A stretch of DNA of 64,000 nucleotides from an uncultured Chlorobiaceae bacterium (GTDB taxonomy: Bacteria; Bacteroidota; Chlorobiia; Chlorobiales; Chlorobiaceae), in the NCBI GenBank assembly GCA_903939765.1, contig CAJAIK010000096.1:1-64000 (forward strand), written 5' to 3'. The notes under the pieces were generated by a model. That model worked only from the letters and a program-made list of their open reading frames with translations, made no database searches and was not told the DNA's origin. Shown in pieces: positions 1 to 64,000 of this stretch (the first letter of the stretch is position 1; each line of letters starts with the position of its first letter). A program made the position numbers and the translations under genes.

Positions 1-1162
1 TCAGATCAAGATTGATATTTCCATTATTCTGTGTGGTGGGAATGACGCAGTCCGCCCTGACCACATGCCCCACAGCATCAGTTTCCAGATGGTGATAGAG
101 AATTCCGCGCGGAGCTTCAACCGCTCCGGTGGCCGCGCCGGCTTTTGGTGTGTACGGGGTTTTTATCTCCCTGAACTCCATATCGAGCAGCGAGTTGATG
201 ATCTCTTCCGCCTCTTCAAGAATATGGATGCATTCAACGAGTTGGGCGATGTTGTTCATGAAGGGGTTATGGCAGACCGGCTTCAGTCCGAGCTGTTCAG
301 CGCTCTCCCTCGCTTTTGGATGCAGCAGGGTGTGATTGTTGTTGAATCGGGCCAGCGCACCGGAAACAACGGAGTCGCGGCTCAGGCGGGTGAATTTTGA
401 GGTTGAAAAATCCAGGGTATACTCATTGGTCATTGAAAGATAGTCATTCTCCTCCCGTTTGACGCCGTCGCTCGAAACCAGATTTCCGCCGATTGAGGGA
501 TAACTTGTGCCGTTGCGTAGAGAAACAAATTCGGTTTCGCGACTGAAATCGGGTATGACGATGGTGCTGAAAAAAGAGCAGGCGCACTCAAGTGCCGGTT
601 TTCTTTCCCGGATCATGGTGCGCAGTTGCGACAGCCTCTGCTTGTCGGGGGCCTTGCTGATTCCCCCAACCACCATGCTGACCGGATGGGTGCAGCGTCC
701 GGCGGTAACGGCGCTGATTTCGTTGCCGAGCTCTTTGAGCTGTAAAGCCGCCCTGACCAGATCGGGATGGGATTGCATCAGCCCTGAAACGCTGGAAGTG
801 CCGATAAAATCAGGAGCGATGAGAAAAAAAAGGTGGAGGGCATGGCTCTGCAGGGTTTCGCCCTGCATGGCCAGCAACCTTGTTTTTTCTGCGGCTGTCG
901 GTGGCGTAATCTCCATTGCCCGTTCAAGCGCCCTGATGCTTGCAAGGCAGTGGCTGATGGAGCAGATGCCGCAAATTCTTGAGGTCAAAAAGGGTACCCT
1001 TTCGGTGCTCATCCCCCTGAGCATCACTTCAAAAAAGCGGGGGGTTTCAACAATAGCCCATCTTGCATCTACAAGCTGGCCCTCTCTGACGGTAATCTTG
1101 ATGTCGGCGTGTCCTTCCACTCGTGCAAGGTGATGGATATCAATGGCATAGTCACGCTTCAT
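1..1162 (-). CDS. hydA: Sulfhydrogenase alpha subunit, [NiFe] large subunit (partial, C-terminus beyond window start)
   Basis: Catalytic large subunit of a cytoplasmic group 3b [NiFe] hydrogenase (sulfhydrogenase), which couples H2 to NAD(P) and, in characterised relatives, can reduce polysulfide. The frame opens with ATG at 1162 ([18 protein letters not shown]) and stays open to the edge, 387 codons visible. The N-terminal nickel-binding motif RICGIC is at residues 62-67 (Cys64, Cys67) followed by SISHC. The distal C-terminal Cys pair that completes the Ni site lies outside the window. The start overlaps the 3' end of hydD by 11 bp, so translation is probably coupled. Last gene seen of the operon hydB-hydG-hydD-hydA. 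Confidence 0.93.
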
Positions 1163-1898
1163 GGTTCTGAAATGGTTCAAAAGCGTTATAAAAGGCCAGT
1201 TTTTCCTGCAGGTCGTCAAGGTTGAGCCTGCGCTCTTTGACCAGTTCAAGAAAGGCCGCCATGTTGATCTCTTCAGCCGGTCCACGGCATCCGAGGCAGG
1301 GCGTTTTTCCGCTGGTGCAGACGGCATTGCATCCGGCACGCGTGACGGGCCCGAGGCAGATTTCGCCAAGTTCGAAGAGGCAGGTGGTGAGCTGTGCCTT
1401 GCATTCAACACAGACAGGGTATTTCGGGAGCTTCACCTGCGAGCCTTTGACGAGGTTTACCACAATACGTTCCACCTCTCTTTTGTCTACCGGGCATCCG
1501 GGTATGAAGAGGTCAACCTTTACCAGATCGCTGATCTTTCGTACCGGCAGGGTTTCTATGGTCATACCGGGATAGACCTCATCAATCAGCTCTTTGACGG
1601 GCAGCTTGTTTTTGAGGCTGTTGACCCCGCCGAAACAGGCGCAGGTGCCGAATGCAACCAAAATTTTTGCCTGTTTTCGTATTTTCAGCAGTCGATCTAC
1701 CTCATCCTGACGGCTGATACTTCCCTCAATAAGCGCGATGTCATAATCATCATATCGCTCGGAGGAGATCTCCCTGAAATTGCGCACGTCGAGCAGGCCG
1801 AGAAAGTCGGGAAGTGTTGCCTCCCGGTTGGTCAGTTGCAACTGGCACCCTTCGCAGCAGGTGAAGTCGAACGAGGCAATTTTCAGCTTTTCTACCAT
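1152..1898 (-). CDS. hydD: Sulfhydrogenase delta subunit, [NiFe] small subunit
   Basis: Electron-transferring small subunit (248 aa) that carries Fe-S clusters and partners the nickel large subunit HydA. Visible cluster ligands: CCEGCQLQL near the N-terminus (proximal cluster), GTCACFGG in the middle, and a Cys-rich C-terminal stretch around [12 protein letters not shown] and TPCLGCRGP. There is no Tat signal peptide, which fits the cytoplasmic group 3 enzymes. It starts 1 bp after the hydG stop and ends inside the hydA start. Length matches the archaeal and Chlorobium homologues. Confidence 0.94.
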
Positions 1899-1899
1899 A

Positions 1900-2817
1900 C
1901 TAAATGGCCTCCTTGAGATTCATTACCGTCCAGTAATCGAAGACCGGGCCGTCAATGCAGGTAAAGGTGGAGCCAACCATGCAGCGGCAGCATTTGCCCA
2001 TACCGCAGTGCATCCTTCGCTCCAGTGAAACAAACATTCGGTTCATCGGTATGCCGAGCTGTTCGAGCCAACTGCAGACAATCTTGAACATGACCGGCGG
2101 GCCGCAGACAATGGCGTATGTTTTTGCAATATCTATGGATATATCGTTGAAAAGATCAGTGATCATGCCGCGCTGCCCCTTCCATCCTGTATCGCCATGC
2201 TCAACAATGGTGTGCAGCTTGATATGGTTAATCATCTTCCACTCCTCGAACTGCCAGGTAAAGAGGAGTTGCGAAGGCTCTTTTGCGCCGTAGAGCAGAT
2301 CGACGTCAAGAAATCGGTCGCGGTGCTCGTTGATCCAGGAGAGAGGGGCGCGTAGCGGAGCAATGCCGAGCCCACCGGCAACAAGGAGGATGTTGTGCCC
2401 GGCCATCTCATCCATCGGGAATGCCGATCCGAAGGGGCCTCTTATGGCCACACGGGCTCCCTCTCCAATGGTGAAGAGCGCTGAGGTGACATGGCCAACC
2501 TTGCGGATACAGAGTTCCAGAAATTCATGGTTGTTGCTGGAGCCTGAAATCGAGATGGGCACGTCACCATAGCCGGGAAGTTCCAGCATGAGAAACTGGC
2601 CTGGCCTGAACCGGAAGAGAGCGCGCTCCAGCGGGTCGATAATGTGGAGCTGAAAAAGCCTCTCATGCTCCGTCAGGCGCACGATGTTGGTAACCATGCA
2701 CTTGTACCCCCAGTCGGTTCTCATGATTTCCGAACGACGGTTGAAATCCGGCTTAGATGAAGCGAAATCCTCGCGGTTTATATCTTGCGGGGGGATGACG
2801 AAGCGCAAGTCATGCAT
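1900..2817 (-). CDS. hydG: Sulfhydrogenase gamma subunit, FAD/NAD(P)-binding reductase
   Basis: Diaphorase-type subunit (305 aa) that passes electrons between the Fe-S chain and NAD(P)H. Ferredoxin-NADP reductase fold: FAD-binding region around [20 protein letters not shown], nucleotide-binding [13 protein letters not shown], and [10 protein letters not shown]-terminal [2Fe-2S] motif follows, [13 protein letters not shown]. The annotated ATG at 2817 lies inside the hydB 3' end (40 bp overlap); an alternative ATG at 2724 (MRTDWGYKC) would remove the overlap and would still include the whole FAD domain, so the first 31 residues are uncertain. Confidence 0.92.
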
Positions 2818-3857
2818 GATTCCTTCTCCATTCTGAGATCGTTGATGACATCTTTCGGGTTAATCCCTGCCAGACACGCCCTTCCGCACCGGTTGCAGCC
2901 GACACAGATCTGCTGATTGGCATTTTCGGCAAACCCCCGGTGCTGATGATAATAGCGATACTTCAACCGGTCGCCCTTTTTCGGACGAAAATTGTGCCCA
3001 CCCGCCACAACGGCAAAATCGACAAGGTTGCAGGAGTAGAGCTTTTTTTCGCGTGAAGCCCCGTTAAGGCTGGTTGCGAACGACTCGGTGAGCGAGTAGC
3101 AGTAGCAGGAGGGGCAGACCATGGCGCAGGTACCGCAGTTGAGGCATTTGTCGCCCCACTTTTCCCAGACGGGGGAGTCGAACTCAATGTCGAGAATAGT
3201 TGGAAGGGCTGTAACGTCAATTTCGGTTTGAAAACCATTCTGGATACGCTTGCGTCGTTCAACGAGCATACAGTTGTCGTCATAGTTCGGGTCGCGAGTC
3301 TCAAACTCTCTGAGGAAGCTGAACGCTTTCGACGAGTTGATGGAGAGGTAGTAGTGGTCGCCGATATCCGAGCAGAAGAGGTTGAAGCCGGTTGTAACGG
3401 TGTGGTGGTTCATTGATTTGCAGAAACAGTCGGCCAGAGGCAGATGATCCATGCCGATCACAAAGCTGTTTTTGCGTCGGGCCAGATAGGAGGGAGAGGG
3501 AAAATGGCCGTTGAGCAGCACATCGTCAAGAATATTCAGGGCGCTGATATCACACGCCCTCAGCCCGATAAGCACCACCGGGTTTGCTTCGTAGGTTATC
3601 TGTTGCTCCCAGTCACCGTCGTGAAAGAGAAAGCGCGACAGCTCTTCCTGGAAGGGAAGAAAAAAATGTTTGGCCGACGATGCCGTTGCGCTGTAGTCGA
3701 AAGCGATTTCATCAACCGAGTGTACCGGTTGGAACTGGTAAACCGCGTTGCCCCGAAGGTCGTTGTCAACTTGCCTTGGCCCGAAAGAGCTGTTGCTGCG
3801 AACAAGGGCATCAATAAACCCCGTGAACTCCTTTTTGGAAATGACTTTGTAGATCAC
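2778..3857 (-). CDS. hydB: Sulfhydrogenase beta subunit, 4Fe-4S protein
   Basis: Iron-sulfur subunit (359 aa) that links the diaphorase to the hydrogenase module, homologous to anaerobic sulfite reductase subunit A. Two ferredoxin-type cluster motifs are seen in the C-terminal third: [14 protein letters not shown] and [17 protein letters not shown]. Extra conserved cysteines lie mid-protein ([18 protein letters not shown]). It uses a GTG start at 3857 preceded by AAGGAGG about 11 nt upstream. First gene of the hydBGDA operon; the promoter should lie in the roughly 100 bp between it and the U32 gene. Confidence 0.92.
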
Positions 3858-3960
3858 AGCTCCCCAAGCCTCCTTCCTCTCTGGTGTTCGGAGAGTGTTT
3901 CAGGTGAAAAATGCGAGCCGACGCTCGTTACCTCTTCAAAGGTAGGTAAAACTACGGTTT

Positions 3961-5208
3961 TTACGGCCTTTTTTCAAGCTTGTAGACCTTGTCGTTTTTT
4001 TTCACTTTTGCGCACTTGACGGTGACGCTGTCGCCCTTGTTCGCCTCCGTAGCAGGCTGATCATTGGTGTAAAAGGTTTCGGCCATGCAGGTGACAGCTC
4101 CTGTTTTCGGACCGAGGATGGAAAGCTTGTTGCCGCTCTTGAGGTTCCCGGCGTACATCAGGAATTCAGCCACCCCGGCTTTTGGATAATACTTCTTTAC
4201 CTCTCCGATATAGCTCTTTTTCTCTTCGGCCAGTGAGCCGTACTCGCGGATCCATGCATCAATGGGTTTGCCAAAGTAAAACCCTTCAGAAAATCCTCTG
4301 TTGTAGACAAGGGCCAGCTCCTTTTTGAGCCTGATGGTCAGTTTACTGTACTCACTCCTGAAGTCCGGGTCGTTACGGTGAACGGTACAGAAATCGAGTG
4401 CTGTGCGGTAGGCCCCGGTGGCCGTCTGCACATATTCCGGACTGCGGCTTCTTCCCTCAATTTTGAAAGCGCTGATGCCCGAATCAATGAGCACATCAAG
4501 AAATTCAATGGCGCAGAGATCTTTTGGACTCATCACATAATCGGTGCCCAGCTCAAGCTCCTCATTCTCCTCAGGGTCGGTAATAATGTATTGGCGGCGG
4601 CAGGGCTGCACGCACTCACCGCGGTTTGCCGAGCGGCCAAAGAGCTCCTGCGACATGAAGCAGCGCCCTGAAACCGCAACGCACATCGCCCCGTGCACAA
4701 AACACTCAATCCGTACGTCAAGTCGGTCGCTTTTTATTTTATCGGTAATATGTCGCACCTGCTCAAGAGTGAGCTCTCGAGCCAGTACAATCATTTTTGC
4801 GCCAAGGTTTGCATAGAACTTGACTGCTCGGTAGTTGCTGACTGACGCCTGTGTCGAAACATGAAAAGTCATGTCAGCCTTACGGCACGCGTCAATGACT
4901 GCCATGTCGGAGCAGATAATGGCGTCAATACCTGCTTCTTTTGCCGCCGACACGGTCTGCGTCATCTTCTTCAGTTCACCGTCATACACAATGGTATTGA
5001 GCGCCAGATACCCTTTAGCCTTGTATGTTGTGCAGAGCCTCTTCAGCTCGGGAAAGTCCGCCGGAGTGAAATTGCTGCTTCCGGCACGCATGTTATACCC
5101 TTCGGCACCAAAGTAGACCGCATCAGCGCCAGCCTTCAGAGCCGTGACCAGTCCGGTCATGTCGCCCGCAGGCGCAATCAGTTCAACCTTTTTTTCCTGC
5201 ATGTACAA
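3961..5208 (-). CDS. Peptidase U32 family protein
   Basis: 415 aa. The N-terminal [26 protein letters not shown] and the central [19 protein letters not shown] / [12 protein letters not shown] block are hallmarks of the U32 family. Members include collagenase-annotated PrtC and, in E. coli, RlhA and TrhP, which are needed for hydroxylation of 23S rRNA or tRNA; the last function is the better biochemical model. The conserved Cys residues in the central block are compatible with Fe-S binding. A small C-terminal beta-barrel-like domain follows (around [13 protein letters not shown]). An ATG two codons downstream (5202) is an equally possible start. It is encoded upstream of hydB on the same strand but probably is not part of that operon. 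Confidence 0.88.
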
Positions 5209-5514
5209 CGTTTATATGAGAGAACAGCAACTCAGTGCATCCCGTTTGCCAGGATGTGTAGCGCACTTCATCACTGCAAATAATGTACGCAAGCGGCAAC
5301 AATAATCACTCATGAATTGCATGGTTTCATGAACAGACCCCATCCTCAGATTTCCGGCACAACTCTCTCTCATGATACTCCAGCCAAATGGAAACGATGG
5401 AAAAAAATAACGCTGCTGACTTTTTTTATAAATTTTTTTGAAAATGTGTCTGTAAAATCGTAAAATGGGTAGAGGAAATTTGTGTGTTTATTTGAACTTA
5501 AATGAGCTGAAACC
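5209..5514. other. Intergenic region between divergent genes
   Basis: 306 bp separating the U32 gene (minus) from the outer-membrane protein gene (plus). It must contain both promoters. The 130 bp before the porin-like gene are AT-rich with several T and A tracts. No RNA gene, repeat or convincing -35/-10 pair was recognised. Confidence 0.5.
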
Positions 5515-6123
5515 ATGAAAAAAAGATTGTTGTTGCCTTTATTGCTTGCTGGTATGTGGGCCACACCAGCTATGGCTGCTCCTTACGTCAGTGTATCGGC
5601 TGGCTTGGGGCTGCTCAATGATTCTGACGTCTCAACCTCGGGGGGTACCGTTAATAATCTGATTGGATATAAAGCCGGAGTTCCGGTTGGTGTTGCGGTT
5701 GGTGTTAAGTCCGACGAGTTTCGTCTTGAGGGGGCTGTTGGCTATCAGTCTCATAATATAGATACTGTAGCCGGGGTAGCTCAAAATACCAATTTTGATG
5801 TTTCCATCTGGTCGTTCATGGCTAATGGTTATTATGATATCTCCGCGGGCAGTTCCTCCATCACTCCATATCTGACAGCAGGTCTTGGTTTTGATGCAGT
5901 TAACGGAAGTGGTGATGGCGGTGGCAGCTTTGATTCAACTGTGTTTGCCTGGCAGGTTGGTGCCGGTGTTGGCTTCAAGGTGTCTGAGAATACGGTGTTT
6001 GATCTTGGCTACCGTTATTTCAGAGCATCAGATGTCACTGTTGCTGATTTTGGAGGTGGCTCTACTGCGGATATCAGTATTGCTGGCAGCAATATTCTCG
6101 CTGGTATCAGGTACAGCTTCTAA
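5515..6123 (+). CDS. Outer-membrane beta-barrel protein (OmpA/Opa-like)
   Basis: 202 aa with a clear Sec signal peptide: basic MKKR, hydrophobic core, and AMA cleavage after residue 21. The mature part is Gly/Ser-rich with alternating hydrophobic strands, and the protein ends in Tyr-Ser-Phe. A terminal Phe is the usual BAM recognition residue. This fits an 8-stranded OmpA-like/outer-membrane beta-barrel domain protein of the Chlorobi envelope. Ligand or role cannot be read from sequence. It is a monocistronic unit closed by a strong terminator at 6156. Confidence 0.85.
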   Translation: MKKRLLLPLLLAGMWATPAMAAPYVSVSAGLGLLNDSDVSTSGGTVNNLIGYKAGVPVGVAVGVKSDEFRLEGAVGYQSHNIDTVAGVAQNTNFDVSIWSFMANGYYDISAGSSSITPYLTAGLGFDAVNGSGDGGGSFDSTVFAWQVGAGVGFKVSENTVFDLGYRYFRASDVTVADFGGGSTADISIAGSNILAGIRYSF

Positions 6124-6155
6124 GGGCTATCCCTGTTTTCAATACTTGTTACTAT

Positions 6156-6187
6156 CCGGCAGGAGTTTTCTCCTGCCGGTTTTTTTT
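6156..6187 (+). terminator. Rho-independent terminator
   Basis: Perfect 10-bp GC-rich stem (6156-6165 with 6170-6179) with a TTTT loop, followed by eight T residues (6180-6187), 33 bp after the stop of the outer-membrane protein gene. Confidence 0.93.
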
Positions 6188-6191
6188 GTGC

Positions 6192-7007
6192 TCAGCGGGT
6201 GAGGTCACCATAAACAAGGTTTGTTTGGGGCCATGCAAATCCCACTTTTAGTACACCTGTGAGGGCGTAATTGTAGAGATGGTTGGCCGAACTCACATAA
6301 ACATCATTATCTGAACCGCCGACAATTCCTCCAATGTCAAAAGGTGTCTGGACAAACGAGTACTGATTCAGGGTGATCAAATCCCTGATCGTGAAACCAT
6401 GCTGTGAACCAGAGTACGTGGCCAGTAATCTGCCACAGATAACAGCTACATCGGTATAGATAACGCCTGCATCAGGAAATGTCATGACGCTCAGGAGAAC
6501 CCCGTTGGTGCCATAACGGTATAACCTGTTGGCGGATGCCAGATAAACATCATTATTGGTGCCGGCTGCGATACCATTGATACTGAAGTTAGTGGGGAAA
6601 AAAGCGAGTTGATTCAGAGCCAGATCGCGGACAGTGAACCCCTGTTGAGAACCATTATAGGATGCATAGACACGGTCACCCCGAACTGAGATATCCGTAT
6701 AGTTGATACCGATATCAGGAAAATTCATATCCTTGATTAAAGCGCCACTAACAGAGTAGTTGTAAATATGGTTTTTGTAAACCATGTACAGATCATTATT
6801 CGGACCGGCCGCAATGCCATTGACCGGATGTGAAGTCTGGATAAATGAGACCTGCTGCAATTTTAATGTACGTACGGTGACACCCTGCTGAACACCATTA
6901 TATGCGGCAAAAAAGTTGTTTGCATGGGCAATGCCCGTTACACACAAAAAGAAGGCTAACAGAGCGGAAACCTTGAAGAGTCTTGTAAAATCAAATTTTT
7001 TGTTCAT
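6192..7007 (-). CDS. Secreted protein with three ~77-aa tandem repeats
   Basis: 271 aa from ATG 7007, chosen because AGGGAGGAG lies 5 nt upstream; an in-frame ATG at 7049 would add 14 unsupported residues. The signal peptide ends at AHA (residue 29). The rest is three tandem repeats, each with the order AAYNGxQQGxTVRxL ... FxINGIAAGxNNDVYxxxxNxLYxY ... FPDxGxxYTD. The NDVY segment and short beta-strands suggest a propeller or PQQ/NHL-like fold. No enzymatic motif is seen. It is convergent with the outer-membrane protein gene; the stop lies just beyond that gene's terminator. Confidence 0.75.
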   Translation of the reverse strand: MNKKFDFTRLFKVSALLAFFLCVTGIAHANNFFAAYNGVQQGVTVRTLKLQQVSFIQTSHPVNGIAAGPNNDLYMVYKNHIYNYSVSGALIKDMNFPDIGINYTDISVRGDRVYASYNGSQQGFTVRDLALNQLAFFPTNFSINGIAAGTNNDVYLASANRLYRYGTNGVLLSVMTFPDAGVIYTDVAVICGRLLATYSGSQHGFTIRDLITLNQYSFVQTPFDIGGIVGGSDNDVYVSSANHLYNYALTGVLKVGFAWPQTNLVYGDLTR

Positions 7008-7288
7008 TTGCTCCTCCCTTGTTAAAATTACAGATAAGATAATGTGCAATCCTGCTGTAACTCAAGCAGCGTCATCCCGCGCCTGACACAAACGCCATAA
7101 TGAACGCCGGACTGTGCCGCAAGCCAGCCACCCTGCCTCTGCCAACACTATCAATGTAAAAAACAGATTGTGATTATTAAAAAAATAAGGAAGGAACACG
7201 CCGTAATTACAGTCAATGTAAGGCGCTTCGGGATATCTCGTCCAGAAAAGTTAAATTACCCGAAATTGAAAATAAAGCACAAAAATCT

Positions 7289-8104
7289 ATGTCCGAACGT
7301 TTTTTTCTGAAACTGCTGCTGGTTCTTTTTGCCGGGCTCATTGCGGCTGAAGTGCTGGTTGTTGCGCTTTTCGGGCTGCGTCTCGAGCTGATTCTTCTCT
7401 GCTTTATTGTTGTGGCTGCTTTTACGGGTATTGCGTTTGTCGTGCGGCTTCTGTTGGGGGAGCGCAGGGAGATTGAGACGGTTTCGATGCGGCGTGCAAT
7501 GCAGAAGCGCGGCGGCATCATGCAGGATCGGCTTAAGGAGTATGATGTTGATGAGGAGTTTATCGGAAGCAAAGCCGTGAAGCGCCCGAAAGGAAACGCT
7601 TCCGCTCTTCATGAGCAACGGCCTGAAAGCCGCAGCGAGTCGGCAGCTCAGGTTACGGTATCCATTGAAGAGGCTATCAGGGTTCATGCAGAGATGTACG
7701 GTGGGCTTGGGGAGTTGCTGCAACTGATGGAGAAGATTGATGAAGCCTCGTTTGGTCGGCTGGTGCAAAAAGCCGGTATGGGTGGTCTTTCACGGGAGGA
7801 GGTCATGCTCAAAATTACGCTCATGATAGATGAGGCTTCTCTTTTTCGTGGGGATTCTGTCGGAAATGATGGCAAGAAGCCATGCATTCTGGAAGGTCAC
7901 ACCATGGAAAGGGAGAGTTTCGACGACTACATCCGGCGCTGCATGAACGGTGCTGAAGAGGACCTGGAGAGTGCGGACAACGGTTTTTCTGTTGAGCTTG
8001 ACGGTGCCGCTCTCTCAAAGCGTGCAGGTGTGCCCCCTGCAGATTTTTCCCACGATCCGAAATCGGTAATTGCAAGTCTGAAGAGAGCTGGAGAGCAATC
8101 ATGA
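7289..8104 (+). CDS. Conserved membrane protein of unknown function
   Basis: 271 aa. Two N-terminal transmembrane helices (about residues 5-27 and 30-52) are followed by a charged cytoplasmic region with a likely helical block around residues 120-180 (SIEEAIRVHAEMYGGLGELL). No catalytic motif was recognised. Its stop overlaps the start of the following RNA methyltransferase (ATGA, 8101-8104), so the two are translationally coupled and probably co-regulated. Confidence 0.7.
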   Translation: MSERFFLKLLLVLFAGLIAAEVLVVALFGLRLELILLCFIVVAAFTGIAFVVRLLLGERREIETVSMRRAMQKRGGIMQDRLKEYDVDEEFIGSKAVKRPKGNASALHEQRPESRSESAAQVTVSIEEAIRVHAEMYGGLGELLQLMEKIDEASFGRLVQKAGMGGLSREEVMLKITLMIDEASLFRGDSVGNDGKKPCILEGHTMERESFDDYIRRCMNGAEEDLESADNGFSVELDGAALSKRAGVPPADFSHDPKSVIASLKRAGEQS

Positions 8105-8904
8105 AGCCGGTTCCAGCGGTTGCGTTAAGCAAGGCGAAGCTCCGGAAGTATGCCAGACTTCATCAGAAAAAGTTCAGGGATCAGGAGGGGCTCTTCCTTG
8201 CAGAGGGTCTTCGTACGGTCAGGGAACTTTGCCAGAACCTGCCCGATGAGGAGATGCTTGTTGCGCTGCTTATCCGGGAGGGGGAGGTCGCCTGTTTTGC
8301 CGAAACCCATAAGGAAAAGCTCTTTTCGATCAGCGAAAAGGAGTGCGCGCAGCTTGCCGCAACCGCAACATCCCAGGGGATTTTTGGCGTTTTCCGTCAG
8401 CAGCGTTCCGCTGACACTGCTGCAGAAGCTCTCTTGGCAAAGTCCGTCAGATCATTCATCGTTGCGCTCGATGAAGTTCAGGATCCGGGCAATGTGGGTA
8501 CGATACTGAGAACAGCGGTCTGGTTTGGGGCTGATGCCATTGTTTGCAGTTCCGGCACGGCCGACCGTTACAATGCCAAGGCAGTTCGCTCATGTGCCGG
8601 AAGCATCTATGCCATCCGCCACTATGGTGTTGATCATCTTGAGTGTGAACTCAGGCGGCTTCAGAAGCTGGGCTATTCCATTATTTGTTCATCGCTTGAA
8701 GGAAAGGATTTTCGGGAGTTCAGCTCCTGGCCAGAAAAACAGGTGCTCGTAATCGGCAATGAAGCCAACGGCATCAGTGAAGCGGTGAGGGCACTGGCCG
8801 ACCGGCTGGTGCGCATACCCCATGGCGGTGCAGTCGTGCGGGTTGAATCGCTCAACGCAGCGGTCTCTGCGGCCATACTGATGGAGCGGCTGGCGCTCTC
8901 CTGA
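8101..8904 (+). CDS. TrmH/SpoU family RNA 2'-O-methyltransferase
   Basis: 267 aa SPOUT-class methyltransferase acting on tRNA or rRNA ribose. An N-terminal substrate-binding domain (KLRKYARLHQKKFRDQEGLFLAEG) is followed by the knotted SPOUT domain with motif 1 EVQDPGNVGTILRTA, motif 2 LVIGNEANGIS and motif 3 PHGGAVVRVESLNAAVSAAI. The start ATG overlaps the upstream stop by 4 bp. The exact nucleotide modified cannot be assigned. The stop codon lies within the stem of the hairpin at 8901-8943. Confidence 0.9.
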   Translation: MKPVPAVALSKAKLRKYARLHQKKFRDQEGLFLAEGLRTVRELCQNLPDEEMLVALLIREGEVACFAETHKEKLFSISEKECAQLAATATSQGIFGVFRQQRSADTAAEALLAKSVRSFIVALDEVQDPGNVGTILRTAVWFGADAIVCSSGTADRYNAKAVRSCAGSIYAIRHYGVDHLECELRRLQKLGYSIICSSLEGKDFREFSSWPEKQVLVIGNEANGISEAVRALADRLVRIPHGGAVVRVESLNAAVSAAILMERLALS

Positions 8905-8943
8905 AGCCGCAAAAGATTCAATCTCAATCTTTTGCGGCTTCAG
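8901..8943. terminator. Bidirectional hairpin between convergent genes
   Basis: Perfect 18-bp inverted repeat (8901-8918 with 8926-8943) with a 7-nt loop. A-rich and T-rich arm segments mean it can serve transcripts from both sides (RNA methyltransferase and TerC). The TGA of the methyltransferase is part of the left arm. Confidence 0.8.
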
Positions 8944-8952
8944 GCCATCTTT

Positions 8953-9714
8953 TCAGGCACCGTCGCCGTCAATATTCATGGTTGGATGAAGATGGACGGG
9001 TTTCGCAGCTTTTTTGCGCAGACGGATGTTCAGCATTTCAACGGAGACGGAAAACGCCATGGCAAAATAGATGTACCCTCTTGGAATTACAAAACCGGCT
9101 CCTTCGGCAAGCAGGGTGACTCCGACAAGAATAAGAAAACTGAGGGCAAGCATCTTGATGGTCGGGTGCGCTTCAACAAAATCGCTGATCGATTTGGCCG
9201 CAAGCATCATGATGCCGATGGAGATCATGATGGCGATGATCATCACTTCAACATCTTTTGCAAGCCCTACAGCGGTAATGACCGAGTCGAGCGAAAAGAC
9301 AATATCAATGATGGCAATCTGCACCATGGTGACGGCAAAGGTGCTGGCGGAACCGCTTTTTTTGCTTTTCTCTTCAGCTCCTTCAAGGCTCTGGTGAATC
9401 TCCTGGGTGCTTTTTGCAAGCAAAAAGAGACCCCCTCCAATCAGGATGAGGTCGCGTCCTGAAACCGCATGATCGAGCAGGGTAAAGAGGCCGGAGGTGA
9501 GCCCCATAACCCAGGTTATCGAGAGCAGGAGGGCGATTCTGGTCAGCATTGCGAGCCCCAGACCGATAATCCGCCCTTTGCCCTGCTGCTCTTTTGGCAG
9601 ACGCCCGACGATGATCGAAAGAAAGATAATATTGTCTATGCCGAGCACAATTTCGAGAGCCGTCAACGTTGCCAGGGCAATCCAGGCTTCAGGCTGCATA
9701 ATCCATTCCATCAT
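8953..9714 (-). CDS. TerC family integral membrane protein
   Basis: 253 aa multi-pass membrane protein. The family signatures ALEIVLGIDNIIFLSIIVGRL near the N-terminus and DIVFSLDSVITAVGLAKD in the second half carry the membrane-embedded Asp residues typical of TerC/YoaE proteins. These are linked to metal (Mn) export and tellurium resistance, and in some cases to metalation of exported proteins. Seven hydrophobic segments are apparent. It stands alone, convergent with the RNA methyltransferase. Confidence 0.9.
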   Translation of the reverse strand: MMEWIMQPEAWIALATLTALEIVLGIDNIIFLSIIVGRLPKEQQGKGRIIGLGLAMLTRIALLLSITWVMGLTSGLFTLLDHAVSGRDLILIGGGLFLLAKSTQEIHQSLEGAEEKSKKSGSASTFAVTMVQIAIIDIVFSLDSVITAVGLAKDVEVMIIAIMISIGIMMLAAKSISDFVEAHPTIKMLALSFLILVGVTLLAEGAGFVIPRGYIYFAMAFSVSVEMLNIRLRKKAAKPVHLHPTMNIDGDGA

Positions 9715-9888
9715 TGGTAAAATAAGGCTAACTGTTTTTGCAAAAGCGCAATTTCTGAGAGTAATGTAGTGAACGGATTGTGCTCAGGCAAAAAATCAGG
9801 GATGATGAAAGCCTGGACGGGCGATGCTGAAGCTCTTTTTCGTTACATTCCACTCTGATCTCTTTTCCTGAGAGCCCGGTGAAGTTCA

Positions 9889-11307
9889 GTGATAATGTTT
9901 TGCCATCTCATCCTCTTTATGCAGAATGATCAGCGATTTTCGGAGTTGGTGCTCTTGCGGGAGACCTTTGAGAGCGGCGTAACCCGTGCCCTGTCGTGGA
10001 GGATTTCTCAGCTTCTTGCACTTCAGTCGTTTCTTGTTGAGCGCGAACGCGATATTGCCGCTGCCGTGCATCATGATTTCAGGAAGTCTGCGGCAGAGAC
10101 CTTTTTGACCGAAACGGGATTTTTGCGTGGCGAAATCCGTTTTGCACTGAAGCACCTCGCCTCATGGATGAAGCCTCACCGGGTTTCCATCCCGCTCATC
10201 TATCAGCCAGCAAAAGCCTCTTGCTCGCCTGAACCCTATGGCGTTGTCCTCATCATCGGGGCATGGAACTATCCCTTTAACCTCTCTCTTGCACCCCTCA
10301 TCAGCGCCATCGCTGCCGGAAACTGCGCGTTACTCAAGCCTTCGGAACATGCCCCACGCAGTTCAGCACTCATTGCCGAAGGGGTGGGTCGCTATCTTGA
10401 TCAAAGTGCGATCAGGGTGGTTACGGGGGGGGTGGAAGAGGCAAAGGCTCTGCTTGATGAGCGGTTTGGCTACATATTCTATACCGGCAGCCCTGAAGTT
10501 GGTCGGGAGGTGATGCTTGCCGCAGCCCGCCATCTCACTCCGTTGACGCTTGAACTTGGAGGGAAATCTCCCTGTATTGTCGAAGAGAGTGCTGATATCC
10601 GCGTGGCGGCGCGCAGGATTGTCTGGGCCAAGTTTTTGAATGCTGGCCAGACCTGCCTTGCGCCTGATTATGTTCTGGTGCATGAGCATCAGGAGGAGGA
10701 GTTGCTTCATTTCATGCAGGAGGCCATTACCGACTTTTATGGTGATGAGCCCCGGTTGAGCCGTGATTATCCCCGCATTGTCAATATGAATAACTTCCAT
10801 CGCCTCAAAAAGCTGCTTGATGGCTCTTCAGTCTGGTTCGGAGGGGAGTGCGATCAGGGAGAGCGTTATATCGCGCCCACCATTCTCCGGGGAGTGACGT
10901 CAGCCTCTCCGCTCATGCAGTTGGAGATTTTCGGTCCTCTTTTGCCGGTCATTGCCTATTCGGATCTTTCAGAAGCACTCGACTTCATTCGTCGCCAGGA
11001 TGAGCCTCTTGCGCTTTATCTTTTTTCTTCTGATCAAGATGTACAGGAGCGGGTCGTACGTAACTCCCGAACAGGCGGGGTGTGCATTAATGATCTCTTT
11101 TTTCAGGCGGCGCTTCACCGACTTCCTTTCGGCGGCCTCGGCAACAGTGGATTTGGTGCTTATCATGGCAGGGCGGGGTTTGACACCTTCTCTTTTCAGC
11201 GGAGTGTTCTGCGCCGCTCATTTTTTTTCGATCCGGGCCTTCGCTATCCGCCCTACCGTTGGTGGAAGTTCAGGCTGCTCAAACCCCTTGTCACCTTTTT
11301 TCAGTGA
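9889..11307 (+). CDS. Aldehyde dehydrogenase (ALDH3-like, NAD(P)-dependent)
   Basis: 472 aa. Oxidises aldehydes to acids. Rossmann and active-site motifs: GVVLIIGAWNYPFNL (cofactor entry), LELGGKSPCIV with general base Glu222, NAGQTCLAPDYV with nucleophile Cys256, and FGPLLPVI near the C-terminus. The short class-3 layout (under 480 aa) with a hydrophobic tail suggests membrane-associated fatty-aldehyde oxidation. No good ribosome site precedes ATG 9889; ATG 9919 (MQNDQRFSEL) is an alternative start. Single-gene unit. Confidence 0.9.
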   Translation: MIMFCHLILFMQNDQRFSELVLLRETFESGVTRALSWRISQLLALQSFLVERERDIAAAVHHDFRKSAAETFLTETGFLRGEIRFALKHLASWMKPHRVSIPLIYQPAKASCSPEPYGVVLIIGAWNYPFNLSLAPLISAIAAGNCALLKPSEHAPRSSALIAEGVGRYLDQSAIRVVTGGVEEAKALLDERFGYIFYTGSPEVGREVMLAAARHLTPLTLELGGKSPCIVEESADIRVAARRIVWAKFLNAGQTCLAPDYVLVHEHQEEELLHFMQEAITDFYGDEPRLSRDYPRIVNMNNFHRLKKLLDGSSVWFGGECDQGERYIAPTILRGVTSASPLMQLEIFGPLLPVIAYSDLSEALDFIRRQDEPLALYLFSSDQDVQERVVRNSRTGGVCINDLFFQAALHRLPFGGLGNSGFGAYHGRAGFDTFSFQRSVLRRSFFFDPGLRYPPYRWWKFRLLKPLVTFFQ

Positions 11308-11483
11308 AGCTATCTCTCTCCGGCAGATTTTCAGGGAACCCTTTTTATCGTGGCCGGCTATCGGGCAGCCCTTCCCGCGCTGAACGCATGTGGAAAGCGT
11401 GTGAACCGTCTTGCTTTTAATGCGGTATTTGCCGTAATTGAAGTTGGCCCTTCCTTTTTTCGTAACCTTAACGATCTTTGACT

Positions 11484-12491
11484 ATGAAAAAAAGACGCGT
11501 TTGTTGGATGTCGGTTCTTTTAGCCGGCTTTCTTTTTTCCATTTTTTCAGTTGCCCGCGTTTCGTTTGCAGAGCCTTTCCGGTTTCCGGCAAGGGAATTC
11601 CATCGTCCTCCGCTGTTCAGACTTCTTCCTGATCTTGCTGTTGAAGAGATAAGTGTGAACGGTGACTGCCGCGTAGTGGTGAAAATCCGCAATAATGGAG
11701 CTGGCAGGATTCCTGACGAAGTCTGGAGTGTTCACACCCCCCAAAGTGCTGGCATCTACCTTTCCATAGACGGACGGAAGTGGGGTGGTGCTACGATATG
11801 GGGTTTTGACGGTGCAAGGGCACTGCAGGCTCCCGGTGGAACGGTTGAATATACCAGCAATCTCACGGTTTCCAGCCCTTCGACCATCAAAGCCGAGATC
11901 GATCTCTGGAATGTGGTGGCAGAGAGCAACAAGGCCAACAATATTGCAACAAAAACGCTCAGTTGCGGGGTGCTTCCGCCCCTCGTACGGATTCCGCCGC
12001 TCAGAGTCATTCCTCCAATAAGAGTCATTCCACCAGTCAATGAAGACTGCATTACCTTCAATCCTGCGACGATTGAGGTGAAAGAGATTGGTGGCAACTG
12101 GAAGATTGTTGATGGCAGCCACTGGATGTTTGATTTCGGCAGCAACAGGGCTGAGGCTGAAAAGGCTTTTAGTATAATCCGCTACTACAGGATGAACAGT
12201 ACCTGCTATGTTGGACGTCCTGCTCCGTCGTTTACCTATATGCTCGTTTCAGGCAGTGCTCCTGTTGGATTTTTTCCCGGTGAGGATGCCATTGCATTCA
12301 ATCCAGCGACTATCGAGGTGAAAGAGATCGGCGGCAGATGGAAGATTGTTGATGGCAGTCACTTGATGTTCGATTTTGGTACAAATAAAGCTGAAGCGGA
12401 TCAAGCTTTTGCCATCATTAAAAAGTATGGCTTCCGTTATTCATGCTTTGTCGGCAGGCCTGATCCAAGTTTTAACTATATGAGAAAATAG
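11484..12491 (+). CDS. Secreted CARDB-type protein with duplicated C-terminal domain
   Basis: 335 aa from ATG 11484 (a TTG two codons earlier is also in frame). Signal peptide of about 28 aa ending SFA. Then a CARDB-like adhesion domain (LPDLAVEEISVNGDCRVVV ... SNKANN), a Pro/Ile/Arg linker (IPPLRVIPPIRVIPP), and two near-identical ~75-aa domains beginning FNPATIEVKEIGG and containing WKIVDGSHxMFDFGxNxAEA and CxVGRPxPSFxYM. The duplicate units lie near 12050-12240 and 12288-12485. No enzyme motif. Probably an extracytoplasmic binding or adhesion protein. Confidence 0.75.
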   Translation: MKKRRVCWMSVLLAGFLFSIFSVARVSFAEPFRFPAREFHRPPLFRLLPDLAVEEISVNGDCRVVVKIRNNGAGRIPDEVWSVHTPQSAGIYLSIDGRKWGGATIWGFDGARALQAPGGTVEYTSNLTVSSPSTIKAEIDLWNVVAESNKANNIATKTLSCGVLPPLVRIPPLRVIPPIRVIPPVNEDCITFNPATIEVKEIGGNWKIVDGSHWMFDFGSNRAEAEKAFSIIRYYRMNSTCYVGRPAPSFTYMLVSGSAPVGFFPGEDAIAFNPATIEVKEIGGRWKIVDGSHLMFDFGTNKAEADQAFAIIKKYGFRYSCFVGRPDPSFNYMRK

Positions 12492-12503
12492 TGCAGCGTT
12501 TGT

Positions 12504-12535
12504 TGTTGACCTCCCCCGAAGGGCGGGAGGTCAAC
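12504..12535 (+). terminator. Hairpin after the CARDB-type gene
   Basis: 11-bp stem (12504-12514 with 12525-12535) and a 10-nt loop, 12 bp after the stop codon at 12491. No T tract follows, so factor-independent termination is not certain. Confidence 0.5.
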
Positions 12536-12584
12536 AGTTAGCTCGTATACGATAAAACGCATAACCAGTGAGGAGAAACATATT

Positions 12585-13055
12585 ATGCCTTTGCGTAAAT
12601 TAAGGAAGTTTCTTGACAGCCACGGTGTCAGGTATTTTGTTGTGAGCCATTCTCCGGCCTATACCGCCCAGGAGATAGCTGCAGCCGCTCATGTTCCGGG
12701 CAAAGAGCTCGCAAAGACCGTCATTGTCACTCTTGACGGAAAAATGGCTATGGTTGTTTTACCGGCTTCCCGTCAGCTCGATTTTAAGCTTTTGCGTGCT
12801 CTGACCGGAGCGGGCGAGTTGGAGCTTGCCGGAGAGAAAGAATTTGCCGGGCTTTTTCCTGAATGCGAGATCGGTGCCATGCCGCCTTTTGGAAACCTCT
12901 ATGGTATGGCGGTCTATGTATCAGAAGAGCTTGAAGATGATGATGAAATCGCCTTTAATGCCGGAGCCCATACCGAACTGCTGCGGCTCTCTTATGAAAG
13001 TTACAAGAGGCTTGTTCAACCGAAAGTAGCGAAACTCTCCCTGCCGATGAAGTGA
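12585..13055 (+). CDS. YbaK/EbsC-type aminoacyl-tRNA deacylase
   Basis: 156 aa. The fold family hydrolyses mischarged tRNAs in trans (YbaK, ProXp). Family landmarks: [29 protein letters not shown], where the Lys in GKELAKTV is the conserved tRNA-positioning residue, and [15 protein letters not shown] (GxxxPFG). AGGAGAAACATATT precedes the ATG and supports the start. Specificity (Cys-tRNAPro, Ala-tRNAPro or other) cannot be read from the sequence. Confidence 0.85.
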
Positions 13056-13188
13056 CTGAAACGGGGGATGATGGATTTTTCCTGGGAAATGTTACCTTTG
13101 GGTCATGCTTGGTGACAGGGCGACAAATTTTATCAGGATATCAGCAGCGGAAAAGCTGAATCAATATGGTCTTTATATTCTGTCTCTT

Positions 13189-14355
13189 ATGAAGATTGCC
13201 TTATACTCGGGGACTTATGTCAGGGACAAGGACGGTGCCGTAAAATCCATCTATCAACTGGTTGCGTCATTCAGGAAAAACGGTCATGAGGTGGCTGTAT
13301 GGTCACCTGATGTTTCACAGGGGGATAGCCACAACGGTTTGAGTGTCCACCGGATGCCTTCTGTACCTATTCCGCTTTATCCCGACTACAAACTTGGCTT
13401 CTTCACTGATGAAACACGTTTGCAGCTCGAAGCGTTTGCGCCCGACATGGTGCACATTTCGACACCTGATATTATCGGTCGGGCGTTTCTTCTTTATGCC
13501 AGAAAAAAAAACATACCGGTTGCATCCGCATTTCATACCGATTTTCCCTCCTACTTCAGTTATTATCACCTCGGGTTTGCGGTGAAACATGCCTGGAAAT
13601 ATCTGACCTGGTTCTATAATAACTGCGATATTGTTCTGGCCCCGAATGAGAGTGTCCGGTTGAAACTGGCGGGTTATGCCATCCGAAACATCGAAATCTG
13701 GTCAAGGGGAGTCGATAAGGAGCTTTTTGATCCATTCCGCCGATCTGAAAAACTGCGTTCAGCGTGGAATGCAACAGGTCGGAGCGTTATTGTCTATGCC
13801 GGACGTTTTGTGCTCTACAAGGATATTGAGGTTGTCATGAGGGTTTACGATCGCTTTATGCAGGGAGAGTATGCCGACCGGGTACGGTTTGTCATGATCG
13901 GCTCCGGCCCTGAAGAGGAGGCGATGAGGCGAAGAATGTCTGAGGCGGTTTTTACCGGCTATCTTACCGGGGAGGAGTTGCCTGAAGCCTATGCCTCCGG
14001 AGATATTTTTCTTTTTCCCTCAACAACCGAGGCGTTCTGCAATGTTGCACTCGAAGCTCTTGCGTCAGGTTTGCCTGTTGTTGTTTCTGATGTTGGCGGT
14101 TGCCGCGATATTGCTGATCGATCGACAGGTGGAGTTGTTGTTCATGAAGGGAGTGTCTGTGATTTTTATGCCAGATGCGTTGAATTGCTTGATAATTCGA
14201 TTTGTTACAGGGAAATGAAAGCTTCCGGACTTGCATACGCGGAGGCGCAGTCATGGTCTTCAGTTAATGGCTGTGTGATTGAACGGTACCAAAAACTGGT
14301 TGACCGTGCAAAAAGCAGGAGAGAGGATGGAGTTCTGAGTGCTGCCGAGGGGTGA
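13189..14355 (+). CDS. GT4 family glycosyltransferase
   Basis: 388 aa from ATG 13189 (MKIALYSGTYVRDKDG), which begins exactly at the first Rossmann strand; ATG 13105 would add 28 atypical residues. GT-B fold, retaining enzyme. It has the donor-site E-x7-E-like segment FPSTTEAFCNVALEALASGLPVV and GRFVLYKDIEVVM. The acceptor half (SAFHTDFPSYFSYYH, LAPNESVRLKL, IWSRGVDKELF) resembles MgtA mannosyltransferases and SqdX sulfoquinovosyltransferases, so a glycolipid role is plausible. Donor and acceptor are not determined. Confidence 0.85.
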   Translation: MKIALYSGTYVRDKDGAVKSIYQLVASFRKNGHEVAVWSPDVSQGDSHNGLSVHRMPSVPIPLYPDYKLGFFTDETRLQLEAFAPDMVHISTPDIIGRAFLLYARKKNIPVASAFHTDFPSYFSYYHLGFAVKHAWKYLTWFYNNCDIVLAPNESVRLKLAGYAIRNIEIWSRGVDKELFDPFRRSEKLRSAWNATGRSVIVYAGRFVLYKDIEVVMRVYDRFMQGEYADRVRFVMIGSGPEEEAMRRRMSEAVFTGYLTGEELPEAYASGDIFLFPSTTEAFCNVALEALASGLPVVVSDVGGCRDIADRSTGGVVVHEGSVCDFYARCVELLDNSICYREMKASGLAYAEAQSWSSVNGCVIERYQKLVDRAKSRREDGVLSAAEG

Positions 14356-14395
14356 AAAGGGTGTTTTTTTGTATGGATACTATTGATGGAGGGTT

Positions 14396-15295
14396 ATGAA
14401 AGCCGGGATTGTTGGATTGGGAAAAATGGGCTTCAATATGGCGGAGCATCTGCTTGAGTCTGGTCATGATCTTCTCGTTTATGACCTTGCCGAAGAGGCC
14501 GTTGCAGCCATGGCGGCAAAAGGGGCGATTGCTGCAGGATCCCTTCGGGAGCTTGCCGGTATGCTCGACTCTCCCCGTCTGATCTGGTTGATGGTGCCTG
14601 CCGGCGCTCCGGTCGACAGCACGATTGAGCAGCTTCTACCGCTGCTTGAGCGGGGTGATATCATTGTGGATGGAGGTAATTCACACTACAAGGATTCTGA
14701 ACGGCGGGCGGCTTACCTCCGTGAAGCGGGGATACGTTTTCTTGACGCAGGTACAAGCGGTGGCCTTGAAGGGGCTCGGCATGGTGCCTGCATTATGGTT
14801 GGTGGTGAAAAAGCAGCTTATGACGCTCTTGAGCCCTTGCTGAAAGCGCTGTGCGTGGAGAGCGGATATGGCTATATGGGCCGATCCGGATCCGGCCATT
14901 TCGCCAAAATGGTGCATAACGGTATTGAATATGGCATGATGCAGGCTATCGGCGAAGGGTTTAACCTGCTTGATGCAAGCGGATATGATTTCGACCTTGA
15001 AGAACTCTCGCGTGTCTGGAGCCATGGATCGGTGATTCGTGGCTGGTTGATGGAACTGATGACGCAGGCTTTTCAAAAAGATCCGAAGCTCGGTTACCTC
15101 AAAGGCTCAATTGCCGATTCAGGAGAGGGGCGCTGGACGGTCGAGGCCGCTCTTGAGCATGAGGTCTCGATCCCGGTGATGGCCGCCTCTCTCTTCAGTC
15201 GTTACCGTTCACGTTCTGACGAAAATCTCTCTGACCGTGCCGTCGCCGCATTGCGTCATGAGTTCGGAGGGCACGCTTTCATCGACAAACCATAA
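14396..15295 (+). CDS. gnd: 6-phosphogluconate dehydrogenase, decarboxylating (short type)
   Basis: 299 aa, the short Gnd/YqeC type. Converts 6-phosphogluconate to ribulose 5-phosphate and CO2 with reduction of NAD(P)+. N-terminal Rossmann motif [17 protein letters not shown], substrate motif [15 protein letters not shown], then [21 protein letters not shown] and the catalytic Lys region [22 protein letters not shown] lies just before the ATG. Followed 14 bp later by zwf in the same orientation, making an oxidative pentose phosphate operon. Confidence 0.95.
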
Positions 15296-15309
15296 CCCGG
15301 GCAACCCTC

Positions 15310-16746
15310 ATGCCGCTGAAACCTGATAATTGCACCATTATTATTTTTGGTGCACATAGCGATCTTGCCGCCCGCAAACTCTTTCCATCACTTTATGAGC
15401 TTGCCCTCTGGGGCAATCTTCCCGATGAGTACCGTATTATCGCTGTCGGGCGATCCTCTCTCTCACACGAAGAGTTCCGTCAAAAGGTGTATGAAAAAAT
15501 GGCGGTTTTTTTCCCGAAAAACGTGCAGGATGAAGCTGCTCTTGCATCATTTTTTGCAAGGCTCTTTTATGTGGGTGTTGACTTTACCCGTAAAGAGGAG
15601 TACCACGCACTGTACAAAGAGATCATGGAGGGTGGAGCAGCGTTGGCTGCCAGCCACAATCTTCTTTTCTATCTTGCAACCCCGCCAGCTCTTGCACCAG
15701 TCATTGTCAGGAACCTTGATCATGCGGGCCTTGGAGAAAAAGATGCTTCATGCGCTGGTTGGCGGAAAATTATTGTGGAGAAGCCATACGGAAGCAACCT
15801 GCAGACGGCGCGTGAACTCAATACCGTCATCGGGGAGGTTTTCCATGAAGATCGGATTTTTCGGATTGATCACTATCTCGGCAAGGAGACGGTTCAGAAC
15901 ATCATGGTCTTCCGTTTTTCCAACGGGATTTTTGAACCATTGTGGAACCGCAACAATATTGCCACTGTTGCCATTACCATTGCCGAAGATTTTGGTATCC
16001 GTGACCGGGGAGCCTTTTATGAGGAGGCTGGTCTGCTGCGCGACATCATACAGAATCATGCGCTTCAGCTTCTTGCATCAGTTGCCATGGAGCCGCCGGT
16101 CGATTTTTCAGCCGATTCTGTTCGCGACGAAAAAGCGAAGCTGCTCCGCTCAATCCGCCCTGTTACTCCCGGCAATATTGGAGGCGTGGTTGTTCTCGGT
16201 CAGTATGAAGGATACCGTGCTGAAAAAAATGTTGCCCCCGACTCAACGGTTGAAACTTTTGCCGCAATAAAATTTTTTGTCGATAACTGGCGATGGAAGG
16301 ATGTGCCCTTTTTTGTCAAGGCGGGAAAAAATCTGGCCGAAACGGTGACCGAGATTGTCATTACCTTCAAATGTCCTCCCCAGAACTATTTTGGCCCAGC
16401 CGAGAGTTGTTGTTATACCGCCAATCAGGTTATCCTGCGTATCCAGCCAGAGGAGACCATCGCCATCAAGTTCGGAGCAAAACGTCCGGGTGAAGCGCTC
16501 ATTACCGACCCCGTCTTCATGAAATTCGATTACAAGACCTCGTTTTCTGAAGTGGGGCTGACCCCCTATCACCGCCTGCTGCTTGATGCCATGGCGGGTG
16601 ATCAGATGAACTTTATCCGCCAGGACAGCGTCGAATACTCATGGGCGATTATTGATGCCATAAGGGAGGCTGCACGCACGAAACCACCGGCAAGCTATCC
16701 TGTTCATTCATGGGGGCCGGAATCGGTACAGGCCATCTACTCATGA
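15310..16746 (+). CDS. zwf: Glucose-6-phosphate 1-dehydrogenase
   Basis: 478 aa. First step of the oxidative pentose phosphate pathway. N-terminal [21 protein letters not shown] is the dinucleotide-binding site (GAHSDLA in place of the commoner GASGDLA). The active-site signature RIDHYLGKE holds the catalytic His and Lys, and [12 protein letters not shown] precedes it. Full length for the family. Co-transcribed with gnd and overlapping the convergent pgl gene by 10 bp at its 3' end. Confidence 0.96.
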
Positions 16747-17537
16747 GCAGCAAACCAGTATAGCCGCCCATTATTCGGCCTTACAAGGCTTGCCGGAAGG
16801 CATTTCTCTTCTTTCAGAAATATTTTTTTTGCCAGTTCGCATTTTTCATGGCCAGTGGTAAAAAAGAGCACGTTTCGGGCATGGTTGATAACCGGCAGGG
16901 TGAGGGTCAGTCGCATTCCCGGAGGCTTTGCCTGTGGAGCATGGACAGCCATGACCCATCGTGTGGGTTCCTGAAGCGATTCGGCGTTATCACTGAAAAG
17001 GGATGCAGTATGGCCATCTTCGCCAAGACCAAGCAGAATAAGGTCAAAGAGCGGATAGCCCTCTCTTAACAAACTCCCCTCAGTCGCAAAAAACGTGCGG
17101 ATGGCCGCTTCATAGCTTCTGGCGGAGCTATCTGTATCAGCCTCTTCGGCGGCCATTCTGAAAATATGATCATCAGCAATGCCGGAGTACTGTAGCAGAC
17201 TCTCCCTGACCATCCGGTAATTGCTGTCAGGATGATTGAGTGGCACACATCGCTCATCCCCCTGAAAAAGCCATGTATTCGGTGGAAGAGAGATGGTCTG
17301 CTTGCACCCCTGGTTTTTGCCAGGCACCTCAAGGCCGTAGTGCTCAAGAATCTCTGTTGAAACCCCCTCTGCAAGTTTGTTATAAAGGATTCGTGGAGAG
17401 TTGCCTCCTGCAAGTACCATTGAAAAAAAGCCATGATCAGCTATGGCACTACAGGCTACGGCAATAATCAGTGAGGCCGCATGATCCGTTATCTCGCTCA
17501 TCTTGCCTTCGTAAAAAAATTTGCGATCTCCATTCAT
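16737..17537 (-). CDS. pgl: 6-phosphogluconolactonase
   Basis: 266 aa. Hydrolyses 6-phosphogluconolactone between the Zwf and Gnd steps. NagB/DevB-like fold: [15 protein letters not shown] near the N-terminus, [19 protein letters not shown] in the middle, and [14 protein letters not shown] as the C-terminal signature. Oddly it is on the opposite strand to its pathway partners gnd and zwf and convergent with them, overlapping the zwf stop. Confidence 0.94.
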
Positions 17538-17914
17538 TTTCTGCTGTTTTGATTTCTGGGGGACAAATTGCTGTTATCACAAACCGGAAAATGGTAAGAT
17601 TTGTTCAAATTGAGCCACAGTGATTGGCCGAAAAGTTTCATTGAGCGGAAGAAATTCCGCATGATCGTCACCCTTTTGACGGAAAATGTTCCGCAAGCGG
17701 TTTCTGCTGCAGAGATCCTGCTACGGTGACTTTTTCTTTGGATGTTCTGATTTCTGTTGGTGTATATATGGCTCTTTTGTAACTTGTTGTTGTAATTTAA
17801 GCAAGTTTCGCGCTCTTTTGTGAGCCGGTTTGTAAAGCTCTGTAAAGGTATTCCCGTTTTTTTTGTCGACGGTTGTTGCTTTCGGCGAAACGTTTAAATA
17901 TGGAGGTAGCTCTT
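17538..17914. other. Intergenic region
   Basis: 377 bp between divergent pgl and the following membrane protein gene. It is AT-rich near the right end. A GGAGGT ribosome site sits at about 17902-17907, 8 nt before ATG 17915. No recognisable RNA gene or repeat. Confidence 0.45.
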
Positions 17915-18571
17915 ATGGGAGCATTTGATTTCGGGGTGAAAGTTGATCCGCAGGTGTTTGATCGTCAGCTCAATGCTCCTTGCAGTCTCAATGTGCAGGA
18001 GTATATAAAGCGCGGGTTTGAGATGTTCAAGGAGTATGTTGGTGAGTTTATCGGCTTTACGCTTATTATCTTTGTGGCATCCGCTGCAAGCTCAAGACTC
18101 GCTTTTGCAGGTTCGTTTATTATTTCTGCGGCTATTGCATCGCTCTCTGCCGGATATGGAATTGCGGCTTTCAGGCTGTTGAGCGGGCAGTCGCTGGAGT
18201 TTGCCGATTTTTTCAAGGGGTTTAACTATTTTCTTCCTCTTTTTCTTGCCAGTCTTGCCGGTGGTTTTTTGGTCGGCATCGGTTTTGTGCTGCTCATCAT
18301 TCCGGGAATCTATCTTGCCGTTTCCTATATGTTTACGACCTTCCTTATTATTGATTACCGGATGGAGTTCTGGCAGGCACTCGAGACCAGCCGCAAAATC
18401 ATTACCAAAAACTGGTTTGCGTTTTTTGGATTTTCTTTTGCCCTTTGTGTCATAAACATCCTTGGATGTCTTGCCTTTGGAGTCGGTCTGCTGGTTACTA
18501 TTCCTGTTACGGCCTGTGCCACAGCAATTGCCTACAAGGAGATCGTCGGGTTGTACTCTTCCGGGTGGTAA
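17915..18571 (+). CDS. Multi-pass membrane protein of unknown function
   Basis: 218 aa. Start set at ATG 17915 because GGAGGT lies 8 nt upstream. About five hydrophobic segments separated by short loops, with motif GIGFVLLIIPGIYLAVSYMFTTFLIIDYRM and a preceding soluble stretch (SLNVQEYIKRGFEMFKEYVGEF). The GxIyLxxxyxf...liid layout recalls the DUF975/glycerophosphodiester-phosphodiesterase membrane-domain type proteins. No catalytic residues seen. Followed 50 bp later by a second small membrane protein. Confidence 0.7.
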   Translation: MGAFDFGVKVDPQVFDRQLNAPCSLNVQEYIKRGFEMFKEYVGEFIGFTLIIFVASAASSRLAFAGSFIISAAIASLSAGYGIAAFRLLSGQSLEFADFFKGFNYFLPLFLASLAGGFLVGIGFVLLIIPGIYLAVSYMFTTFLIIDYRMEFWQALETSRKIITKNWFAFFGFSFALCVINILGCLAFGVGLLVTIPVTACATAIAYKEIVGLYSSGW

Positions 18572-18621
18572 AATGGTATTCGATTGTAATTATTTTCATT
18601 CAAACCTAAAACATAAAGCTC

Positions 18622-19155
18622 ATGTCAGAAAACACACCACGTGATGAAAACAGGGATTATGGGCAGAAGGCTCAGTCAAAGTCGGATGTGCATGGTCTCT
18701 TGTCGCAGTTCGAAGGAATTCTTGATGAGTACCTGGTGCAAAAAGCACCATTTGCCCTGCCGCCAGAAGTTAAAGAGTTTATTGCCAAGGTTTCTCCATA
18801 TCTGATTATTTTATTTGCAGTTATGGCGTTGCCAATTATTTTTGCAGCAGTGGGGCTTACCGCCATCCTTTCTCCATTTGCGATGATGGGAGGTTATGGA
18901 TACGGGTACGGATTTGCATGGGGGTTTGGTGCAATTGTCGGGCTTGCTGTTGCGGTTATCACGGTTATCATGGAAGTTATGGCTGTGCCGGGATTATTCA
19001 AACGCACCGCAGGTGCCTGGAGATTGCTTTTTTATGCAAGCATTGTGAGCTTGATTGGAACGATTCTCTCTTTCACTGGCATTCTCGGTGGAATAATCGG
19101 AGCAATTATTGGTTGGTACATTTTGTTCCAGGTGAAAGAATTGTACACGAATTAA
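18622..19155 (+). CDS. Small membrane protein of unknown function
   Basis: 177 aa. An acidic, soluble N-terminus (about 50 aa) is followed by hydrophobic segments near residues 56-80, 104-122 and 133-170. A Gly/Tyr-rich stretch (MGGYGYGYGFAWGFG) lies between the first two. The family is not recognised; similar short proteins occur with the upstream membrane protein type. Same strand and spacing suggest co-transcription with the gene at 17915. Confidence 0.65.
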   Translation: MSENTPRDENRDYGQKAQSKSDVHGLLSQFEGILDEYLVQKAPFALPPEVKEFIAKVSPYLIILFAVMALPIIFAAVGLTAILSPFAMMGGYGYGYGFAWGFGAIVGLAVAVITVIMEVMAVPGLFKRTAGAWRLLFYASIVSLIGTILSFTGILGGIIGAIIGWYILFQVKELYTN

Positions 19156-19171
19156 CAACAGAATCCCGCAG

Positions 19172-19191
19172 GGGCACGCCACGGCGTGCCC
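19172..19191 (+). terminator. Short GC-rich hairpin
   Basis: Self-complementary 20-bp segment (GGGCACGCC / GGCGTGCCC) 16 bp after the membrane protein stop. It has no T tract, so it is a hairpin rather than a typical intrinsic terminator. Confidence 0.4.
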
Positions 19192-19287
19192 TCTTCACGG
19201 CGTGAACCCTCTCTCTACAGCAATTGATTCCGTCATACAAAAAAACAAGCACAAAAAGACAGAGTTACGGAAGAATACCTGACAGTA

Positions 19288-20022
19288 ATGAAAAAAGTAT
19301 CAATGAAGACGAAGCTGATTTTTTGCACTCTCTGGTTGTTTGTCGGAGTGGCGGTTTTCTCCCGGACGGCGCCTGCTGAAGAGAGCCGGATTGTGGTTTC
19401 TGCATCGGGAAAGGTGTCGGTAAAGCCTGATATGGCAGAGTTCGGTGTTGTGCTGCAATCGAATGCAAAAAGTGCCGAGAGGGCTGCTGCCGACACCGCA
19501 GAGAAGTATCGCCGTGTGCAGGCAGCACTCCGGACGGCAGCGGTTCCTCTTGAAGATGCGCCGACGGCAAGCTATACGGTATCCCCCAACTGGGAGTGGG
19601 ATCAGTCGCTGGGTAAAAGCTTGCTGAAGGGGTACACTGCCCGCCATGCCATTATGGTGCATGTGCGCACGCTGGGTTTGATCGGCCGGGCCATTGATGC
19701 TGCAGTGCAGGCCGGGGCTGATGAGGTTCAGAGTATTACCTTTTCATCGAGCCGTTATGAAGAGCTGCGTCAGCAGGCGCTTGCCGCTGCCGTGGGCAAT
19801 GCCCGAAGGGATGGCTCAATCATGGCTCAGGCTGCAGGGGGGCGTCTTGGCCCTTTGATTGAGGTTGGCGTCAGTCAGCCACAGTACAGCGGCAGGCCAG
19901 CCATGGAGATGATGGCATTGAAGGCGGCTCCTGCGCCTACTGAAATAGCACCTTCCGAGCAGGACATTGTGGTCACGGTTACTTCACGCTGGCGCTTTAT
20001 CGCTTCGCCTGCCCTCAGGTAG
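19288..20022 (+). CDS. SIMPL domain (DUF541) periplasmic protein
   Basis: 244 aa with a signal peptide ending near PAEE. The SIMPL/DUF541 domain runs from about residue 35 to the end: IVVSASGKVSVKPDMAEFGVVLQ at the start and QALAAAVGNARRDGSIMAQAAGGRLG in the second half. Family members are periplasmic or outer-membrane-associated (for example YggE, linked to oxidative stress), and the molecular activity is unknown. ATG at 19303 (MKTKLIF) is an alternative start. Confidence 0.85.
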   Translation: MKKVSMKTKLIFCTLWLFVGVAVFSRTAPAEESRIVVSASGKVSVKPDMAEFGVVLQSNAKSAERAAADTAEKYRRVQAALRTAAVPLEDAPTASYTVSPNWEWDQSLGKSLLKGYTARHAIMVHVRTLGLIGRAIDAAVQAGADEVQSITFSSSRYEELRQQALAAAVGNARRDGSIMAQAAGGRLGPLIEVGVSQPQYSGRPAMEMMALKAAPAPTEIAPSEQDIVVTVTSRWRFIASPALR

Positions 20023-20099
20023 TTCACCTTGGAAGGGTTGAATAGATAGTATAAATATCCCGGAGGCGGTATTCTGTCAGACAAGTTCGGGGAGAAGAG

Positions 20100-20690
20100 G
20101 TGAAAAAAAGAATAGTTGACCGCTACGACCATACCGATGATGGTTTCGTTATCATTGATGTAGCCGCAAGGCGTGTTGAGGATCTCTATGAGGACTTCGA
20201 CAAAACGGCTCCTTACCACAAAAAGGATCTTGATGAAGATCTTGCCTATTATCTCACAGAGTGTGCGCGTGAAATCGGCCAGGTTGATTTTGTGATCCGT
20301 TTTATGTTTGAGCGCTTTCCTTCCGAAGAGTTTATGTTGCGGGTGCGCACCAGTGTCAATAAATTTTTCATCTACCAGCGGGAACTTGAGCTTGGAGCGA
20401 TGAACAAGATGCTGAGAACCGCAGTAACGCTTCTTGTTATTGGTATTGTTATTCTCGGTCTTTCTCTCTGGGTCAATCATCTCTTCACCGTTGACGGCAC
20501 TCCCTCATTTCTCAATACTGTTTTTGCCGAAGGCCTTACCATTGTGGCATGGGTGTCGGTGTGGGAAGCTCTTGCCACTTTTTTGCTGAACTGGCCACAG
20601 CATCTCTTTCATATCAGGCTTTTCCGAAAAATTGCTGAAGCTCCAATACAGTTTCAGCGCTCCACGGAGCTTTTTTCAGAAGGGGCATAA
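20100..20690 (+). CDS. Conserved membrane protein of unknown function
   Basis: 196 aa with a GTG start preceded by GGGGAGAAGA. The N-terminal ~100 residues are soluble and acidic (DRYDHTDDGFVIIDVAARRVEDLYEDFDK). Two transmembrane helices follow at about 107-127 and 145-164 and then a short basic tail. No known motif. Confidence 0.65.
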   Translation: MKKRIVDRYDHTDDGFVIIDVAARRVEDLYEDFDKTAPYHKKDLDEDLAYYLTECAREIGQVDFVIRFMFERFPSEEFMLRVRTSVNKFFIYQRELELGAMNKMLRTAVTLLVIGIVILGLSLWVNHLFTVDGTPSFLNTVFAEGLTIVAWVSVWEALATFLLNWPQHLFHIRLFRKIAEAPIQFQRSTELFSEGA

Positions 20691-20872
20691 CACCCCTGCG
20701 GGCAATCAGCCGGTTTGACCATTCCGAAAAAAAAATTATCTTTGTTGGCTCTCTTATGATTATGATCGCCAATCCTCTTTATGGCGGGATTTGGCAGTGT
20801 TTGTTTATTGTTATGTATTTGCCGGTTTTGCTGTTTTTTTGTGCGCCGGTTTAACTTTGTATACAGTTGCTT

Positions 20873-21598
20873 ATGATTCGATTGATGACGGTATTTGCTT
20901 TGTTGATTTTGTTGGCGTTTCCGATAAACAGCCACTCGATGTCTTTTGACATAAATCCTTTTGAAAAAAACAGTTCCGTATTTTCCCGATTTCCTGAACT
21001 GAGCGGCAGGATCAGTTCGAAGGTTCTTGCCATGGCTATTGAGGGATATCGTACTCTCAAAGAGCAGGGAAAGGTAAGTCGTGATGGTATTTTAACGGTA
21101 ATCGATTTCAACAGGCCTTCAGTTGATGAGCGTCTTTTTGTTATTGACGTCAACCGAGGCCAGTTGCTTTATTCTGCACTTGTTGCGCACGGCAGGAACA
21201 GCGGCGATAATTATGCCGAGAGTTTTTCCAATGTTCCGGGTTCCTTTCAGAGCAGCCTCGGTTTTTATACAACAGGTGAAACGTATGATGGTAAAAATGG
21301 TTATTCGCTCAGGCTGCAGGGTCTGGAGAGTGGGATTAACGACAATGCCGAATCAAGAAGCATTGTCATCCATGGTGCGAATTACGTCTCCTACGATTTT
21401 ATCAGAAGGCATGGGCGTCTTGGCCGAAGTGAGGGTTGTCCTGCCCTCTCGTTAGACACGTTTCAGCAGGTTATCGATCTTATCAAAGGGGGCAGTTGCC
21501 TTTTTATTTATCATGACGGCAGAGACTACGCCAGCAAGTCAACCCTTTTTGCTCCCGATCTTGCCCGGCGGCAGCCTGTTTCTGACCAGTTTTCATAA
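20873..21598 (+). CDS. Secreted murein L,D-transpeptidase catalytic-domain protein (YkuD_2 type)
   Basis: 241 aa from ATG 20873 (a TTG two codons upstream is in frame). Signal peptide MIRLMTVFALLILLAFPINSHS. The catalytic core shows VIDFNRPSVDERLFVID, HGRNSGDNYAESFSN, IVIHGANYVS and the nucleophile block GRLGRSEGCPALS with Cys and upstream His. This is the divergent YkuD_2-type family implicated in peptidoglycan or lipoprotein cross-linking. A second L,D-transpeptidase of a different subfamily starts 16 bp after its stop, so the pair is likely one operon. Confidence 0.85.
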   Translation: MIRLMTVFALLILLAFPINSHSMSFDINPFEKNSSVFSRFPELSGRISSKVLAMAIEGYRTLKEQGKVSRDGILTVIDFNRPSVDERLFVIDVNRGQLLYSALVAHGRNSGDNYAESFSNVPGSFQSSLGFYTTGETYDGKNGYSLRLQGLESGINDNAESRSIVIHGANYVSYDFIRRHGRLGRSEGCPALSLDTFQQVIDLIKGGSCLFIYHDGRDYASKSTLFAPDLARRQPVSDQFS

Positions 21599-21614
21599 CG
21601 TGTGGAGTTGACCT

Positions 21615-23291
21615 ATGATTGGTATTCTTCTGCTCTGGCTTGCGTTCAGTCCGGTGCAGCCCGTTCAGGTAAAATCTGTGGCCATGCAGCCGGAACAGCT
21701 TCAGCCACAGAACGTGCCTCCGGCGGGCATACCCCGTAAGATTTACGATCGCTTTGACTGGCTGATTCGGCAGAAGAGTCCAGAAGGAGGCAGTGAAAGG
21801 GCTCTCTTTAACATCCGCCTTGAGCGGTTCTATGCAGCAAGGGGGTTTCAGCCTGTATGGACAGCACGGACGATGGTTTTTGAACTGATGAGTGCGGTTG
21901 AGGCGGCTGTCGATGACGGCCTTGACCCAGCAGACTATCATCTCCGTGAGATCAGGGGCTTTTACACCAACCCCCCTGTATCTCCTGAGCAAATAGCTTG
22001 TTATGACCTCCTTCTGACGGAATCATTTTTTACCCTTGCCAGCCATCTCCGTTACGGAAAGGTCAATCCCGAAACCCTTGATATTCACCTGGATTTGCAC
22101 CATGAGAGGAGTCGCAGCGCTCTTGAATACAGGCTTAACCGCTTCATTGCCACCCAGCAGATTGCCGTCGCCCTGAAAGAGATACGATTGCAGCATCCGG
22201 TTTATGATCTCCTCAGAAAAGGGCTTGCACGTTATCGCACCATTGCGCGTGAAGGCGGCTGGCCGATTGTACCGGAAGGGCCGAAGCTGCAGGAGGGTGT
22301 ACGACAGAGTCGAGTCACCATACTGCGTGAGCGACTCAAAATAGCGGGGGATATCTCTCGTCAGAGTACTGATACGTCAACGGTCTACAACAGAGAGCTG
22401 GTGGACGGCGTCAAGCGCTTTCAAAAGCGGAATGGTATGGAGGCCGATGGTGTGGTTGGGGCGGCTACGCTTCGTCTCATGAACATCCCTGTTGCCCGGC
22501 GTATTGATGCCATTCGCCTCAATCTTGAACGATACCGATGGTTTTTAAGTGATCTCGAACCGACCAGCATTTTGGTGAATGTTGCCAGCTTTACCCTGCG
22601 TTATGTCGAAAATGGCCGCTACCGTTGGAGCACAAGGGTCGTTGTTGGAAAACCAGGGCGTGAAACTCCGCTCTTCAAGGCTGACATGCAGTACGTTATC
22701 CTCAATCCCCAGTGGGTTATTCCACCAACCATTCTTGACAAAGATGCCCTGCCGGCTCTCCGTAAAAGCAGTTCGTATCTTTCCCATAAACATCTTAGGA
22801 TTATTGCTTCGAACGGCAGTGTCGTCAACCCTGAATCGGTCAACTGGTCACAGTATTCAGCCAGGAACTTTCCCTACCGCCTTCAGCAGAGTGCCGGAGA
22901 TCAGGGCTCACTGGGGAGAGTCAAGTTCATGTTTCCGAACCCCTATATTGTCTTCTTGCACGATACGCCACACAAGGAGCTTTTTGCAGAGAGTATCAGA
23001 AACTTCAGCTCGGGGTGTGTCAGGGTTCAAAATCCTGTGGATCTTGCCGCTCTGGTGTTGCAGGATAGCGTCACCTGGAGTAAAGAGAATGTTATTGCTG
23101 CAATCAATAGGGGAAAAACAAGAATTGTTTTTCTGCCGAAACGGATTCCAGTCTATATCCTTTACCTGACCGCAACCGATGAAGGTGATGAGCTCCACTT
23201 CCTTGATGATATATACAACCGTGATGACCGCGTATTAAAGGCACTTACCACACCTCTCCCCCAATTCAAAACGGAAAGTTGCGGGTTGTAA
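21615..23291 (+). CDS. L,D-transpeptidase, YcbB-like, with peptidoglycan-binding domain
   Basis: 558 aa. Short hydrophobic N-terminus (signal or anchor), an N-terminal scaffold (residues ~45-230) typical of YcbB/LdtD, a PG_binding_1 domain (VDGVKRFQKRNGMEADGVVGAATLRLMN), then the YkuD catalytic domain. The active site is HDTPHKELF with His449 and SSGCVRV with nucleophile Cys468. It forms 3-3 cross-links in the periplasmic peptidoglycan. Coupled to the YkuD_2 gene upstream. A bidirectional terminator follows. Confidence 0.92.
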   Translation: MIGILLLWLAFSPVQPVQVKSVAMQPEQLQPQNVPPAGIPRKIYDRFDWLIRQKSPEGGSERALFNIRLERFYAARGFQPVWTARTMVFELMSAVEAAVDDGLDPADYHLREIRGFYTNPPVSPEQIACYDLLLTESFFTLASHLRYGKVNPETLDIHLDLHHERSRSALEYRLNRFIATQQIAVALKEIRLQHPVYDLLRKGLARYRTIAREGGWPIVPEGPKLQEGVRQSRVTILRERLKIAGDISRQSTDTSTVYNRELVDGVKRFQKRNGMEADGVVGAATLRLMNIPVARRIDAIRLNLERYRWFLSDLEPTSILVNVASFTLRYVENGRYRWSTRVVVGKPGRETPLFKADMQYVILNPQWVIPPTILDKDALPALRKSSSYLSHKHLRIIASNGSVVNPESVNWSQYSARNFPYRLQQSAGDQGSLGRVKFMFPNPYIVFLHDTPHKELFAESIRNFSSGCVRVQNPVDLAALVLQDSVTWSKENVIAAINRGKTRIVFLPKRIPVYILYLTATDEGDELHFLDDIYNRDDRVLKALTTPLPQFKTESCGL

Positions 23292-23295
23292 ACAA

Positions 23296-23332
23296 AAAAA
23301 GCACCCTGTGCGAGATGCATAAGGTGCTTTTT
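23296..23332. terminator. Bidirectional rho-independent terminator
   Basis: 10-bp stem (23296-23305 with 23323-23332) with A5/T5 ends, 5 bp after the L,D-transpeptidase stop and 17 bp before the convergent chlorosome protein stop. It serves both genes. Confidence 0.85.
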
Positions 23333-23348
23333 CAATGGAAACAACAGC

Positions 23349-23609
23349 TTACTTCCTGGGAGCAAGAGCAGTCGTTGCACTCTGGAAAATCTGACCAACG
23401 GTGTTGATAACGCTGCCAAGAAGATCAGAGGAGATTTTGACGGCGTTACCGACAAGATCAGTAGAAGTTTTGACAAGAGGCTCAATAACCTGTCCTGCTG
23501 CCTTGATTCCAAGGTTCAACAGGTCAACCTGCTGCTGTGCAAGTGTGCCGACAGTTTTCAGAAGATTGTTGAGCGCAACTGAGAAATCATTGATTGATTC
23601 GTTTGCCAT
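23349..23609 (-). CDS. Chlorosome envelope protein, CsmB/CsmF family
   Basis: 86 aa, Ala/Val/Leu-rich, no signal peptide. It starts MANESINDFSVALNNLLKTV and carries the central IEPLVKTSTDLVGNAV block followed by a hydrophobic/amphipathic tail ending ALAPRK. The size, the amphipathic helices and the IEP-x-KT-x-TDLxGN pattern match the CsmB/CsmF proteins of the Chlorobium chlorosome envelope, which coat the bacteriochlorophyll c/d/e antenna. CsmB and CsmF cannot be separated by eye, so no symbol is given. This is the best lineage marker in the window. It has its own promoter region (23610 upwards, AT-rich). Confidence 0.75.
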   Translation of the reverse strand: MANESINDFSVALNNLLKTVGTLAQQQVDLLNLGIKAAGQVIEPLVKTSTDLVGNAVKISSDLLGSVINTVGQIFQSATTALAPRK

Positions 23610-23966
23610 GGTTTTATTATTTACTGGTTTATGGAAGTGTACGTTTGAGAAAATTTTATTCTCTAAAATACAAAGTATTCCTTCAATCCAAGCAATAAAT
23701 CAAAAAATATCTCCTTTTTTCGGCAACTATTATCGCACTTTTGGCTTACTGCGGGAGTTGAGTTTAACCGTCATCTTTTCGGGTGCCGGGATGTTGTGAT
23801 TGAATATTGAAGACGATCGTGCGTCATGTACGATAGAATTTTAAGCATTCGACAGTTGAAAAAGCCGTGAACAGTTGTTTCCTGCTCTGTAAGTATTTGA
23901 TAATCAGCAGTGATATGCTTACGTTATTTCTTGAAAACCTCTCTAAACATGACACCATCTACCTCA
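23610..23966. other. AT-rich intergenic region upstream of the chlorosome gene
   Basis: About 357 bp between divergent genes. It should hold the promoter of the chlorosome protein (minus) and of the lipoprotein (plus). It is conspicuously AT-rich close to the chlorosome gene. No RNA or repeat was recognised. In-frame ATGs at 23949 and, upstream, 23910 make the right border uncertain. Confidence 0.4.
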
Positions 23967-24695
23967 ATGAAATCAACCATGAAAAGAACTGCTGCTCTCT
24001 TGCTGCTCTCAACGTTGACATTTCTTCCCGGTTGTTCCAAAAAAGAAGATTCTGCAAAACAGGGAAGTTCAGCGGAATCTTTATCCACGTCAACACCACG
24101 GCGCTACGACTTGCAGTCGGGCATTGTCACCTATGAGCCAATGGTGATTATGGGGATAAAGAGTGAATCAACCCTTTATTTCGATGATTACGGCCGCAGG
24201 GAGGCAAGAGAGACCGTAACGGATTCGAATATTATGGGAATGAAGTCGCATGAAAAAAAGGTGGATATCACCGATGGCGATTATATGATCTCTTATGAAG
24301 TGGAAAAAATTGTCAATGGCAAGGATGAGACCAGCAAGGTTGCGACAAAAACAGACCTCAGAAAGTTCCGGGATATGGCCATGAAGATGGGTGCGGAGAT
24401 CGGCGAACAGATGAAAAAGGATTTTGATTATCGCGAAGAGGGCAGTGAGGTTATTGCAGGTGTTACGGGCACCAGATACTCCGTCTCGCTCAACAAGGAG
24501 CAAAAAGATCAGAGGGTTTACGGAGTGCTCTATAAAAAAATAGCCCTCAAGACCCGGATGGGTGCCATAACGATGACTGCATCAAAGATTGAGGAAAATG
24601 CCGCAGTGTCTGCCTCAAAATTTGAAGTACCGGCAGGCTATACAATTCAGGAGGTAGATCTTGAAAAGGAGATGAGAGGCGCACGCAATAAATAG
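23967..24695 (+). CDS. Lipoprotein of unknown function
   Basis: 242 aa from ATG 23967. The N-terminus MKSTMKRTAALLLLSTLTF followed by LPGC is a lipoprotein signal with Cys23 as the lipidated residue. In-frame ATGs at 23949 and 23979 are alternatives and leave the lipobox intact. The mature protein is hydrophilic, beta-rich and charged (YDLQSGIVTYEPMVIMGIKS, SEVIAGVTGTRYSVSLNKEQ), resembling DUF4412-like periplasmic proteins, though this match is weak. No catalytic motif. Confidence 0.7.
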   Translation: MKSTMKRTAALLLLSTLTFLPGCSKKEDSAKQGSSAESLSTSTPRRYDLQSGIVTYEPMVIMGIKSESTLYFDDYGRREARETVTDSNIMGMKSHEKKVDITDGDYMISYEVEKIVNGKDETSKVATKTDLRKFRDMAMKMGAEIGEQMKKDFDYREEGSEVIAGVTGTRYSVSLNKEQKDQRVYGVLYKKIALKTRMGAITMTASKIEENAAVSASKFEVPAGYTIQEVDLEKEMRGARNK

Positions 24696-24715
24696 TTCGC
24701 CTGCTTTCAGCTTTC

Positions 24716-25303
24716 ATGAGCTATGTTAGTGGTTTAAAAATGCAGTTGAACCCATCACAGGACATGAACGTTATTGCTGAATCTACTCTGCTTGACGAAT
24801 TGCTCGAAGGTTACCGTCAGCAACTCGCTGACGATTACGACGCCTACCGCAACCACTGCATGCGTCTGATGAACTTTTGCTCTGCGTTGGCTGGCCAGAG
24901 TGGTGAAGCAGGGGAGAAAATTGCCATTGCCGCTGTTTTTCATGATCTCGGGATCTGGACAGAGAACACTTTTGACTACCTCATTCCGTCCCAACTGCTT
25001 GCGCAGCGTTATCTGGAAAAGAGTTTCAAGGCATCGTGGGGCAAAGAGATAGAGGCTATGATCGGAGAGCACCACAAGCTTACCCGCTATCGGGCTAATC
25101 CCTCATGGCTGGTTGAAGCATTCAGAAAGGCAGACTTGATTGATCTTTCGGGCGGGTTGATTCGCTACCGTCTGCCGGATGATTTTGTTTCGGATGTGCT
25201 TGATGCGTTTCCAAACGCCGGGTTCCACGCCATGCTTGCAAATCTCGCCGTCAAGCGGCTGAAAAGCCATCCGCTCAACCCTCTGCCAATGATGAAATGG
25301 TAG
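24716..25303 (+). CDS. HD domain metal-dependent phosphohydrolase
   Basis: 195 aa. HD-superfamily metal ligands in order: His47 (YRNHCMRL), His76-Asp77 (AAVFHDLGIW), GEHHK near 119, and an Asp in KADLIDLSGG near 139. Such proteins hydrolyse phosphate esters or nucleotides; the substrate cannot be assigned. ATG 24740 (MQLNPSQDMN) is an alternative start. It lies 20 bp after the lipoprotein stop. Confidence 0.82.
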   Translation: MSYVSGLKMQLNPSQDMNVIAESTLLDELLEGYRQQLADDYDAYRNHCMRLMNFCSALAGQSGEAGEKIAIAAVFHDLGIWTENTFDYLIPSQLLAQRYLEKSFKASWGKEIEAMIGEHHKLTRYRANPSWLVEAFRKADLIDLSGGLIRYRLPDDFVSDVLDAFPNAGFHAMLANLAVKRLKSHPLNPLPMMKW

Positions 25304-25316
25304 TTTTATCAGCAAC

Positions 25317-25347
25317 CCGGAGCAATGGTGCGAAATCATTGCTCCGG
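25317..25347. terminator. Hairpin between convergent HD-hydrolase and metH
   Basis: Perfect 11-bp stem (25317-25327 with 25337-25347) and a 9-nt loop, lying between the two stop codons. No clear T tract on either side. Confidence 0.55.
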
Positions 25348-25379
25348 ATGTTGAAAATTTATAACTGCGGCAAGCCCTC

Positions 25380-28300
25380 TTATTGCGGGTCGTAGTTTAG
25401 TACTGGTGCGAGCCACTTCTCGGCCTCTTTGACCTCCATCCCCTTGCGCCCGGCGTACTCCTCAACCTGGTCGCGTCCGATTTTACCGAGCATAAAGTAT
25501 TTTGCCTGCGGGTGGGCAAAGTAGAGGCCGCAGACCGATGCAGCAGGCTTCATGGCGTATGTTTCGGTGAGTGTGATGCCGGTGTTGGTTTCGGCATTCA
25601 GCAGGGAGAAAAGTTCCGCCTTCTCTGTATGATCAGGGCAGGCCGGATAGCCCGGAGCGGGGCGGATTCCCTGGTACTTCTCTGCCAGCAGTTCATCGAT
25701 ACGGTGTGGCTCGCATGGAGGAAGGGGATGGCAGGCGCAGCCCAGCCTCTTTTCGGCGGGTTCATAGCCCCATAGTTCCTTGCGCACACGCTCATGCAGC
25801 AACTCGGCAAAGGCTTCTGCCAGACGGTCGGCCAGTGCCTGTGTCATGATGCGGTGGTAGTCATCCTGCTGGTCGCTGAACTCTTTGAGCAGCTTCTCAA
25901 TGCCGAGCCCGGCGGTGACGGCAAAGCCTCCAATGTAGTCGACCAGCCCTGAACTGACGGGCGCAATAAAGTCTGCCAGGGCAAGATTGTGCTCACCGGC
26001 ACCCTTCTCCTGTTGCTGGCGGAGGGTGTGCAGTGTGGTGAGGATGCCAGTACGGCTCTCGTCGGTGTAGACTTCAATGTCATCTCCCGAGCTGTTGGAC
26101 GAAAATAGCCCCGCAACACCTTTCAGAGTTGGCAGTTGCTCTTTCTCCATTTGGTCAAGCAGGCTGTTGGCATCGTCGAAAAGCTTTTTTGCTTCCACTC
26201 CATACTTCGCATCGTCGAGAATCTGCGGGTAACGGCCATGCAGCTCCCATGCCATGAAAAAGGGTGTCCAGTCGATATAGGGGCGCACCTCTTCGGCAGT
26301 AACACCCTCAAACAGGGTTACTCCTGGTTTCAGCGGCTTGTAGATGGTACTCTGAAGTGTCGGGCGGTTGTTGCGCGCCTCCTGGAGCGACAGGTACTTG
26401 ATGGCGGAGGTGCGTGACGCATGGCTTTCGCGCAGTCCGGCCTGCTCCATTTTGAGCTGGGCAATGTAAGCCGGGCTGAGCGACGGATTGAGCAGGCTGT
26501 TGACCACCGGCACGCTCCGTGAGGCATCGAGGACCTGAACAACAGCTCCTGAATAGACCGGAGCAATTTTTACAGCAGTGTGCATTCTCGATGTGGTAGC
26601 CCCTCCGATGAGCAGCGGAATTTTCATGCCGAGTCGCTCCATTTCGCTGGCAACATGCACCATTTCGTCGAGCGAAGGGGTGATGAGGCCGCTCAGGCCA
26701 AGCAGATCAGCGTTCTCGCGCTTCACCGCTTCAAGAATCTTGTCGCACGGCATCATGACGCCGATATCGACCACATCATAGTTATTGCAGGCGAGCACAA
26801 CGGCGACAATATTCTTGCCGATATCATGCACATCTCCCTTGACCGTTGCAAGCAGCACCTTGGCCGCAGCACGGGTATCCTTGTTCAGCGCCTTTTCAGC
26901 TTCGATGTAAGGCAAAAGAACAGCAACCGATCGCTTCATGACGCGGGCGCTTTTGACCACCTGCGGCAAAAACATCTTTCCCTCAGCAAAGAGGTCACCA
27001 ATGGCGTTCATGCCGTTCATCAGCGGCCCCTCAATCACCTGGAGCGGGCTCGGATAGAGCTGGCGTGCCTCTTCGGTATCCTCTTCGATATGGTCAACAA
27101 TCCCCTTGATCAGTGCGTGGCGCAGCCGCTCCTCAACCGGCAGGCTCCGCCATTCAGCCGCCCTGGCTTCGGTTTTTTCACCACCATCCTGAATGGTTTC
27201 AGCAAAGCTGACAAGGCGCTCGGTTGCGTCCGGGCGGCGGTTGAGCAGCACATCTTCAACCCGCACCAGAAGCTCAGGATCAATATCCTCATAGATGGCA
27301 AGCTGGCCCGCGTTAACAATGCCCATGTCGAGCCCGGCTTGAATGGCATGATAGAGGAAAGCCGCGTGCATCGCCTCACGAACCGTTTCGTTGCCACGGA
27401 AGGAGAAGGAGACATTGCTGATACCGCCGGAGACCTTTGCATAAGGGAGGTTTTCCTTGATCCACCGTACGGTCTGGATAAAATCGACCGCATAGTTGTT
27501 GTGTTCCTCAATACCGGTAGCAACCGTCAGCACATTGGGATCAAAAATAATATCCTCCGCCGGGAAGCCGACCTGCAGTGTCAGGATGTCGTAGGCGCGT
27601 TTGCAGATTTCAATGCGGCGCCAGAAACTGTCGGCCTGCCCCGCCTCGTCGAAGGCCATAACAACGGTTGCCGCTCCGTACTGCAGCACCTTGCGGGCCC
27701 TCTGTCGGAACAGCTCCTCACCCTCTTTGAGGCTGATTGAATTGACAATGCTTTTGCCCTGAACGCATTGCAGGCCGCTTTCAATGACCGACCATTTCGA
27801 GCTGTCGATCATCAGCGGGACACGCGAAATTTCCGGCTCGGAGCCGATCAGGTTGAGAAACTCCTTCATCACCGCTTCAGAGTCGAGCATCCCCTCATCC
27901 ACATTGACGTCAATCACCTGTGCACCGCTCTCCACCTGCTGGCGGGCAATCGAGAGCGCTTCATCATAGTTCCCCTCCTTGATGAGGCGGGCAAATTTTT
28001 TCGATCCGGTTACATTGGTACGCTCGCCGACATTGATGAAGCCGGTTGTGCGGTTGACAAACAGCGGTTCAAGGCCGGAAAGCTGCAACTCATGCTTTTT
28101 CAGAGGGCGCTGGCGCGGTTTCAGCCCTTTAACCGCCTCGGCAATCGCCTTGATATGGTCTGGAGTAGTACCGCAGCAGCCACCCACAATATTGACAAAA
28201 CCGGAGGTAGCAAAGTCGGCAATCTGCTCGGCCATGTACTCAGGAGAGTCGTCATACTCTCCAAACTCGTTCGGCAGGCCGGCATTGGGGTAAACACTCA

Positions 28301-29099
28301 CATAGCTTTCAGCAATTCCAGCCATTGCCAGGATGAAGGGGCGCATCTGTTTTGAACCAAGTGCGCAATTGAGACCGATGGAGAGCAGGTCGGGCGTATG
28401 GGCAATGGAGATCCAGAAAGCCTCCGTTGTCTGACCGGAGAGGGTTCGCCCGCTTGCGTCCACAACCGTGCCGGAAACCATGACCGGTATACGCACGCCG
28501 GTACGATTGAAAAATTCTTCAATCGAAAAAAGGGCGGCCTTGCAGTTCAGTGTATCAAAGACCGTCTCAACAAGCAGCAGGTCAACACCACCCTCCATAA
28601 GCCCCTCAAGCTGCAAGGTGTAGTTATCAACCACCTCCTGGAAGGTGACCGCCCTGAAACCGGGATTGTTCACATCCGGCGAGAGCGAGAGCGTCTTGTT
28701 GGTCGGGCCGATGGAGCCGGCAACAAAGCGCGGTTTGCCAGGGGTCCGTGTCGTATACTCATCCGCCGCTTTCCTTGCAAGACGGGCAGCTTCAACATTC
28801 AGCTCTTTTACAAGGTCAGAGGCATTGTAGTCGGCCTGTGAAATCGGGTTGGCATTGAAGGTGTTGGTTTCGATAATGTCGGAACCAGCTTCAAGAAAGT
28901 CGCAATGAAGCGCATGGATGATATCCGGGCGCGTCAGCACAAGGATATCGTTATTCCCGATGAGCGGATGCGAGTGTGCGGCAAAGCGTGCGCCCCGGTA
29001 GTCCGCTTCCTGTAATTTATGGCGCTGAATCATGGTGCCCATCGCACCGTCAAGCACAAGAATGCGCTGTTCGAGGCTGTTGAGTAGTGTGTCCTTCAT
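25380..29099 (-). CDS. metH: Cobalamin-dependent methionine synthase
   Basis: 1239 aa from ATG 29099 ([23 protein letters not shown]); an upstream in-frame ATG at 29150 would add 17 atypical residues. Transfers methyl from methyl-tetrahydrofolate to homocysteine through cobalamin. Four modules in order: homocysteine/Zn domain ([11 protein letters not shown]), pterin-binding domain ([20 protein letters not shown]), B12 domain ([13 protein letters not shown] with the His lower ligand) and C-terminal SAM-dependent reactivation domain ([15 protein letters not shown]). Full length. No cobalamin riboswitch was recognised upstream. Confidence 0.97.
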
Positions 29100-29236
29100 T
29101 CGTCTTGTAATCGTTAAGAAAAGCGGTGGAAAAAAAAGAATATAGTGCACCAGCGGGTAATTCCGTCCTGTCAGGAACAGCCCTCAATACTTCACTCGCA
29201 TAAGCATAAGGGAATTGCTACTTTTGCCGGAAACCC

Positions 29237-29914
29237 CTATTCGCTCTTTTCGGGCAGAGGCAACCGCTCTTCAAGCCATGAACCCATCAGCTCAATGCCG
29301 CTTTCGGAAATCTGGTGAGCTATCGGGTATTCACGCCAGGTGAGATCATCCACATGCTCCTCCAGCCATGCCTTTGACGCCAGCCCCTTTGCAATTGGCA
29401 GAACATCGTCAAAGCTGCCATGCATCACCAGAAAAGGGAGCTTGCGCAGTGTCGCTTTCAGCGTTTCATGCGGCACTGTTTTTTCAGGCAACTGCCCTGA
29501 GCAGGCAATGACGCCGTGCAACAGTTCCGGAGCAAAAAAGGCCGTCAGATAGCTCATCACCGTGCCCTGGCTGAACCCCATCAAAAAAACCTTGTTGCCC
29601 AGAGGCCGGTACTCGGCAATAATTTCACGGATAAAACCGATCAACGTTTCAACCGCCTGTTGTGCTTCTCCATGATCCACCCTGATACCGGTGGGGGTAA
29701 ACTCAAGAGGGAACCAGGCGAACATGCCGAAATCCATCTCCTGCGGCGCTCGTGCACTGATATAGCGAAACTCCGGCGCAAGCGACGGGGCGAGCTGAAT
29801 CAGATCTTTTTCGTTGCTGCCATAGCCGTGCAGCATGATCATAAGCGGAGCATTTTCCGGTTTTGCCGGTGCAAGTTCCAGATAGGTGAGCGAGAGATGG
29901 CGTCGTTGAATCAT
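29237..29914 (-). CDS. Phospholipase/carboxylesterase family alpha/beta hydrolase
   Basis: 225 aa. Oxyanion motif MLHGYGSNEKDL, nucleophile elbow GFSQGTVMS (Ser), Asp in VMHGSFDDVLP, and a C-terminal His in PIAHQISESG. These place it in the YpfH/carboxylesterase (abhydrolase_2) family, serine esterases acting on acyl esters. The physiological substrate is unknown. It starts 14 bp after the mnmA stop on the same strand, so it is likely co-transcribed with mnmA. Confidence 0.85.
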   Translation of the reverse strand: MIQRRHLSLTYLELAPAKPENAPLMIMLHGYGSNEKDLIQLAPSLAPEFRYISARAPQEMDFGMFAWFPLEFTPTGIRVDHGEAQQAVETLIGFIREIIAEYRPLGNKVFLMGFSQGTVMSYLTAFFAPELLHGVIACSGQLPEKTVPHETLKATLRKLPFLVMHGSFDDVLPIAKGLASKAWLEEHVDDLTWREYPIAHQISESGIELMGSWLEERLPLPEKSE

Positions 29915-29928
29915 TATGGAGGATATGG

Positions 29929-31014
29929 TTACGGTTTTGGTTGGTGAATGACTTCCGAAATAAAGCCGCCGCCGAGCACTTCGCGGTCGCGGTAAAAGAC
30001 CGCCGCCTGACCCTTGGCAACGGCGCTTTTGGGTGAAGCGAATGAAACTGTTGCGGAGCTTTCGTCCAGAGGTTCAATGGTGCAGGGAGTCTCGCGGTCA
30101 CGATAACGGATTTTGCCCGACGCCTCAATCGGGCTGTTCAGCCCCTCAATACCGATCCAGTTGATCCCGGAAGCAACGAGCGATGAGCACTCGAGGGATG
30201 ACTTTTTGCCCACCTCGATACGGTTATGCTCCGTGTCGAGCGCCGTAACATAGAGCGGCTCACTGGCCGAAACACCGAGCCCCCGGCGCTGGCCGATGGT
30301 GTAGAAGGGATAGCCGCGGTGCTTGCCGATGACCTTGCCCGATTCATCCACAATATCGCCATCCGCTACCCGTTCGGCCAGGCCGGGAATCGCACCGGCG
30401 AGGTAGCCGCAATAATCGTCCTGCGGCACAAAGCAGATCTCCTGACTCTCCTTCTTTTCAGCCGCCCTGACGCCAAAAGAGCGGGCCAGCGTGCGAACCT
30501 CCGGTTTGGTCAACTCCCCCAGCGGAAAGAGGGTTTTTGCCAGGTCAGTCTGCGAAAGCATCCAGAGAAAATAGCTCTGATCCTTTTCCGCATCAGCTCC
30601 CTTATAAAGCCGGTACCTTCCCCCGCTGAAAGCCGTCGCCGCAAAGTGGCCCGTAGCAACAAAATCCGCCTCAAGCAGCTTCAGCCCCTCAAAGAGGCCA
30701 AACCACTTGATCTTCTTGTTGCAGACCATGCAGGGGTTAGGCGTTTTGCCACCAAGATAGTCTTCATGAAAATAGCCGATAACATCATCGCGGAACTTGC
30801 TGCTCAGGTTCAGGGTAAAAACGGGAATCTGAAAATCGGGATGGTCACTGATCACAAGCGGCGAAGGCTTCAGCGAAGGGCTCTCTTCAGGTGAGTCGAG
30901 CACCCGGATGTTCAGGCCTGTCACCGCGTAGCCCTGCTCAACCAGCAGACAAGCCGAAACGGCCGAATCAACCCCGCCCGAGATCCCGACAACAACTTTT
31001 TTCTGTGCGCTCAT
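29929..31014 (-). CDS. mnmA: tRNA-specific 2-thiouridylase
   Basis: 361 aa. Thiolates U34 of Lys, Glu and Gln tRNAs. N-terminal PP-loop GISGGVDSAVSA, first catalytic Cys in TPNPCMVCNKKIKW, and second in ESQEICFVPQDDY, which forms the persulfide/disulfide pair. C-terminal beta-barrel domains follow (PFYTIGQRRGLGVS). Standard length. Confidence 0.95.
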   Translation of the reverse strand: MSAQKKVVVGISGGVDSAVSACLLVEQGYAVTGLNIRVLDSPEESPSLKPSPLVISDHPDFQIPVFTLNLSSKFRDDVIGYFHEDYLGGKTPNPCMVCNKKIKWFGLFEGLKLLEADFVATGHFAATAFSGGRYRLYKGADAEKDQSYFLWMLSQTDLAKTLFPLGELTKPEVRTLARSFGVRAAEKKESQEICFVPQDDYCGYLAGAIPGLAERVADGDIVDESGKVIGKHRGYPFYTIGQRRGLGVSASEPLYVTALDTEHNRIEVGKKSSLECSSLVASGINWIGIEGLNSPIEASGKIRYRDRETPCTIEPLDESSATVSFASPKSAVAKGQAAVFYRDREVLGGGFISEVIHQPKP

Positions 31015-31388
31015 AGGTTATTAAATCAGTTCTTCCCCATTGATAAATGGCAATTCCTGCAAGTCAGAATGTAGGGAAATAGCCACCCTCTTCAAATTGC
31101 ATAATCCACTCACCACACAATTTGGGTGAGCTGGAATTTGACCGGATGGAGTTGAACAACTCTTGTTGAAACTATCAGGCGCTCTATGTGAGGCCGTTTT
31201 CCTCAGTCTGCTGCTATACGGGAGATGTTCAGTGAACGCGTGCTTCGGGTATACGTAAGAAATCTCTTTTATTTTTGTAACTTACCGAGTAAATATATGA
31301 TGAAATTTGATGTGTTTTTTGATTTGCGGAATCTGCAGAGCGTTTTACGTAACGCATGGGGCCGTTCACGATACTAATCAAAACTGTC
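31015..31388. other. Intergenic region before the autotransporter
   Basis: 374 bp between divergent mnmA and the autotransporter. AT-rich stretch at about 31258-31320. Only weak short inverted repeats (for example CTCACC at 31109 with GGTGAG at 31125). No gene or RNA recognised. Confidence 0.4.
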
Positions 31389-34300
31389 ATGAAAAAGAGA
31401 TATTTGGCAATTGTTGCGCTTCTCGTTGCATTGGGTGCCGGAAAAGCTGATGCGGCACAGTACACGGTCAGTGATTACTCGGATTCCGGACCCGGGACCC
31501 TGCGTGCTGCCATTACCGGCGCAAATGGCACAAACAGCGCCGATGGGATTACGTTTTCGCAGCCAGGCACTATTATCCTCTCTCCATTACCTCTTATCAA
31601 TAAAGGGAACGTGACCTTTAAAACAGATTATCCTGTTTCTCTTCAGAATCTTTCTGCTGCCGGTTCATACGTATTGGGGATCGGTAGTACAAATCCGCAT
31701 GTTGTCATTCCTGCCAATCTCTCACTTGTAGCTTCGGGCGCTGATCATGTGACCGCTCTCTACGGAGTGGATCAGGTCAATATTGACGGGACACTGGGCG
31801 GAAATATTTCGGCAACAGCCACCAATAATGGTTTTGTATACGGTGTTCAGGCCTTGAATTCACTGACAATTGCCAATAATCTCGCCGGAGAGATATCGGC
31901 CACCACTATTGGAGGTGTTGCGTATGGACTGTTTGCTGAAAATGACCTGACTATCGGCGGCAATATCACCGCCGGAGCTTCGGTCAGTGCAGCCGCCGGC
32001 GGGGACCACGCTTTTGCTCTTTTCTCCGGTACTGGAAATATCTCTATCGGAGATACCCTGAACGGAACCGGCAACCTTGCCGGAGTGGTTTCAGCAACGG
32101 CAACCGGATCGGATGCTTATGGTCTGTTGGCTCAAACCGGCAGTATAGCCATTGGCAACAACCTCTCCGGCGACATATCGGCCACCGCCCGAAATGGAAA
32201 TGTTGCTGTTGGAATGGCTGTCAACACTGACCTGATAATCGGCGGCGACATTACCAACGGTTGCTCGGTAATTGCAACCGCTGGCGGGAACGATGCCGGT
32301 GCCATTTTCTCCTATTTAGGAAATATCACCATCGGAGATACCCTGAACGGAACCGGCAACCTTGCCGGAGTGGTTTCAGCAACGGCAACCGGATCATATG
32401 CTTATGGTCTGTGGGCTCAAACCGGCAGTATAGCCATAGGCAACAACCTCTCCGGCGACATATCGGCCACCGCTACCAATGGAAGTAATGCACATGCGAT
32501 GAGAGCAAAAAATGATCTGACCATCGGCGGCGATATGACCACAGGTGGTTCGGTAAGTGCAACCGCGGGTGGGGACAACGCCACAGCACTCTATTCCGGT
32601 AAAGGAAATATCACCATCGGAGATACCCTGAACGGAACCGGCAGCCTTGCCGGAACCGTCTCAGCAACGGCAACTGGATCTATAGTTTATGGTTTGCAGG
32701 CTGATCTCGGCAGCATAGCCATAGGCAACAACCTCTCCGGCGGTATATCGGCCACTGCCAATAATGGAAGTGATGCTTATGGCATGTATGCCAGAAATGA
32801 CCTGACCATCGGCGGCAATGTCGTCGATGGTGGATCGGTGAGAGCAACTGCCGGAACTTCTTTTGCATGCGGTATGATCGCATACTCAGGAAATCTTGCT
32901 ATAACCGGTAATTTCTCCGGTGATGTATCGGCTACTGCTACCAGTGGAAGTAATGCAGTCGGTATGTATGCCGGAACTAACCTGACTATCGGAGGCAATC
33001 TCACAGCAGTCGGTGCGATAAGAGCAGTCGCCGGAGGACGTGACGCGTACGGTATTATCGCAAACTCAGGAAATCTTGCCATAACAGGCGGCATCCTTGC
33101 CGGTGAGGTCTCGGCTGAAGCAGGAGAAACATGGGCTGCCGGGCTCTATGCCGGAGGCGGTATCTATGGCGCCGATAGTGCGACACCGCTTACGGTTTCC
33201 GGAACGGTCACGGCAACAGCCAATGGTGCTGCAGCAGCCATTCTTGCAGTCGGAGCCATGAACCTTGATATCACCGGTACGGTTTCAGGTACCGATACCG
33301 GCGGAACCCTTCTGGGCTATGCCATCCATTCCGGAGATTTTGATTATATCGGAACGGCAGGGTTTGTTGCTTCTGCAGCAGTCGCTGACCAGATAACGGT
33401 CAGAAGCACCGGTACACTTGCAGGCAGCGTCGATCTCGGCGCCGGTGATGACAGCATGACCATTAAAGGTCTCGCCGATATCAGCGGCGTACCGACACTC
33501 TCCGGCGGTGACGGGGGTGGTGACGATCTTGTTTTTCAGGGATGGAGCGGTACGCTTGGTGAAAAAGTCATCGACTGGGAGAGCATACAGTTAACCGGCA
33601 ATTCTGCCGTGGATCTCGGCGTGGACAAGGAGATTACACCTTCTGCAGGAAGCTCGCTCCATATGACCATCGGTTCGAACGCTGTGGTCTATGCCAAAGG
33701 CAGTTCGCCCGGAACATACCGTATTGGTGGCAGGCTTATCAACAACGGTACACTTGATATGCTCGACAATCAGGTAAACGACAGGGTGACGGTTACCGGA
33801 AACTATAACGGCACCGGCACCCTGCGTCTTGATGCCGACCTCGGCGCAAGCGGCATACAAAATCCCGCAGAGCAGCTTATTATCAACGGTAATGCAGCCA
33901 ATAGTTCCGGTCCGACAACCGTGATCATCAATAATGTAGAGAACTCCGTGGCCTTGACCGAAGGAAACGGCATCCGGATTATTAAGGTTGACGGAACCAG
34001 CAGTGACAACGCCTTTGTGCTTGGCAATCCTGATGATTTCGGGCCATTTGCCGTCGATCTGGTCAATAACGACGGCAGCGGCTGGGATGTCGTCTCGCCA
34101 GGCTACCGTGAAGAAGCCGCTCTGCTGCAGGGTGTCACCCCATTCATCGAAAGGCTTGGTTACAGCTCCGTTCCCCGCTTTCATGAACGCCGCGCATTCA
34201 TGGCGTTTTCCGGTAACACCGCCGAGTCAAGAGGGTTCTGGGTCAGAACATTCGGCAGCAAATACCGTCTTGGCATGAGCGGCAACGCCGCAACGGATGT

Positions 34301-35039
34301 TTCAGGTTATAGCGGCGGTACACAAATTGGCAGTGACCTCTCTGCCGGTGGGAGTGAAAAAATGCAATATAATATCGGTCTGTACGGCGGAATAGGCTAT
34401 CAGAACGGGGATGTTGCCGGTCTGAGAAGCGTCAAGGCGGGTGAACTGAACGATACCGCTTACTCTTTCGGTTACTATGCAACCCTCTATGCTCCTGAAA
34501 AATATTACATCGAAGGTGTGCTTCAGGCAAGTTACCATACTTTCACTGTTGACTACCTGACCGAGCCAAAACAGGATCTCCATCTCTGGAGCTATCTTGC
34601 CTCGCTTGAAACCGGATTCAGCCTTCCACTCAGCAACAGCTTTATCCTTCAGCCGCAGGTGCAGATGATTTATCAGCACACCGACGGGCTTGGGCTTTTC
34701 ACCCGTGTCGGAGAGGCGAACATCATCGACCATGACGGGCTGCAGGGTCGGCTTGGATTTACCGGCACGGTCAACTCCTCCCGGCATAACTTCAATCCAT
34801 TCTTTGAAGTCAACCTGATCAAAGACTTCAGTGATATGAACCAGGTCTCCTATCTTGGCGACACGGTGACGCTCAAATCAAAACCTGAAACCCTCTTTCT
34901 TGGCGGAGCGGTTGGTATCAGCAGAAAGGTCTCGGAAAACAATCTCGGCTATTACCTGAAAGCAGAGGCAATCCATGGCATCAATGGCCTTGATTCTTAT
35001 GATTACAAGCTGACTGCAGGCATCCGTAAAACATGGTAA
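31389..35039 (+). CDS. Autotransporter (type Va) with repeat-rich passenger
   Basis: 1216 aa from ATG 31389 (MKKRYLAIVALLVALGAGKADA signal); an earlier in-frame ATG at 31356 adds 11 residues that spoil the signal peptide. The passenger is Gly/Ala/Thr/Asn-rich with recurrent DLTIGG, GNISIGDTLNGTG, LAGVVSATATGS and AIGNNLSGDISATA segments, as expected of a right-handed beta-helix, including three exact-length 95-aa units. The last ~290 residues (from about FWVRTFGSKYRLG) form an autotransporter beta-barrel and end in Lys-Thr-Trp with the terminal aromatic residue. Probably surface displayed. No protease or adhesion tripeptide motif seen. Confidence 0.88.
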   Translation: MKKRYLAIVALLVALGAGKADAAQYTVSDYSDSGPGTLRAAITGANGTNSADGITFSQPGTIILSPLPLINKGNVTFKTDYPVSLQNLSAAGSYVLGIGSTNPHVVIPANLSLVASGADHVTALYGVDQVNIDGTLGGNISATATNNGFVYGVQALNSLTIANNLAGEISATTIGGVAYGLFAENDLTIGGNITAGASVSAAAGGDHAFALFSGTGNISIGDTLNGTGNLAGVVSATATGSDAYGLLAQTGSIAIGNNLSGDISATARNGNVAVGMAVNTDLIIGGDITNGCSVIATAGGNDAGAIFSYLGNITIGDTLNGTGNLAGVVSATATGSYAYGLWAQTGSIAIGNNLSGDISATATNGSNAHAMRAKNDLTIGGDMTTGGSVSATAGGDNATALYSGKGNITIGDTLNGTGSLAGTVSATATGSIVYGLQADLGSIAIGNNLSGGISATANNGSDAYGMYARNDLTIGGNVVDGGSVRATAGTSFACGMIAYSGNLAITGNFSGDVSATATSGSNAVGMYAGTNLTIGGNLTAVGAIRAVAGGRDAYGIIANSGNLAITGGILAGEVSAEAGETWAAGLYAGGGIYGADSATPLTVSGTVTATANGAAAAILAVGAMNLDITGTVSGTDTGGTLLGYAIHSGDFDYIGTAGFVASAAVADQITVRSTGTLAGSVDLGAGDDSMTIKGLADISGVPTLSGGDGGGDDLVFQGWSGTLGEKVIDWESIQLTGNSAVDLGVDKEITPSAGSSLHMTIGSNAVVYAKGSSPGTYRIGGRLINNGTLDMLDNQVNDRVTVTGNYNGTGTLRLDADLGASGIQNPAEQLIINGNAANSSGPTTVIINNVENSVALTEGNGIRIIKVDGTSSDNAFVLGNPDDFGPFAVDLVNNDGSGWDVVSPGYREEAALLQGVTPFIERLGYSSVPRFHERRAFMAFSGNTAESRGFWVRTFGSKYRLGMSGNAATDVSGYSGGTQIGSDLSAGGSEKMQYNIGLYGGIGYQNGDVAGLRSVKAGELNDTAYSFGYYATLYAPEKYYIEGVLQASYHTFTVDYLTEPKQDLHLWSYLASLETGFSLPLSNSFILQPQVQMIYQHTDGLGLFTRVGEANIIDHDGLQGRLGFTGTVNSSRHNFNPFFEVNLIKDFSDMNQVSYLGDTVTLKSKPETLFLGGAVGISRKVSENNLGYYLKAEAIHGINGLDSYDYKLTAGIRKTW
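31944..32798 (+). repeat. Three tandem 285-bp repeats in the autotransporter passenger
   Basis: Units start at the DL(T/I)IGG codons at 31944, 32229 and 32514, and the next DLTIGG is at 32799, so the period is exactly 285 bp (95 aa). Blocks such as the one beginning GGAGATACCCTGAACGGAAC recur at 32049, 32334 and 32619 almost unchanged. A shorter, degenerate fourth unit follows. Confidence 0.9.
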
Positions 35040-35870
35040 ACCGGAGCTTGGCAAACATAACCAAGTTGTAAAATTCCGATACGTGAAGTCAATGGGTTCG
35101 CCAACAAGTCGGATGATTTTTAGCTGAGAAGTGCCGAAGAATTGACGCTTAACATCTAAGATAAATTATTGTTATAGCGATTGAATGAAAATCCGGGGGA
35201 ACGCACTTTTATAGAGAGACTTTTTTCTTAAATACCCGTTACTTCGGATTTCATGATCTGCGAAAATTCATCAAAAACGAGCGCATTTTCCTCTATAATC
35301 ATTGTCATATCAAGCGCTTCAATCCGCATCAATTCGGGCAGCGCCAGCAAGAGATATCTCCCCTGCACACTATTACCGCTGTCAAATAAAAAATTAGATA
35401 CCCACCACAAACGGCATAGTAATCAGCGGCTGCGAAAAATACCAATGACTCTTTTTGTAGCCGCCCTGATCGCAATTATAATGCTTCCCAGACGATCTTA
35501 TGGCTGACGTAAAGTAAGATGCGATATAGGGAGTTACATCTTTTTGAGTGCCAGGGGAATAATTCCTATAGCTATCAGTCGTCTCCGTTCAAGCTTTTAT
35601 AGGCATACTTCCCGTGAGTTCACCGCCATCTTTACGTTTTGATGGAGGTTGGGTATGAGTGTTGGTTTCGGTTTGATAATAAATAACTCGATGGGCTTTG
35701 GCATGGTGAAGGTCGATGCCTGTGGCGGTCTGGAAATTTTATATCTTGCGGGCACAGAGTTTGGTGAGTCTGATCTCAGTTGGGCAACTCGTTGTTGAGT
35801 ACCCATCTTCGCAGTACAAACCTTAATTGGGTGTGTTTGAGGAGAACAAAATTTTTAGTGTTGTCAGCTT
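35040..35870. other. Long region without a convincing gene
   Basis: 831 bp between the autotransporter and the SDR gene. Short open frames exist on both strands (a 60-codon minus-strand frame ending near 35228 and a 47-codon plus-strand frame from 35655), but none has a ribosome site or a recognisable family. The DNA looks like decayed or regulatory sequence. No RNA gene, terminator or repeat recognised. Confidence 0.4.
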
Positions 35871-36695
35871 TTGAAAATAAAGGAAGGAGAACGCTCCCTT
35901 GGTGTTGTTATCACCGGGGGGAGCAAAGGGTTGGGCTATGCTCTTGCGTCAGAATTTCTTGCTGCGGGTGACCGTGTTGTTCTCTGTGGCAGAAATCCGG
36001 AGCGGCTGGAAAATGCGTTACACTCCCTTCGCTTGGCTGTGCCGGGAGGTGAGGTGCATGGCGTTGTTTGTGACGTGGGCGAACGTTACAGCGGAAAATT
36101 GTTTGCCGATTTTGCGGTTTCGCGGCTTGGACGGGTGGATCGCTGGATTAACAATGCCGGTACGGCGGGGTTGTTGAAGCGGCCGTTGTGGGAGCTTGAT
36201 GCGGACGATATTCTTGAAACCTGCTCGACCAATCTTGCTGGCACTATCGTTCTATGTGCTGAAGCTGTCAGGGTTATGCAGCGCCAGCCATCTTCCGAAA
36301 AACCATGCTATCATATTTTTAACATGGGTTTTTCCTCGGCGGGGGCGGCTTTGTCGCGTTCAGCGGTGCCACACAAGGCGTCGAAAAGGGGGGTGGCTGA
36401 AGTGACCCATTTTCTCTCCGGAGAGTTGAGAGCGGCCGGGGTAACGAGTATTGGCGTTCATGAACTGAGCCCTGCGCTTGTGCTGACCGAACTGCTGCTT
36501 CGGGATGCGACGGAATCGGCGGAGAGGTTTTTACGGGTCATTGCAGAAAAGCCTGAAAAGGTGGCAGCAGTTCTGGTGCCGAAAATACGTTCGATAACAG
36601 GTCGAAACAGTCGCTTGAGGTATGAGCTGCTGGCAAAAACATTTTTCAGGATATTCGTTGGTATGCGCCGGATTCTTGGTAAAGAGGTATTTTAA
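35871..36695 (+). CDS. SDR-family protein resembling chlorophyll(ide) b reductase NOL/NYC1, catalytic Tyr replaced by His
   Basis: 274 aa classical-type SDR, TTG start. Cofactor site VVITGGSKGLGYALASEF and CGRNPERL, then DRWINNAGT and CSTNLAGTIVLC, all matching the NOL/NYC1 layout (also FADFAVSRLGRVD and RVMQRQP). At the active site the sequence is AVPHKASKRG, so the Tyr of Y-x3-K is His while the Lys is kept. A single base change (CAC for TAC) would restore Tyr. Because green sulfur bacteria make 7-formyl or 7-methyl bacteriochlorophylls, a pigment role is possible, but activity is doubtful. A second SDR gene follows about 70 bp later. Confidence 0.75.
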   Translation: MKIKEGERSLGVVITGGSKGLGYALASEFLAAGDRVVLCGRNPERLENALHSLRLAVPGGEVHGVVCDVGERYSGKLFADFAVSRLGRVDRWINNAGTAGLLKRPLWELDADDILETCSTNLAGTIVLCAEAVRVMQRQPSSEKPCYHIFNMGFSSAGAALSRSAVPHKASKRGVAEVTHFLSGELRAAGVTSIGVHELSPALVLTELLLRDATESAERFLRVIAEKPEKVAAVLVPKIRSITGRNSRLRYELLAKTFFRIFVGMRRILGKEVF

Positions 36696-36764
36696 GCTTC
36701 TATGGATAACAGGGGTGGCTGATGGAACCTGTTCAATAATCTTTTTCATTTTTTTTGCTTCATC

Positions 36765-37643
36765 ATGAAGAAAGTACTTGTGGCCGGTTCGACTGGCTAT
36801 CTTGGTCGCTATGCAGTGCAGGAGTTCAAAAATCGCGGGTATTGGGTGCGTGCCCTGGTGCGTAATCCTGAAAAGTTCAAGCAGCCCGGCCCGTATTTTG
36901 CACCATCTATCGAGGATCTGGTTGACGAGGTTATTGTGGGTGATGCAACGAAGCCTGAAACCATTGCGGCGGCATGTGATGGCATCGATATTGTTTTTTC
37001 ATCGCTTGGCATGATCAAGCCTGATTTTGTGCATACCATTTTTGAAGTGGATTATCAGGCGAACATGAATTTGCTGGATCTGGCTCTGAAGGCCAAGGTC
37101 AGGAAGTTTATCTATGTATCGGTTTTTGATGCACATCGGATGATGAATATCCCGAACGTTCAGGCTCATGAAAAGTTTGTCAGGGAGCTGAAAGCGGCGA
37201 ATATTGAGTCAGCAATCATTCGCCCGACGGGCTATTATTCGGAGATCGGGCAGTTTGTTGCGAGGGCACGCAAAGGGTTCATGCTGATGGTTGGTGATGG
37301 TTACCAGCGCTCGAATCCCGTTCATGGCGCCGACTTGGCGAAGGTGTGCGTTGATGCGGTCGATGGAACGGCCAAAGAGGTTGAAGTCGGCGGCCCTGAA
37401 GTGTTCACCTACCTCGAAATGGTTGATCTGGCTATTGAAATTGCCCAAACAAAGCCAATCGTGTTTCCGTTGCCACTCTGGGCGGCTGACGGGTTGGTGG
37501 CAGCCGTTGGCCTTTTCAATCGCGATGTCCACGATGTTGCGCTCTTTGCGACGACGCTCAGCCGGGTAGATTTTATCGCTCCGCTTTATGGCACGCACCG
37601 CTTGCGTGATTTCTTCATGCAGTGTGGGGCGCTTCGAAGCTGA
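36765..37643 (+). CDS. NmrA-like atypical SDR, NAD(P)H-binding
   Basis: 292 aa. N-terminal VLVAGSTGYLGRYAVQEFKNRGYWVRALVRNP is an extended/atypical SDR nucleotide-binding site (GxxGxxG). Then DIVFSSLGM and RKFIYVSVFDAH; no classical Y-x3-K is evident. The family includes flavin reductase-like, NmrA-type regulators and the divinyl-reductase BciA/DVR group. The Chlorobi setting and the neighbouring NOL-like gene make a (bacterio)chlorophyll or isoprenoid role tempting but unproven. Confidence 0.75.
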   Translation: MKKVLVAGSTGYLGRYAVQEFKNRGYWVRALVRNPEKFKQPGPYFAPSIEDLVDEVIVGDATKPETIAAACDGIDIVFSSLGMIKPDFVHTIFEVDYQANMNLLDLALKAKVRKFIYVSVFDAHRMMNIPNVQAHEKFVRELKAANIESAIIRPTGYYSEIGQFVARARKGFMLMVGDGYQRSNPVHGADLAKVCVDAVDGTAKEVEVGGPEVFTYLEMVDLAIEIAQTKPIVFPLPLWAADGLVAAVGLFNRDVHDVALFATTLSRVDFIAPLYGTHRLRDFFMQCGALRS

Positions 37644-37682
37644 TCGTCCTCTTTTGGCAGGATGGTTATGCAACTGCTCTGT

Positions 37683-39365
37683 TCAGCTTACCTTATACCC
37701 CGGTCCGCCACCACCTTCAGGCACCCTCCAGGTGATGATGCCGTAGGGGTCGGCAACTTCGCAGGTTTTGCAGTGGAGGCAGTTGGAGGGGTTGAGTTTG
37801 AGCGCTGGAACGGGCTCTGTGGTGAATTCGTACACCGATGCGGGGCAAAAGTGCTGGCAGGGGTTGGCGAACTCCGCATGGCATTTTTTGAGGCATATCC
37901 CGGCAATATCTTCCGGTTTGATGTGCAGGTGGCAGGGCTGGTTCTCTTCGTTCATAAGTCCTGAGTGGAAGAGGCTTTGCTCTTTGCTGAAGGTGAGGAT
38001 GCCGTCTGCCCTGAACTCTGGTATTGCGGCGAAAGCAGCTTTCTTTTTTTTCAGGCCAAGGCTGGAGAGGGGCGCAAGAGCTGGCAGAGTGAGTTGCGTT
38101 TTGGGCAATGAGAGGCCGGGAAAGCTGAGCTGCAGGCCCGCCTGAACAAGTCCGGCGTAGAGCCCCTTGTCGAAGGCTTTGCGGTAGTTCCGGGCGGCGT
38201 GCAGCTCTTCGAAGGCCCATGAGTTTCTGAACCGTTCAGCATAGCTGGCAAGCCGTTCAGTGGAGAAGTCGTTGTGCAGCAGCGCTTCAAAGAGGGTTTC
38301 GGCGGCAAGGAGGCCCGACTTCATGGCGAGGTGTATCCCTTTGTGGCGCTGCATGTTCACCATTCCGGCGGATTCTCCGGTGACGAGAAAGCCTGGCCCG
38401 TAGAGCGGCGGCATGGCGTCAAAGCCTCCTGAGGCTATGGTTCTTGCGCCTGACTCAATCATCGAGCCTCCTTTGAGGATATTGGCAAGAAACGGGTGCT
38501 TTTTGAAGTGCTGGAGGTTGAGGTGAGGGTCCGAGAGGGGCGCCTCTGGCCCCGGTGAGGAGATAAACCCGATGGAGAGCAGTGTGGGGGAGAAGGCGTA
38601 GAGCCATCCGCCGCCGTAGCTCTCCACCGAAAGAGGGTAGCCGAAAAACTGGTGCACCTCTCCGGCTTTGAGGCCTCCTTCCGGTATTCGCCATGTCTCT
38701 TTTACCCCGGTTTCATAACGCTGCGCGGGGCTTCCTGATGGAAAAAGTGCGGAGAGTTGGCGGAAGAGCGAGCCGCCGGAGCCTTCGCCGATCACGGTAA
38801 CGTTGCTTTTGAGCAGAAGTCCCGGTTCAAAGTTGGCTTTCGGGTTTCCTTCCCGGTCGAGCCCCTTGTCGTCAGTAAGAATGCCTGCAACTTTGCCGTT
38901 TTCGAGAAAGGGGGCGGTGGCGGCGGTGTTGTCGAAAAGCTGGATGCCCTCCTCGTCGGCCTTTGCAGCCATCCATGCGCCGAGGCGGCTGAGCGAGACA
39001 AGATGGGCCCCCTTGTTGCTGAACGGTTCGGGCAGAAAGGGGAAGGGGAACTTTCTTTTTGCCGTGAGGAACCAGAGCGATTCCTTTGAGACGGTGGCCT
39101 CAATCGGGCACCCCTGCTCCCGATAGTCGGGAAAAAATTCTTCGAGGGCCCTTGGGTCGAGCAGTGCCCCTGAGAGGAGGTGGGCGCCCGGGTAGCGCCC
39201 TTTTTCGATAATCGCAATTGAGGGTTCAAGAGGGGTTGCCGATTGGGCGTTGTGGCGCTTGATCATGCGCTGGAGGTGAATGGCCGAGGCGAGGTTTGCC
39301 GGCCCTGCTCCCACAAACACGATGTCAAATTCGAGTGATTCACGTTCCTGCTTCATGCTGGTCAT
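37683..39365 (-). CDS. Electron-transfer flavoprotein-quinone oxidoreductase-like protein
   Basis: 560 aa. N-terminal FAD site DIVFVGAGPANLASAIHL, followed by the typical GAHLLSGALLDPRAL region. The C-terminal [4Fe-4S] domain has CLKKCHAEF, NPCQHFCPASVYEF and CLHCKTCEVADPYGIITW. The full ETF-QO architecture (FAD, quinone-binding, ferredoxin) suggests it passes electrons from an ETF or similar flavoprotein to menaquinone. No etfAB genes are in the window. Its stop is convergent with the SDR gene, and mgtE lies just upstream on the same strand. Confidence 0.9.
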   Translation of the reverse strand: MTSMKQERESLEFDIVFVGAGPANLASAIHLQRMIKRHNAQSATPLEPSIAIIEKGRYPGAHLLSGALLDPRALEEFFPDYREQGCPIEATVSKESLWFLTAKRKFPFPFLPEPFSNKGAHLVSLSRLGAWMAAKADEEGIQLFDNTAATAPFLENGKVAGILTDDKGLDREGNPKANFEPGLLLKSNVTVIGEGSGGSLFRQLSALFPSGSPAQRYETGVKETWRIPEGGLKAGEVHQFFGYPLSVESYGGGWLYAFSPTLLSIGFISSPGPEAPLSDPHLNLQHFKKHPFLANILKGGSMIESGARTIASGGFDAMPPLYGPGFLVTGESAGMVNMQRHKGIHLAMKSGLLAAETLFEALLHNDFSTERLASYAERFRNSWAFEELHAARNYRKAFDKGLYAGLVQAGLQLSFPGLSLPKTQLTLPALAPLSSLGLKKKKAAFAAIPEFRADGILTFSKEQSLFHSGLMNEENQPCHLHIKPEDIAGICLKKCHAEFANPCQHFCPASVYEFTTEPVPALKLNPSNCLHCKTCEVADPYGIITWRVPEGGGGPGYKVS

Positions 39366-39374
39366 GCTGGTTTT

Positions 39375-40757
39375 TCAGAGAAGGATTCCACCCAGAATCA
39401 GCGATGCAACGCTGAAATAAATAACGATACCCGTAACGTCGACAAGTGTTGCCACAAAGGGCGCTGAGGAGACTGCCGGGTCGAGGCCGAGCCGCTTCAG
39501 GAGCAGCGGGAGCATTGAGCCGGTGAGTGTGCCGAACATGACAATGCCTACCAGTGAAATGCCTATGGTGAAGGAGATGTAAAGCCATTGGGTGTTCAAA
39601 TGACCCAGCACCGATGCCCAGATGAGGACCCTCAAGACCCCGATGGCGCCGAGAATGCAGCCAAGTGCCAGCCCTGAAACCAGTTCACGGCGCATAACCT
39701 TCCACCAGTCGCGGATGGTTATTTCTCCGAGAGAGAGGGAGCGGATGATGAGTGAGGCTGCCTGTGAGCCGGAGTTGCCGCCGCTCGACATGATAAGCGG
39801 TATGAAGGTGGCAAGCACAATCGCTTTGGCCATTTCATCCTGAAAAAATGCCATTGCTGAGGCGGTCAGCATCTCTCCTACAAAGAGAATAACCAGCCAG
39901 ACGGCCCGCTTTTTGATCAACTGGGGTATTGGCAGGTCAATGTAGGGCTCTTCGAGAGCTTCGATACCGCCAAATTTCTGTATGTCTTCGGTCTCCTCCT
40001 CTTCTGCGACGTCGAGCATGTCGTCAACCGTCACAACCCCGATCAGGTAGCCATTGGAGTCGACAACCGGAAGGGCAATGCTGTCGTAGCGCTTGAAGGC
40101 TTCGAGTGCATCAGCCTGATCCTGCGAGGCGGTGAGGGTGATAATCTTCTCTTCGGCGATGATCTCACTCACCTTTTTTTCAGGTGGGGAGAGCAGGAGT
40201 GCCCTTGCGAGCAGTTCACCCTTGAGTTTGCCGTTATCGTCGACAACATAGATAACGTTGAGGGTTTCGCTCTCGTGGCCGTGGGTGCGGATATAGTCGA
40301 GCACAAGATTGATATCCCAGTCTTTCTTGACGCTGAGGTAGTCGGGAGACATGAGTCGTCCGACGCTTCCTTCGGCGTAGGCAAGCAGGGTTTTGGCAAT
40401 CTTGAACTCTTTGAAGGAGAGCAGTTTCAGTAACTCCTGTGCCACGGTACCCGGTAACTCTTCGAGCAGCGCCGTACGGTCATCGGCTGACATGCTGTTG
40501 AGAATCTGGGTGACATGTTTTTTGGTCAGCGCGGTCAGCAGGTTCTGCTGGGAGTCAAAATCAAGATATTCAAAGGTTTCGGTTGCCAGATCCTTTGGAA
40601 GCAGCCGGAAGAGGACCGCCTGCTCGTTTTCAGGAAGATCGGAAATGAGTTCGGCGAGGTCGACCGGCAGCCAGTCGTTGAAAATACGCTGTAAGGCGCT
40701 GAAGTTGCGCTGCTCAATCAGCTCCCTGATTTCCGGCAAGAGTGAGGTTCCGAGCAT
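39375..40757 (-). CDS. mgtE: Magnesium transporter MgtE
   Basis: 460 aa, standard length. N-terminal helical MgtE_N domain (about 1-130), a CBS pair (about 135-260, ending [19 protein letters not shown]) that senses cytosolic Mg2+, then five transmembrane helices of the channel domain containing [22 protein letters not shown], the conserved selectivity segment. The ETF-QO-like gene follows 9 bp after its stop. Confidence 0.95.
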
Positions 40758-41085
40758 GGGCGGAGCAGGTTAAATCTATAGGTTATGGCAGCTTTCTGCA
40801 GAGAGAGGCTCAGCCTCAAAAAGAGTTATTTTTTGAAACTTTCCAATACGCACCGCTTTTTTAACATTTATGTAACCTTACCCTTCGATACATGGTCGTT
40901 GTTGAGTATGAAAGAGTTCCTTGCCGAAGAGAGCGTTTCCGTTGCACCGCGAGGCAATAGCCCGAGAGTTGTTTTTTCAGTCGCTCCATCGCAGCAAAAT
41001 TATAATTTGTAATGGTTCATGTATGTATTATAATGTAGTTAGTCATGATTAAACTTCAACTGCTGTAAATTTCCCTGGTTAGTAC
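40758..41085. other. Intergenic region between mgtE and parA
   Basis: 328 bp between divergent genes. AT-rich, especially 40980-41080. It should contain both promoters. No parS-like 16-bp palindrome (TGTTTCACGTGAAACA-type) and no RNA gene seen. Confidence 0.4.
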
Positions 41086-41883
41086 ATGGGCAGAGTTATT
41101 GCGATTGCAAACCAGAAGGGGGGGGTCGGAAAGACAACCACTTCCGTCAATATAGCGGCTTCTATCGCCATTTCTGAGTTCAGGACGCTGCTGATCGATA
41201 TCGATCCACAGGCTAACGCGACCTCGGGTTTCGGCCTCGAAATTGGCGATGAGATCGACAATACCTTTTATCAGGTGATGGTAAAGGGCGGCAAGATACA
41301 GGATGCCATCAAGTCGTCCAGTCTGGAGTATCTTGATGTGCTTCCTTCCAATGTCAATCTTGTCGGGATGGAGGTTGAGCTGGTGAACATGAACGAGCGT
41401 GAGTATGTGATGCAGAAGGCGCTCAAGGGTATCCGCGACCTCTACGACTACATCATTATCGACTGTCCGCCCTCGCTCGGCCTTATTACCCTGAATTCAC
41501 TTACTGCGGCAGATTCCGTTCTGATTCCGGTTCAGGCTGAATATTATGCGCTTGAGGGGTTGGGAAAACTGCTTAATACCATCAGTATTGTCCGCAAGCA
41601 CCTCAATCCAAAGCTCGAGATCGAAGGAGTTCTGGTGACCATGTATGATGCGCGGCTCCGTCTTGCATCGCAGGTTGCTGAAGAGGTCAAGAAATTTTTC
41701 AAGGAGAAGGTTTACAAAACCTATATTCGCCGCAATGTACGGCTTTCCGAAGCGCCAAGTCACGGCAAGCCCGCCTTGCTTTATGATGCACAGTGTATAG
41801 GATCGAAAGACTATCTGGATCTGGCCCAGGAGATTTTTGAAAGAGATGGCAATATTGATAAATTTAAAGTTCGTCAGCCGTAG
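41086..41883 (+). CDS. parA: Chromosome-partitioning ATPase ParA/Soj
   Basis: 265 aa. Deviant Walker [15 protein letters not shown] at residues 11 onward, Walker A' [16 protein letters not shown], and Walker [12 protein letters not shown]. Short Soj-type (no N-terminal HTH), hence chromosomal segregation or origin regulation. parB starts 15 bp downstream. Confidence 0.95.
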
Positions 41884-41898
41884 CTGACCGGTAAGCTG

Positions 41899-42798
41899 AT
41901 GGGTGATATGACGAAAAAAGCGTTGGGACGTGGCCTGAAAGCACTTTTTCAGGATGAAGGATTTGTTTCTGTTTCGAAGGATGAGGCAGAGGAGCCTGCT
42001 CCGGTTGGAAGCATAGGCAGTCTGTCGATCGAGAAAATCAATGCAAATCCGTTTCAGCCCCGCAAGGAATTTGATGAAACCGCTCTTGAGGAGCTGAAAA
42101 ATTCCATTCTTGAAAACGGGGTGATTCAGCCGGTTACGGTTTGCCGTGATGGTGACGGCTACCAACTTATCAGTGGAGAGCGGCGGCTCAGGGCGGTCAC
42201 GCTTGCCGGGTTCAAATTTATTCCAGCCTACGTCATTGAGGCGCATGATGATTCAACCAAGCTTGAACTTGCGCTTATCGAGAATATTCAGCGCGAAGAT
42301 CTTAATGCCATCGAAATTGCTCTCGCCCTCAAAAGCCTGACAACGAAGTGTAACCTGACACAGGAGGAGATCGCACAGAAGGTGGGCAAAAACCGCTCCA
42401 CCGTCAGCAATTTTCTTCGCCTCCTCAAGTTGCCGCTGCAGATTCAGGACAGCATCAGAAGCCGCGAAATCTCTTCCGGACATGCACGGGCACTTGTCAA
42501 CCTCCCCGGTGAACAGCAGCAGTTGAAGGTGTGGAAGCAGATTCTCGCCAATCAGCTTTCCGTTCGCCAGACCGAGGCGCTGGTGAGTCGCATGTTCAAG
42601 GAGCAGTCAAAGCCTCTCCAGACGACGGCCTCTTCGGAGCGCTCTTCTTACCTTGTCGAGCTTGAGGCCACATTGAGAAACAACCTTGCAACGAAGGTTC
42701 GCATTGTTGAAAAAAAGGGGGGGAAAGGGGAGATTCATATCCAGTACTTCTCCAATGATGATCTCGACAGGCTTCTCGAAATCATGCGCCATGAGTGA
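41899..42798 (+). CDS. parB: Chromosome-partitioning protein ParB/Spo0J
   Basis: 299 aa. N-terminal KALGRGLKALF (ParA-stimulating segment), the CTPase region with IQPVTV ... LISGERRLRAVTLAG and IENIQREDLNAIEIA, then the HTH (LTQEEIAQKVGKNRSTVSNFLRLLKLP) and a C-terminal dimer domain. Full length. ATG at 41908 is an alternative start. Confidence 0.95.
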   Translation: MGDMTKKALGRGLKALFQDEGFVSVSKDEAEEPAPVGSIGSLSIEKINANPFQPRKEFDETALEELKNSILENGVIQPVTVCRDGDGYQLISGERRLRAVTLAGFKFIPAYVIEAHDDSTKLELALIENIQREDLNAIEIALALKSLTTKCNLTQEEIAQKVGKNRSTVSNFLRLLKLPLQIQDSIRSREISSGHARALVNLPGEQQQLKVWKQILANQLSVRQTEALVSRMFKEQSKPLQTTASSERSSYLVELEATLRNNLATKVRIVEKKGGKGEIHIQYFSNDDLDRLLEIMRHE

Positions 42799-42861
42799 AC
42801 TCCCCACAGAAACTTCCGCGCTCATAATAAAAAATCCACACATAAGCAAGAAACAACAATC

Positions 42862-43608
42862 ATGAGGTTTACCCTTGTTGGAAACGGGAAAATGGGCCAG
42901 CAGGTTGCTCAGGTCATTGCCCAGTCGGGCGGCCACGAGACGGCGGCCGTGCTCGATATCAATACTCCGATTACTCCTGACCTTTTTCATGGAAGCGACG
43001 CTATCATAGATTTTACCGTCAGAGAGGCCTTTATCGCCAATCTCCCGGCCATGCTTGCCTCCGGCGTACCCATTGTTGTGGGTACCACCGGGTGGGACGA
43101 TCTCCAGGAGGAGGTCAAAGGGATGCTCTCCGATGCCGGCAGCTCGCTGCTCTATTCGGCCAATTTTTCGCTCGGGGTCAACATCTTTTTGCGCACGGTG
43201 CGTGAAGCTGCACGCCTTATTGCTCCCTTTGGCCAGTTCGATATTGCCTTTGCCGAGCAGCATCACACCGCCAAGGCCGATTTTCCCAGCGGTACGGCTT
43301 TGCGGGCGGCGGACCTGATTCTTGCGGCCAACAGCCGGAAAAAGAGTGTTGTGCGGCAGCTCTCCGATGATAAAAAGCTTGCGCCGGATGAGCTGCAGGT
43401 GGCCTCTTTGCGCCTTGGCTCTGTTTTCGGGAAGCACACGGCCTTTATTGACTCGGATGCGGATGAAATTGTGGTCTCCCATACCGCAAAAAACCGCTCC
43501 GGATTTGCCTCGGGCGCCGTTGAAGCGGCCATCTGGCTTGCCCTCCGCCATAAAACCGCGCCGGGCTTTTATACGATGGATGATTTTTTAAATGAAAAGT
43601 TTTCTTGA
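42862..43608 (+). CDS. dapB: 4-hydroxy-tetrahydrodipicolinate reductase
   Basis: 248 aa. Lysine and diaminopimelate biosynthesis, NAD(P)H-dependent. N-terminal [22 protein letters not shown] loop (VVGTTGWDD), and the catalytic signature [15 protein letters not shown]. The GNGKMG glycine loop replaces the E. coli GAxGRMG and is typical of the Bacteroidetes/Chlorobi clade. Likely co-transcribed with the membrane protein 6 bp downstream. Confidence 0.93.
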
Positions 43609-43614
43609 AGAAAC

Positions 43615-44160
43615 ATGGCTGCTGAAAATGTGAAATCCTCTCCGTTGCCGTTTGCTGGAAAACGGCACGCTGTTCTGCTGGGTGCGGCCATTATTCTCAT
43701 TACAACAACGGTGCCCTACCTCACCCTGCTCAATATTCTTCTTCCTGTCGGTATTTTTGTGGCTGGGGCGGTAGCGCTTCATCAAACCATCATGCGCTTC
43801 CAGGTGAGATTGCCCTACAGTGAAGCATTTGCTCTGGGAAGCATCACCGGTCTGGTCGGGGGTATTCTCTCCGTCGTTGTCAGCTTTCTTTTCATTCAGG
43901 TTATCAATTATACACCGGGAATGGAGAGCTTTCTGCTTGTGATTGACTGGATGCTTGATGTGGCCAAGGGAAAACCGGAGCTTCAGGAGCAGGTGCGGGC
44001 GCTTGTTGAGGCCAAAAAACTTGTTCTTGCACCGGCGGAATTAACCCTCACCGACCTGCTGATGAACATGGTTGTTTTTGGCGCTTTTTATGCATTGATA
44101 GCCGGTCTTGGGGGAGCCTATGCCGTGCGCAGGCTTAAGCGTCAGGCGGCAAGGGGCTGA
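43615..44160 (+). CDS. Membrane protein, DUF4199-like
   Basis: 181 aa, about four transmembrane helices: residues ~18-36, 40-58, 75-97 and 147-170. Layout and a Bacteroidetes/Chlorobi setting suggest DUF4199, though no diagnostic motif proves it. Its 3' end overlaps the convergent menE by 26 bp (44135-44160). Confidence 0.65.
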   Translation: MAAENVKSSPLPFAGKRHAVLLGAAIILITTTVPYLTLLNILLPVGIFVAGAVALHQTIMRFQVRLPYSEAFALGSITGLVGGILSVVVSFLFIQVINYTPGMESFLLVIDWMLDVAKGKPELQEQVRALVEAKKLVLAPAELTLTDLLMNMVVFGAFYALIAGLGGAYAVRRLKRQAARG

Positions 44161-45622
44161 GTGGGCAATAGCTTTCAAGATCCAGCTTGTTGTAAAATTT
44201 ACGGTCGATTTTTTGTGATCCGGGCAGTGTCGCCCACTCGTTTACCCGGTAGTAACAGGTCGGGCTTTTCAGTTTGCCAACCATAGAGCGCATGGCCTCC
44301 ACGACGGTTAAGTCATCAGGTGTTTCGGCTGCAGCGGTTTTTATGAAGGCCACGGGACGATGGCCATATTCCTCGTCAGGAGCAGCGATGACCAGAGCTT
44401 CCAGAATACCCTCAACCATCATCAGTGCTTTTTCGATCTCTTCGGGGTGGATGTTTTCTCCTCCTGAGATAAACATATTGTCTTTGCGGCCAAGTACGGT
44501 GACCTCGCCTTTTGCGGAGATCGTGCCGATGTCGGCGGTATGGAACCACCCCTCCCGGTCGGTTTGAGGCTGAATGAGGCCATCCTGCAGGTATCCCTGA
44601 AAGAGACAGGGCCCTTTGACCAGCAACTCTCCATCTTTCGCCACACTCAGCTCCCGGTAGGGGAGGAGTTGGCCGCTGTTCTGCCTGGTATCTTGTATGG
44701 GCGCAGGAGTGGTTGCAATCTGTGACCCCATCTCGGTTGAGCCGTAACTCAGGTAGAGGGGAATATGCTGCCGGAGCGCACGCTCAATCAGCGATTTTGG
44801 CGCGGCACTCCCGCCGAGCAGAAGGGCCTTCAACTTGCGGAGCAGGGTCGTGCTCTTCTGGTCGTCAAGCAGACGGTAAAGCTGCGTGGGTACAAGGGAG
44901 AGATGGGTGAGAGGAAAGTTTTGCAGTGACTGGCCGAGAGATTCATCCTGCTCTGCGATGGCAAGTGCGCCGCCGGAGATGAGCGATCGGAAGAGAAGGG
45001 AGTAGCCGCCGATGTGGTAGAGCGGCAGAGAAAGAAGCCAGCAATCGAGCGCGCCGAACGCGATATTTTCATTCGAGCCGAGAGCGTTGTACCAGTGGTT
45101 GGCAAAGCTGTGCAAAGCCGCTTTGGCCTCTCCCGAGCTTGCGGAGGTATGGATAATGGTGACAGGGCGATTCATCCCTTCCTCGGCTCCAGACTCTGGA
45201 GGTGCGTCAGTATATGCGCTCTTATCAAGGGTTTTGCTGCGCTCTTTGCCGTGCGACAGATGGTCAAGAATTGAGGCAGGTGTTGCTGTGCTGAAGCCGG
45301 TGAATCTCTCTTGATCGGAGGTAACCACCAGACGGGGACTCAGCTTTTCCAGCGTTTTGCTGAGCAGGTGTTCCGGAAATCGGTAGTTGAGCGGCGCGGC
45401 AATCATGCCGGCTTTCAGGAGCCCGAGGAGAAGCAGTACCAGCTCAAGGCTGTTTGGCGCGGCAATTGCAACAATATCTCCGGCACGAACTTCCCTGCGG
45501 TTGAAGCTCTTTGCAATCTGATGGGCCTGTTTGTCGCACTCGATGAACGAGAGGCTTTTACCAGCCATGCTCAGCATTGGCGAGTTGCCGAAAAGCTCTG
45601 CCGCCCGTGTTATCACATCCAT
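44135..45622 (-). CDS. menE: o-Succinylbenzoate-CoA ligase
   Basis: 495 aa acyl-AMP-forming ligase. Activates o-succinylbenzoate to its CoA ester in menaquinone synthesis. P-loop-like TSASSGEAKAALHS, A5 motif YLSYGSTEMGSQIA, A7 GWFHTADIG, A8 KDNMFISGGENIHPEEIE, and a C-terminal Lys in SQKIDRKFY. Last gene of the men cluster, 88 bp after menC. Confidence 0.92.
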   Translation of the reverse strand: MDVITRAAELFGNSPMLSMAGKSLSFIECDKQAHQIAKSFNRREVRAGDIVAIAAPNSLELVLLLLGLLKAGMIAAPLNYRFPEHLLSKTLEKLSPRLVVTSDQERFTGFSTATPASILDHLSHGKERSKTLDKSAYTDAPPESGAEEGMNRPVTIIHTSASSGEAKAALHSFANHWYNALGSNENIAFGALDCWLLSLPLYHIGGYSLLFRSLISGGALAIAEQDESLGQSLQNFPLTHLSLVPTQLYRLLDDQKSTTLLRKLKALLLGGSAAPKSLIERALRQHIPLYLSYGSTEMGSQIATTPAPIQDTRQNSGQLLPYRELSVAKDGELLVKGPCLFQGYLQDGLIQPQTDREGWFHTADIGTISAKGEVTVLGRKDNMFISGGENIHPEEIEKALMMVEGILEALVIAAPDEEYGHRPVAFIKTAAAETPDDLTVVEAMRSMVGKLKSPTCYYRVNEWATLPGSQKIDRKFYNKLDLESYCPLSPLPPDA

Positions 45623-45710
45623 AATGTTGTTGTCTGAACCATGATTAACCGGATGAGTATGATTGGTTCAATGTGTTACCAAAGCGCGTATCGAGTTGCA
45701 GAGGTACCTT

Positions 45711-46784
45711 TTACAACGTCCATAACGACGTTCTTTTAAGGCTGCTCTGATTGACCTTCAGCCCCTCTTTGTAGAGTTTTTGAGTATCAAGCAGTGCATT
45801 TTCGGCCCCGAAAGGGGTTTCGATCAGGTCGCGCTTCAGATAACGGTAGGTGTCGAGCCCACAGGCGGCTGGTTTTGAGGCGGTTGATGCTGCCAGCCAG
45901 GTGTAAAAGCTCAGACTGATGCCGCTTTCGAACGCGGAGCTGAACACCGCAAGCAGATTGTGTTCTTTTGCATATCGGGCGAAGTGCAGCGCTGCTGAAA
46001 TACCGCCCAAGCGGTTTGGTTTCAGTATCAGCGCAGCAAGCGATGCTTCGGGGATTTCGTCGAGCAGTTCAGGCTTTTGCCAGAGCGTTTCGTCGAGCGC
46101 TGAGGGGATTGCTGTTTTTGCGTAAAACTCGCCGATCAGTTCGGCCTCTTTCAGTGGTTCTTCGATATAGGCAACGCTTCCCTGCGGGATATGTTGTGCA
46201 AAATCCAGTGCTTCGTCAAGCGAGAGCGACTGGTTGGCGTCGAGCCTCAGTTCGATACGCTCTCCAAAGGTACGGTGCAGTGCATTGATGCTTTTAATGG
46301 CGTTTTCGGTATCACTTGCCGTAACTTTGAGCTTGAAGGTACGATATCCAAGCGTGAAATATTCTTCTGCACGTTGCATGATGAGCGCTTTGTCGCCGAA
46401 GAGCAGTGCATTGACCGGAACCTGATGGGCAACAGGCCCTGCATCCGCAAAAACGGGAAACGTGCCTGAGATGGCAGCGTCAAGGTTGATCATCGCCATC
46501 TCCAGCCCGGTTCGTACCGAGGGGTAAAGTCCTTCAAGCAAAAGGTCAGGATTGGCAAGGTCGTGTTTTGCGAGCAGCTCTACAAGTTGCGCTTCTGCTG
46601 ATTGCAGCACTTCCCGGTGGAGTCCCGGAAGCGGGGCAATTTCACCATAGCCGATATGCCGCTCTCCCGGGCTCTTCAGTGCAAGGATAAGACCCTCCCG
46701 TTGCACAAGCCGACGCCCCTTGACGGTGATGGGCTCCGTAAAGGGGATGGCATATCGGTAGAGAACAATGTGTGACGCGTTCAC
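45711..46784 (-). CDS. menC: o-Succinylbenzoate synthase
   Basis: 357 aa, enolase superfamily. Dehydrates SHCHC to o-succinylbenzoate. Catalytic and metal residues in order: KLKV (Lys base), RLDANQS (Asp ligand), YIEEPL (Glu ligand), LDETL (Asp/Glu ligand), LKPNRLGG (Lys). It overlaps the menB stop by 4 bp, indicating coupling. Confidence 0.92.
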
Positions 46785-47602
46785 GGTCTCTTGGGAAATT
46801 TGCTGAAATCAGGCTTTCTTTTTTCGACAAAGGCGTTTCGGCCCTCCTGTCCCTCTTCACTCATGTAGTAAAGCATGGTGGCATTGCCCGCAAGTTCCTG
46901 CAGGCCCGACTGACCATCACAATCGGCATTGAGAGCCGATTTCAGGCAGCGGATGGCAAGCGGGGAGTTGGCAAGGATTTCGCGACACCACTGCACCGTC
47001 TCCTCTTCGAGACGTTCGAGCGGCACAACGGTGTTCACCAGCCCCATGGCAAGTGCTTCAGCGGCATTGTACTGGCGGCAGAGAAACCATATTTCGCGTG
47101 CTTTTTTCTGGCCGACAAGCCGCGCCATGTAGCTCGCACCCCATCCTCCGTCAAATGAGCCAACCTTGGGGCCGGTTTGGCCGAAGATGGCATTCTCGGC
47201 GGCAATGGTGAGGTCGCAGAGCATGTGGAGCACGTGGCCGCCGCCGATGGAGTAGCCGGCAACCATGGCAATGACCGGTTTCGGGCAGGTGCGGATGTCG
47301 CGCTGAAAATCGAGGACGTTGAGCTTGTTGACTCCCTTGCCGTCAGCATAACCAGCATTACCCCTGATTTTCTGGTCGCCGCCCGAGCAGAAGGCCAGAT
47401 CGCCCTGGCCGGTGAGGATGACCACACCAATTGCATTGTCGTTCCTTGCGTCTTGAAGGGCCTCAATCATCTCGTCAACCGTCTGCGGGCGGAACGCATT
47501 GCGTACTTCAGGGCGGTTGATGGTGATTTTGGCGATGCCTTCAGCTTTATGGTAGAGGATGTCGGTAAAGTCACCTTCTGGTATCCAGTTTACAGCGCTC
47601 AT
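46781..47602 (-). CDS. menB: 1,4-Dihydroxy-2-naphthoyl-CoA synthase
   Basis: 273 aa, crotonase fold. Ring closure of o-succinylbenzoyl-CoA. [14 protein letters not shown] and [14 protein letters not shown] form the oxyanion hole, and the family-specific [22 protein letters not shown] carries the MenB Asp. One base separates it from the menH stop. Confidence 0.96.
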
Positions 47603-47603
47603 A

Positions 47604-48425
47604 TCAGGATTGTTGATGCTTGTTGAAAAATTGTGTCAGGCGGTCAAGAAACAGCTCCCGGTTTTCAAGGTGCAGCGTGTGACCGCAGCCGGGAAAAATC
47701 TCCAGTGTTGATTCAGTGAATAAATTAACCATTTGACGCCCAATCTCAACGAATTTCAGGTCTTTTTCCCCCGCAAAAAATTGTATCGGCACCCTGTTTT
47801 TTTGCAGCTCATCCCATGCAGAGGGCTGCTGCCCCGTTCCAAGGAGCCTCAGGGCAAGGGCAAGATTTTCAGGACTATTGATTTTTCTTTCGCTCTCGAC
47901 CTCTTTGAATATCGGGTGATTTTTGAGTGTGGCAAAGAGCGGCTGCTCATACCACGCAGTAATGAATCCCTCAAAGTTCCGTTCGATCTTTCGTGCAATA
48001 CCCTCGTCGCTCTCCCGGCGGCTCCGGCGCTCCTCTTCAGTTCTGAGGCCGGGGGAAGCAGAGACAATAATCGCTTTTTCAAAGAGTTCCGGGTGGCGCA
48101 GCAGCAGGGAAAGCGCGATACGCCCGCCCATGGAGTAGCCGACAAGAAAGCAGGGTTCGGGAGCTGCCGAACGGCTCAGTTCCATTGCAAGCGCATCAAC
48201 GGTTGCGGTAAAAAAGAGGTCGGGGTTGCCGTTTGCCTCTATGTCGCTCTCTCCATGCCCAGGCAGGTCAATCATCAGAGAGCAATACTCATCCTGAAGC
48301 TGCCGGGCAATTGGCAGCCAGTCGCTCCCCGAGCCAAGAAAGCCGTGCAGAAAGACAATGCGGGGCAGGGATGGATTGCCGATGGTGGTGAGGTGGAGGG
48401 GACTTTGCTGTGAATTGAACGGCAT
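47604..48425 (-). CDS. menH: SHCHC synthase (alpha/beta hydrolase)
   Basis: 273 aa. Eliminates pyruvate from SEPHCHC to give [17 protein letters not shown] oxyanion motif, DLPGHGES, nucleophile elbow [10 protein letters not shown] and a C-terminal GCGHTLHLE His. First gene of the downstream men segment; the start lies at the left edge of the 12.7 kb insert, so a promoter for menHBCE must lie within 48426-48686 or in the insert. Confidence 0.92.
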
Positions 48426-48686
48426 TGCATGAAGTTTTTGAGAGATTGACTCAACTTGCTTGTGAAAGCCTTTTAGAACGATTCCGGATTAATATATGAA
48501 CCTTATTGACGTGCAGAAAATCATTTGCAGGTGAAAATGATGGTTGTTAAGCAAGAAAAAACTTTGTAACCTGAGCAGATACTCTTTTGTCGCAATCATC
48601 AGGCTTGATTGTGATATCAACGCCGGAATGGTGTTGATATTTCGCGGATGCTCCGGCTATGCCAGAATAACAGGTGAACCTCAAGT
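48426..48686. other. Divergent promoter region at the left edge of the accessory block
   Basis: 261 bp between menH (minus) and the nitrilase-like gene (plus), AT-rich around 48480-48560. An 8-bp inverted repeat, ATATCAAC (48614-48621) and GTTGATAT (48633-48640) with an 11-nt spacer, sits about 47 bp before the nitrilase-like start and could be an operator. Confidence 0.45.
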
Positions 48687-49958
48687 ATGGAAAAGGTAGC
48701 TGAATTCATCAATGCTGAAAGTTACAGGCAGGCTCTCGCCCGCCTGTGCCGACTTGCGGGCTCCCCAACTATTGATGGTCGTCGGGTTCTTGACGATTGG
48801 GAGCGGTGTCATAAGAAAAATGTTCACGCTGTAAAGAGGGCGATGGAGCGTTTCGTGAGGGAAGATGCTCCGGTTATTTCTGATGCGGAAGTTGGAATTG
48901 ATCCTTTGCTATGGCTTCAGGCGCTTGATGAGCATTGCTATAGTGAGATAAGCTCCAAATGCTACTTTCGCAATCTCCGTATTGACGATGGAGACGGATT
49001 GATATATTTGCTTCCGATTTATCAGAAAGCGGTTGGTGCAGCAAGAAGCAAGCAATTTGGAAATATTTCCTGTTGGCTGAAATACCATCGCGCGGTTCCA
49101 CTCAGCAATTCTCAAGGAATTTCTGTTGAGGTTACAGGAATACCAAAAGGATATATGGATTGGGCTGCAAAAATTTTTGCAGGCAAGACCATCACAATCG
49201 CCGTCGTGCATTTTACTGACGGGATTGCTCCGAACATATCATATATGGAGCCTGAACACTTCGTTTGTGACGGTGTCAGCGACGAGAATAAACGGTTGGA
49301 AACAGCTTTCGACCATATTCGTCATGCAAAGCGTCAGGGAGCTCACATCCTTCTTATGCCTGAGCTGACGATCACTCCCCTCATTCGTTCGAAGATTGTT
49401 GCTGAGCTTGAACGACTGAATGAAGGGGGCGATGAGAACCATGCGATGTCGGTTCCATTTATTCTGCTCGGCAGCTTCCACGAGCAGGTCGAAAGTGGTT
49501 GGCGCAACCATGCAGATGCTGTTCTTGGTCTGGATGGGACGCACCTTTTCGGCTGCGACAAGCGCAAATCGGTCACGTTCAATAATTGCAAGGAAGGCAT
49601 TGAGTGCTCGCCAACGCCGTTGACCTGTTTATTTACACCGCTGGGATTGATGGCAATGGCAATCTGCAAGGATTTGTTCGAAGGAGAACCCGCTGCTGTT
49701 CTCGCGTCATTACCTCTTGATTGGTTGCTTGTGCCAAGCATGAGTGACAATATCAACCCGCACAAAGTGTCGGCGAGAACAATGTACAATACAGGAGGAG
49801 CTATCGTTGCTGTTGCCAACCAGGAGATGCCCGGCGGGAAAGGTTCCGTACCCGGTTTTGTTCATTACGACAAAGAGCCGGAGCCGTGCACGACGGGCAT
49901 GACGATTGTTTCCATAGTAAAGAAAGAGCCGGATTTGACGTTGATTGTTTTCAATTAG
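48687..49958 (+). CDS. Nitrilase-superfamily (CN hydrolase) protein with N-terminal extension
   Basis: 423 aa. About 150 N-terminal residues match no family that I recognise. From about residue 165 a carbon-nitrogen hydrolase domain follows with the complete triad: Glu226 (LLMPELTI), Lys292 or 294 (GCDKRKSV) and Cys327 (AICKDLFEG). The family cleaves or forms amide bonds; the substrate here is unknown. Nitrilase domains are fused to reverse transcriptases in the defence type DRT1, which makes a conflict role reasonable. First gene of a plus-strand set of five; the next starts 81 bp downstream. Confidence 0.8.
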   Translation: MEKVAEFINAESYRQALARLCRLAGSPTIDGRRVLDDWERCHKKNVHAVKRAMERFVREDAPVISDAEVGIDPLLWLQALDEHCYSEISSKCYFRNLRIDDGDGLIYLLPIYQKAVGAARSKQFGNISCWLKYHRAVPLSNSQGISVEVTGIPKGYMDWAAKIFAGKTITIAVVHFTDGIAPNISYMEPEHFVCDGVSDENKRLETAFDHIRHAKRQGAHILLMPELTITPLIRSKIVAELERLNEGGDENHAMSVPFILLGSFHEQVESGWRNHADAVLGLDGTHLFGCDKRKSVTFNNCKEGIECSPTPLTCLFTPLGLMAMAICKDLFEGEPAAVLASLPLDWLLVPSMSDNINPHKVSARTMYNTGGAIVAVANQEMPGGKGSVPGFVHYDKEPEPCTTGMTIVSIVKKEPDLTLIVFN

Positions 49959-49984
49959 CATAAAAACGGGATTTTTTCTTTTCT

Positions 49985-50003
49985 AAATAATGTTAAATTA
50001 TTT
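49985..50003. promoter_or_regulatory. AT-rich inverted repeat before the winged-helix gene
   Basis: Perfect 7-bp arms AAATAAT and ATTATTT with a 5-nt spacer, 36 bp before the ATG of the winged-helix protein. A ribosome site AGGAGA follows just before the ATG. The position suits an operator for autoregulation; the function is inferred only. Confidence 0.35.
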
Positions 50004-50039
50004 CATACAGAAAGGTTTAGAATTATTTAGGAGACAGTC

Positions 50040-50696
50040 ATGGGCGTATTCACTCTACACGCAAGCGATCCACTTCTCTTTGTCGATCGTGCGATACCTT
50101 CCGACCTCCTTGAGGCCATCAGAAAGCTTGAAAGATGGGATGAGCAGGCTCTGGATATGGCCAATCTGTTGATTACCGTCTGGTCAATGGACGCAATTGC
50201 AAGAGCAAATGATCGAGAGGGTATATCGGAACTGCAACGCATTATTCATTTTACTCTTAGTCGGGCGCGCTCTTTATCCACGCTTCCGGAAGAGTTCAGG
50301 TGCCGTTGGCAGGAGGCGAGTGACATGCTCGAAGCGAGGCGTCTCAATCTGGCCCATGCCGACCCTGAGGCGCAACTCGGGCGCCGCCATGTTCCAGAAA
50401 TCCTTCAATGGCTGCTCAGTAACGGGGATCGAGAGTTGCCACAGTCGGAGCTTGTAACGCATCTTGAAGTCACTGCTGGACGAGTTACCCAGCTTATTGG
50501 CCCTCTTGAATCAAGCGGCTTGGTAACCAAGCGGAAACATGGTCGTGATATTCTTTTGCAACTCACTGATATCGGGCGGAAGCATGCTGTAAGCGCACCA
50601 AAGATGGCGGCACCAGTGACAGGTTTTCGCGGGTTACTCTCAACAGACGCCACGATTCAGTCGCACGTGAAAATTGGAAAACTGATTGCAGCATGA
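50040..50696 (+). CDS. Winged-helix (MarR-like) protein of the NACHT locus
   Basis: 218 aa. The C-terminal part (about residues 103-178) is a winged helix-turn-helix: ILQWLLSNGDRELPQSELVTHLEVTAGRVTQLIGPLESSGLV then a wing KRKHGRDILLQLTDIGR. The helical N-terminal ~100 residues (RKLERWDEQALDMANLL) are not recognised. It could be the locus repressor or an adaptor. AGGAGACAGTC precedes the ATG. The stop overlaps the start of the 1722-aa gene (ATGA), so the two proteins are made together. Confidence 0.75.
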   Translation: MGVFTLHASDPLLFVDRAIPSDLLEAIRKLERWDEQALDMANLLITVWSMDAIARANDREGISELQRIIHFTLSRARSLSTLPEEFRCRWQEASDMLEARRLNLAHADPEAQLGRRHVPEILQWLLSNGDRELPQSELVTHLEVTAGRVTQLIGPLESSGLVTKRKHGRDILLQLTDIGRKHAVSAPKMAAPVTGFRGLLSTDATIQSHVKIGKLIAA

Positions 50697-53600
50697 CTCC
50701 CTTCATCGTCACTTTCTACAGCTACAAGGGCGGCGTCGGGCGCAGCCTGCTTGCTGCCAATATTGGTGTTCTTTGCGCCCGGCGGGGCAAAACGCTGCTG
50801 TGGGATCTTGATATCGAAGCGCCTGGGCTGCACAATATCCCGGGGCTGACACCATCAAAACCGGTCAAAGAGGGTTTTTTTGAATGGATGATTGCATGGC
50901 AGGAGTCTGGAAAAGCATCGAACAAAGCTGATTTCGGTAAACTTCTGAAACTCGCGTGCCAGACTCCAGAGCGGGATCGTCTCTTCATCTTGCCTGCTTA
51001 TGGCGATAACAAGGACTTTGCCGGGCTTTTCCAGAGCATCCGCTGGGATGATTTTCTGGTTCGTGACCTCGACAGCGGCCTCGCACTTTTTCGCGGTATC
51101 CTTGATGCTTTCGGCAAGGCCGGTTTCGAAACGGTGCTGCTCGATTCGCGTACTGGCATCACCGACATCGGCGGTCTGCTTGCCGCCCTGCTGCCACACG
51201 CAACTGTTCTTGTCGGCAACTACGGCAGGCAGAATACCAGGGGACTTGCCCATGTTTGGCAAGCCCTTCAACCAGCCAGCGAGGGGCGCATTGCCGCACG
51301 GGGTACGCTGCCGCCCCTTACCCGGTTGCTGGTTGCATCGCCGATTGCTGATGAACTCGATTTGCGAGCTAAAGGAGAGGATATCTGGAAGGAGGCCTTT
51401 GGCCTGGCCTCTACAGAATTGGTCACCATCCCTTTTGATCAGCGTCTGCTTTTCACCGAAGAGCTTTACGCCGCAACACGCCCGGAAACTCCGGTAGCCA
51501 AAGCCTATAACGATCTGGAACGCCGAATCGACAAGGTACGCCAACAGGTTATTGCTGAGAGTGAGTTGGCCAGTCGCAGCGACGATGCTCGTCCCGATCT
51601 GGTCGTCCGCCGCAACAAGGATAGCCGTGAGCAAGGCAAAAGTTTCGAGGAGCGTGTCGCTCATCTCCTGCGTCTGCTTGGCTACACCGTTGAACGGGAA
51701 CAGTTGATCGACAGCAACCGGGTTGATCTGGTTGCCCGCAAGCGTGCCGATTTCGGTCGCGAAGAACTCTATCTGGTTGAGTGCAAGGATCATCAAAGCG
51801 TCATCCCGAAAGAGACGGTACAGATATTCAAGACCTGGCTTGATGGCCCGACTGCCAAAGAGATGCAGGCTCGTGGTATGGTGGTTGCCGCACGCGACTT
51901 CAGCCCGGCGGCTCGAAGCTTTGCGCGAGAGCAGGGCATTCAGGCACTCACCTATGACGAACTGGAACGGAGCCTTTTCGATTTTTTACCCTACCTTGCC
52001 CGCATCCGTCAGCGCTACGAAGCAAGCGCTCTTGCAAGCAACTATGTTGACCAGTATTTGCTCCTTGAAAAGCAGCCCGACGAAAAACCGGTGCCGATGT
52101 TGCCTCATGCTCTTGAATGGGTTTCAGGAGCGGGAAGCCGGTTGTGGCTGGTGCTCGGCGATTATGGTACCGGTAAAAGCACGTTGGTCGATCGGCTTGC
52201 CTACGAACTTGCCCGAAACTGCGAAAACAATCCGGAAAGTCCGATTCCGGTCGAAATCAACCTGCGCCAGTTTCCCAATGCCATTTCGCTCGAAAGCCTT
52301 ATCCGTGAACATCTCGAAGCCGAACTGCGCACCGTGCTCAATCCCGAGATCGTGTTGCACCTGCTCGAAGCCGGGCGCGTAGTGCTCCTGCTCGACAGTT
52401 TCGACGAAATGGGCGTTGCCCAAGCCGGGCGCAGTGTTGAAGAGCAGTTCCGTCAACTGGTGCGTCCGACAGCAAATTCCGGTCGTAACCCACGTGCCAA
52501 CCGGGTGCTCATCACCTCTCGTAGCCACTTTTTCCGTGACAGCAGCAGCGCCAGGCAAGCCGTGCAGGGCGGCGACAAGCTCTTCGAAGCGGATTCAGCT
52601 CTGGGCAAGGCTGCACGAGCTTTCGATGCTACGCTCGATACTTTGCCCGTTTTCACAAAGGAGCAAATTGCCGAGTACTTGCAAAAGCGTCTCGGCATTG
52701 TTGAGGGTGATCAGGCGCGGCGGTTTATCGAAGAGAGATATGGCCTCCAGGATATCGCCTCAACACCCCAGTTGCTCGACATGATTGTCGCCTCTCTTCC
52801 CGATTTGATAAAACAGGGCGAAAAAGTAACCACTGGCTCACTCTACCTGACCTACACAACCCGCTGGTTGAACACCATTCGCCTGAGCCAGGGGGAAGTA
52901 AATGTCGATCACATGCGCGACCTGCTTGAACGCATGGCCTGTGAGCTTTGGAGCAGGCCACGTAACCAGATCCACTACACCGACCTCGCCGTGCTGCTGC
53001 ATCATGAAGGCGGACTCGCCCGCAGCCTCGACAGTGAGCGGGTGGACCTTGAACTGCGTACCGCCTCGTTCCTTGTGCGCAATCCTCTCGGCTATTATAG
53101 CTTTTCGCACCGAAGCTTCCTTGAATTCTTTTTTGCCCAAGCACTTTTCCGTGCACTTAAGGAAAATCATTTTGCAGAAGCGTTGACCTGTGGCCGTATC
53201 AATCCCGAAGCCACCATATTTCTGCTTGCTCTGATCGAATCAGAGCAAAAGAGCTCCGAACTGACCGGAGCTGTCCGTACCATTCTTGCAAATCCCTATG
53301 TTGAAGTCACCTCTGAAAACGCGCTGCTAATCGCTCATCGTGCCGCGCAGCACCGTTTCCAGGAAATTTCGAAAGATCCAGTGCAGCTTCGCTTGGCACA
53401 AAAGCAACTGATTCCTCCAAAAGTAAATTTGAAAGGAGCTCAGCTTGCAGGCGAAAATCTGATATTTCTCTGTGCTGATGAGATCGATTTCAGTAATGCC
53501 GACCTCCGAGGTACGACTCTTTCTTACGCCGTTCTTGATAAAGCTCGTTTTGATGGAGCCCGACTTGACGATGCTGTGCTTGACAATGCAGGCATTGCAG

Positions 53601-55861
53601 AAGCAAGTCTCGTTGGTACCTCACTTCATCGAATCAAAGGATGGCATCTTGACCTGAACCATGCGAAATGCAGCAATGCCTGTTTTGATGGCGCTGACCT
53701 GCGACATCTCCAGGCTTCCAATGCGGATTTTTCCGGTGCGAGCTTGCGCCTGACAAGGCTTGCTGAGGCTCGGCTTGTCGAAGTAAATCTTGCGACAACT
53801 GATCTGACTGGTGCAACATGGCCAAGAGCAGATGGTTATGCTGAAAATTCAGGATTCTCACCGGTCAAACCTCGAATTGCAGGCCTTATTGGTCATTCAG
53901 GCTGGATTCGCGCCTGCGCCTTTTCCCCAGACGGAAAGCGCATCCTCACAGCAGGCGATGACAGTACAGCCCGGCTTTGGGAGGGCGAATCGGGTAAAGA
54001 AATTCGAAGATTTGAAGGTCATTCAGGCTGGATTTGGGCCTGCGTTTTTTCCCCAGACGGAAAGCGCATCCTCACAGCAGGCGATGACAGCACCGCCCGG
54101 CTTTGGGAGGCTAAATCGGGTAAAGAAATTCGAAGATTTGAAGGTCATTCAGGCTGGATTCGTGCCTGTGCCTTTTCTCCGGACGGGAAGCGCATCCTCA
54201 CAGCAGGCATTGGCAGCACCGCTCGCCTCTGGGATGTTGAATCAGGTGAAGAAATTCGACAATTCGAAGGTCATACAGGCCGAATTCTGGCTTGCTCCTT
54301 TTCCCCGGAAGGGAAGCATATCCTCACTGCAGGCTCTGACAGCACCGTTCGACTTTGGGAGGCGGAATCTGGTAAAGAAATTCGACGATTTGAAGGCCAT
54401 TCAGGCTGGATTTGGGCCTGCGCTTTTTCCCCTGACGGGACGTGTATCCTTACGGCAGGCGATGACAGCAGTACTCGGCTCTGGGAGGCGGAATCGGGTA
54501 AAGAGATTCGACGATTCGAAGCTTATTCAGGCTGGATTCGGGCCTGCGCTTTTTCTCCGGACGGGAAGCGCATTCTCACAGCAGGCGATGACAGCAGCGC
54601 CCGGCTCTGGGATGCTGAATCAGGTAAAGAAATTCGGCTGTTCGAAGGTCATTTAGGCTTTATTCGGGCTTGCGCTTTTTCTTCGGATGGGAGGCGCATC
54701 CTCACAGCAGGCGATGACCGCAGCGCCCGGCTCTGGGAGGCTGAATCGGGTAAAGAAATTCGACGATTTGAAGGTTATTCATGCGAACTCAATGCCTGCG
54801 TCTTTTCGCCGAATGGGAAGCATATCCTCACTGCAGGTGATGATCGTACCGCTGGGCTCTGGGATGCAGAACGGGGTAAAGAAATTCGGCGATTCGAAGG
54901 TCATTCAGGCTGGATAAGGACCTGCTCTTTTTCCCCGGACGGGAAGCGCATCCTTACAGCAGGCGATGACAGTACCGCTCGGCTCTGGGATGTTGAATCG
55001 GGTGCTGAAATTGTACGATTCGAAGCTTATTCAGGCTGGATTCGGGCTTGCTCCTTTTCCCCGGAAGGGAAGCACATCCTCACGGCAGGCTCTGACAGCA
55101 CCGCTCGGCTCTGGGATGTTGAATCAGGCAAAGAAATTCAGCGATTCGAAAGTCATTCAGGCTTTATTCGGGCTTGCGCTTTTTCCCCGGACGGGAATAG
55201 TATCCTCACGGCAGGCGATGACAGTACCGCTCGGCTCTGGGATGTTGAATCAGGCAAAGAAATTGGACGATTCAAAGGTCATTTAGACTGTATTCGGACT
55301 TGCGCTTTTTCTCCTGACGGGAAACGAATCCTCACTGCAGGCTCTGACAGAACCGCTCGTCTCTGGGATGTTGAATCATTTAAAGAAATTGGACGATTCG
55401 AAGGTCATTCATGCTGGATTCTGACCTGCGCCTTTTCGCCAGACGGGAAGCACATTCTTACAGCAGGCGATGACAGCGCCGCTCGGCTCTGGGAGAGTGA
55501 ATCGGGTAAAGAAATTTCTCGATTTGAAGGTCATTCAGGCGGGATTCAGGCCTGTGCCTTTTCTCCTGACGGGCAACGCATCCTCACCGCAGGCTCTGAC
55601 AGCACCGCTCGGCTCTGGGAGGCTAACTCAGGATTCGAGTTTTTTGCGAGATCAGTCGCTGGCAATTCGTGGATCTTATGGTCGCAAAGCGAAGGCCGCT
55701 GGGAAGGAGAGGGAACGTTGACCGAACAGTTGCGTTACGAGGACGTCAGCGAAGTGCCGACAGGAGCTCTCGACTGGGTTCCCCGCCACTGGCTTGCCGC
55801 TGACCTACCGGAGTTGCGCGGTCTTACGCCTTTGTCACAGATGAAACCGCATTCAGATTAG
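50693..55861 (+). CDS. Giant NLR-like protein: KGGVGR ATPase, Mrr-like nuclease, NACHT, pentapeptide repeats and 14 WD40 repeats
   Basis: 1722 aa. Domains in order. (1) ParA/MinD-like P-loop with the variant YSYKGGVGRSLLAANIG (residues ~1-290). (2) Restriction-endonuclease (Mrr-cat) domain at ~315-440 with FEERVAHLLRLLGY, Asp345 and Glu363-Cys-Lys365, the D-ExK nuclease core. (3) NACHT at ~480-680 with Walker A GDYGTGKST (489-497) and Walker B VVLLLDSFDE (563-572). (4) Helical region. (5) Pentapeptide-like repeats at ~913-1055. (6) Fourteen WD40 units at 1067-1654. (7) A 68-aa tail. The plan is that of a STAND immune receptor: sensor (WD40), switch (NACHT), effector (nuclease). The function in defence is inferred. 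Confidence 0.88.
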   Translation: MTPFIVTFYSYKGGVGRSLLAANIGVLCARRGKTLLWDLDIEAPGLHNIPGLTPSKPVKEGFFEWMIAWQESGKASNKADFGKLLKLACQTPERDRLFILPAYGDNKDFAGLFQSIRWDDFLVRDLDSGLALFRGILDAFGKAGFETVLLDSRTGITDIGGLLAALLPHATVLVGNYGRQNTRGLAHVWQALQPASEGRIAARGTLPPLTRLLVASPIADELDLRAKGEDIWKEAFGLASTELVTIPFDQRLLFTEELYAATRPETPVAKAYNDLERRIDKVRQQVIAESELASRSDDARPDLVVRRNKDSREQGKSFEERVAHLLRLLGYTVEREQLIDSNRVDLVARKRADFGREELYLVECKDHQSVIPKETVQIFKTWLDGPTAKEMQARGMVVAARDFSPAARSFAREQGIQALTYDELERSLFDFLPYLARIRQRYEASALASNYVDQYLLLEKQPDEKPVPMLPHALEWVSGAGSRLWLVLGDYGTGKSTLVDRLAYELARNCENNPESPIPVEINLRQFPNAISLESLIREHLEAELRTVLNPEIVLHLLEAGRVVLLLDSFDEMGVAQAGRSVEEQFRQLVRPTANSGRNPRANRVLITSRSHFFRDSSSARQAVQGGDKLFEADSALGKAARAFDATLDTLPVFTKEQIAEYLQKRLGIVEGDQARRFIEERYGLQDIASTPQLLDMIVASLPDLIKQGEKVTTGSLYLTYTTRWLNTIRLSQGEVNVDHMRDLLERMACELWSRPRNQIHYTDLAVLLHHEGGLARSLDSERVDLELRTASFLVRNPLGYYSFSHRSFLEFFFAQALFRALKENHFAEALTCGRINPEATIFLLALIESEQKSSELTGAVRTILANPYVEVTSENALLIAHRAAQHRFQEISKDPVQLRLAQKQLIPPKVNLKGAQLAGENLIFLCADEIDFSNADLRGTTLSYAVLDKARFDGARLDDAVLDNAGIAEASLVGTSLHRIKGWHLDLNHAKCSNACFDGADLRHLQASNADFSGASLRLTRLAEARLVEVNLATTDLTGATWPRADGYAENSGFSPVKPRIAGLIGHSGWIRACAFSPDGKRILTAGDDSTARLWEGESGKEIRRFEGHSGWIWACVFSPDGKRILTAGDDSTARLWEAKSGKEIRRFEGHSGWIRACAFSPDGKRILTAGIGSTARLWDVESGEEIRQFEGHTGRILACSFSPEGKHILTAGSDSTVRLWEAESGKEIRRFEGHSGWIWACAFSPDGTCILTAGDDSSTRLWEAESGKEIRRFEAYSGWIRACAFSPDGKRILTAGDDSSARLWDAESGKEIRLFEGHLGFIRACAFSSDGRRILTAGDDRSARLWEAESGKEIRRFEGYSCELNACVFSPNGKHILTAGDDRTAGLWDAERGKEIRRFEGHSGWIRTCSFSPDGKRILTAGDDSTARLWDVESGAEIVRFEAYSGWIRACSFSPEGKHILTAGSDSTARLWDVESGKEIQRFESHSGFIRACAFSPDGNSILTAGDDSTARLWDVESGKEIGRFKGHLDCIRTCAFSPDGKRILTAGSDRTARLWDVESFKEIGRFEGHSCWILTCAFSPDGKHILTAGDDSAARLWESESGKEISRFEGHSGGIQACAFSPDGQRILTAGSDSTARLWEANSGFEFFARSVAGNSWILWSQSEGRWEGEGTLTEQLRYEDVSEVPTGALDWVPRHWLAADLPELRGLTPLSQMKPHSD
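53891..55654 (+). repeat. Fourteen tandem 126-bp WD40 repeats
   Basis: Each unit encodes 42 aa starting at the GH dipeptide (GHSGWIRACAFSPDGKRI... to ...SGKEIRRFE) with no length variation, so 14 units equal two seven-bladed propellers. Units are close to identical at DNA level. Differences cluster at unit positions 5 (W/R/F/E/C/G) and 7 (R/W/L/N/Q), with further change at 17 and 39, while ILTAG, LW and the SPDG turn barely vary. Confidence 0.93.
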
Positions 55862-55913
55862 GGGCTGGACAGTTGGTTTCATTGCCATTAAGCCTTTTAA
55901 ATAGGAGGTTGCA

Positions 55914-56156
55914 ATGTATCTTTCTGTCATTGGTGTGACTCCGCTGACCGATCACACTTTGATGCTTGAGTTTGAAAAACGGGAAAAAAGAGTTTTTGAT
56001 ATAACACCATATCTTGATACCGGCAAATTTTCTGAATGGCGTGATCCTCTGCTTTTTCGTTCAGTAGCCGTCAAGTATGATTCAATAGAATGGTCGAACT
56101 GGCTGGATCTTGATCCTGAATTTTTGTATGAAAAAAGTGTCGCTGTTATTGTGTAA
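55914..56156 (+). CDS. DUF2442 protein
   Basis: 80 aa, ATG preceded by AGGAGGTTGCA. VIGVTPLTDHTLMLEFEKREKRVFDITPYL and a C-terminal VAVKYDSIEWSNWLDLDPEFLYE match the DUF2442 pattern. The family is often found next to DUF4160 proteins and has been proposed as part of toxin-antitoxin-like pairs; no DUF4160 gene is adjacent here. It lies 52 bp after the giant gene and 36 bp before the DUF4062 gene, consistent with one transcript. Confidence 0.85.
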   Translation: MYLSVIGVTPLTDHTLMLEFEKREKRVFDITPYLDTGKFSEWRDPLLFRSVAVKYDSIEWSNWLDLDPEFLYEKSVAVIV

Positions 56157-56192
56157 ATCAAGTGCATTGGTTGCTGACACCATCCCTTCAAT

Positions 56193-59100
56193 GTGATGCC
56201 AAACGATACATCCACTATGCCGCGTGATTTCAAGGGAGTTATGGTTTCGAGCACCTTCACTGACCTGAAGGAGCACCGTGCTGCATTGATCAACATTATT
56301 GATCATTCAGGCTTTAAGGCGGTGGCGATGGAGCATGATTCAGCCAAGTCTGACGTGGACGTGATCGACTCTTCGCTTCAGATGGTTAGGGATAGCACTG
56401 CTTATATCCTTCTGATCAGCCACAAATATGGTCAGACACCGGTGTGCACGGACCGGAATCCCGACAAGCTCTCGATTACCGAACTGGAGTTTAACGAAGC
56501 TGTACGACAGGGACGCTCCATTCTGCTTTTCATCATGGGTGACGATCACGCGATAAAGAAGAGTGACGTTGAAAAAGATACGGAGAAGGAAACCAAACTT
56601 AACACATTCCGTGAGCGGGCAAAGAAGATGGGGCCGGATTCGGACGTTCATCGTGTTTATGCTGAGTTCAACAGCCTTGAGGAGTTCAAGGAAAAGGCTG
56701 CCAAAGCGCTTTCCGATCTGTGCCTTGTTCTCCCGAAAAAATATATCAAACCTCCTGGTGGCAAGGTTACAAGGCCGCCCGTTGACAAAAATCATAAAAA
56801 GTACGCAGAGTGTTACCAGAAAATCCTCAAAGAGGAACTGGGTTACATTCGTATGCTTGGGCTTCCGGGTGTTGAGAGCATCAAGGTCAACCTGAACAAC
56901 GATACTTTTGTGCCTTTGCGTCTTTCTGACAGCCATGAAAGAGGAGGCCTTTGTGCAAAAGAGAGTGAACTGCAAGGGGGTGAACATATTCTCTACCCCG
57001 ACGAGATCATGAAGCAGGCTTTCCACGATCGGAGAGGTCGCCGGATGCTTCTTGTTATCGGTGACCCTGGTGCAGGCAAAACAACGCTGCTCAAGTATTA
57101 TGCCTTATGTGCGCTTGAGGATTACACGAAGCTTGGATTTACAGAAGCAGTCAAGGTATTTTATCTGCCATTGCGCGATCTTGTCTGTGACAAGGATGGG
57201 CGTTGCACAGAAAAGCTGCCAGGAACTCTTGCCGGATGGTCAGAAAAGCATCATCAATCAATTGACACGAAGATTTTCACTGACTGGCTGAACAATGAGA
57301 ACTCACTGGTGTTGCTTGACGGCCTTGATGAAATCAGCAATATCGAAGAGCGAAAAGAGGTGTGCCGATGGATTGACAACGCCTTCAGCGGCTTCAGCAA
57401 GGCATTTTTTGTGGTGACTTCACGGGCGACAGGGTACCGCAAGGATGAAGGTATTGAGCTTGCTTCAGAGTACGAACGAGCCGATGTGCAGGACTTTACA
57501 GCGGAGCAGCAGGAGCGTTTTTTGCGCAACTGGTTCACGGCTGCATTCCTGAAAGAGCCTTGTGAGAAGGGCGTTGACGAGGAGAAGTGGCAGGAAAAGC
57601 AAAAAAAGGAGGCCGAAAAACGCACCATTACCATTGTTGCACACCTCAAGGTCGACAAAAACAAGGGGCTGCGTCAACTGGCCGCCATACCCATGATTCT
57701 GCAGATCATGGCTATTTTGTGGAAAGAGAGGGAGTACATGCCGGAAAGCCGTGTTGAACTCTACGATGCAGCGCTCAACTATCTGCTTGAATTCCGCGAT
57801 AAACGCAGGAATATCAAACCCCTGCTCTCGGCAATTGATGCCCGACAGGTACTTGGGCCGATTTCACTCTGGATGCAGGAGAGGCTCAAAAAAGATGAAG
57901 CCGCCAGAATCGACATGCACACTGAAATGCAGGAATGGCTTGAGACGCTGGATACTCCTCCAACAGCAGAAGATTTTTGTGACTATCTGGTCAAGCGCGC
58001 AGGTTTGCTCATTGATACAGGCGGCAAAGAGTATCTTTTCCGGCATAAATCATTTCGTGAATATCTCGCCGGAGTTCAGCTAAAGGAAGACCGTCCATAT
58101 GAGCATATTAACCAGCTTGTTGCAAATTTCGGAGAAGACTGGTGGGAGGAACCACTTCGCTTTTTTATAGCATCAGTTGACGCCAAAGTTTTTGATGCCT
58201 TTATGCAAAAACTCTTTGATGCACCTCAGGGTGAGCAGATGACAGTAAAGCAGCAATTGTTGCTGCAAACAATCATTGAAGAGGCAAAAGGAAAAAAGGT
58301 TGATTCGCTGTGCAAAAAGCTGCTTGAACCGGCGACAACAACAGGTATGCAGTGGGTGATTCTTGACTGCCTCAAAGCTATCAATAAACCGGTAGCGCTT
58401 GATGCGTTGCAGCAGTTCCGGGAGAACAAACTTGCCGGAGAGAACCGGGACGTTATCAATCGGACTGAGGAGGTGATTCTGGCACTTGGAGGTCAATCGC
58501 TAACTTCAAAAGCTGAAAAGAGCATCAGCGGAAAACCGGCATCGTTCCGAAATCCCAATGAACAGAATGCGGAGTACATCCTGATACCGGGCGGAAACTA
58601 CCGGTATTCAGTTACAGACGAAATCGTGGATGTGTCAGATACTTACTTCGCCAAGTATCCGGTAACCAACAAGCTTTACCGCATCTTCATTGCATGGTTG
58701 CAGGCAAAAGAGATGCCGGTTTTGTATTCAGCATTCACCACTGAACTGGATGCTATCGCAAATGATAACAGGTGGGGAAAGGATTTTGGTGACCATCTCA
58801 ATAATGGTAAAGGTGATTTTGCGACACTCTTTCGTTCACGGTATGATGAAGATCGCAAATACGATGGAGAGGATCAGCCGGTGGTTGGGGTCACCTGGTA
58901 TGCAGCCAGAGCCTATTGCCTTTGGCTGTCTTTGCTTGAAGATGACAAGAGACTTTACTTTCTTCCTGATGAAATGGAGTGGGAATGGGCTGCGGGTGGC
59001 AAGCAAGGAACAACGGGACAGGAAGTACGTCGTTATCCGTGGTCGGAAGCGAAGGGTGGGCCCAACTCAACACTTGCGAACTATAATAAAAACATAGGCA

Positions 59101-59351
59101 CAACGACACCGGTTGGGAACTATCCCGACGGGGTGACACCGGAAGGGCTGTATGATATGGCTGGCAACGTCTGGGAGTGGATGGGCAACTGGTATGATAA
59201 AGAAAATGAGTGGCCAGTTCAGCGCGGTTCGTCGTATTATAGCAGTAATGCTGATGCCCTGCGCTGCTCCTCCCGGGGCGCCGACGTTCCGTGGGTCAGC
59301 CTCAACGACGTGGGTTTTCGAGTGATTCGTTCCAGTCCTTTTTCTTCCTGA
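56193..59351 (+). CDS. DUF4062-NACHT-FGE/C-lectin protein, candidate DGR target
   Basis: 1052 aa. N-terminal DUF4062 (residues ~10-110: VMVSSTFTDLKEHRAALINII, LLISHKYGQ, ELEFNEAVRQGRSILLFIM), a TIR/SEFIR-like signalling fold. NACHT domain with Walker A GDPGAGKTT (290-298) and Walker B LVLLDGLDE (372-380). Helical linker. C-terminal formylglycine-generating-enzyme/C-lectin domain from 794 (YILIPGGNYRYSV, PVVGVTWYAARAYC, MEWEWAAGG, MAGNVWEWMGNW) to 1048. The last ~40 residues have the layout of a diversity-generating-retroelement variable region. ATG at 56193 lies 36 bp after DUF2442. A role as an immune sensor is inferred from the architecture. Confidence 0.88.
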   Translation: MMPNDTSTMPRDFKGVMVSSTFTDLKEHRAALINIIDHSGFKAVAMEHDSAKSDVDVIDSSLQMVRDSTAYILLISHKYGQTPVCTDRNPDKLSITELEFNEAVRQGRSILLFIMGDDHAIKKSDVEKDTEKETKLNTFRERAKKMGPDSDVHRVYAEFNSLEEFKEKAAKALSDLCLVLPKKYIKPPGGKVTRPPVDKNHKKYAECYQKILKEELGYIRMLGLPGVESIKVNLNNDTFVPLRLSDSHERGGLCAKESELQGGEHILYPDEIMKQAFHDRRGRRMLLVIGDPGAGKTTLLKYYALCALEDYTKLGFTEAVKVFYLPLRDLVCDKDGRCTEKLPGTLAGWSEKHHQSIDTKIFTDWLNNENSLVLLDGLDEISNIEERKEVCRWIDNAFSGFSKAFFVVTSRATGYRKDEGIELASEYERADVQDFTAEQQERFLRNWFTAAFLKEPCEKGVDEEKWQEKQKKEAEKRTITIVAHLKVDKNKGLRQLAAIPMILQIMAILWKEREYMPESRVELYDAALNYLLEFRDKRRNIKPLLSAIDARQVLGPISLWMQERLKKDEAARIDMHTEMQEWLETLDTPPTAEDFCDYLVKRAGLLIDTGGKEYLFRHKSFREYLAGVQLKEDRPYEHINQLVANFGEDWWEEPLRFFIASVDAKVFDAFMQKLFDAPQGEQMTVKQQLLLQTIIEEAKGKKVDSLCKKLLEPATTTGMQWVILDCLKAINKPVALDALQQFRENKLAGENRDVINRTEEVILALGGQSLTSKAEKSISGKPASFRNPNEQNAEYILIPGGNYRYSVTDEIVDVSDTYFAKYPVTNKLYRIFIAWLQAKEMPVLYSAFTTELDAIANDNRWGKDFGDHLNNGKGDFATLFRSRYDEDRKYDGEDQPVVGVTWYAARAYCLWLSLLEDDKRLYFLPDEMEWEWAAGGKQGTTGQEVRRYPWSEAKGGPNSTLANYNKNIGTTTPVGNYPDGVTPEGLYDMAGNVWEWMGNWYDKENEWPVQRGSSYYSSNADALRCSSRGADVPWVSLNDVGFRVIRSSPFSS
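59220..59330 (+). other. Candidate DGR variable region (VR) at the 3' end of the FGE domain
   Basis: Encodes QRGSSYYSSNADALRCSS then RGADVPWVSLNDVGFRVI. Between fixed codons (CGC, CTG, CGG, CCG, TGG, GTG) most codons end in C or T: TAT TAT AGC AGT AAT, TGC TCC TCC, GGC GCC GAC GTT, GTC AGC CTC AAC GAC. Adenine mutagenesis of AAY codons in a template repeat leaves exactly this NNY trace. No reverse transcriptase or template repeat is in the window, so any DGR acts from elsewhere. Confidence 0.5.
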
Positions 59352-59537
59352 AAATCTGGCAATCTGATCTCTGAATCTCTGAAAAAAGAGCCCCGGCATA
59401 AGACAAGCTTTCATGGGGGTGCTGGAAATTTTTTTTGCATTTCGCAGGTGCATCGAAAAAATCTGTCTGGCGACTTGCCGAAAAGAATGCAGAATAAAAT
59501 AGCCCATTTGCCGAAAAGCAGGTAACGGAATTGCCGT

Positions 59538-60986
59538 TTACGGTTCTGCTATTTCCGCATGGCAATGCTCCTGCTGCATGACCCATTTTCCGAGTGCGAT
59601 AAGAGCATCACGGCTTGGATACCTGATTTGCCGGAGGTCTGTGGCATTAACCTGTGTGTGACCGTTGAAGCTTCGAAAATGCTCATCGACAGCGCTTGTG
59701 TTGAGATACACAGCCAGACCACGTGCCAATGCTTCCGGCAATCCTTTTTTGTTTTCGTGAAAGAGGTTCAGGTGGTTTTCAAAGCCAAGCATGGCTGCAT
59801 CTCCGAATGCGTCGGGTTCAACCACACTTGCCACGATGCGACGTTTTTCTTCCTTGGACGAAAAGCGTCGAACGACACAGTAAAAGGCATTCTGGTAAAG
59901 CCATTTTTCAGTATCAGGGTTTCTCACAATGGCATTCGGTTTTTTCATACCTGCTATAGGCCATCGGCTTTTGATTCCACTGAAATGGCCGGGGTAGAGA
60001 AGAGGTACGGTATCGGCTTCAGGCATGGCGCGCAGATGCTCTTTCAGTCGAAAATCGACAACAGGCCCTGTCGATACCTGTATGCCAAGATCACTCAACT
60101 GACAAGAAATTGCCGGGGAGAATTTTGTGGAATCGTTCTCTCGTGACGTTGGTACGTGGATAAAGCGCTCCCTGTCATCCGGCCATAGGATGCTCTCAAA
60201 TGGATATTCTGTTGTCGCAAGATCATTGAACGTGTCGTCAGTTGATGTGGAGACCGTCACTGGCCCAACACGGCCATCACGTTCAAGCCGAATGATAATG
60301 TTCTCTTGCAACACGGCGTCATCCCTGAACGCCTGGCTGCGAGAGTCGAAGAGGTGGATGTGGCGGATGGCGGCATAATCAAGCAGAAAGTCACGAAACG
60401 GACGATAGTATGGGCCATTGCAGAAACTGCGCGGAATAATTGCTACAATTTGACCTCCCGGGGCGGCCAGGGCTATAGCAAGCGCCACAAAAGCTGAATA
60501 GAGATTGACCGTTTCAATGTCAACATCGCGAAGAAGGAGGCGCTCTCTTGAGTAACTCCCGATTTTTTTGTACGGTGGATTTACAATGGCATGGGTAAAG
60601 TCGTACTCTCTGAATTGAATTGCATTGACTGCCGCTTCAATAAAATCATTTCCGATTATTTCATAAGAGAAGTGAGGTAAAGCGTTGTACTGTGAAAGGG
60701 AGTTTTGAAGTTCTTCATGAATGACGTCGTCAATCTCATAGGCTTTTAACCGGATTGACTGGAAGTTCATATTTCCCTTTGAGCATCGTTCAAGAAATGC
60801 GCTTGAGAGCGAACCTATTCCTGCACCGGCATCCAGCAGGCGGCATTCACCACTTGACTCGGGAAAGAGTCCTGCCATGAACGATGCCGTCGTTGCGGGG
60901 GTAAGATATTGCCCTAACTGCGATTTCTTTTTTGCATCGGTACGCTTTGATACTTTCAGGCGGTTTTTTTCAGCAACGGTAAACAA
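59538..60986 (-). CDS. Adenine-specific N6 DNA methyltransferase (PstI/Eco57I-like gamma type)
   Basis: 482 aa. Motif X GQYLTP (residues 25-30), motif I LLDAGAGIG (50-58), motif IV NPPY (136-139), and a C-terminal target-recognition region with VSTGPVVDFR and HFSGIKSRW. TTG start at 60986 with GGGAGG 11 nt upstream; the first ATG (residue 38) would delete motif X. No cognate restriction gene is adjacent: the next gene on either side is the NACHT-FGE gene or menD. It is convergent with the NACHT-FGE gene, 187 bp apart. Confidence 0.87.
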   Translation of the reverse strand: MFTVAEKNRLKVSKRTDAKKKSQLGQYLTPATTASFMAGLFPESSGECRLLDAGAGIGSLSSAFLERCSKGNMNFQSIRLKAYEIDDVIHEELQNSLSQYNALPHFSYEIIGNDFIEAAVNAIQFREYDFTHAIVNPPYKKIGSYSRERLLLRDVDIETVNLYSAFVALAIALAAPGGQIVAIIPRSFCNGPYYRPFRDFLLDYAAIRHIHLFDSRSQAFRDDAVLQENIIIRLERDGRVGPVTVSTSTDDTFNDLATTEYPFESILWPDDRERFIHVPTSRENDSTKFSPAISCQLSDLGIQVSTGPVVDFRLKEHLRAMPEADTVPLLYPGHFSGIKSRWPIAGMKKPNAIVRNPDTEKWLYQNAFYCVVRRFSSKEEKRRIVASVVEPDAFGDAAMLGFENHLNLFHENKKGLPEALARGLAVYLNTSAVDEHFRSFNGHTQVNATDLRQIRYPSRDALIALGKWVMQQEHCHAEIAEP

Positions 60987-61170
60987 TGTGTGTCATGCCT
61001 CCCGGCAAATGCTTATTTATCAAAATCCGGCGTACAAGGTGAGAACAAATATAACAAAGCTCTGCCGCAATCTGATGAACAATGCTTCTGCCACACATTT
61101 TGCCTGACGGTGAACAGTGATTCAATGTCAATCTTGATACAATGGCATAGAGGCACAGGGATTCTTACAT

Positions 61171-62922
61171 CTACTGACCGAGATCCTCTTCCGCCAGCGC
61201 CATGATGCGTTCCCGCAGGGCGCGGTGCTGGTGCACGTTATCCGCCCGGTTAGTGCATACCTCAATGATGATGCTGCGGTTGCTGTTGCACGCGGCGCGG
61301 TAGACCTCACTGAATTCGCGGTTGGTTTGCGGGGCTGCGTAGTCGAGCCCAAAGGTTTCAGCGGCTGAGCGGATGCTGTAGTTCTGGGGGGTGGCGAAGT
61401 GGGTTTCAAAGACGTCGCTGCATTCTGAGACCGGAAGGAAGGAGAATATGGCTCCACCGTTGTTGTTTAAAACGATGATCTGCATGGGCAGGGGGAGTGT
61501 GCAGAGCAGCGAGAGGGCGTTGAGGTCGTGCAGGAAGGCGATGTCGCCAATCATCAGTGTTCCCGGCTTCTGGTGACCTGTGGCAAAACCGGCAGCGGTG
61601 GAGATGATGCCGTCAATGCCGCTTACGCCACGGTTGATGGCGGTTGGAATGCCGCCTTCATGGCTGCTGCTGGCGTAGTTGTCCATATCCCTGACAGGCA
61701 TGCTGTTTGAGACAAAAAGCACTTGTTGCTCTGTGACAAGTTCTGAAACCAGTCGGGCAGCGGAGATGTCGGTGATCGGCTTTTCGGGGAGAAGTTCGGT
61801 TTGAATCTCTTCGGATGCTCTTTTGAAAAAGCGGTCAATGGTGTTGCTGCCCGGTTTTGGCGGGGTGGCGCGGCACCCTTTCAGCATTCCGGCGGTTTGT
61901 GCAATGGATGCTTCAATGCGGCAGGTGACGTTGTGATCAGGCGAAAAGCGGGCTTGTTGTGGCTTGATGACAATATAGTGTTCCGGTTGCCACTCTTGCA
62001 GCGCGGTTGACGGGTGTTTTGCAATGACGTTGCCGCCAAAGTGCAAAACAAGATCACACTGTAAGGATTTTCGGAATTCAGGTGTCTGGAGCAGGAGCTG
62101 CCAGGGTTGGACAGGTGCAACCATTCGCAGGCCGGATGAAAAATCCGCATAGAGCGGAATGTTCAGCTCGCTCGACAGTTCACTGACCGCCAGAGCATCT
62201 GCCCTGCTTGTCATACTGCCGGCAATGATCATCGGCCGCTCTGCCGCTGCGAGCAGTTGGCGCAGCATGGTGATGGTGTCGCTGTCGGGCTGTTTTTCGG
62301 GGACTATCGAGCTGTTGAATGGCCTGGAATGTTCGAGCCACTCATGGAGGGGAGCGAGCCAGGGATCGTTGAGATCTGGAGCTGATGGTTCAAAAGGCTC
62401 CCGGAAGGGCTGGTTCAGATGGACCGGCCCTGCGGACGAACCAAGGGTTTTTGCTACGGCGTAGGCGAGCGTTGAGAGCAGCGCCTTCAGGGGAGTATCT
62501 GTTGATGGTACGGGGAGCTGCATCTGCCATCGGGTATAGCCGCCGAAGATGTTCTCCTGACGGATGGTCTGGTTTGCGCCGCATTCAAGCAGTTCGAAGG
62601 GGCGGTCGGCGGAAAGCACAAGCATCGGCTGAAAGTCCATTGATGCCTCAACCACGGCCGGGAAGTAGTTGGCGACAGCAGTGCCGGAGGTGCAGACGAG
62701 CACGGCAGGCAGGGCGGTTGCCCGGCTGTAACCGAGCGCAAAAAAGGCGGCGGAGCGTTCGTCGGCAAACATTTTCCATCGCGCTTTCGGGTTTCTTGCA
62801 ATGGCGATGGTGAGGGGGGCCGAGCGTGAGCCGGGCGAAATGCAGAAAAAACCTGCACCCTGACGGATCAGTTCTTCAATGATGATCTGGCTCCACAGCG
62901 TGGATATCTGGCGGTTGTTCAT
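61171..62922 (-). CDS. menD: 2-Succinyl-5-enolpyruvyl-6-hydroxy-3-cyclohexene-1-carboxylate synthase
   Basis: 583 aa, thiamine-diphosphate enzyme. Adds the succinyl-semialdehyde unit to isochorismate. N-terminal SPGSRSAPLTIAIA with the catalytic Glu region, LVCTSGTAVANYFPAVVEA, and the C-terminal TDP/Mg motif GDIAFLHDLNALSLL ... LNNNGGAIF. It overlaps the menF stop by 4 bp. In a contiguous men operon menH would follow; here the methyltransferase gene and island come next. Confidence 0.96.
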   Translation of the reverse strand: MNNRQISTLWSQIIIEELIRQGAGFFCISPGSRSAPLTIAIARNPKARWKMFADERSAAFFALGYSRATALPAVLVCTSGTAVANYFPAVVEASMDFQPMLVLSADRPFELLECGANQTIRQENIFGGYTRWQMQLPVPSTDTPLKALLSTLAYAVAKTLGSSAGPVHLNQPFREPFEPSAPDLNDPWLAPLHEWLEHSRPFNSSIVPEKQPDSDTITMLRQLLAAAERPMIIAGSMTSRADALAVSELSSELNIPLYADFSSGLRMVAPVQPWQLLLQTPEFRKSLQCDLVLHFGGNVIAKHPSTALQEWQPEHYIVIKPQQARFSPDHNVTCRIEASIAQTAGMLKGCRATPPKPGSNTIDRFFKRASEEIQTELLPEKPITDISAARLVSELVTEQQVLFVSNSMPVRDMDNYASSSHEGGIPTAINRGVSGIDGIISTAAGFATGHQKPGTLMIGDIAFLHDLNALSLLCTLPLPMQIIVLNNNGGAIFSFLPVSECSDVFETHFATPQNYSIRSAAETFGLDYAAPQTNREFSEVYRAACNSNRSIIIEVCTNRADNVHQHRALRERIMALAEEDLGQ

Positions 62923-64000
62923 GCTTCCTGCCGGGTTATGGCCAGCATCTCTCCGATTTTCTGGTCAACCTCTTCCCATTCAGCAAACGGGTTTGACCCT
63001 TTGACCAGACCGGCGCCGGAGTAGAGGGTGGCGAAACGGCCATTGACAAGGGCAGAACGGATGGCGACGGCAAATTCGGCGGCATCACGGCTTACCCAGC
63101 CGACAGGTGCCGCATACCAGCCTCGGCTGAAGGGTTCCAGTTCCATGATATGCTGCATGGCCGGAGCCTTGGGCACTCCACCAACCGCAGGAGTGGGGTG
63201 GAGGAGTTGCAAAACGGCGCTGTCGTGCTCGAATTCAGCTTTCAGCTCAGCGCTGCAGCGCGTGTAGAGGTGTGCAAGGCGATTGAGCTGAAGCACCTGC
63301 ACCTCTTTATCCATATCTATGGTGCTGCATATCTTGAGCAGCTCCAGGGAGATCATCTCCTTGACGAAGTTGTGTTCGCGGATATCTTTTTCTGAATTCA
63401 AAAGCACTTCTGAGGCGTGATGGTCACAGCCGTTGATGGACTCCTTTGAACAGGTTCCAGCCAGTGCTTCAGTGAGCAGCATTCTGCCATCCCGGCGGTA
63501 GAGCCGTTCGGGCGTAAAGCTGAAAAAGGCATGGTTTTCGGCGGGTTCAAAGTAGAACCGGTAGATGCTGTTCTGTGAAGATGGGTAGAGCAACAGAAAC
63601 AGGAGCGGTGAAAAGCTGCGGCTGAATTCGAGCGTGGTCTGGCGCGCAAGCATAATCTTTTCCATTTCGCCTGACTCAAAGGTGAGCAGTGCTTTTTGGC
63701 ACCGTTCCGTCCACTCTTTCTCATCCGGGTTGTAGGAGATGTTTTGCAGTTCAGGCAGTTTCAGTGCTGAGCAATCTGTGTCGCATACAAGGCCATCGAG
63801 CGCCTCGGTGATTGCGCTGATTTTTGCCGCTATCTCGTCGTCAACTTCCAGCCAGAGGTGGCATGAGAGGGTGTATGCGCCACCCTCAAAAGTTAACTGG
63901 ATAAGTGGAAGAATAAAGGAGAATGAGGAAAATTCCTGCCAGATCGGCTCCTGTTTTTCCTCGTTGTTGAAACAGAAACCACCGAAATAGCGCGCATCGG
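62919..64000 (-). CDS. menF: Isochorismate synthase (partial, N-terminus beyond window end)
   Basis: At least 360 codons, open to the window edge (first visible complete codons DARYFGGFCFNNE). Chorismate-binding fold: GEMEKIMLARQTTLEFS, LLTEALAGTCSK, VLNSEKD-like LLNSEKDIREHNFVKEMIS, HPTPAVGGVPKAPA and GWYAAPVGWVSRDAAEFAVAIRSA. Isomerises chorismate to isochorismate, the entry step of menaquinone synthesis. Coupled to menD by a 4-bp overlap. The internal ATG at 63665 is not the start; the frame continues upstream without a stop. Confidence 0.94.
   Translation of the reverse strand, partial: DARYFGGFCFNNEEKQEPIWQEFSSFSFILPLIQLTFEGGAYTLSCHLWLEVDDEIAAKISAITEALDGLVCDTDCSALKLPELQNISYNPDEKEWTERCQKALLTFESGEMEKIMLARQTTLEFSRSFSPLLFLLLYPSSQNSIYRFYFEPAENHAFFSFTPERLYRRDGRMLLTEALAGTCSKESINGCDHHASEVLLNSEKDIREHNFVKEMISLELLKICSTIDMDKEVQVLQLNRLAHLYTRCSAELKAEFEHDSAVLQLLHPTPAVGGVPKAPAMQHIMELEPFSRGWYAAPVGWVSRDAAEFAVAIRSALVNGRFATLYSGAGLVKGSNPFAEWEEVDQKIGEMLAITRQEA

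Follow-up and report, generated by a model that had tools for sequence, protein, structure and literature searches.

A DUF4062-NACHT-FGE receptor of Chlorobium as a very probable trans target of a DGR on another contig of its genome

Introduction

Near the end of the window (the whole 64,000-nucleotide stretch of DNA that was analysed) lies a receptor gene whose last codons alternate between fixed codons and runs ending in C or T. A preliminary description, made from the sequence alone, proposed that this tip is, or was, rewritten by a DGR located elsewhere on the chromosome. In DGRs (diversity-generating retroelements, such as that of BPP-1 and others), RT and Avd copy the RNA of the template repeat (TR), misincorporating randomly at its adenines; the resulting cDNA, primed at the IMH, takes the place of the variable region (VR). 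The locus thus raises the question of whether a matching template exists in this genome and, if so, what kind of receptor it diversifies.

Results

A conserved receptor locus

The window lies within contig C96 (119,917 bp) of a genome of the green sulfur bacterium Chlorobium (G000; 2.98 Mb, 128 contigs, 99.4% complete). The receptor has the layout of bacterial NLR-like (NACHT/STAND) proteins: An N-terminal effector is followed by a NACHT module with Walker A and B motifs and then by a C-terminal sensor (Table 1), and the Walker motifs are intact in 13 out of 13 orthologues. The VR is located at the 3′ end of an FGE/C-lectin-fold protein, as expected of a DGR target. The predicted model of the FGE domain is of moderate quality (mean pLDDT 73.4, pTM 0.82, with lower pLDDT around 166-208), and a fold search with it matches FGE enzymes, EgtB, and the DGR variable protein TvpA (2y3c). 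The protein has no evident signal sequence, and PADLOC gave no meaningful match for the receptor.

The receptor locus is conserved, with a NACHT-WD40-type gene upstream and menaquinone genes downstream, syntenic in several relatives; some relatives carry two tandem receptors there. The upstream gene (50693-55861) comprises a KGGVGR/ParA-like start, an NTPase, a pentapeptide-like part, and 14 very similar WD40 repeats. Since this gene encodes an NTPase and its upstream half is syntenic in relatives, two large NTPase receptors adjoin. Between them lies an 80-aa ORF (55914-56156), whose DNA recurs beside the receptor in loci L126, L127, L130, L133, and L135. Downstream of the receptor is a Type II (Eco57I-like) methyltransferase gene (59538-60986) that is missing from some relatives; in locus L125 the menaquinone gene lies directly 3′ of the receptor, without this gene between.

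Table 1. Features of the receptor gene and of the template locus (window positions, unless contig C97 is named)
Feature	Position	Strand	Remarks
Receptor gene, DUF4062-NACHT-FGE	56217..59351	+	About 1044 aa; ATG at 56217; mechanical ORF start is GTG 56193
DUF4062 domain, PF13271	56238..56501	+	69 bits, cut-off 24.7; sequence match to solved KpSwz 10wc, E 5e-6
GAG (Glu) in TELEF, putative catalytic residue	56487..56489	+	Aligned with KpSwz A; equivalence suggested by the alignment
NACHT NTPase, PF05729	57042..57542	+	Walker A GDPGAGKT 57060 and Walker B-type LVLLDGLDE 57306, both intact
FGE/C-lectin-fold domain, PF03781, C-terminal	58569..59330	+	123 bits
Putative exchanged tip cassette	59185..59325	+	~141 bp; type-B cassette in its place in sister orthologue G075:C340
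Segment TCG TCG TAT TAT AGC AGT AAT, not templated by the C97 TR	59229..59249	+	5′ of TR homology; varies among paralogues
VR	59250..59333	+	84 bp; matches the C97 TR save at 15 positions, each a TR adenine
Hypermutated codons	59277..59288	+	TR AAC AAC AAC AAT to GGC GCC GAC GTT
Hypermutated codons	59292..59312	+	TR AGG AAC AAC AAC AAC AAC ATG to TGG GTC AGC CTC AAC GAC GTG
IMH-like invariant 3′ end, GGGTTTTCGAGTGATTCGTTCC	59312..59333	+	22 bp identical in TR and all VRs of the window genome
TR	about C97:4889-4972	-	84 bp
RT	C97:3662-4696	-	344 aa; IGNLTSQ and YVDD motifs

A template, RT, and Avd on another contig

A DNA search of the genome with the 3′ end of the receptor found four more full receptor tails, one truncated tail, and the site C97:4885-4975. 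This site, which matches the VR DNA and does not end a receptor gene, is the template. Its sequence reads GCTGATGCCCTGCGCTGCTCCTCCCGG AACAACAACAAT CCG AGG AACAACAACAACAAC ATG GGTTTTCGAGTGATTCGTTCC. The best solved relative of the RT beside it is 8ub7 (E 2e-52, vs. 2e-17 for a group II RT), a member of the BPP-1 DGR RT series; judged by its sequence, the C97 RT is of the DGR type. An Avd is present as well, scoring 103.6 bits against NCBIfam DivGenRetAVD (cut-off 80) and also matching Pfam bAvd when its sequence is joined over the 141-bp contig overlap.

Contig C97 is 5.3 kb long; its ends share these 141 bp, and Avd spans the contig ends. It carries, in order, the 3′ part of Avd, the TR, the RT, a NACHT-FGE receptor that has a VR itself, and, last, the 5′ part of another Avd. 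The start of contig C87 resumes in the same Avd gene, so that, across a contig join that we infer, receptors C87b and C87a are probably followed by Avd, TR, RT, receptor C97, and Avd. A receptor VR, Avd (117 aa), TR, and RT (364 aa) stand uninterrupted on one contig in the related genome G084.

There is no TR-like site within three mismatches in the window, and an RVT_1 search found no RT on its contig C96; the template therefore acts in trans. The preliminary description had advised a genome-wide search for an RT with a template of about 100 bp, and the 84-bp TR indeed matches 59250-59333 except at template adenines. With RT, TR, and Avd all found on C97, its proposal of a DGR acting from elsewhere is borne out, and the window receptor is very probably a target, at a distance, of the DGR that this Chlorobium genome carries on C97. 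As receptor and template lie on different contigs, local DGR scans miss such targets.

The RVT_1 profile has six matches in the genome, of which three are DGR-like and adjoin FGE genes. By reading of the sequences, the RTs of C30 and C3 look similar to group II RTs, and that of C81 to a retron-type RT. We considered the DGR RTs of C87 and C16 as the source of the window template and rejected them because their TRs belong to a different sequence family. These two further DGRs of different type (G000:C87:43.6-46 kb, L052; G000:C16:47.7-50.2 kb, L053) have a 154-173-aa ORF, HRDC-like in look, preceding the RT in place of Avd, and the TR just 3′ of the RT; FGE genes adjoin, one of them broken by TAG (C87:45384-45602). 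Near position 10334 of G000:C116 (L058), a template-like repeat stands between FGE genes with apparently only the end of an RT before it. The RVT_1 search found no RT on contig C116, and this DGR may have lost its RT.

Mutations at template adenines

We read the receptor codons in frame 56220+3k. In the 62 bp before the IMH, the window sequence differs from the TR at 15 positions, and each of the 15 coincides with one of 21 TR adenines (hypergeometric P = 5.8e-10), so the pattern of NNC and NNT codons is beyond chance. The changes comprise nine A to G, four A to T, and two A to C. Adenines are also present within the 22-bp IMH, yet none is mutated; shortly past it, VRs read AGTC versus AATC in the TRs compared, a slight difference of the kind that sets an IMH apart from the IMH* of its TR. 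The two blocks of hypermutated codons are separated by CCG at 59289 and followed from 59313 by GGT TTT CGA GTG ATT (GFRVI). The runs of four (59277-59288) and five (59295-59309) NNC/NNT codons and the GFRVI ending described previously are confirmed by in-frame reading, to which we add two variable codons that had been overlooked (59292, AGG to TGG, and 59310, ATG to GTG). Up to about 1.4e12 different tips can arise from the template over 11 to 12 variable codons, and stop codons are impossible.

A further five-codon run had been placed at 59232. The run exists, with its start one codon off: Position 59232 is TCG, and the NNY codons (TAT TAT AGC AGT AAT) occupy 59235-59249. It does not belong to the templated tip, being outside the TR and not explained by it. 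We accordingly dropped the stretch 59232-59249 as TR-templated, since TR homology begins at 59250 and 59247-59249 shares two bases. The segment 59229-59249 is probably the fossil remnant of a variable region that was once longer, like that of type-B templates (see below). A hairpin after the IMH, as in BPP-1, was sought by folding the 3′ flanks; the folds are weak and not common to the flanks.

Five intact receptor genes in the genome, that of the window included, share the C97 TR. In the other four, mismatches at TR adenines number 11/11 (C113), 13/13 (C97), 12/13 (C87a), and 12/15 (C87b); C113_3010, a truncated remnant, was excluded from the comparison. The N-termini of these four differ from that of the window receptor: Those of C87a and C113 are of a divergent SPGDV/SPSDV type, with C87a weakly DUF4062-like (below cut-off), that of C87b is unassigned, and that of C97, judged by reading, apparently consists of transmembrane segments. 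As five receptors with different N-terminal modules share the TR, one template serves several receptors. A VR and IMH tail without a receptor is found at G000:C113:52063-52116 (L056/L008), where the preceding sequence is similar to the leader 5′ of the C97 receptor, as would be expected had the intervening gene been deleted. Pelodictyon is likewise reported to have a VR outside any ORF (PMC3521204).

Variation among related genomes

Among 86 genomes of the family, we found related VR DNA in 30 and related RTs in 36. At non-adenine sites, the VRs of each genome agree with its own TR. The TR of the window genome, for instance, has GATGCC versus GATGCT in others, and the TR of G083 ends in GTT, as do all six G083 VRs compared, which is not the case for the other TRs compared. 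The window VR likewise has no non-A mismatches with its own TR and two to three with the TRs of other genomes.

Between near-identical loci, the differences within the VR lie only at template adenines. In the G084/G063 pair, with the receptor beside the RT, 11 out of 20 A sites differ versus 0/43 non-A sites, 0/528 upstream, and 0/60 downstream. For the window receptor itself, the orthologue pair G065/G085 differs at 12 out of 20 A sites and at 0/43 non-A sites, with 13/800 upstream. (In the pair G063_C281a/G083_C3d an inserted codon shifts the register, and we disregard the number of non-A differences there.) Substitutions clustered at adenine sites, which the preliminary description had expected of a comparison between strains, are thus present between related genomes. 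The findings that the preliminary description had named as speaking against a DGR, lack of an RT or TR or conserved codons without A-specific mismatches, were looked for and not obtained. These differences between genomes are direct natural evidence for rewriting aimed at adenines in this lineage, and the genus Chlorobium provides a natural series of near-identical loci for comparing hypermutation, cassette exchange, and template loss.

Apparent replacement of the receptor tip

Templates of a second family (type B) are present in G055, G035, G062, and others and absent from the window's genome. Orthologues of the window receptor have tails of one type or the other, A or B. When VR type is mapped on a tree built from the receptor bodies, well-supported branches force it to change four times or more, and its clustering does not exceed that of randomly shuffled labels (128 out of 500 shuffles gave a value as low). 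The sister orthologue in G075 is identical to the window at 197 of 200 positions upstream and 57 of 59 downstream (60 bp) of the cassette, versus 80 of 122 within it. The exchanged stretch begins about 40 bp 5′ of the type-B template start, which favours recombination between receptors over retrohoming as its cause. We infer from this one clear junction, other pairs being more diverged, that the tip cassette has been replaced between template families by recombination.

A two-level, anticipatory repertoire of NADase receptors may thus exist, in which adenine hypermutation in trans from a shared template is combined with replacement of a ~141-bp tip cassette between two template families; this is a tentative proposal, which we hold to be slightly less probable than its denial. 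If this is true, the several receptors that share the template differ in their N-terminal effectors, and sisters whose flanks are 98.5% identical have tips drawn from different template families.

Type-B VR orthologues also occur in G069:C23, G052:C83, and G070:C131 (L105, L100, and L104). We found no type-B TR for them in those genomes, which are 97-99% complete. A first reading as DGR loss was withdrawn, since contigs may be missing; otherwise these VRs would be orphaned targets.

Discussion

Is the receptor still a target?

Could ordinary positive selection or recombination on the binding tip, without any retroelement, have produced this pattern? The tip cassette does seem to be exchanged between template families, as such a process would have it. 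It fails, however, to explain why 15 out of 15 changes fall on adenines of a distant non-coding copy, or why a near-identical pair differs at 11/20 A sites and at 0/631 other sites, and we regard it as scarcely credible. That the receptor is instead a dead or fossil target, its VR diversified formerly and now fixed in the strain, seems improbable, even though the gene is unlinked to the RT, VRs without a matching TR are found in the relatives G069, G052, and G070, and the segment 59229-59249 looks fossil. A long absence of retrohoming should leave non-A changes, as in the paralogue C87b, which has three; over its 84 bp the window VR departs from the resident TR at no non-A site, unlike the sequence just upstream, which differs by 11-17% between orthologues.

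What the receptor may do

For a receptor diversified in trans by the resident DGR, the effector domain suggests a function. DUF4062 is reported as a TIR-like antiphage NADase whose E97 is required for phage defence (PMC13174449). In our alignment, the sequence of the KpSwz structure reads TEKAF where the window protein reads TELEF; taking the A as the E97A change places the catalytic Glu at codon 56487, and this Glu is kept in 13 out of 13 orthologues. By homology and the retained Glu, the window DUF4062 would be a TIR-like NADase. A protein of a Planctomycetota MAG (L137, JADFMM010000056.1, 6001-6390) is 65% identical to the first 130 residues of the receptor (DUF4062), and horizontal transfer of this effector module is possible.

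We propose that changes at the 11 to 12 variable codons randomise anew the ligand-facing side of the FGE/C-lectin tip on an intracellular NLR-like receptor. Binding of a ligand, perhaps a phage protein, by the randomised tip would cause the NACHT module to oligomerise, and oligomerisation would in turn activate the N-terminal DUF4062, leading to depletion of NAD+ and abortive infection. We consider the NADase and abortive-infection part of this mechanism marginally favoured. It would link the anticipatory immunity proposed for bacteria, in which DGRs diversify NLR-like sensors, with an effector domain whose biochemical activity has newly been reported and whose active-site residue is conserved, and the DUF4062 link makes phage sensing by DGR-diversified NACHT proteins testable with a simple readout.

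The diversified receptor might alternatively bind self, surface, or signal ligands, in cell-cell recognition or regulation, and have no antiphage role. DGR C-lectin tips are also carried by surface and signalling proteins in cyanobacteria (PMC7517822) and Treponema denticola (PMC4891356), and the paralogue C97 appears to have transmembrane N-terminal segments. The window receptor itself, with a DUF4062 that retains the conserved Glu, a NACHT module, and no evident signal sequence, looks rather like an executioner acting inside the cell; antiphage NADase activity is reported for DUF4062 proteins (PMC13174449), and DGR-NACHT proteins have been proposed as antigen sensors (PMC10907252). On balance, we think a role other than antiphage defence rather unlikely.

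Comparison with known systems

The receptor resembles the Swarozyc protein KpSwz (PMC13174449; 10wc) in its DUF4062 with the conserved Glu, and it is by sequence that we liken it to this protein, which was shown to deplete NAD+ when it senses a phage portal. The KpSwz sensor is a fixed HTH/winged auxiliary domain, without NACHT or DGR, whereas the window sensor is hypermutable. Since its C-terminal part is NACHT plus FGE rather than a portal-binding HTH/winged domain, we do not file the receptor as Swarozyc.

Multiple remote DGR targets are known (PMC4891356, PMC7517822). In the TvpA DGR of T. denticola, as here, one TR serves several dispersed FGE/C-lectin-fold genes, and the template type has been lost or changed between strains too; its targets are largely predicted lipoproteins, in contrast to the NACHT receptor of the window (PMC4891356). 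Within the same group as our genome, the DiGReF entries for Chlorobium and Pelodictyon give four VRs for P. phaeoclathratiforme (one outside any ORF) and two for C. phaeobacteroides; these entries are counts, without receptor architecture, remote targets, or between-genome variation (PMC3521204).

Closest are the DGR-diversified NACHT-C-lectin proteins of multicellular bacteria described as antigen sensors, for which trans diversification has already been reported (PMC10907252). The targets of DGR 3 of Thiohalocapsa PB-PSB1 and of clade 5D have, like the window receptor, a central STAND/NACHT module and a C-terminal C-lectin tip with the VR; some of the targets have TIR effectors, some are trans-diversified as here, and Chlorobi are named among the carriers of divergent RTs. 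Our system differs in that the N-terminal effector is DUF4062, a word absent from that paper, that a single template is common to five receptors at separate places whose N-termini differ, and that tip cassettes appear to be replaced between two template families. In the literature searched, we found neither the combination of DUF4062 with a DGR nor a description of cassette exchange between template families. What is new here, in a narrow sense, is the DUF4062 effector together with the apparent replacement of a ~141-bp tip cassette between two template families.
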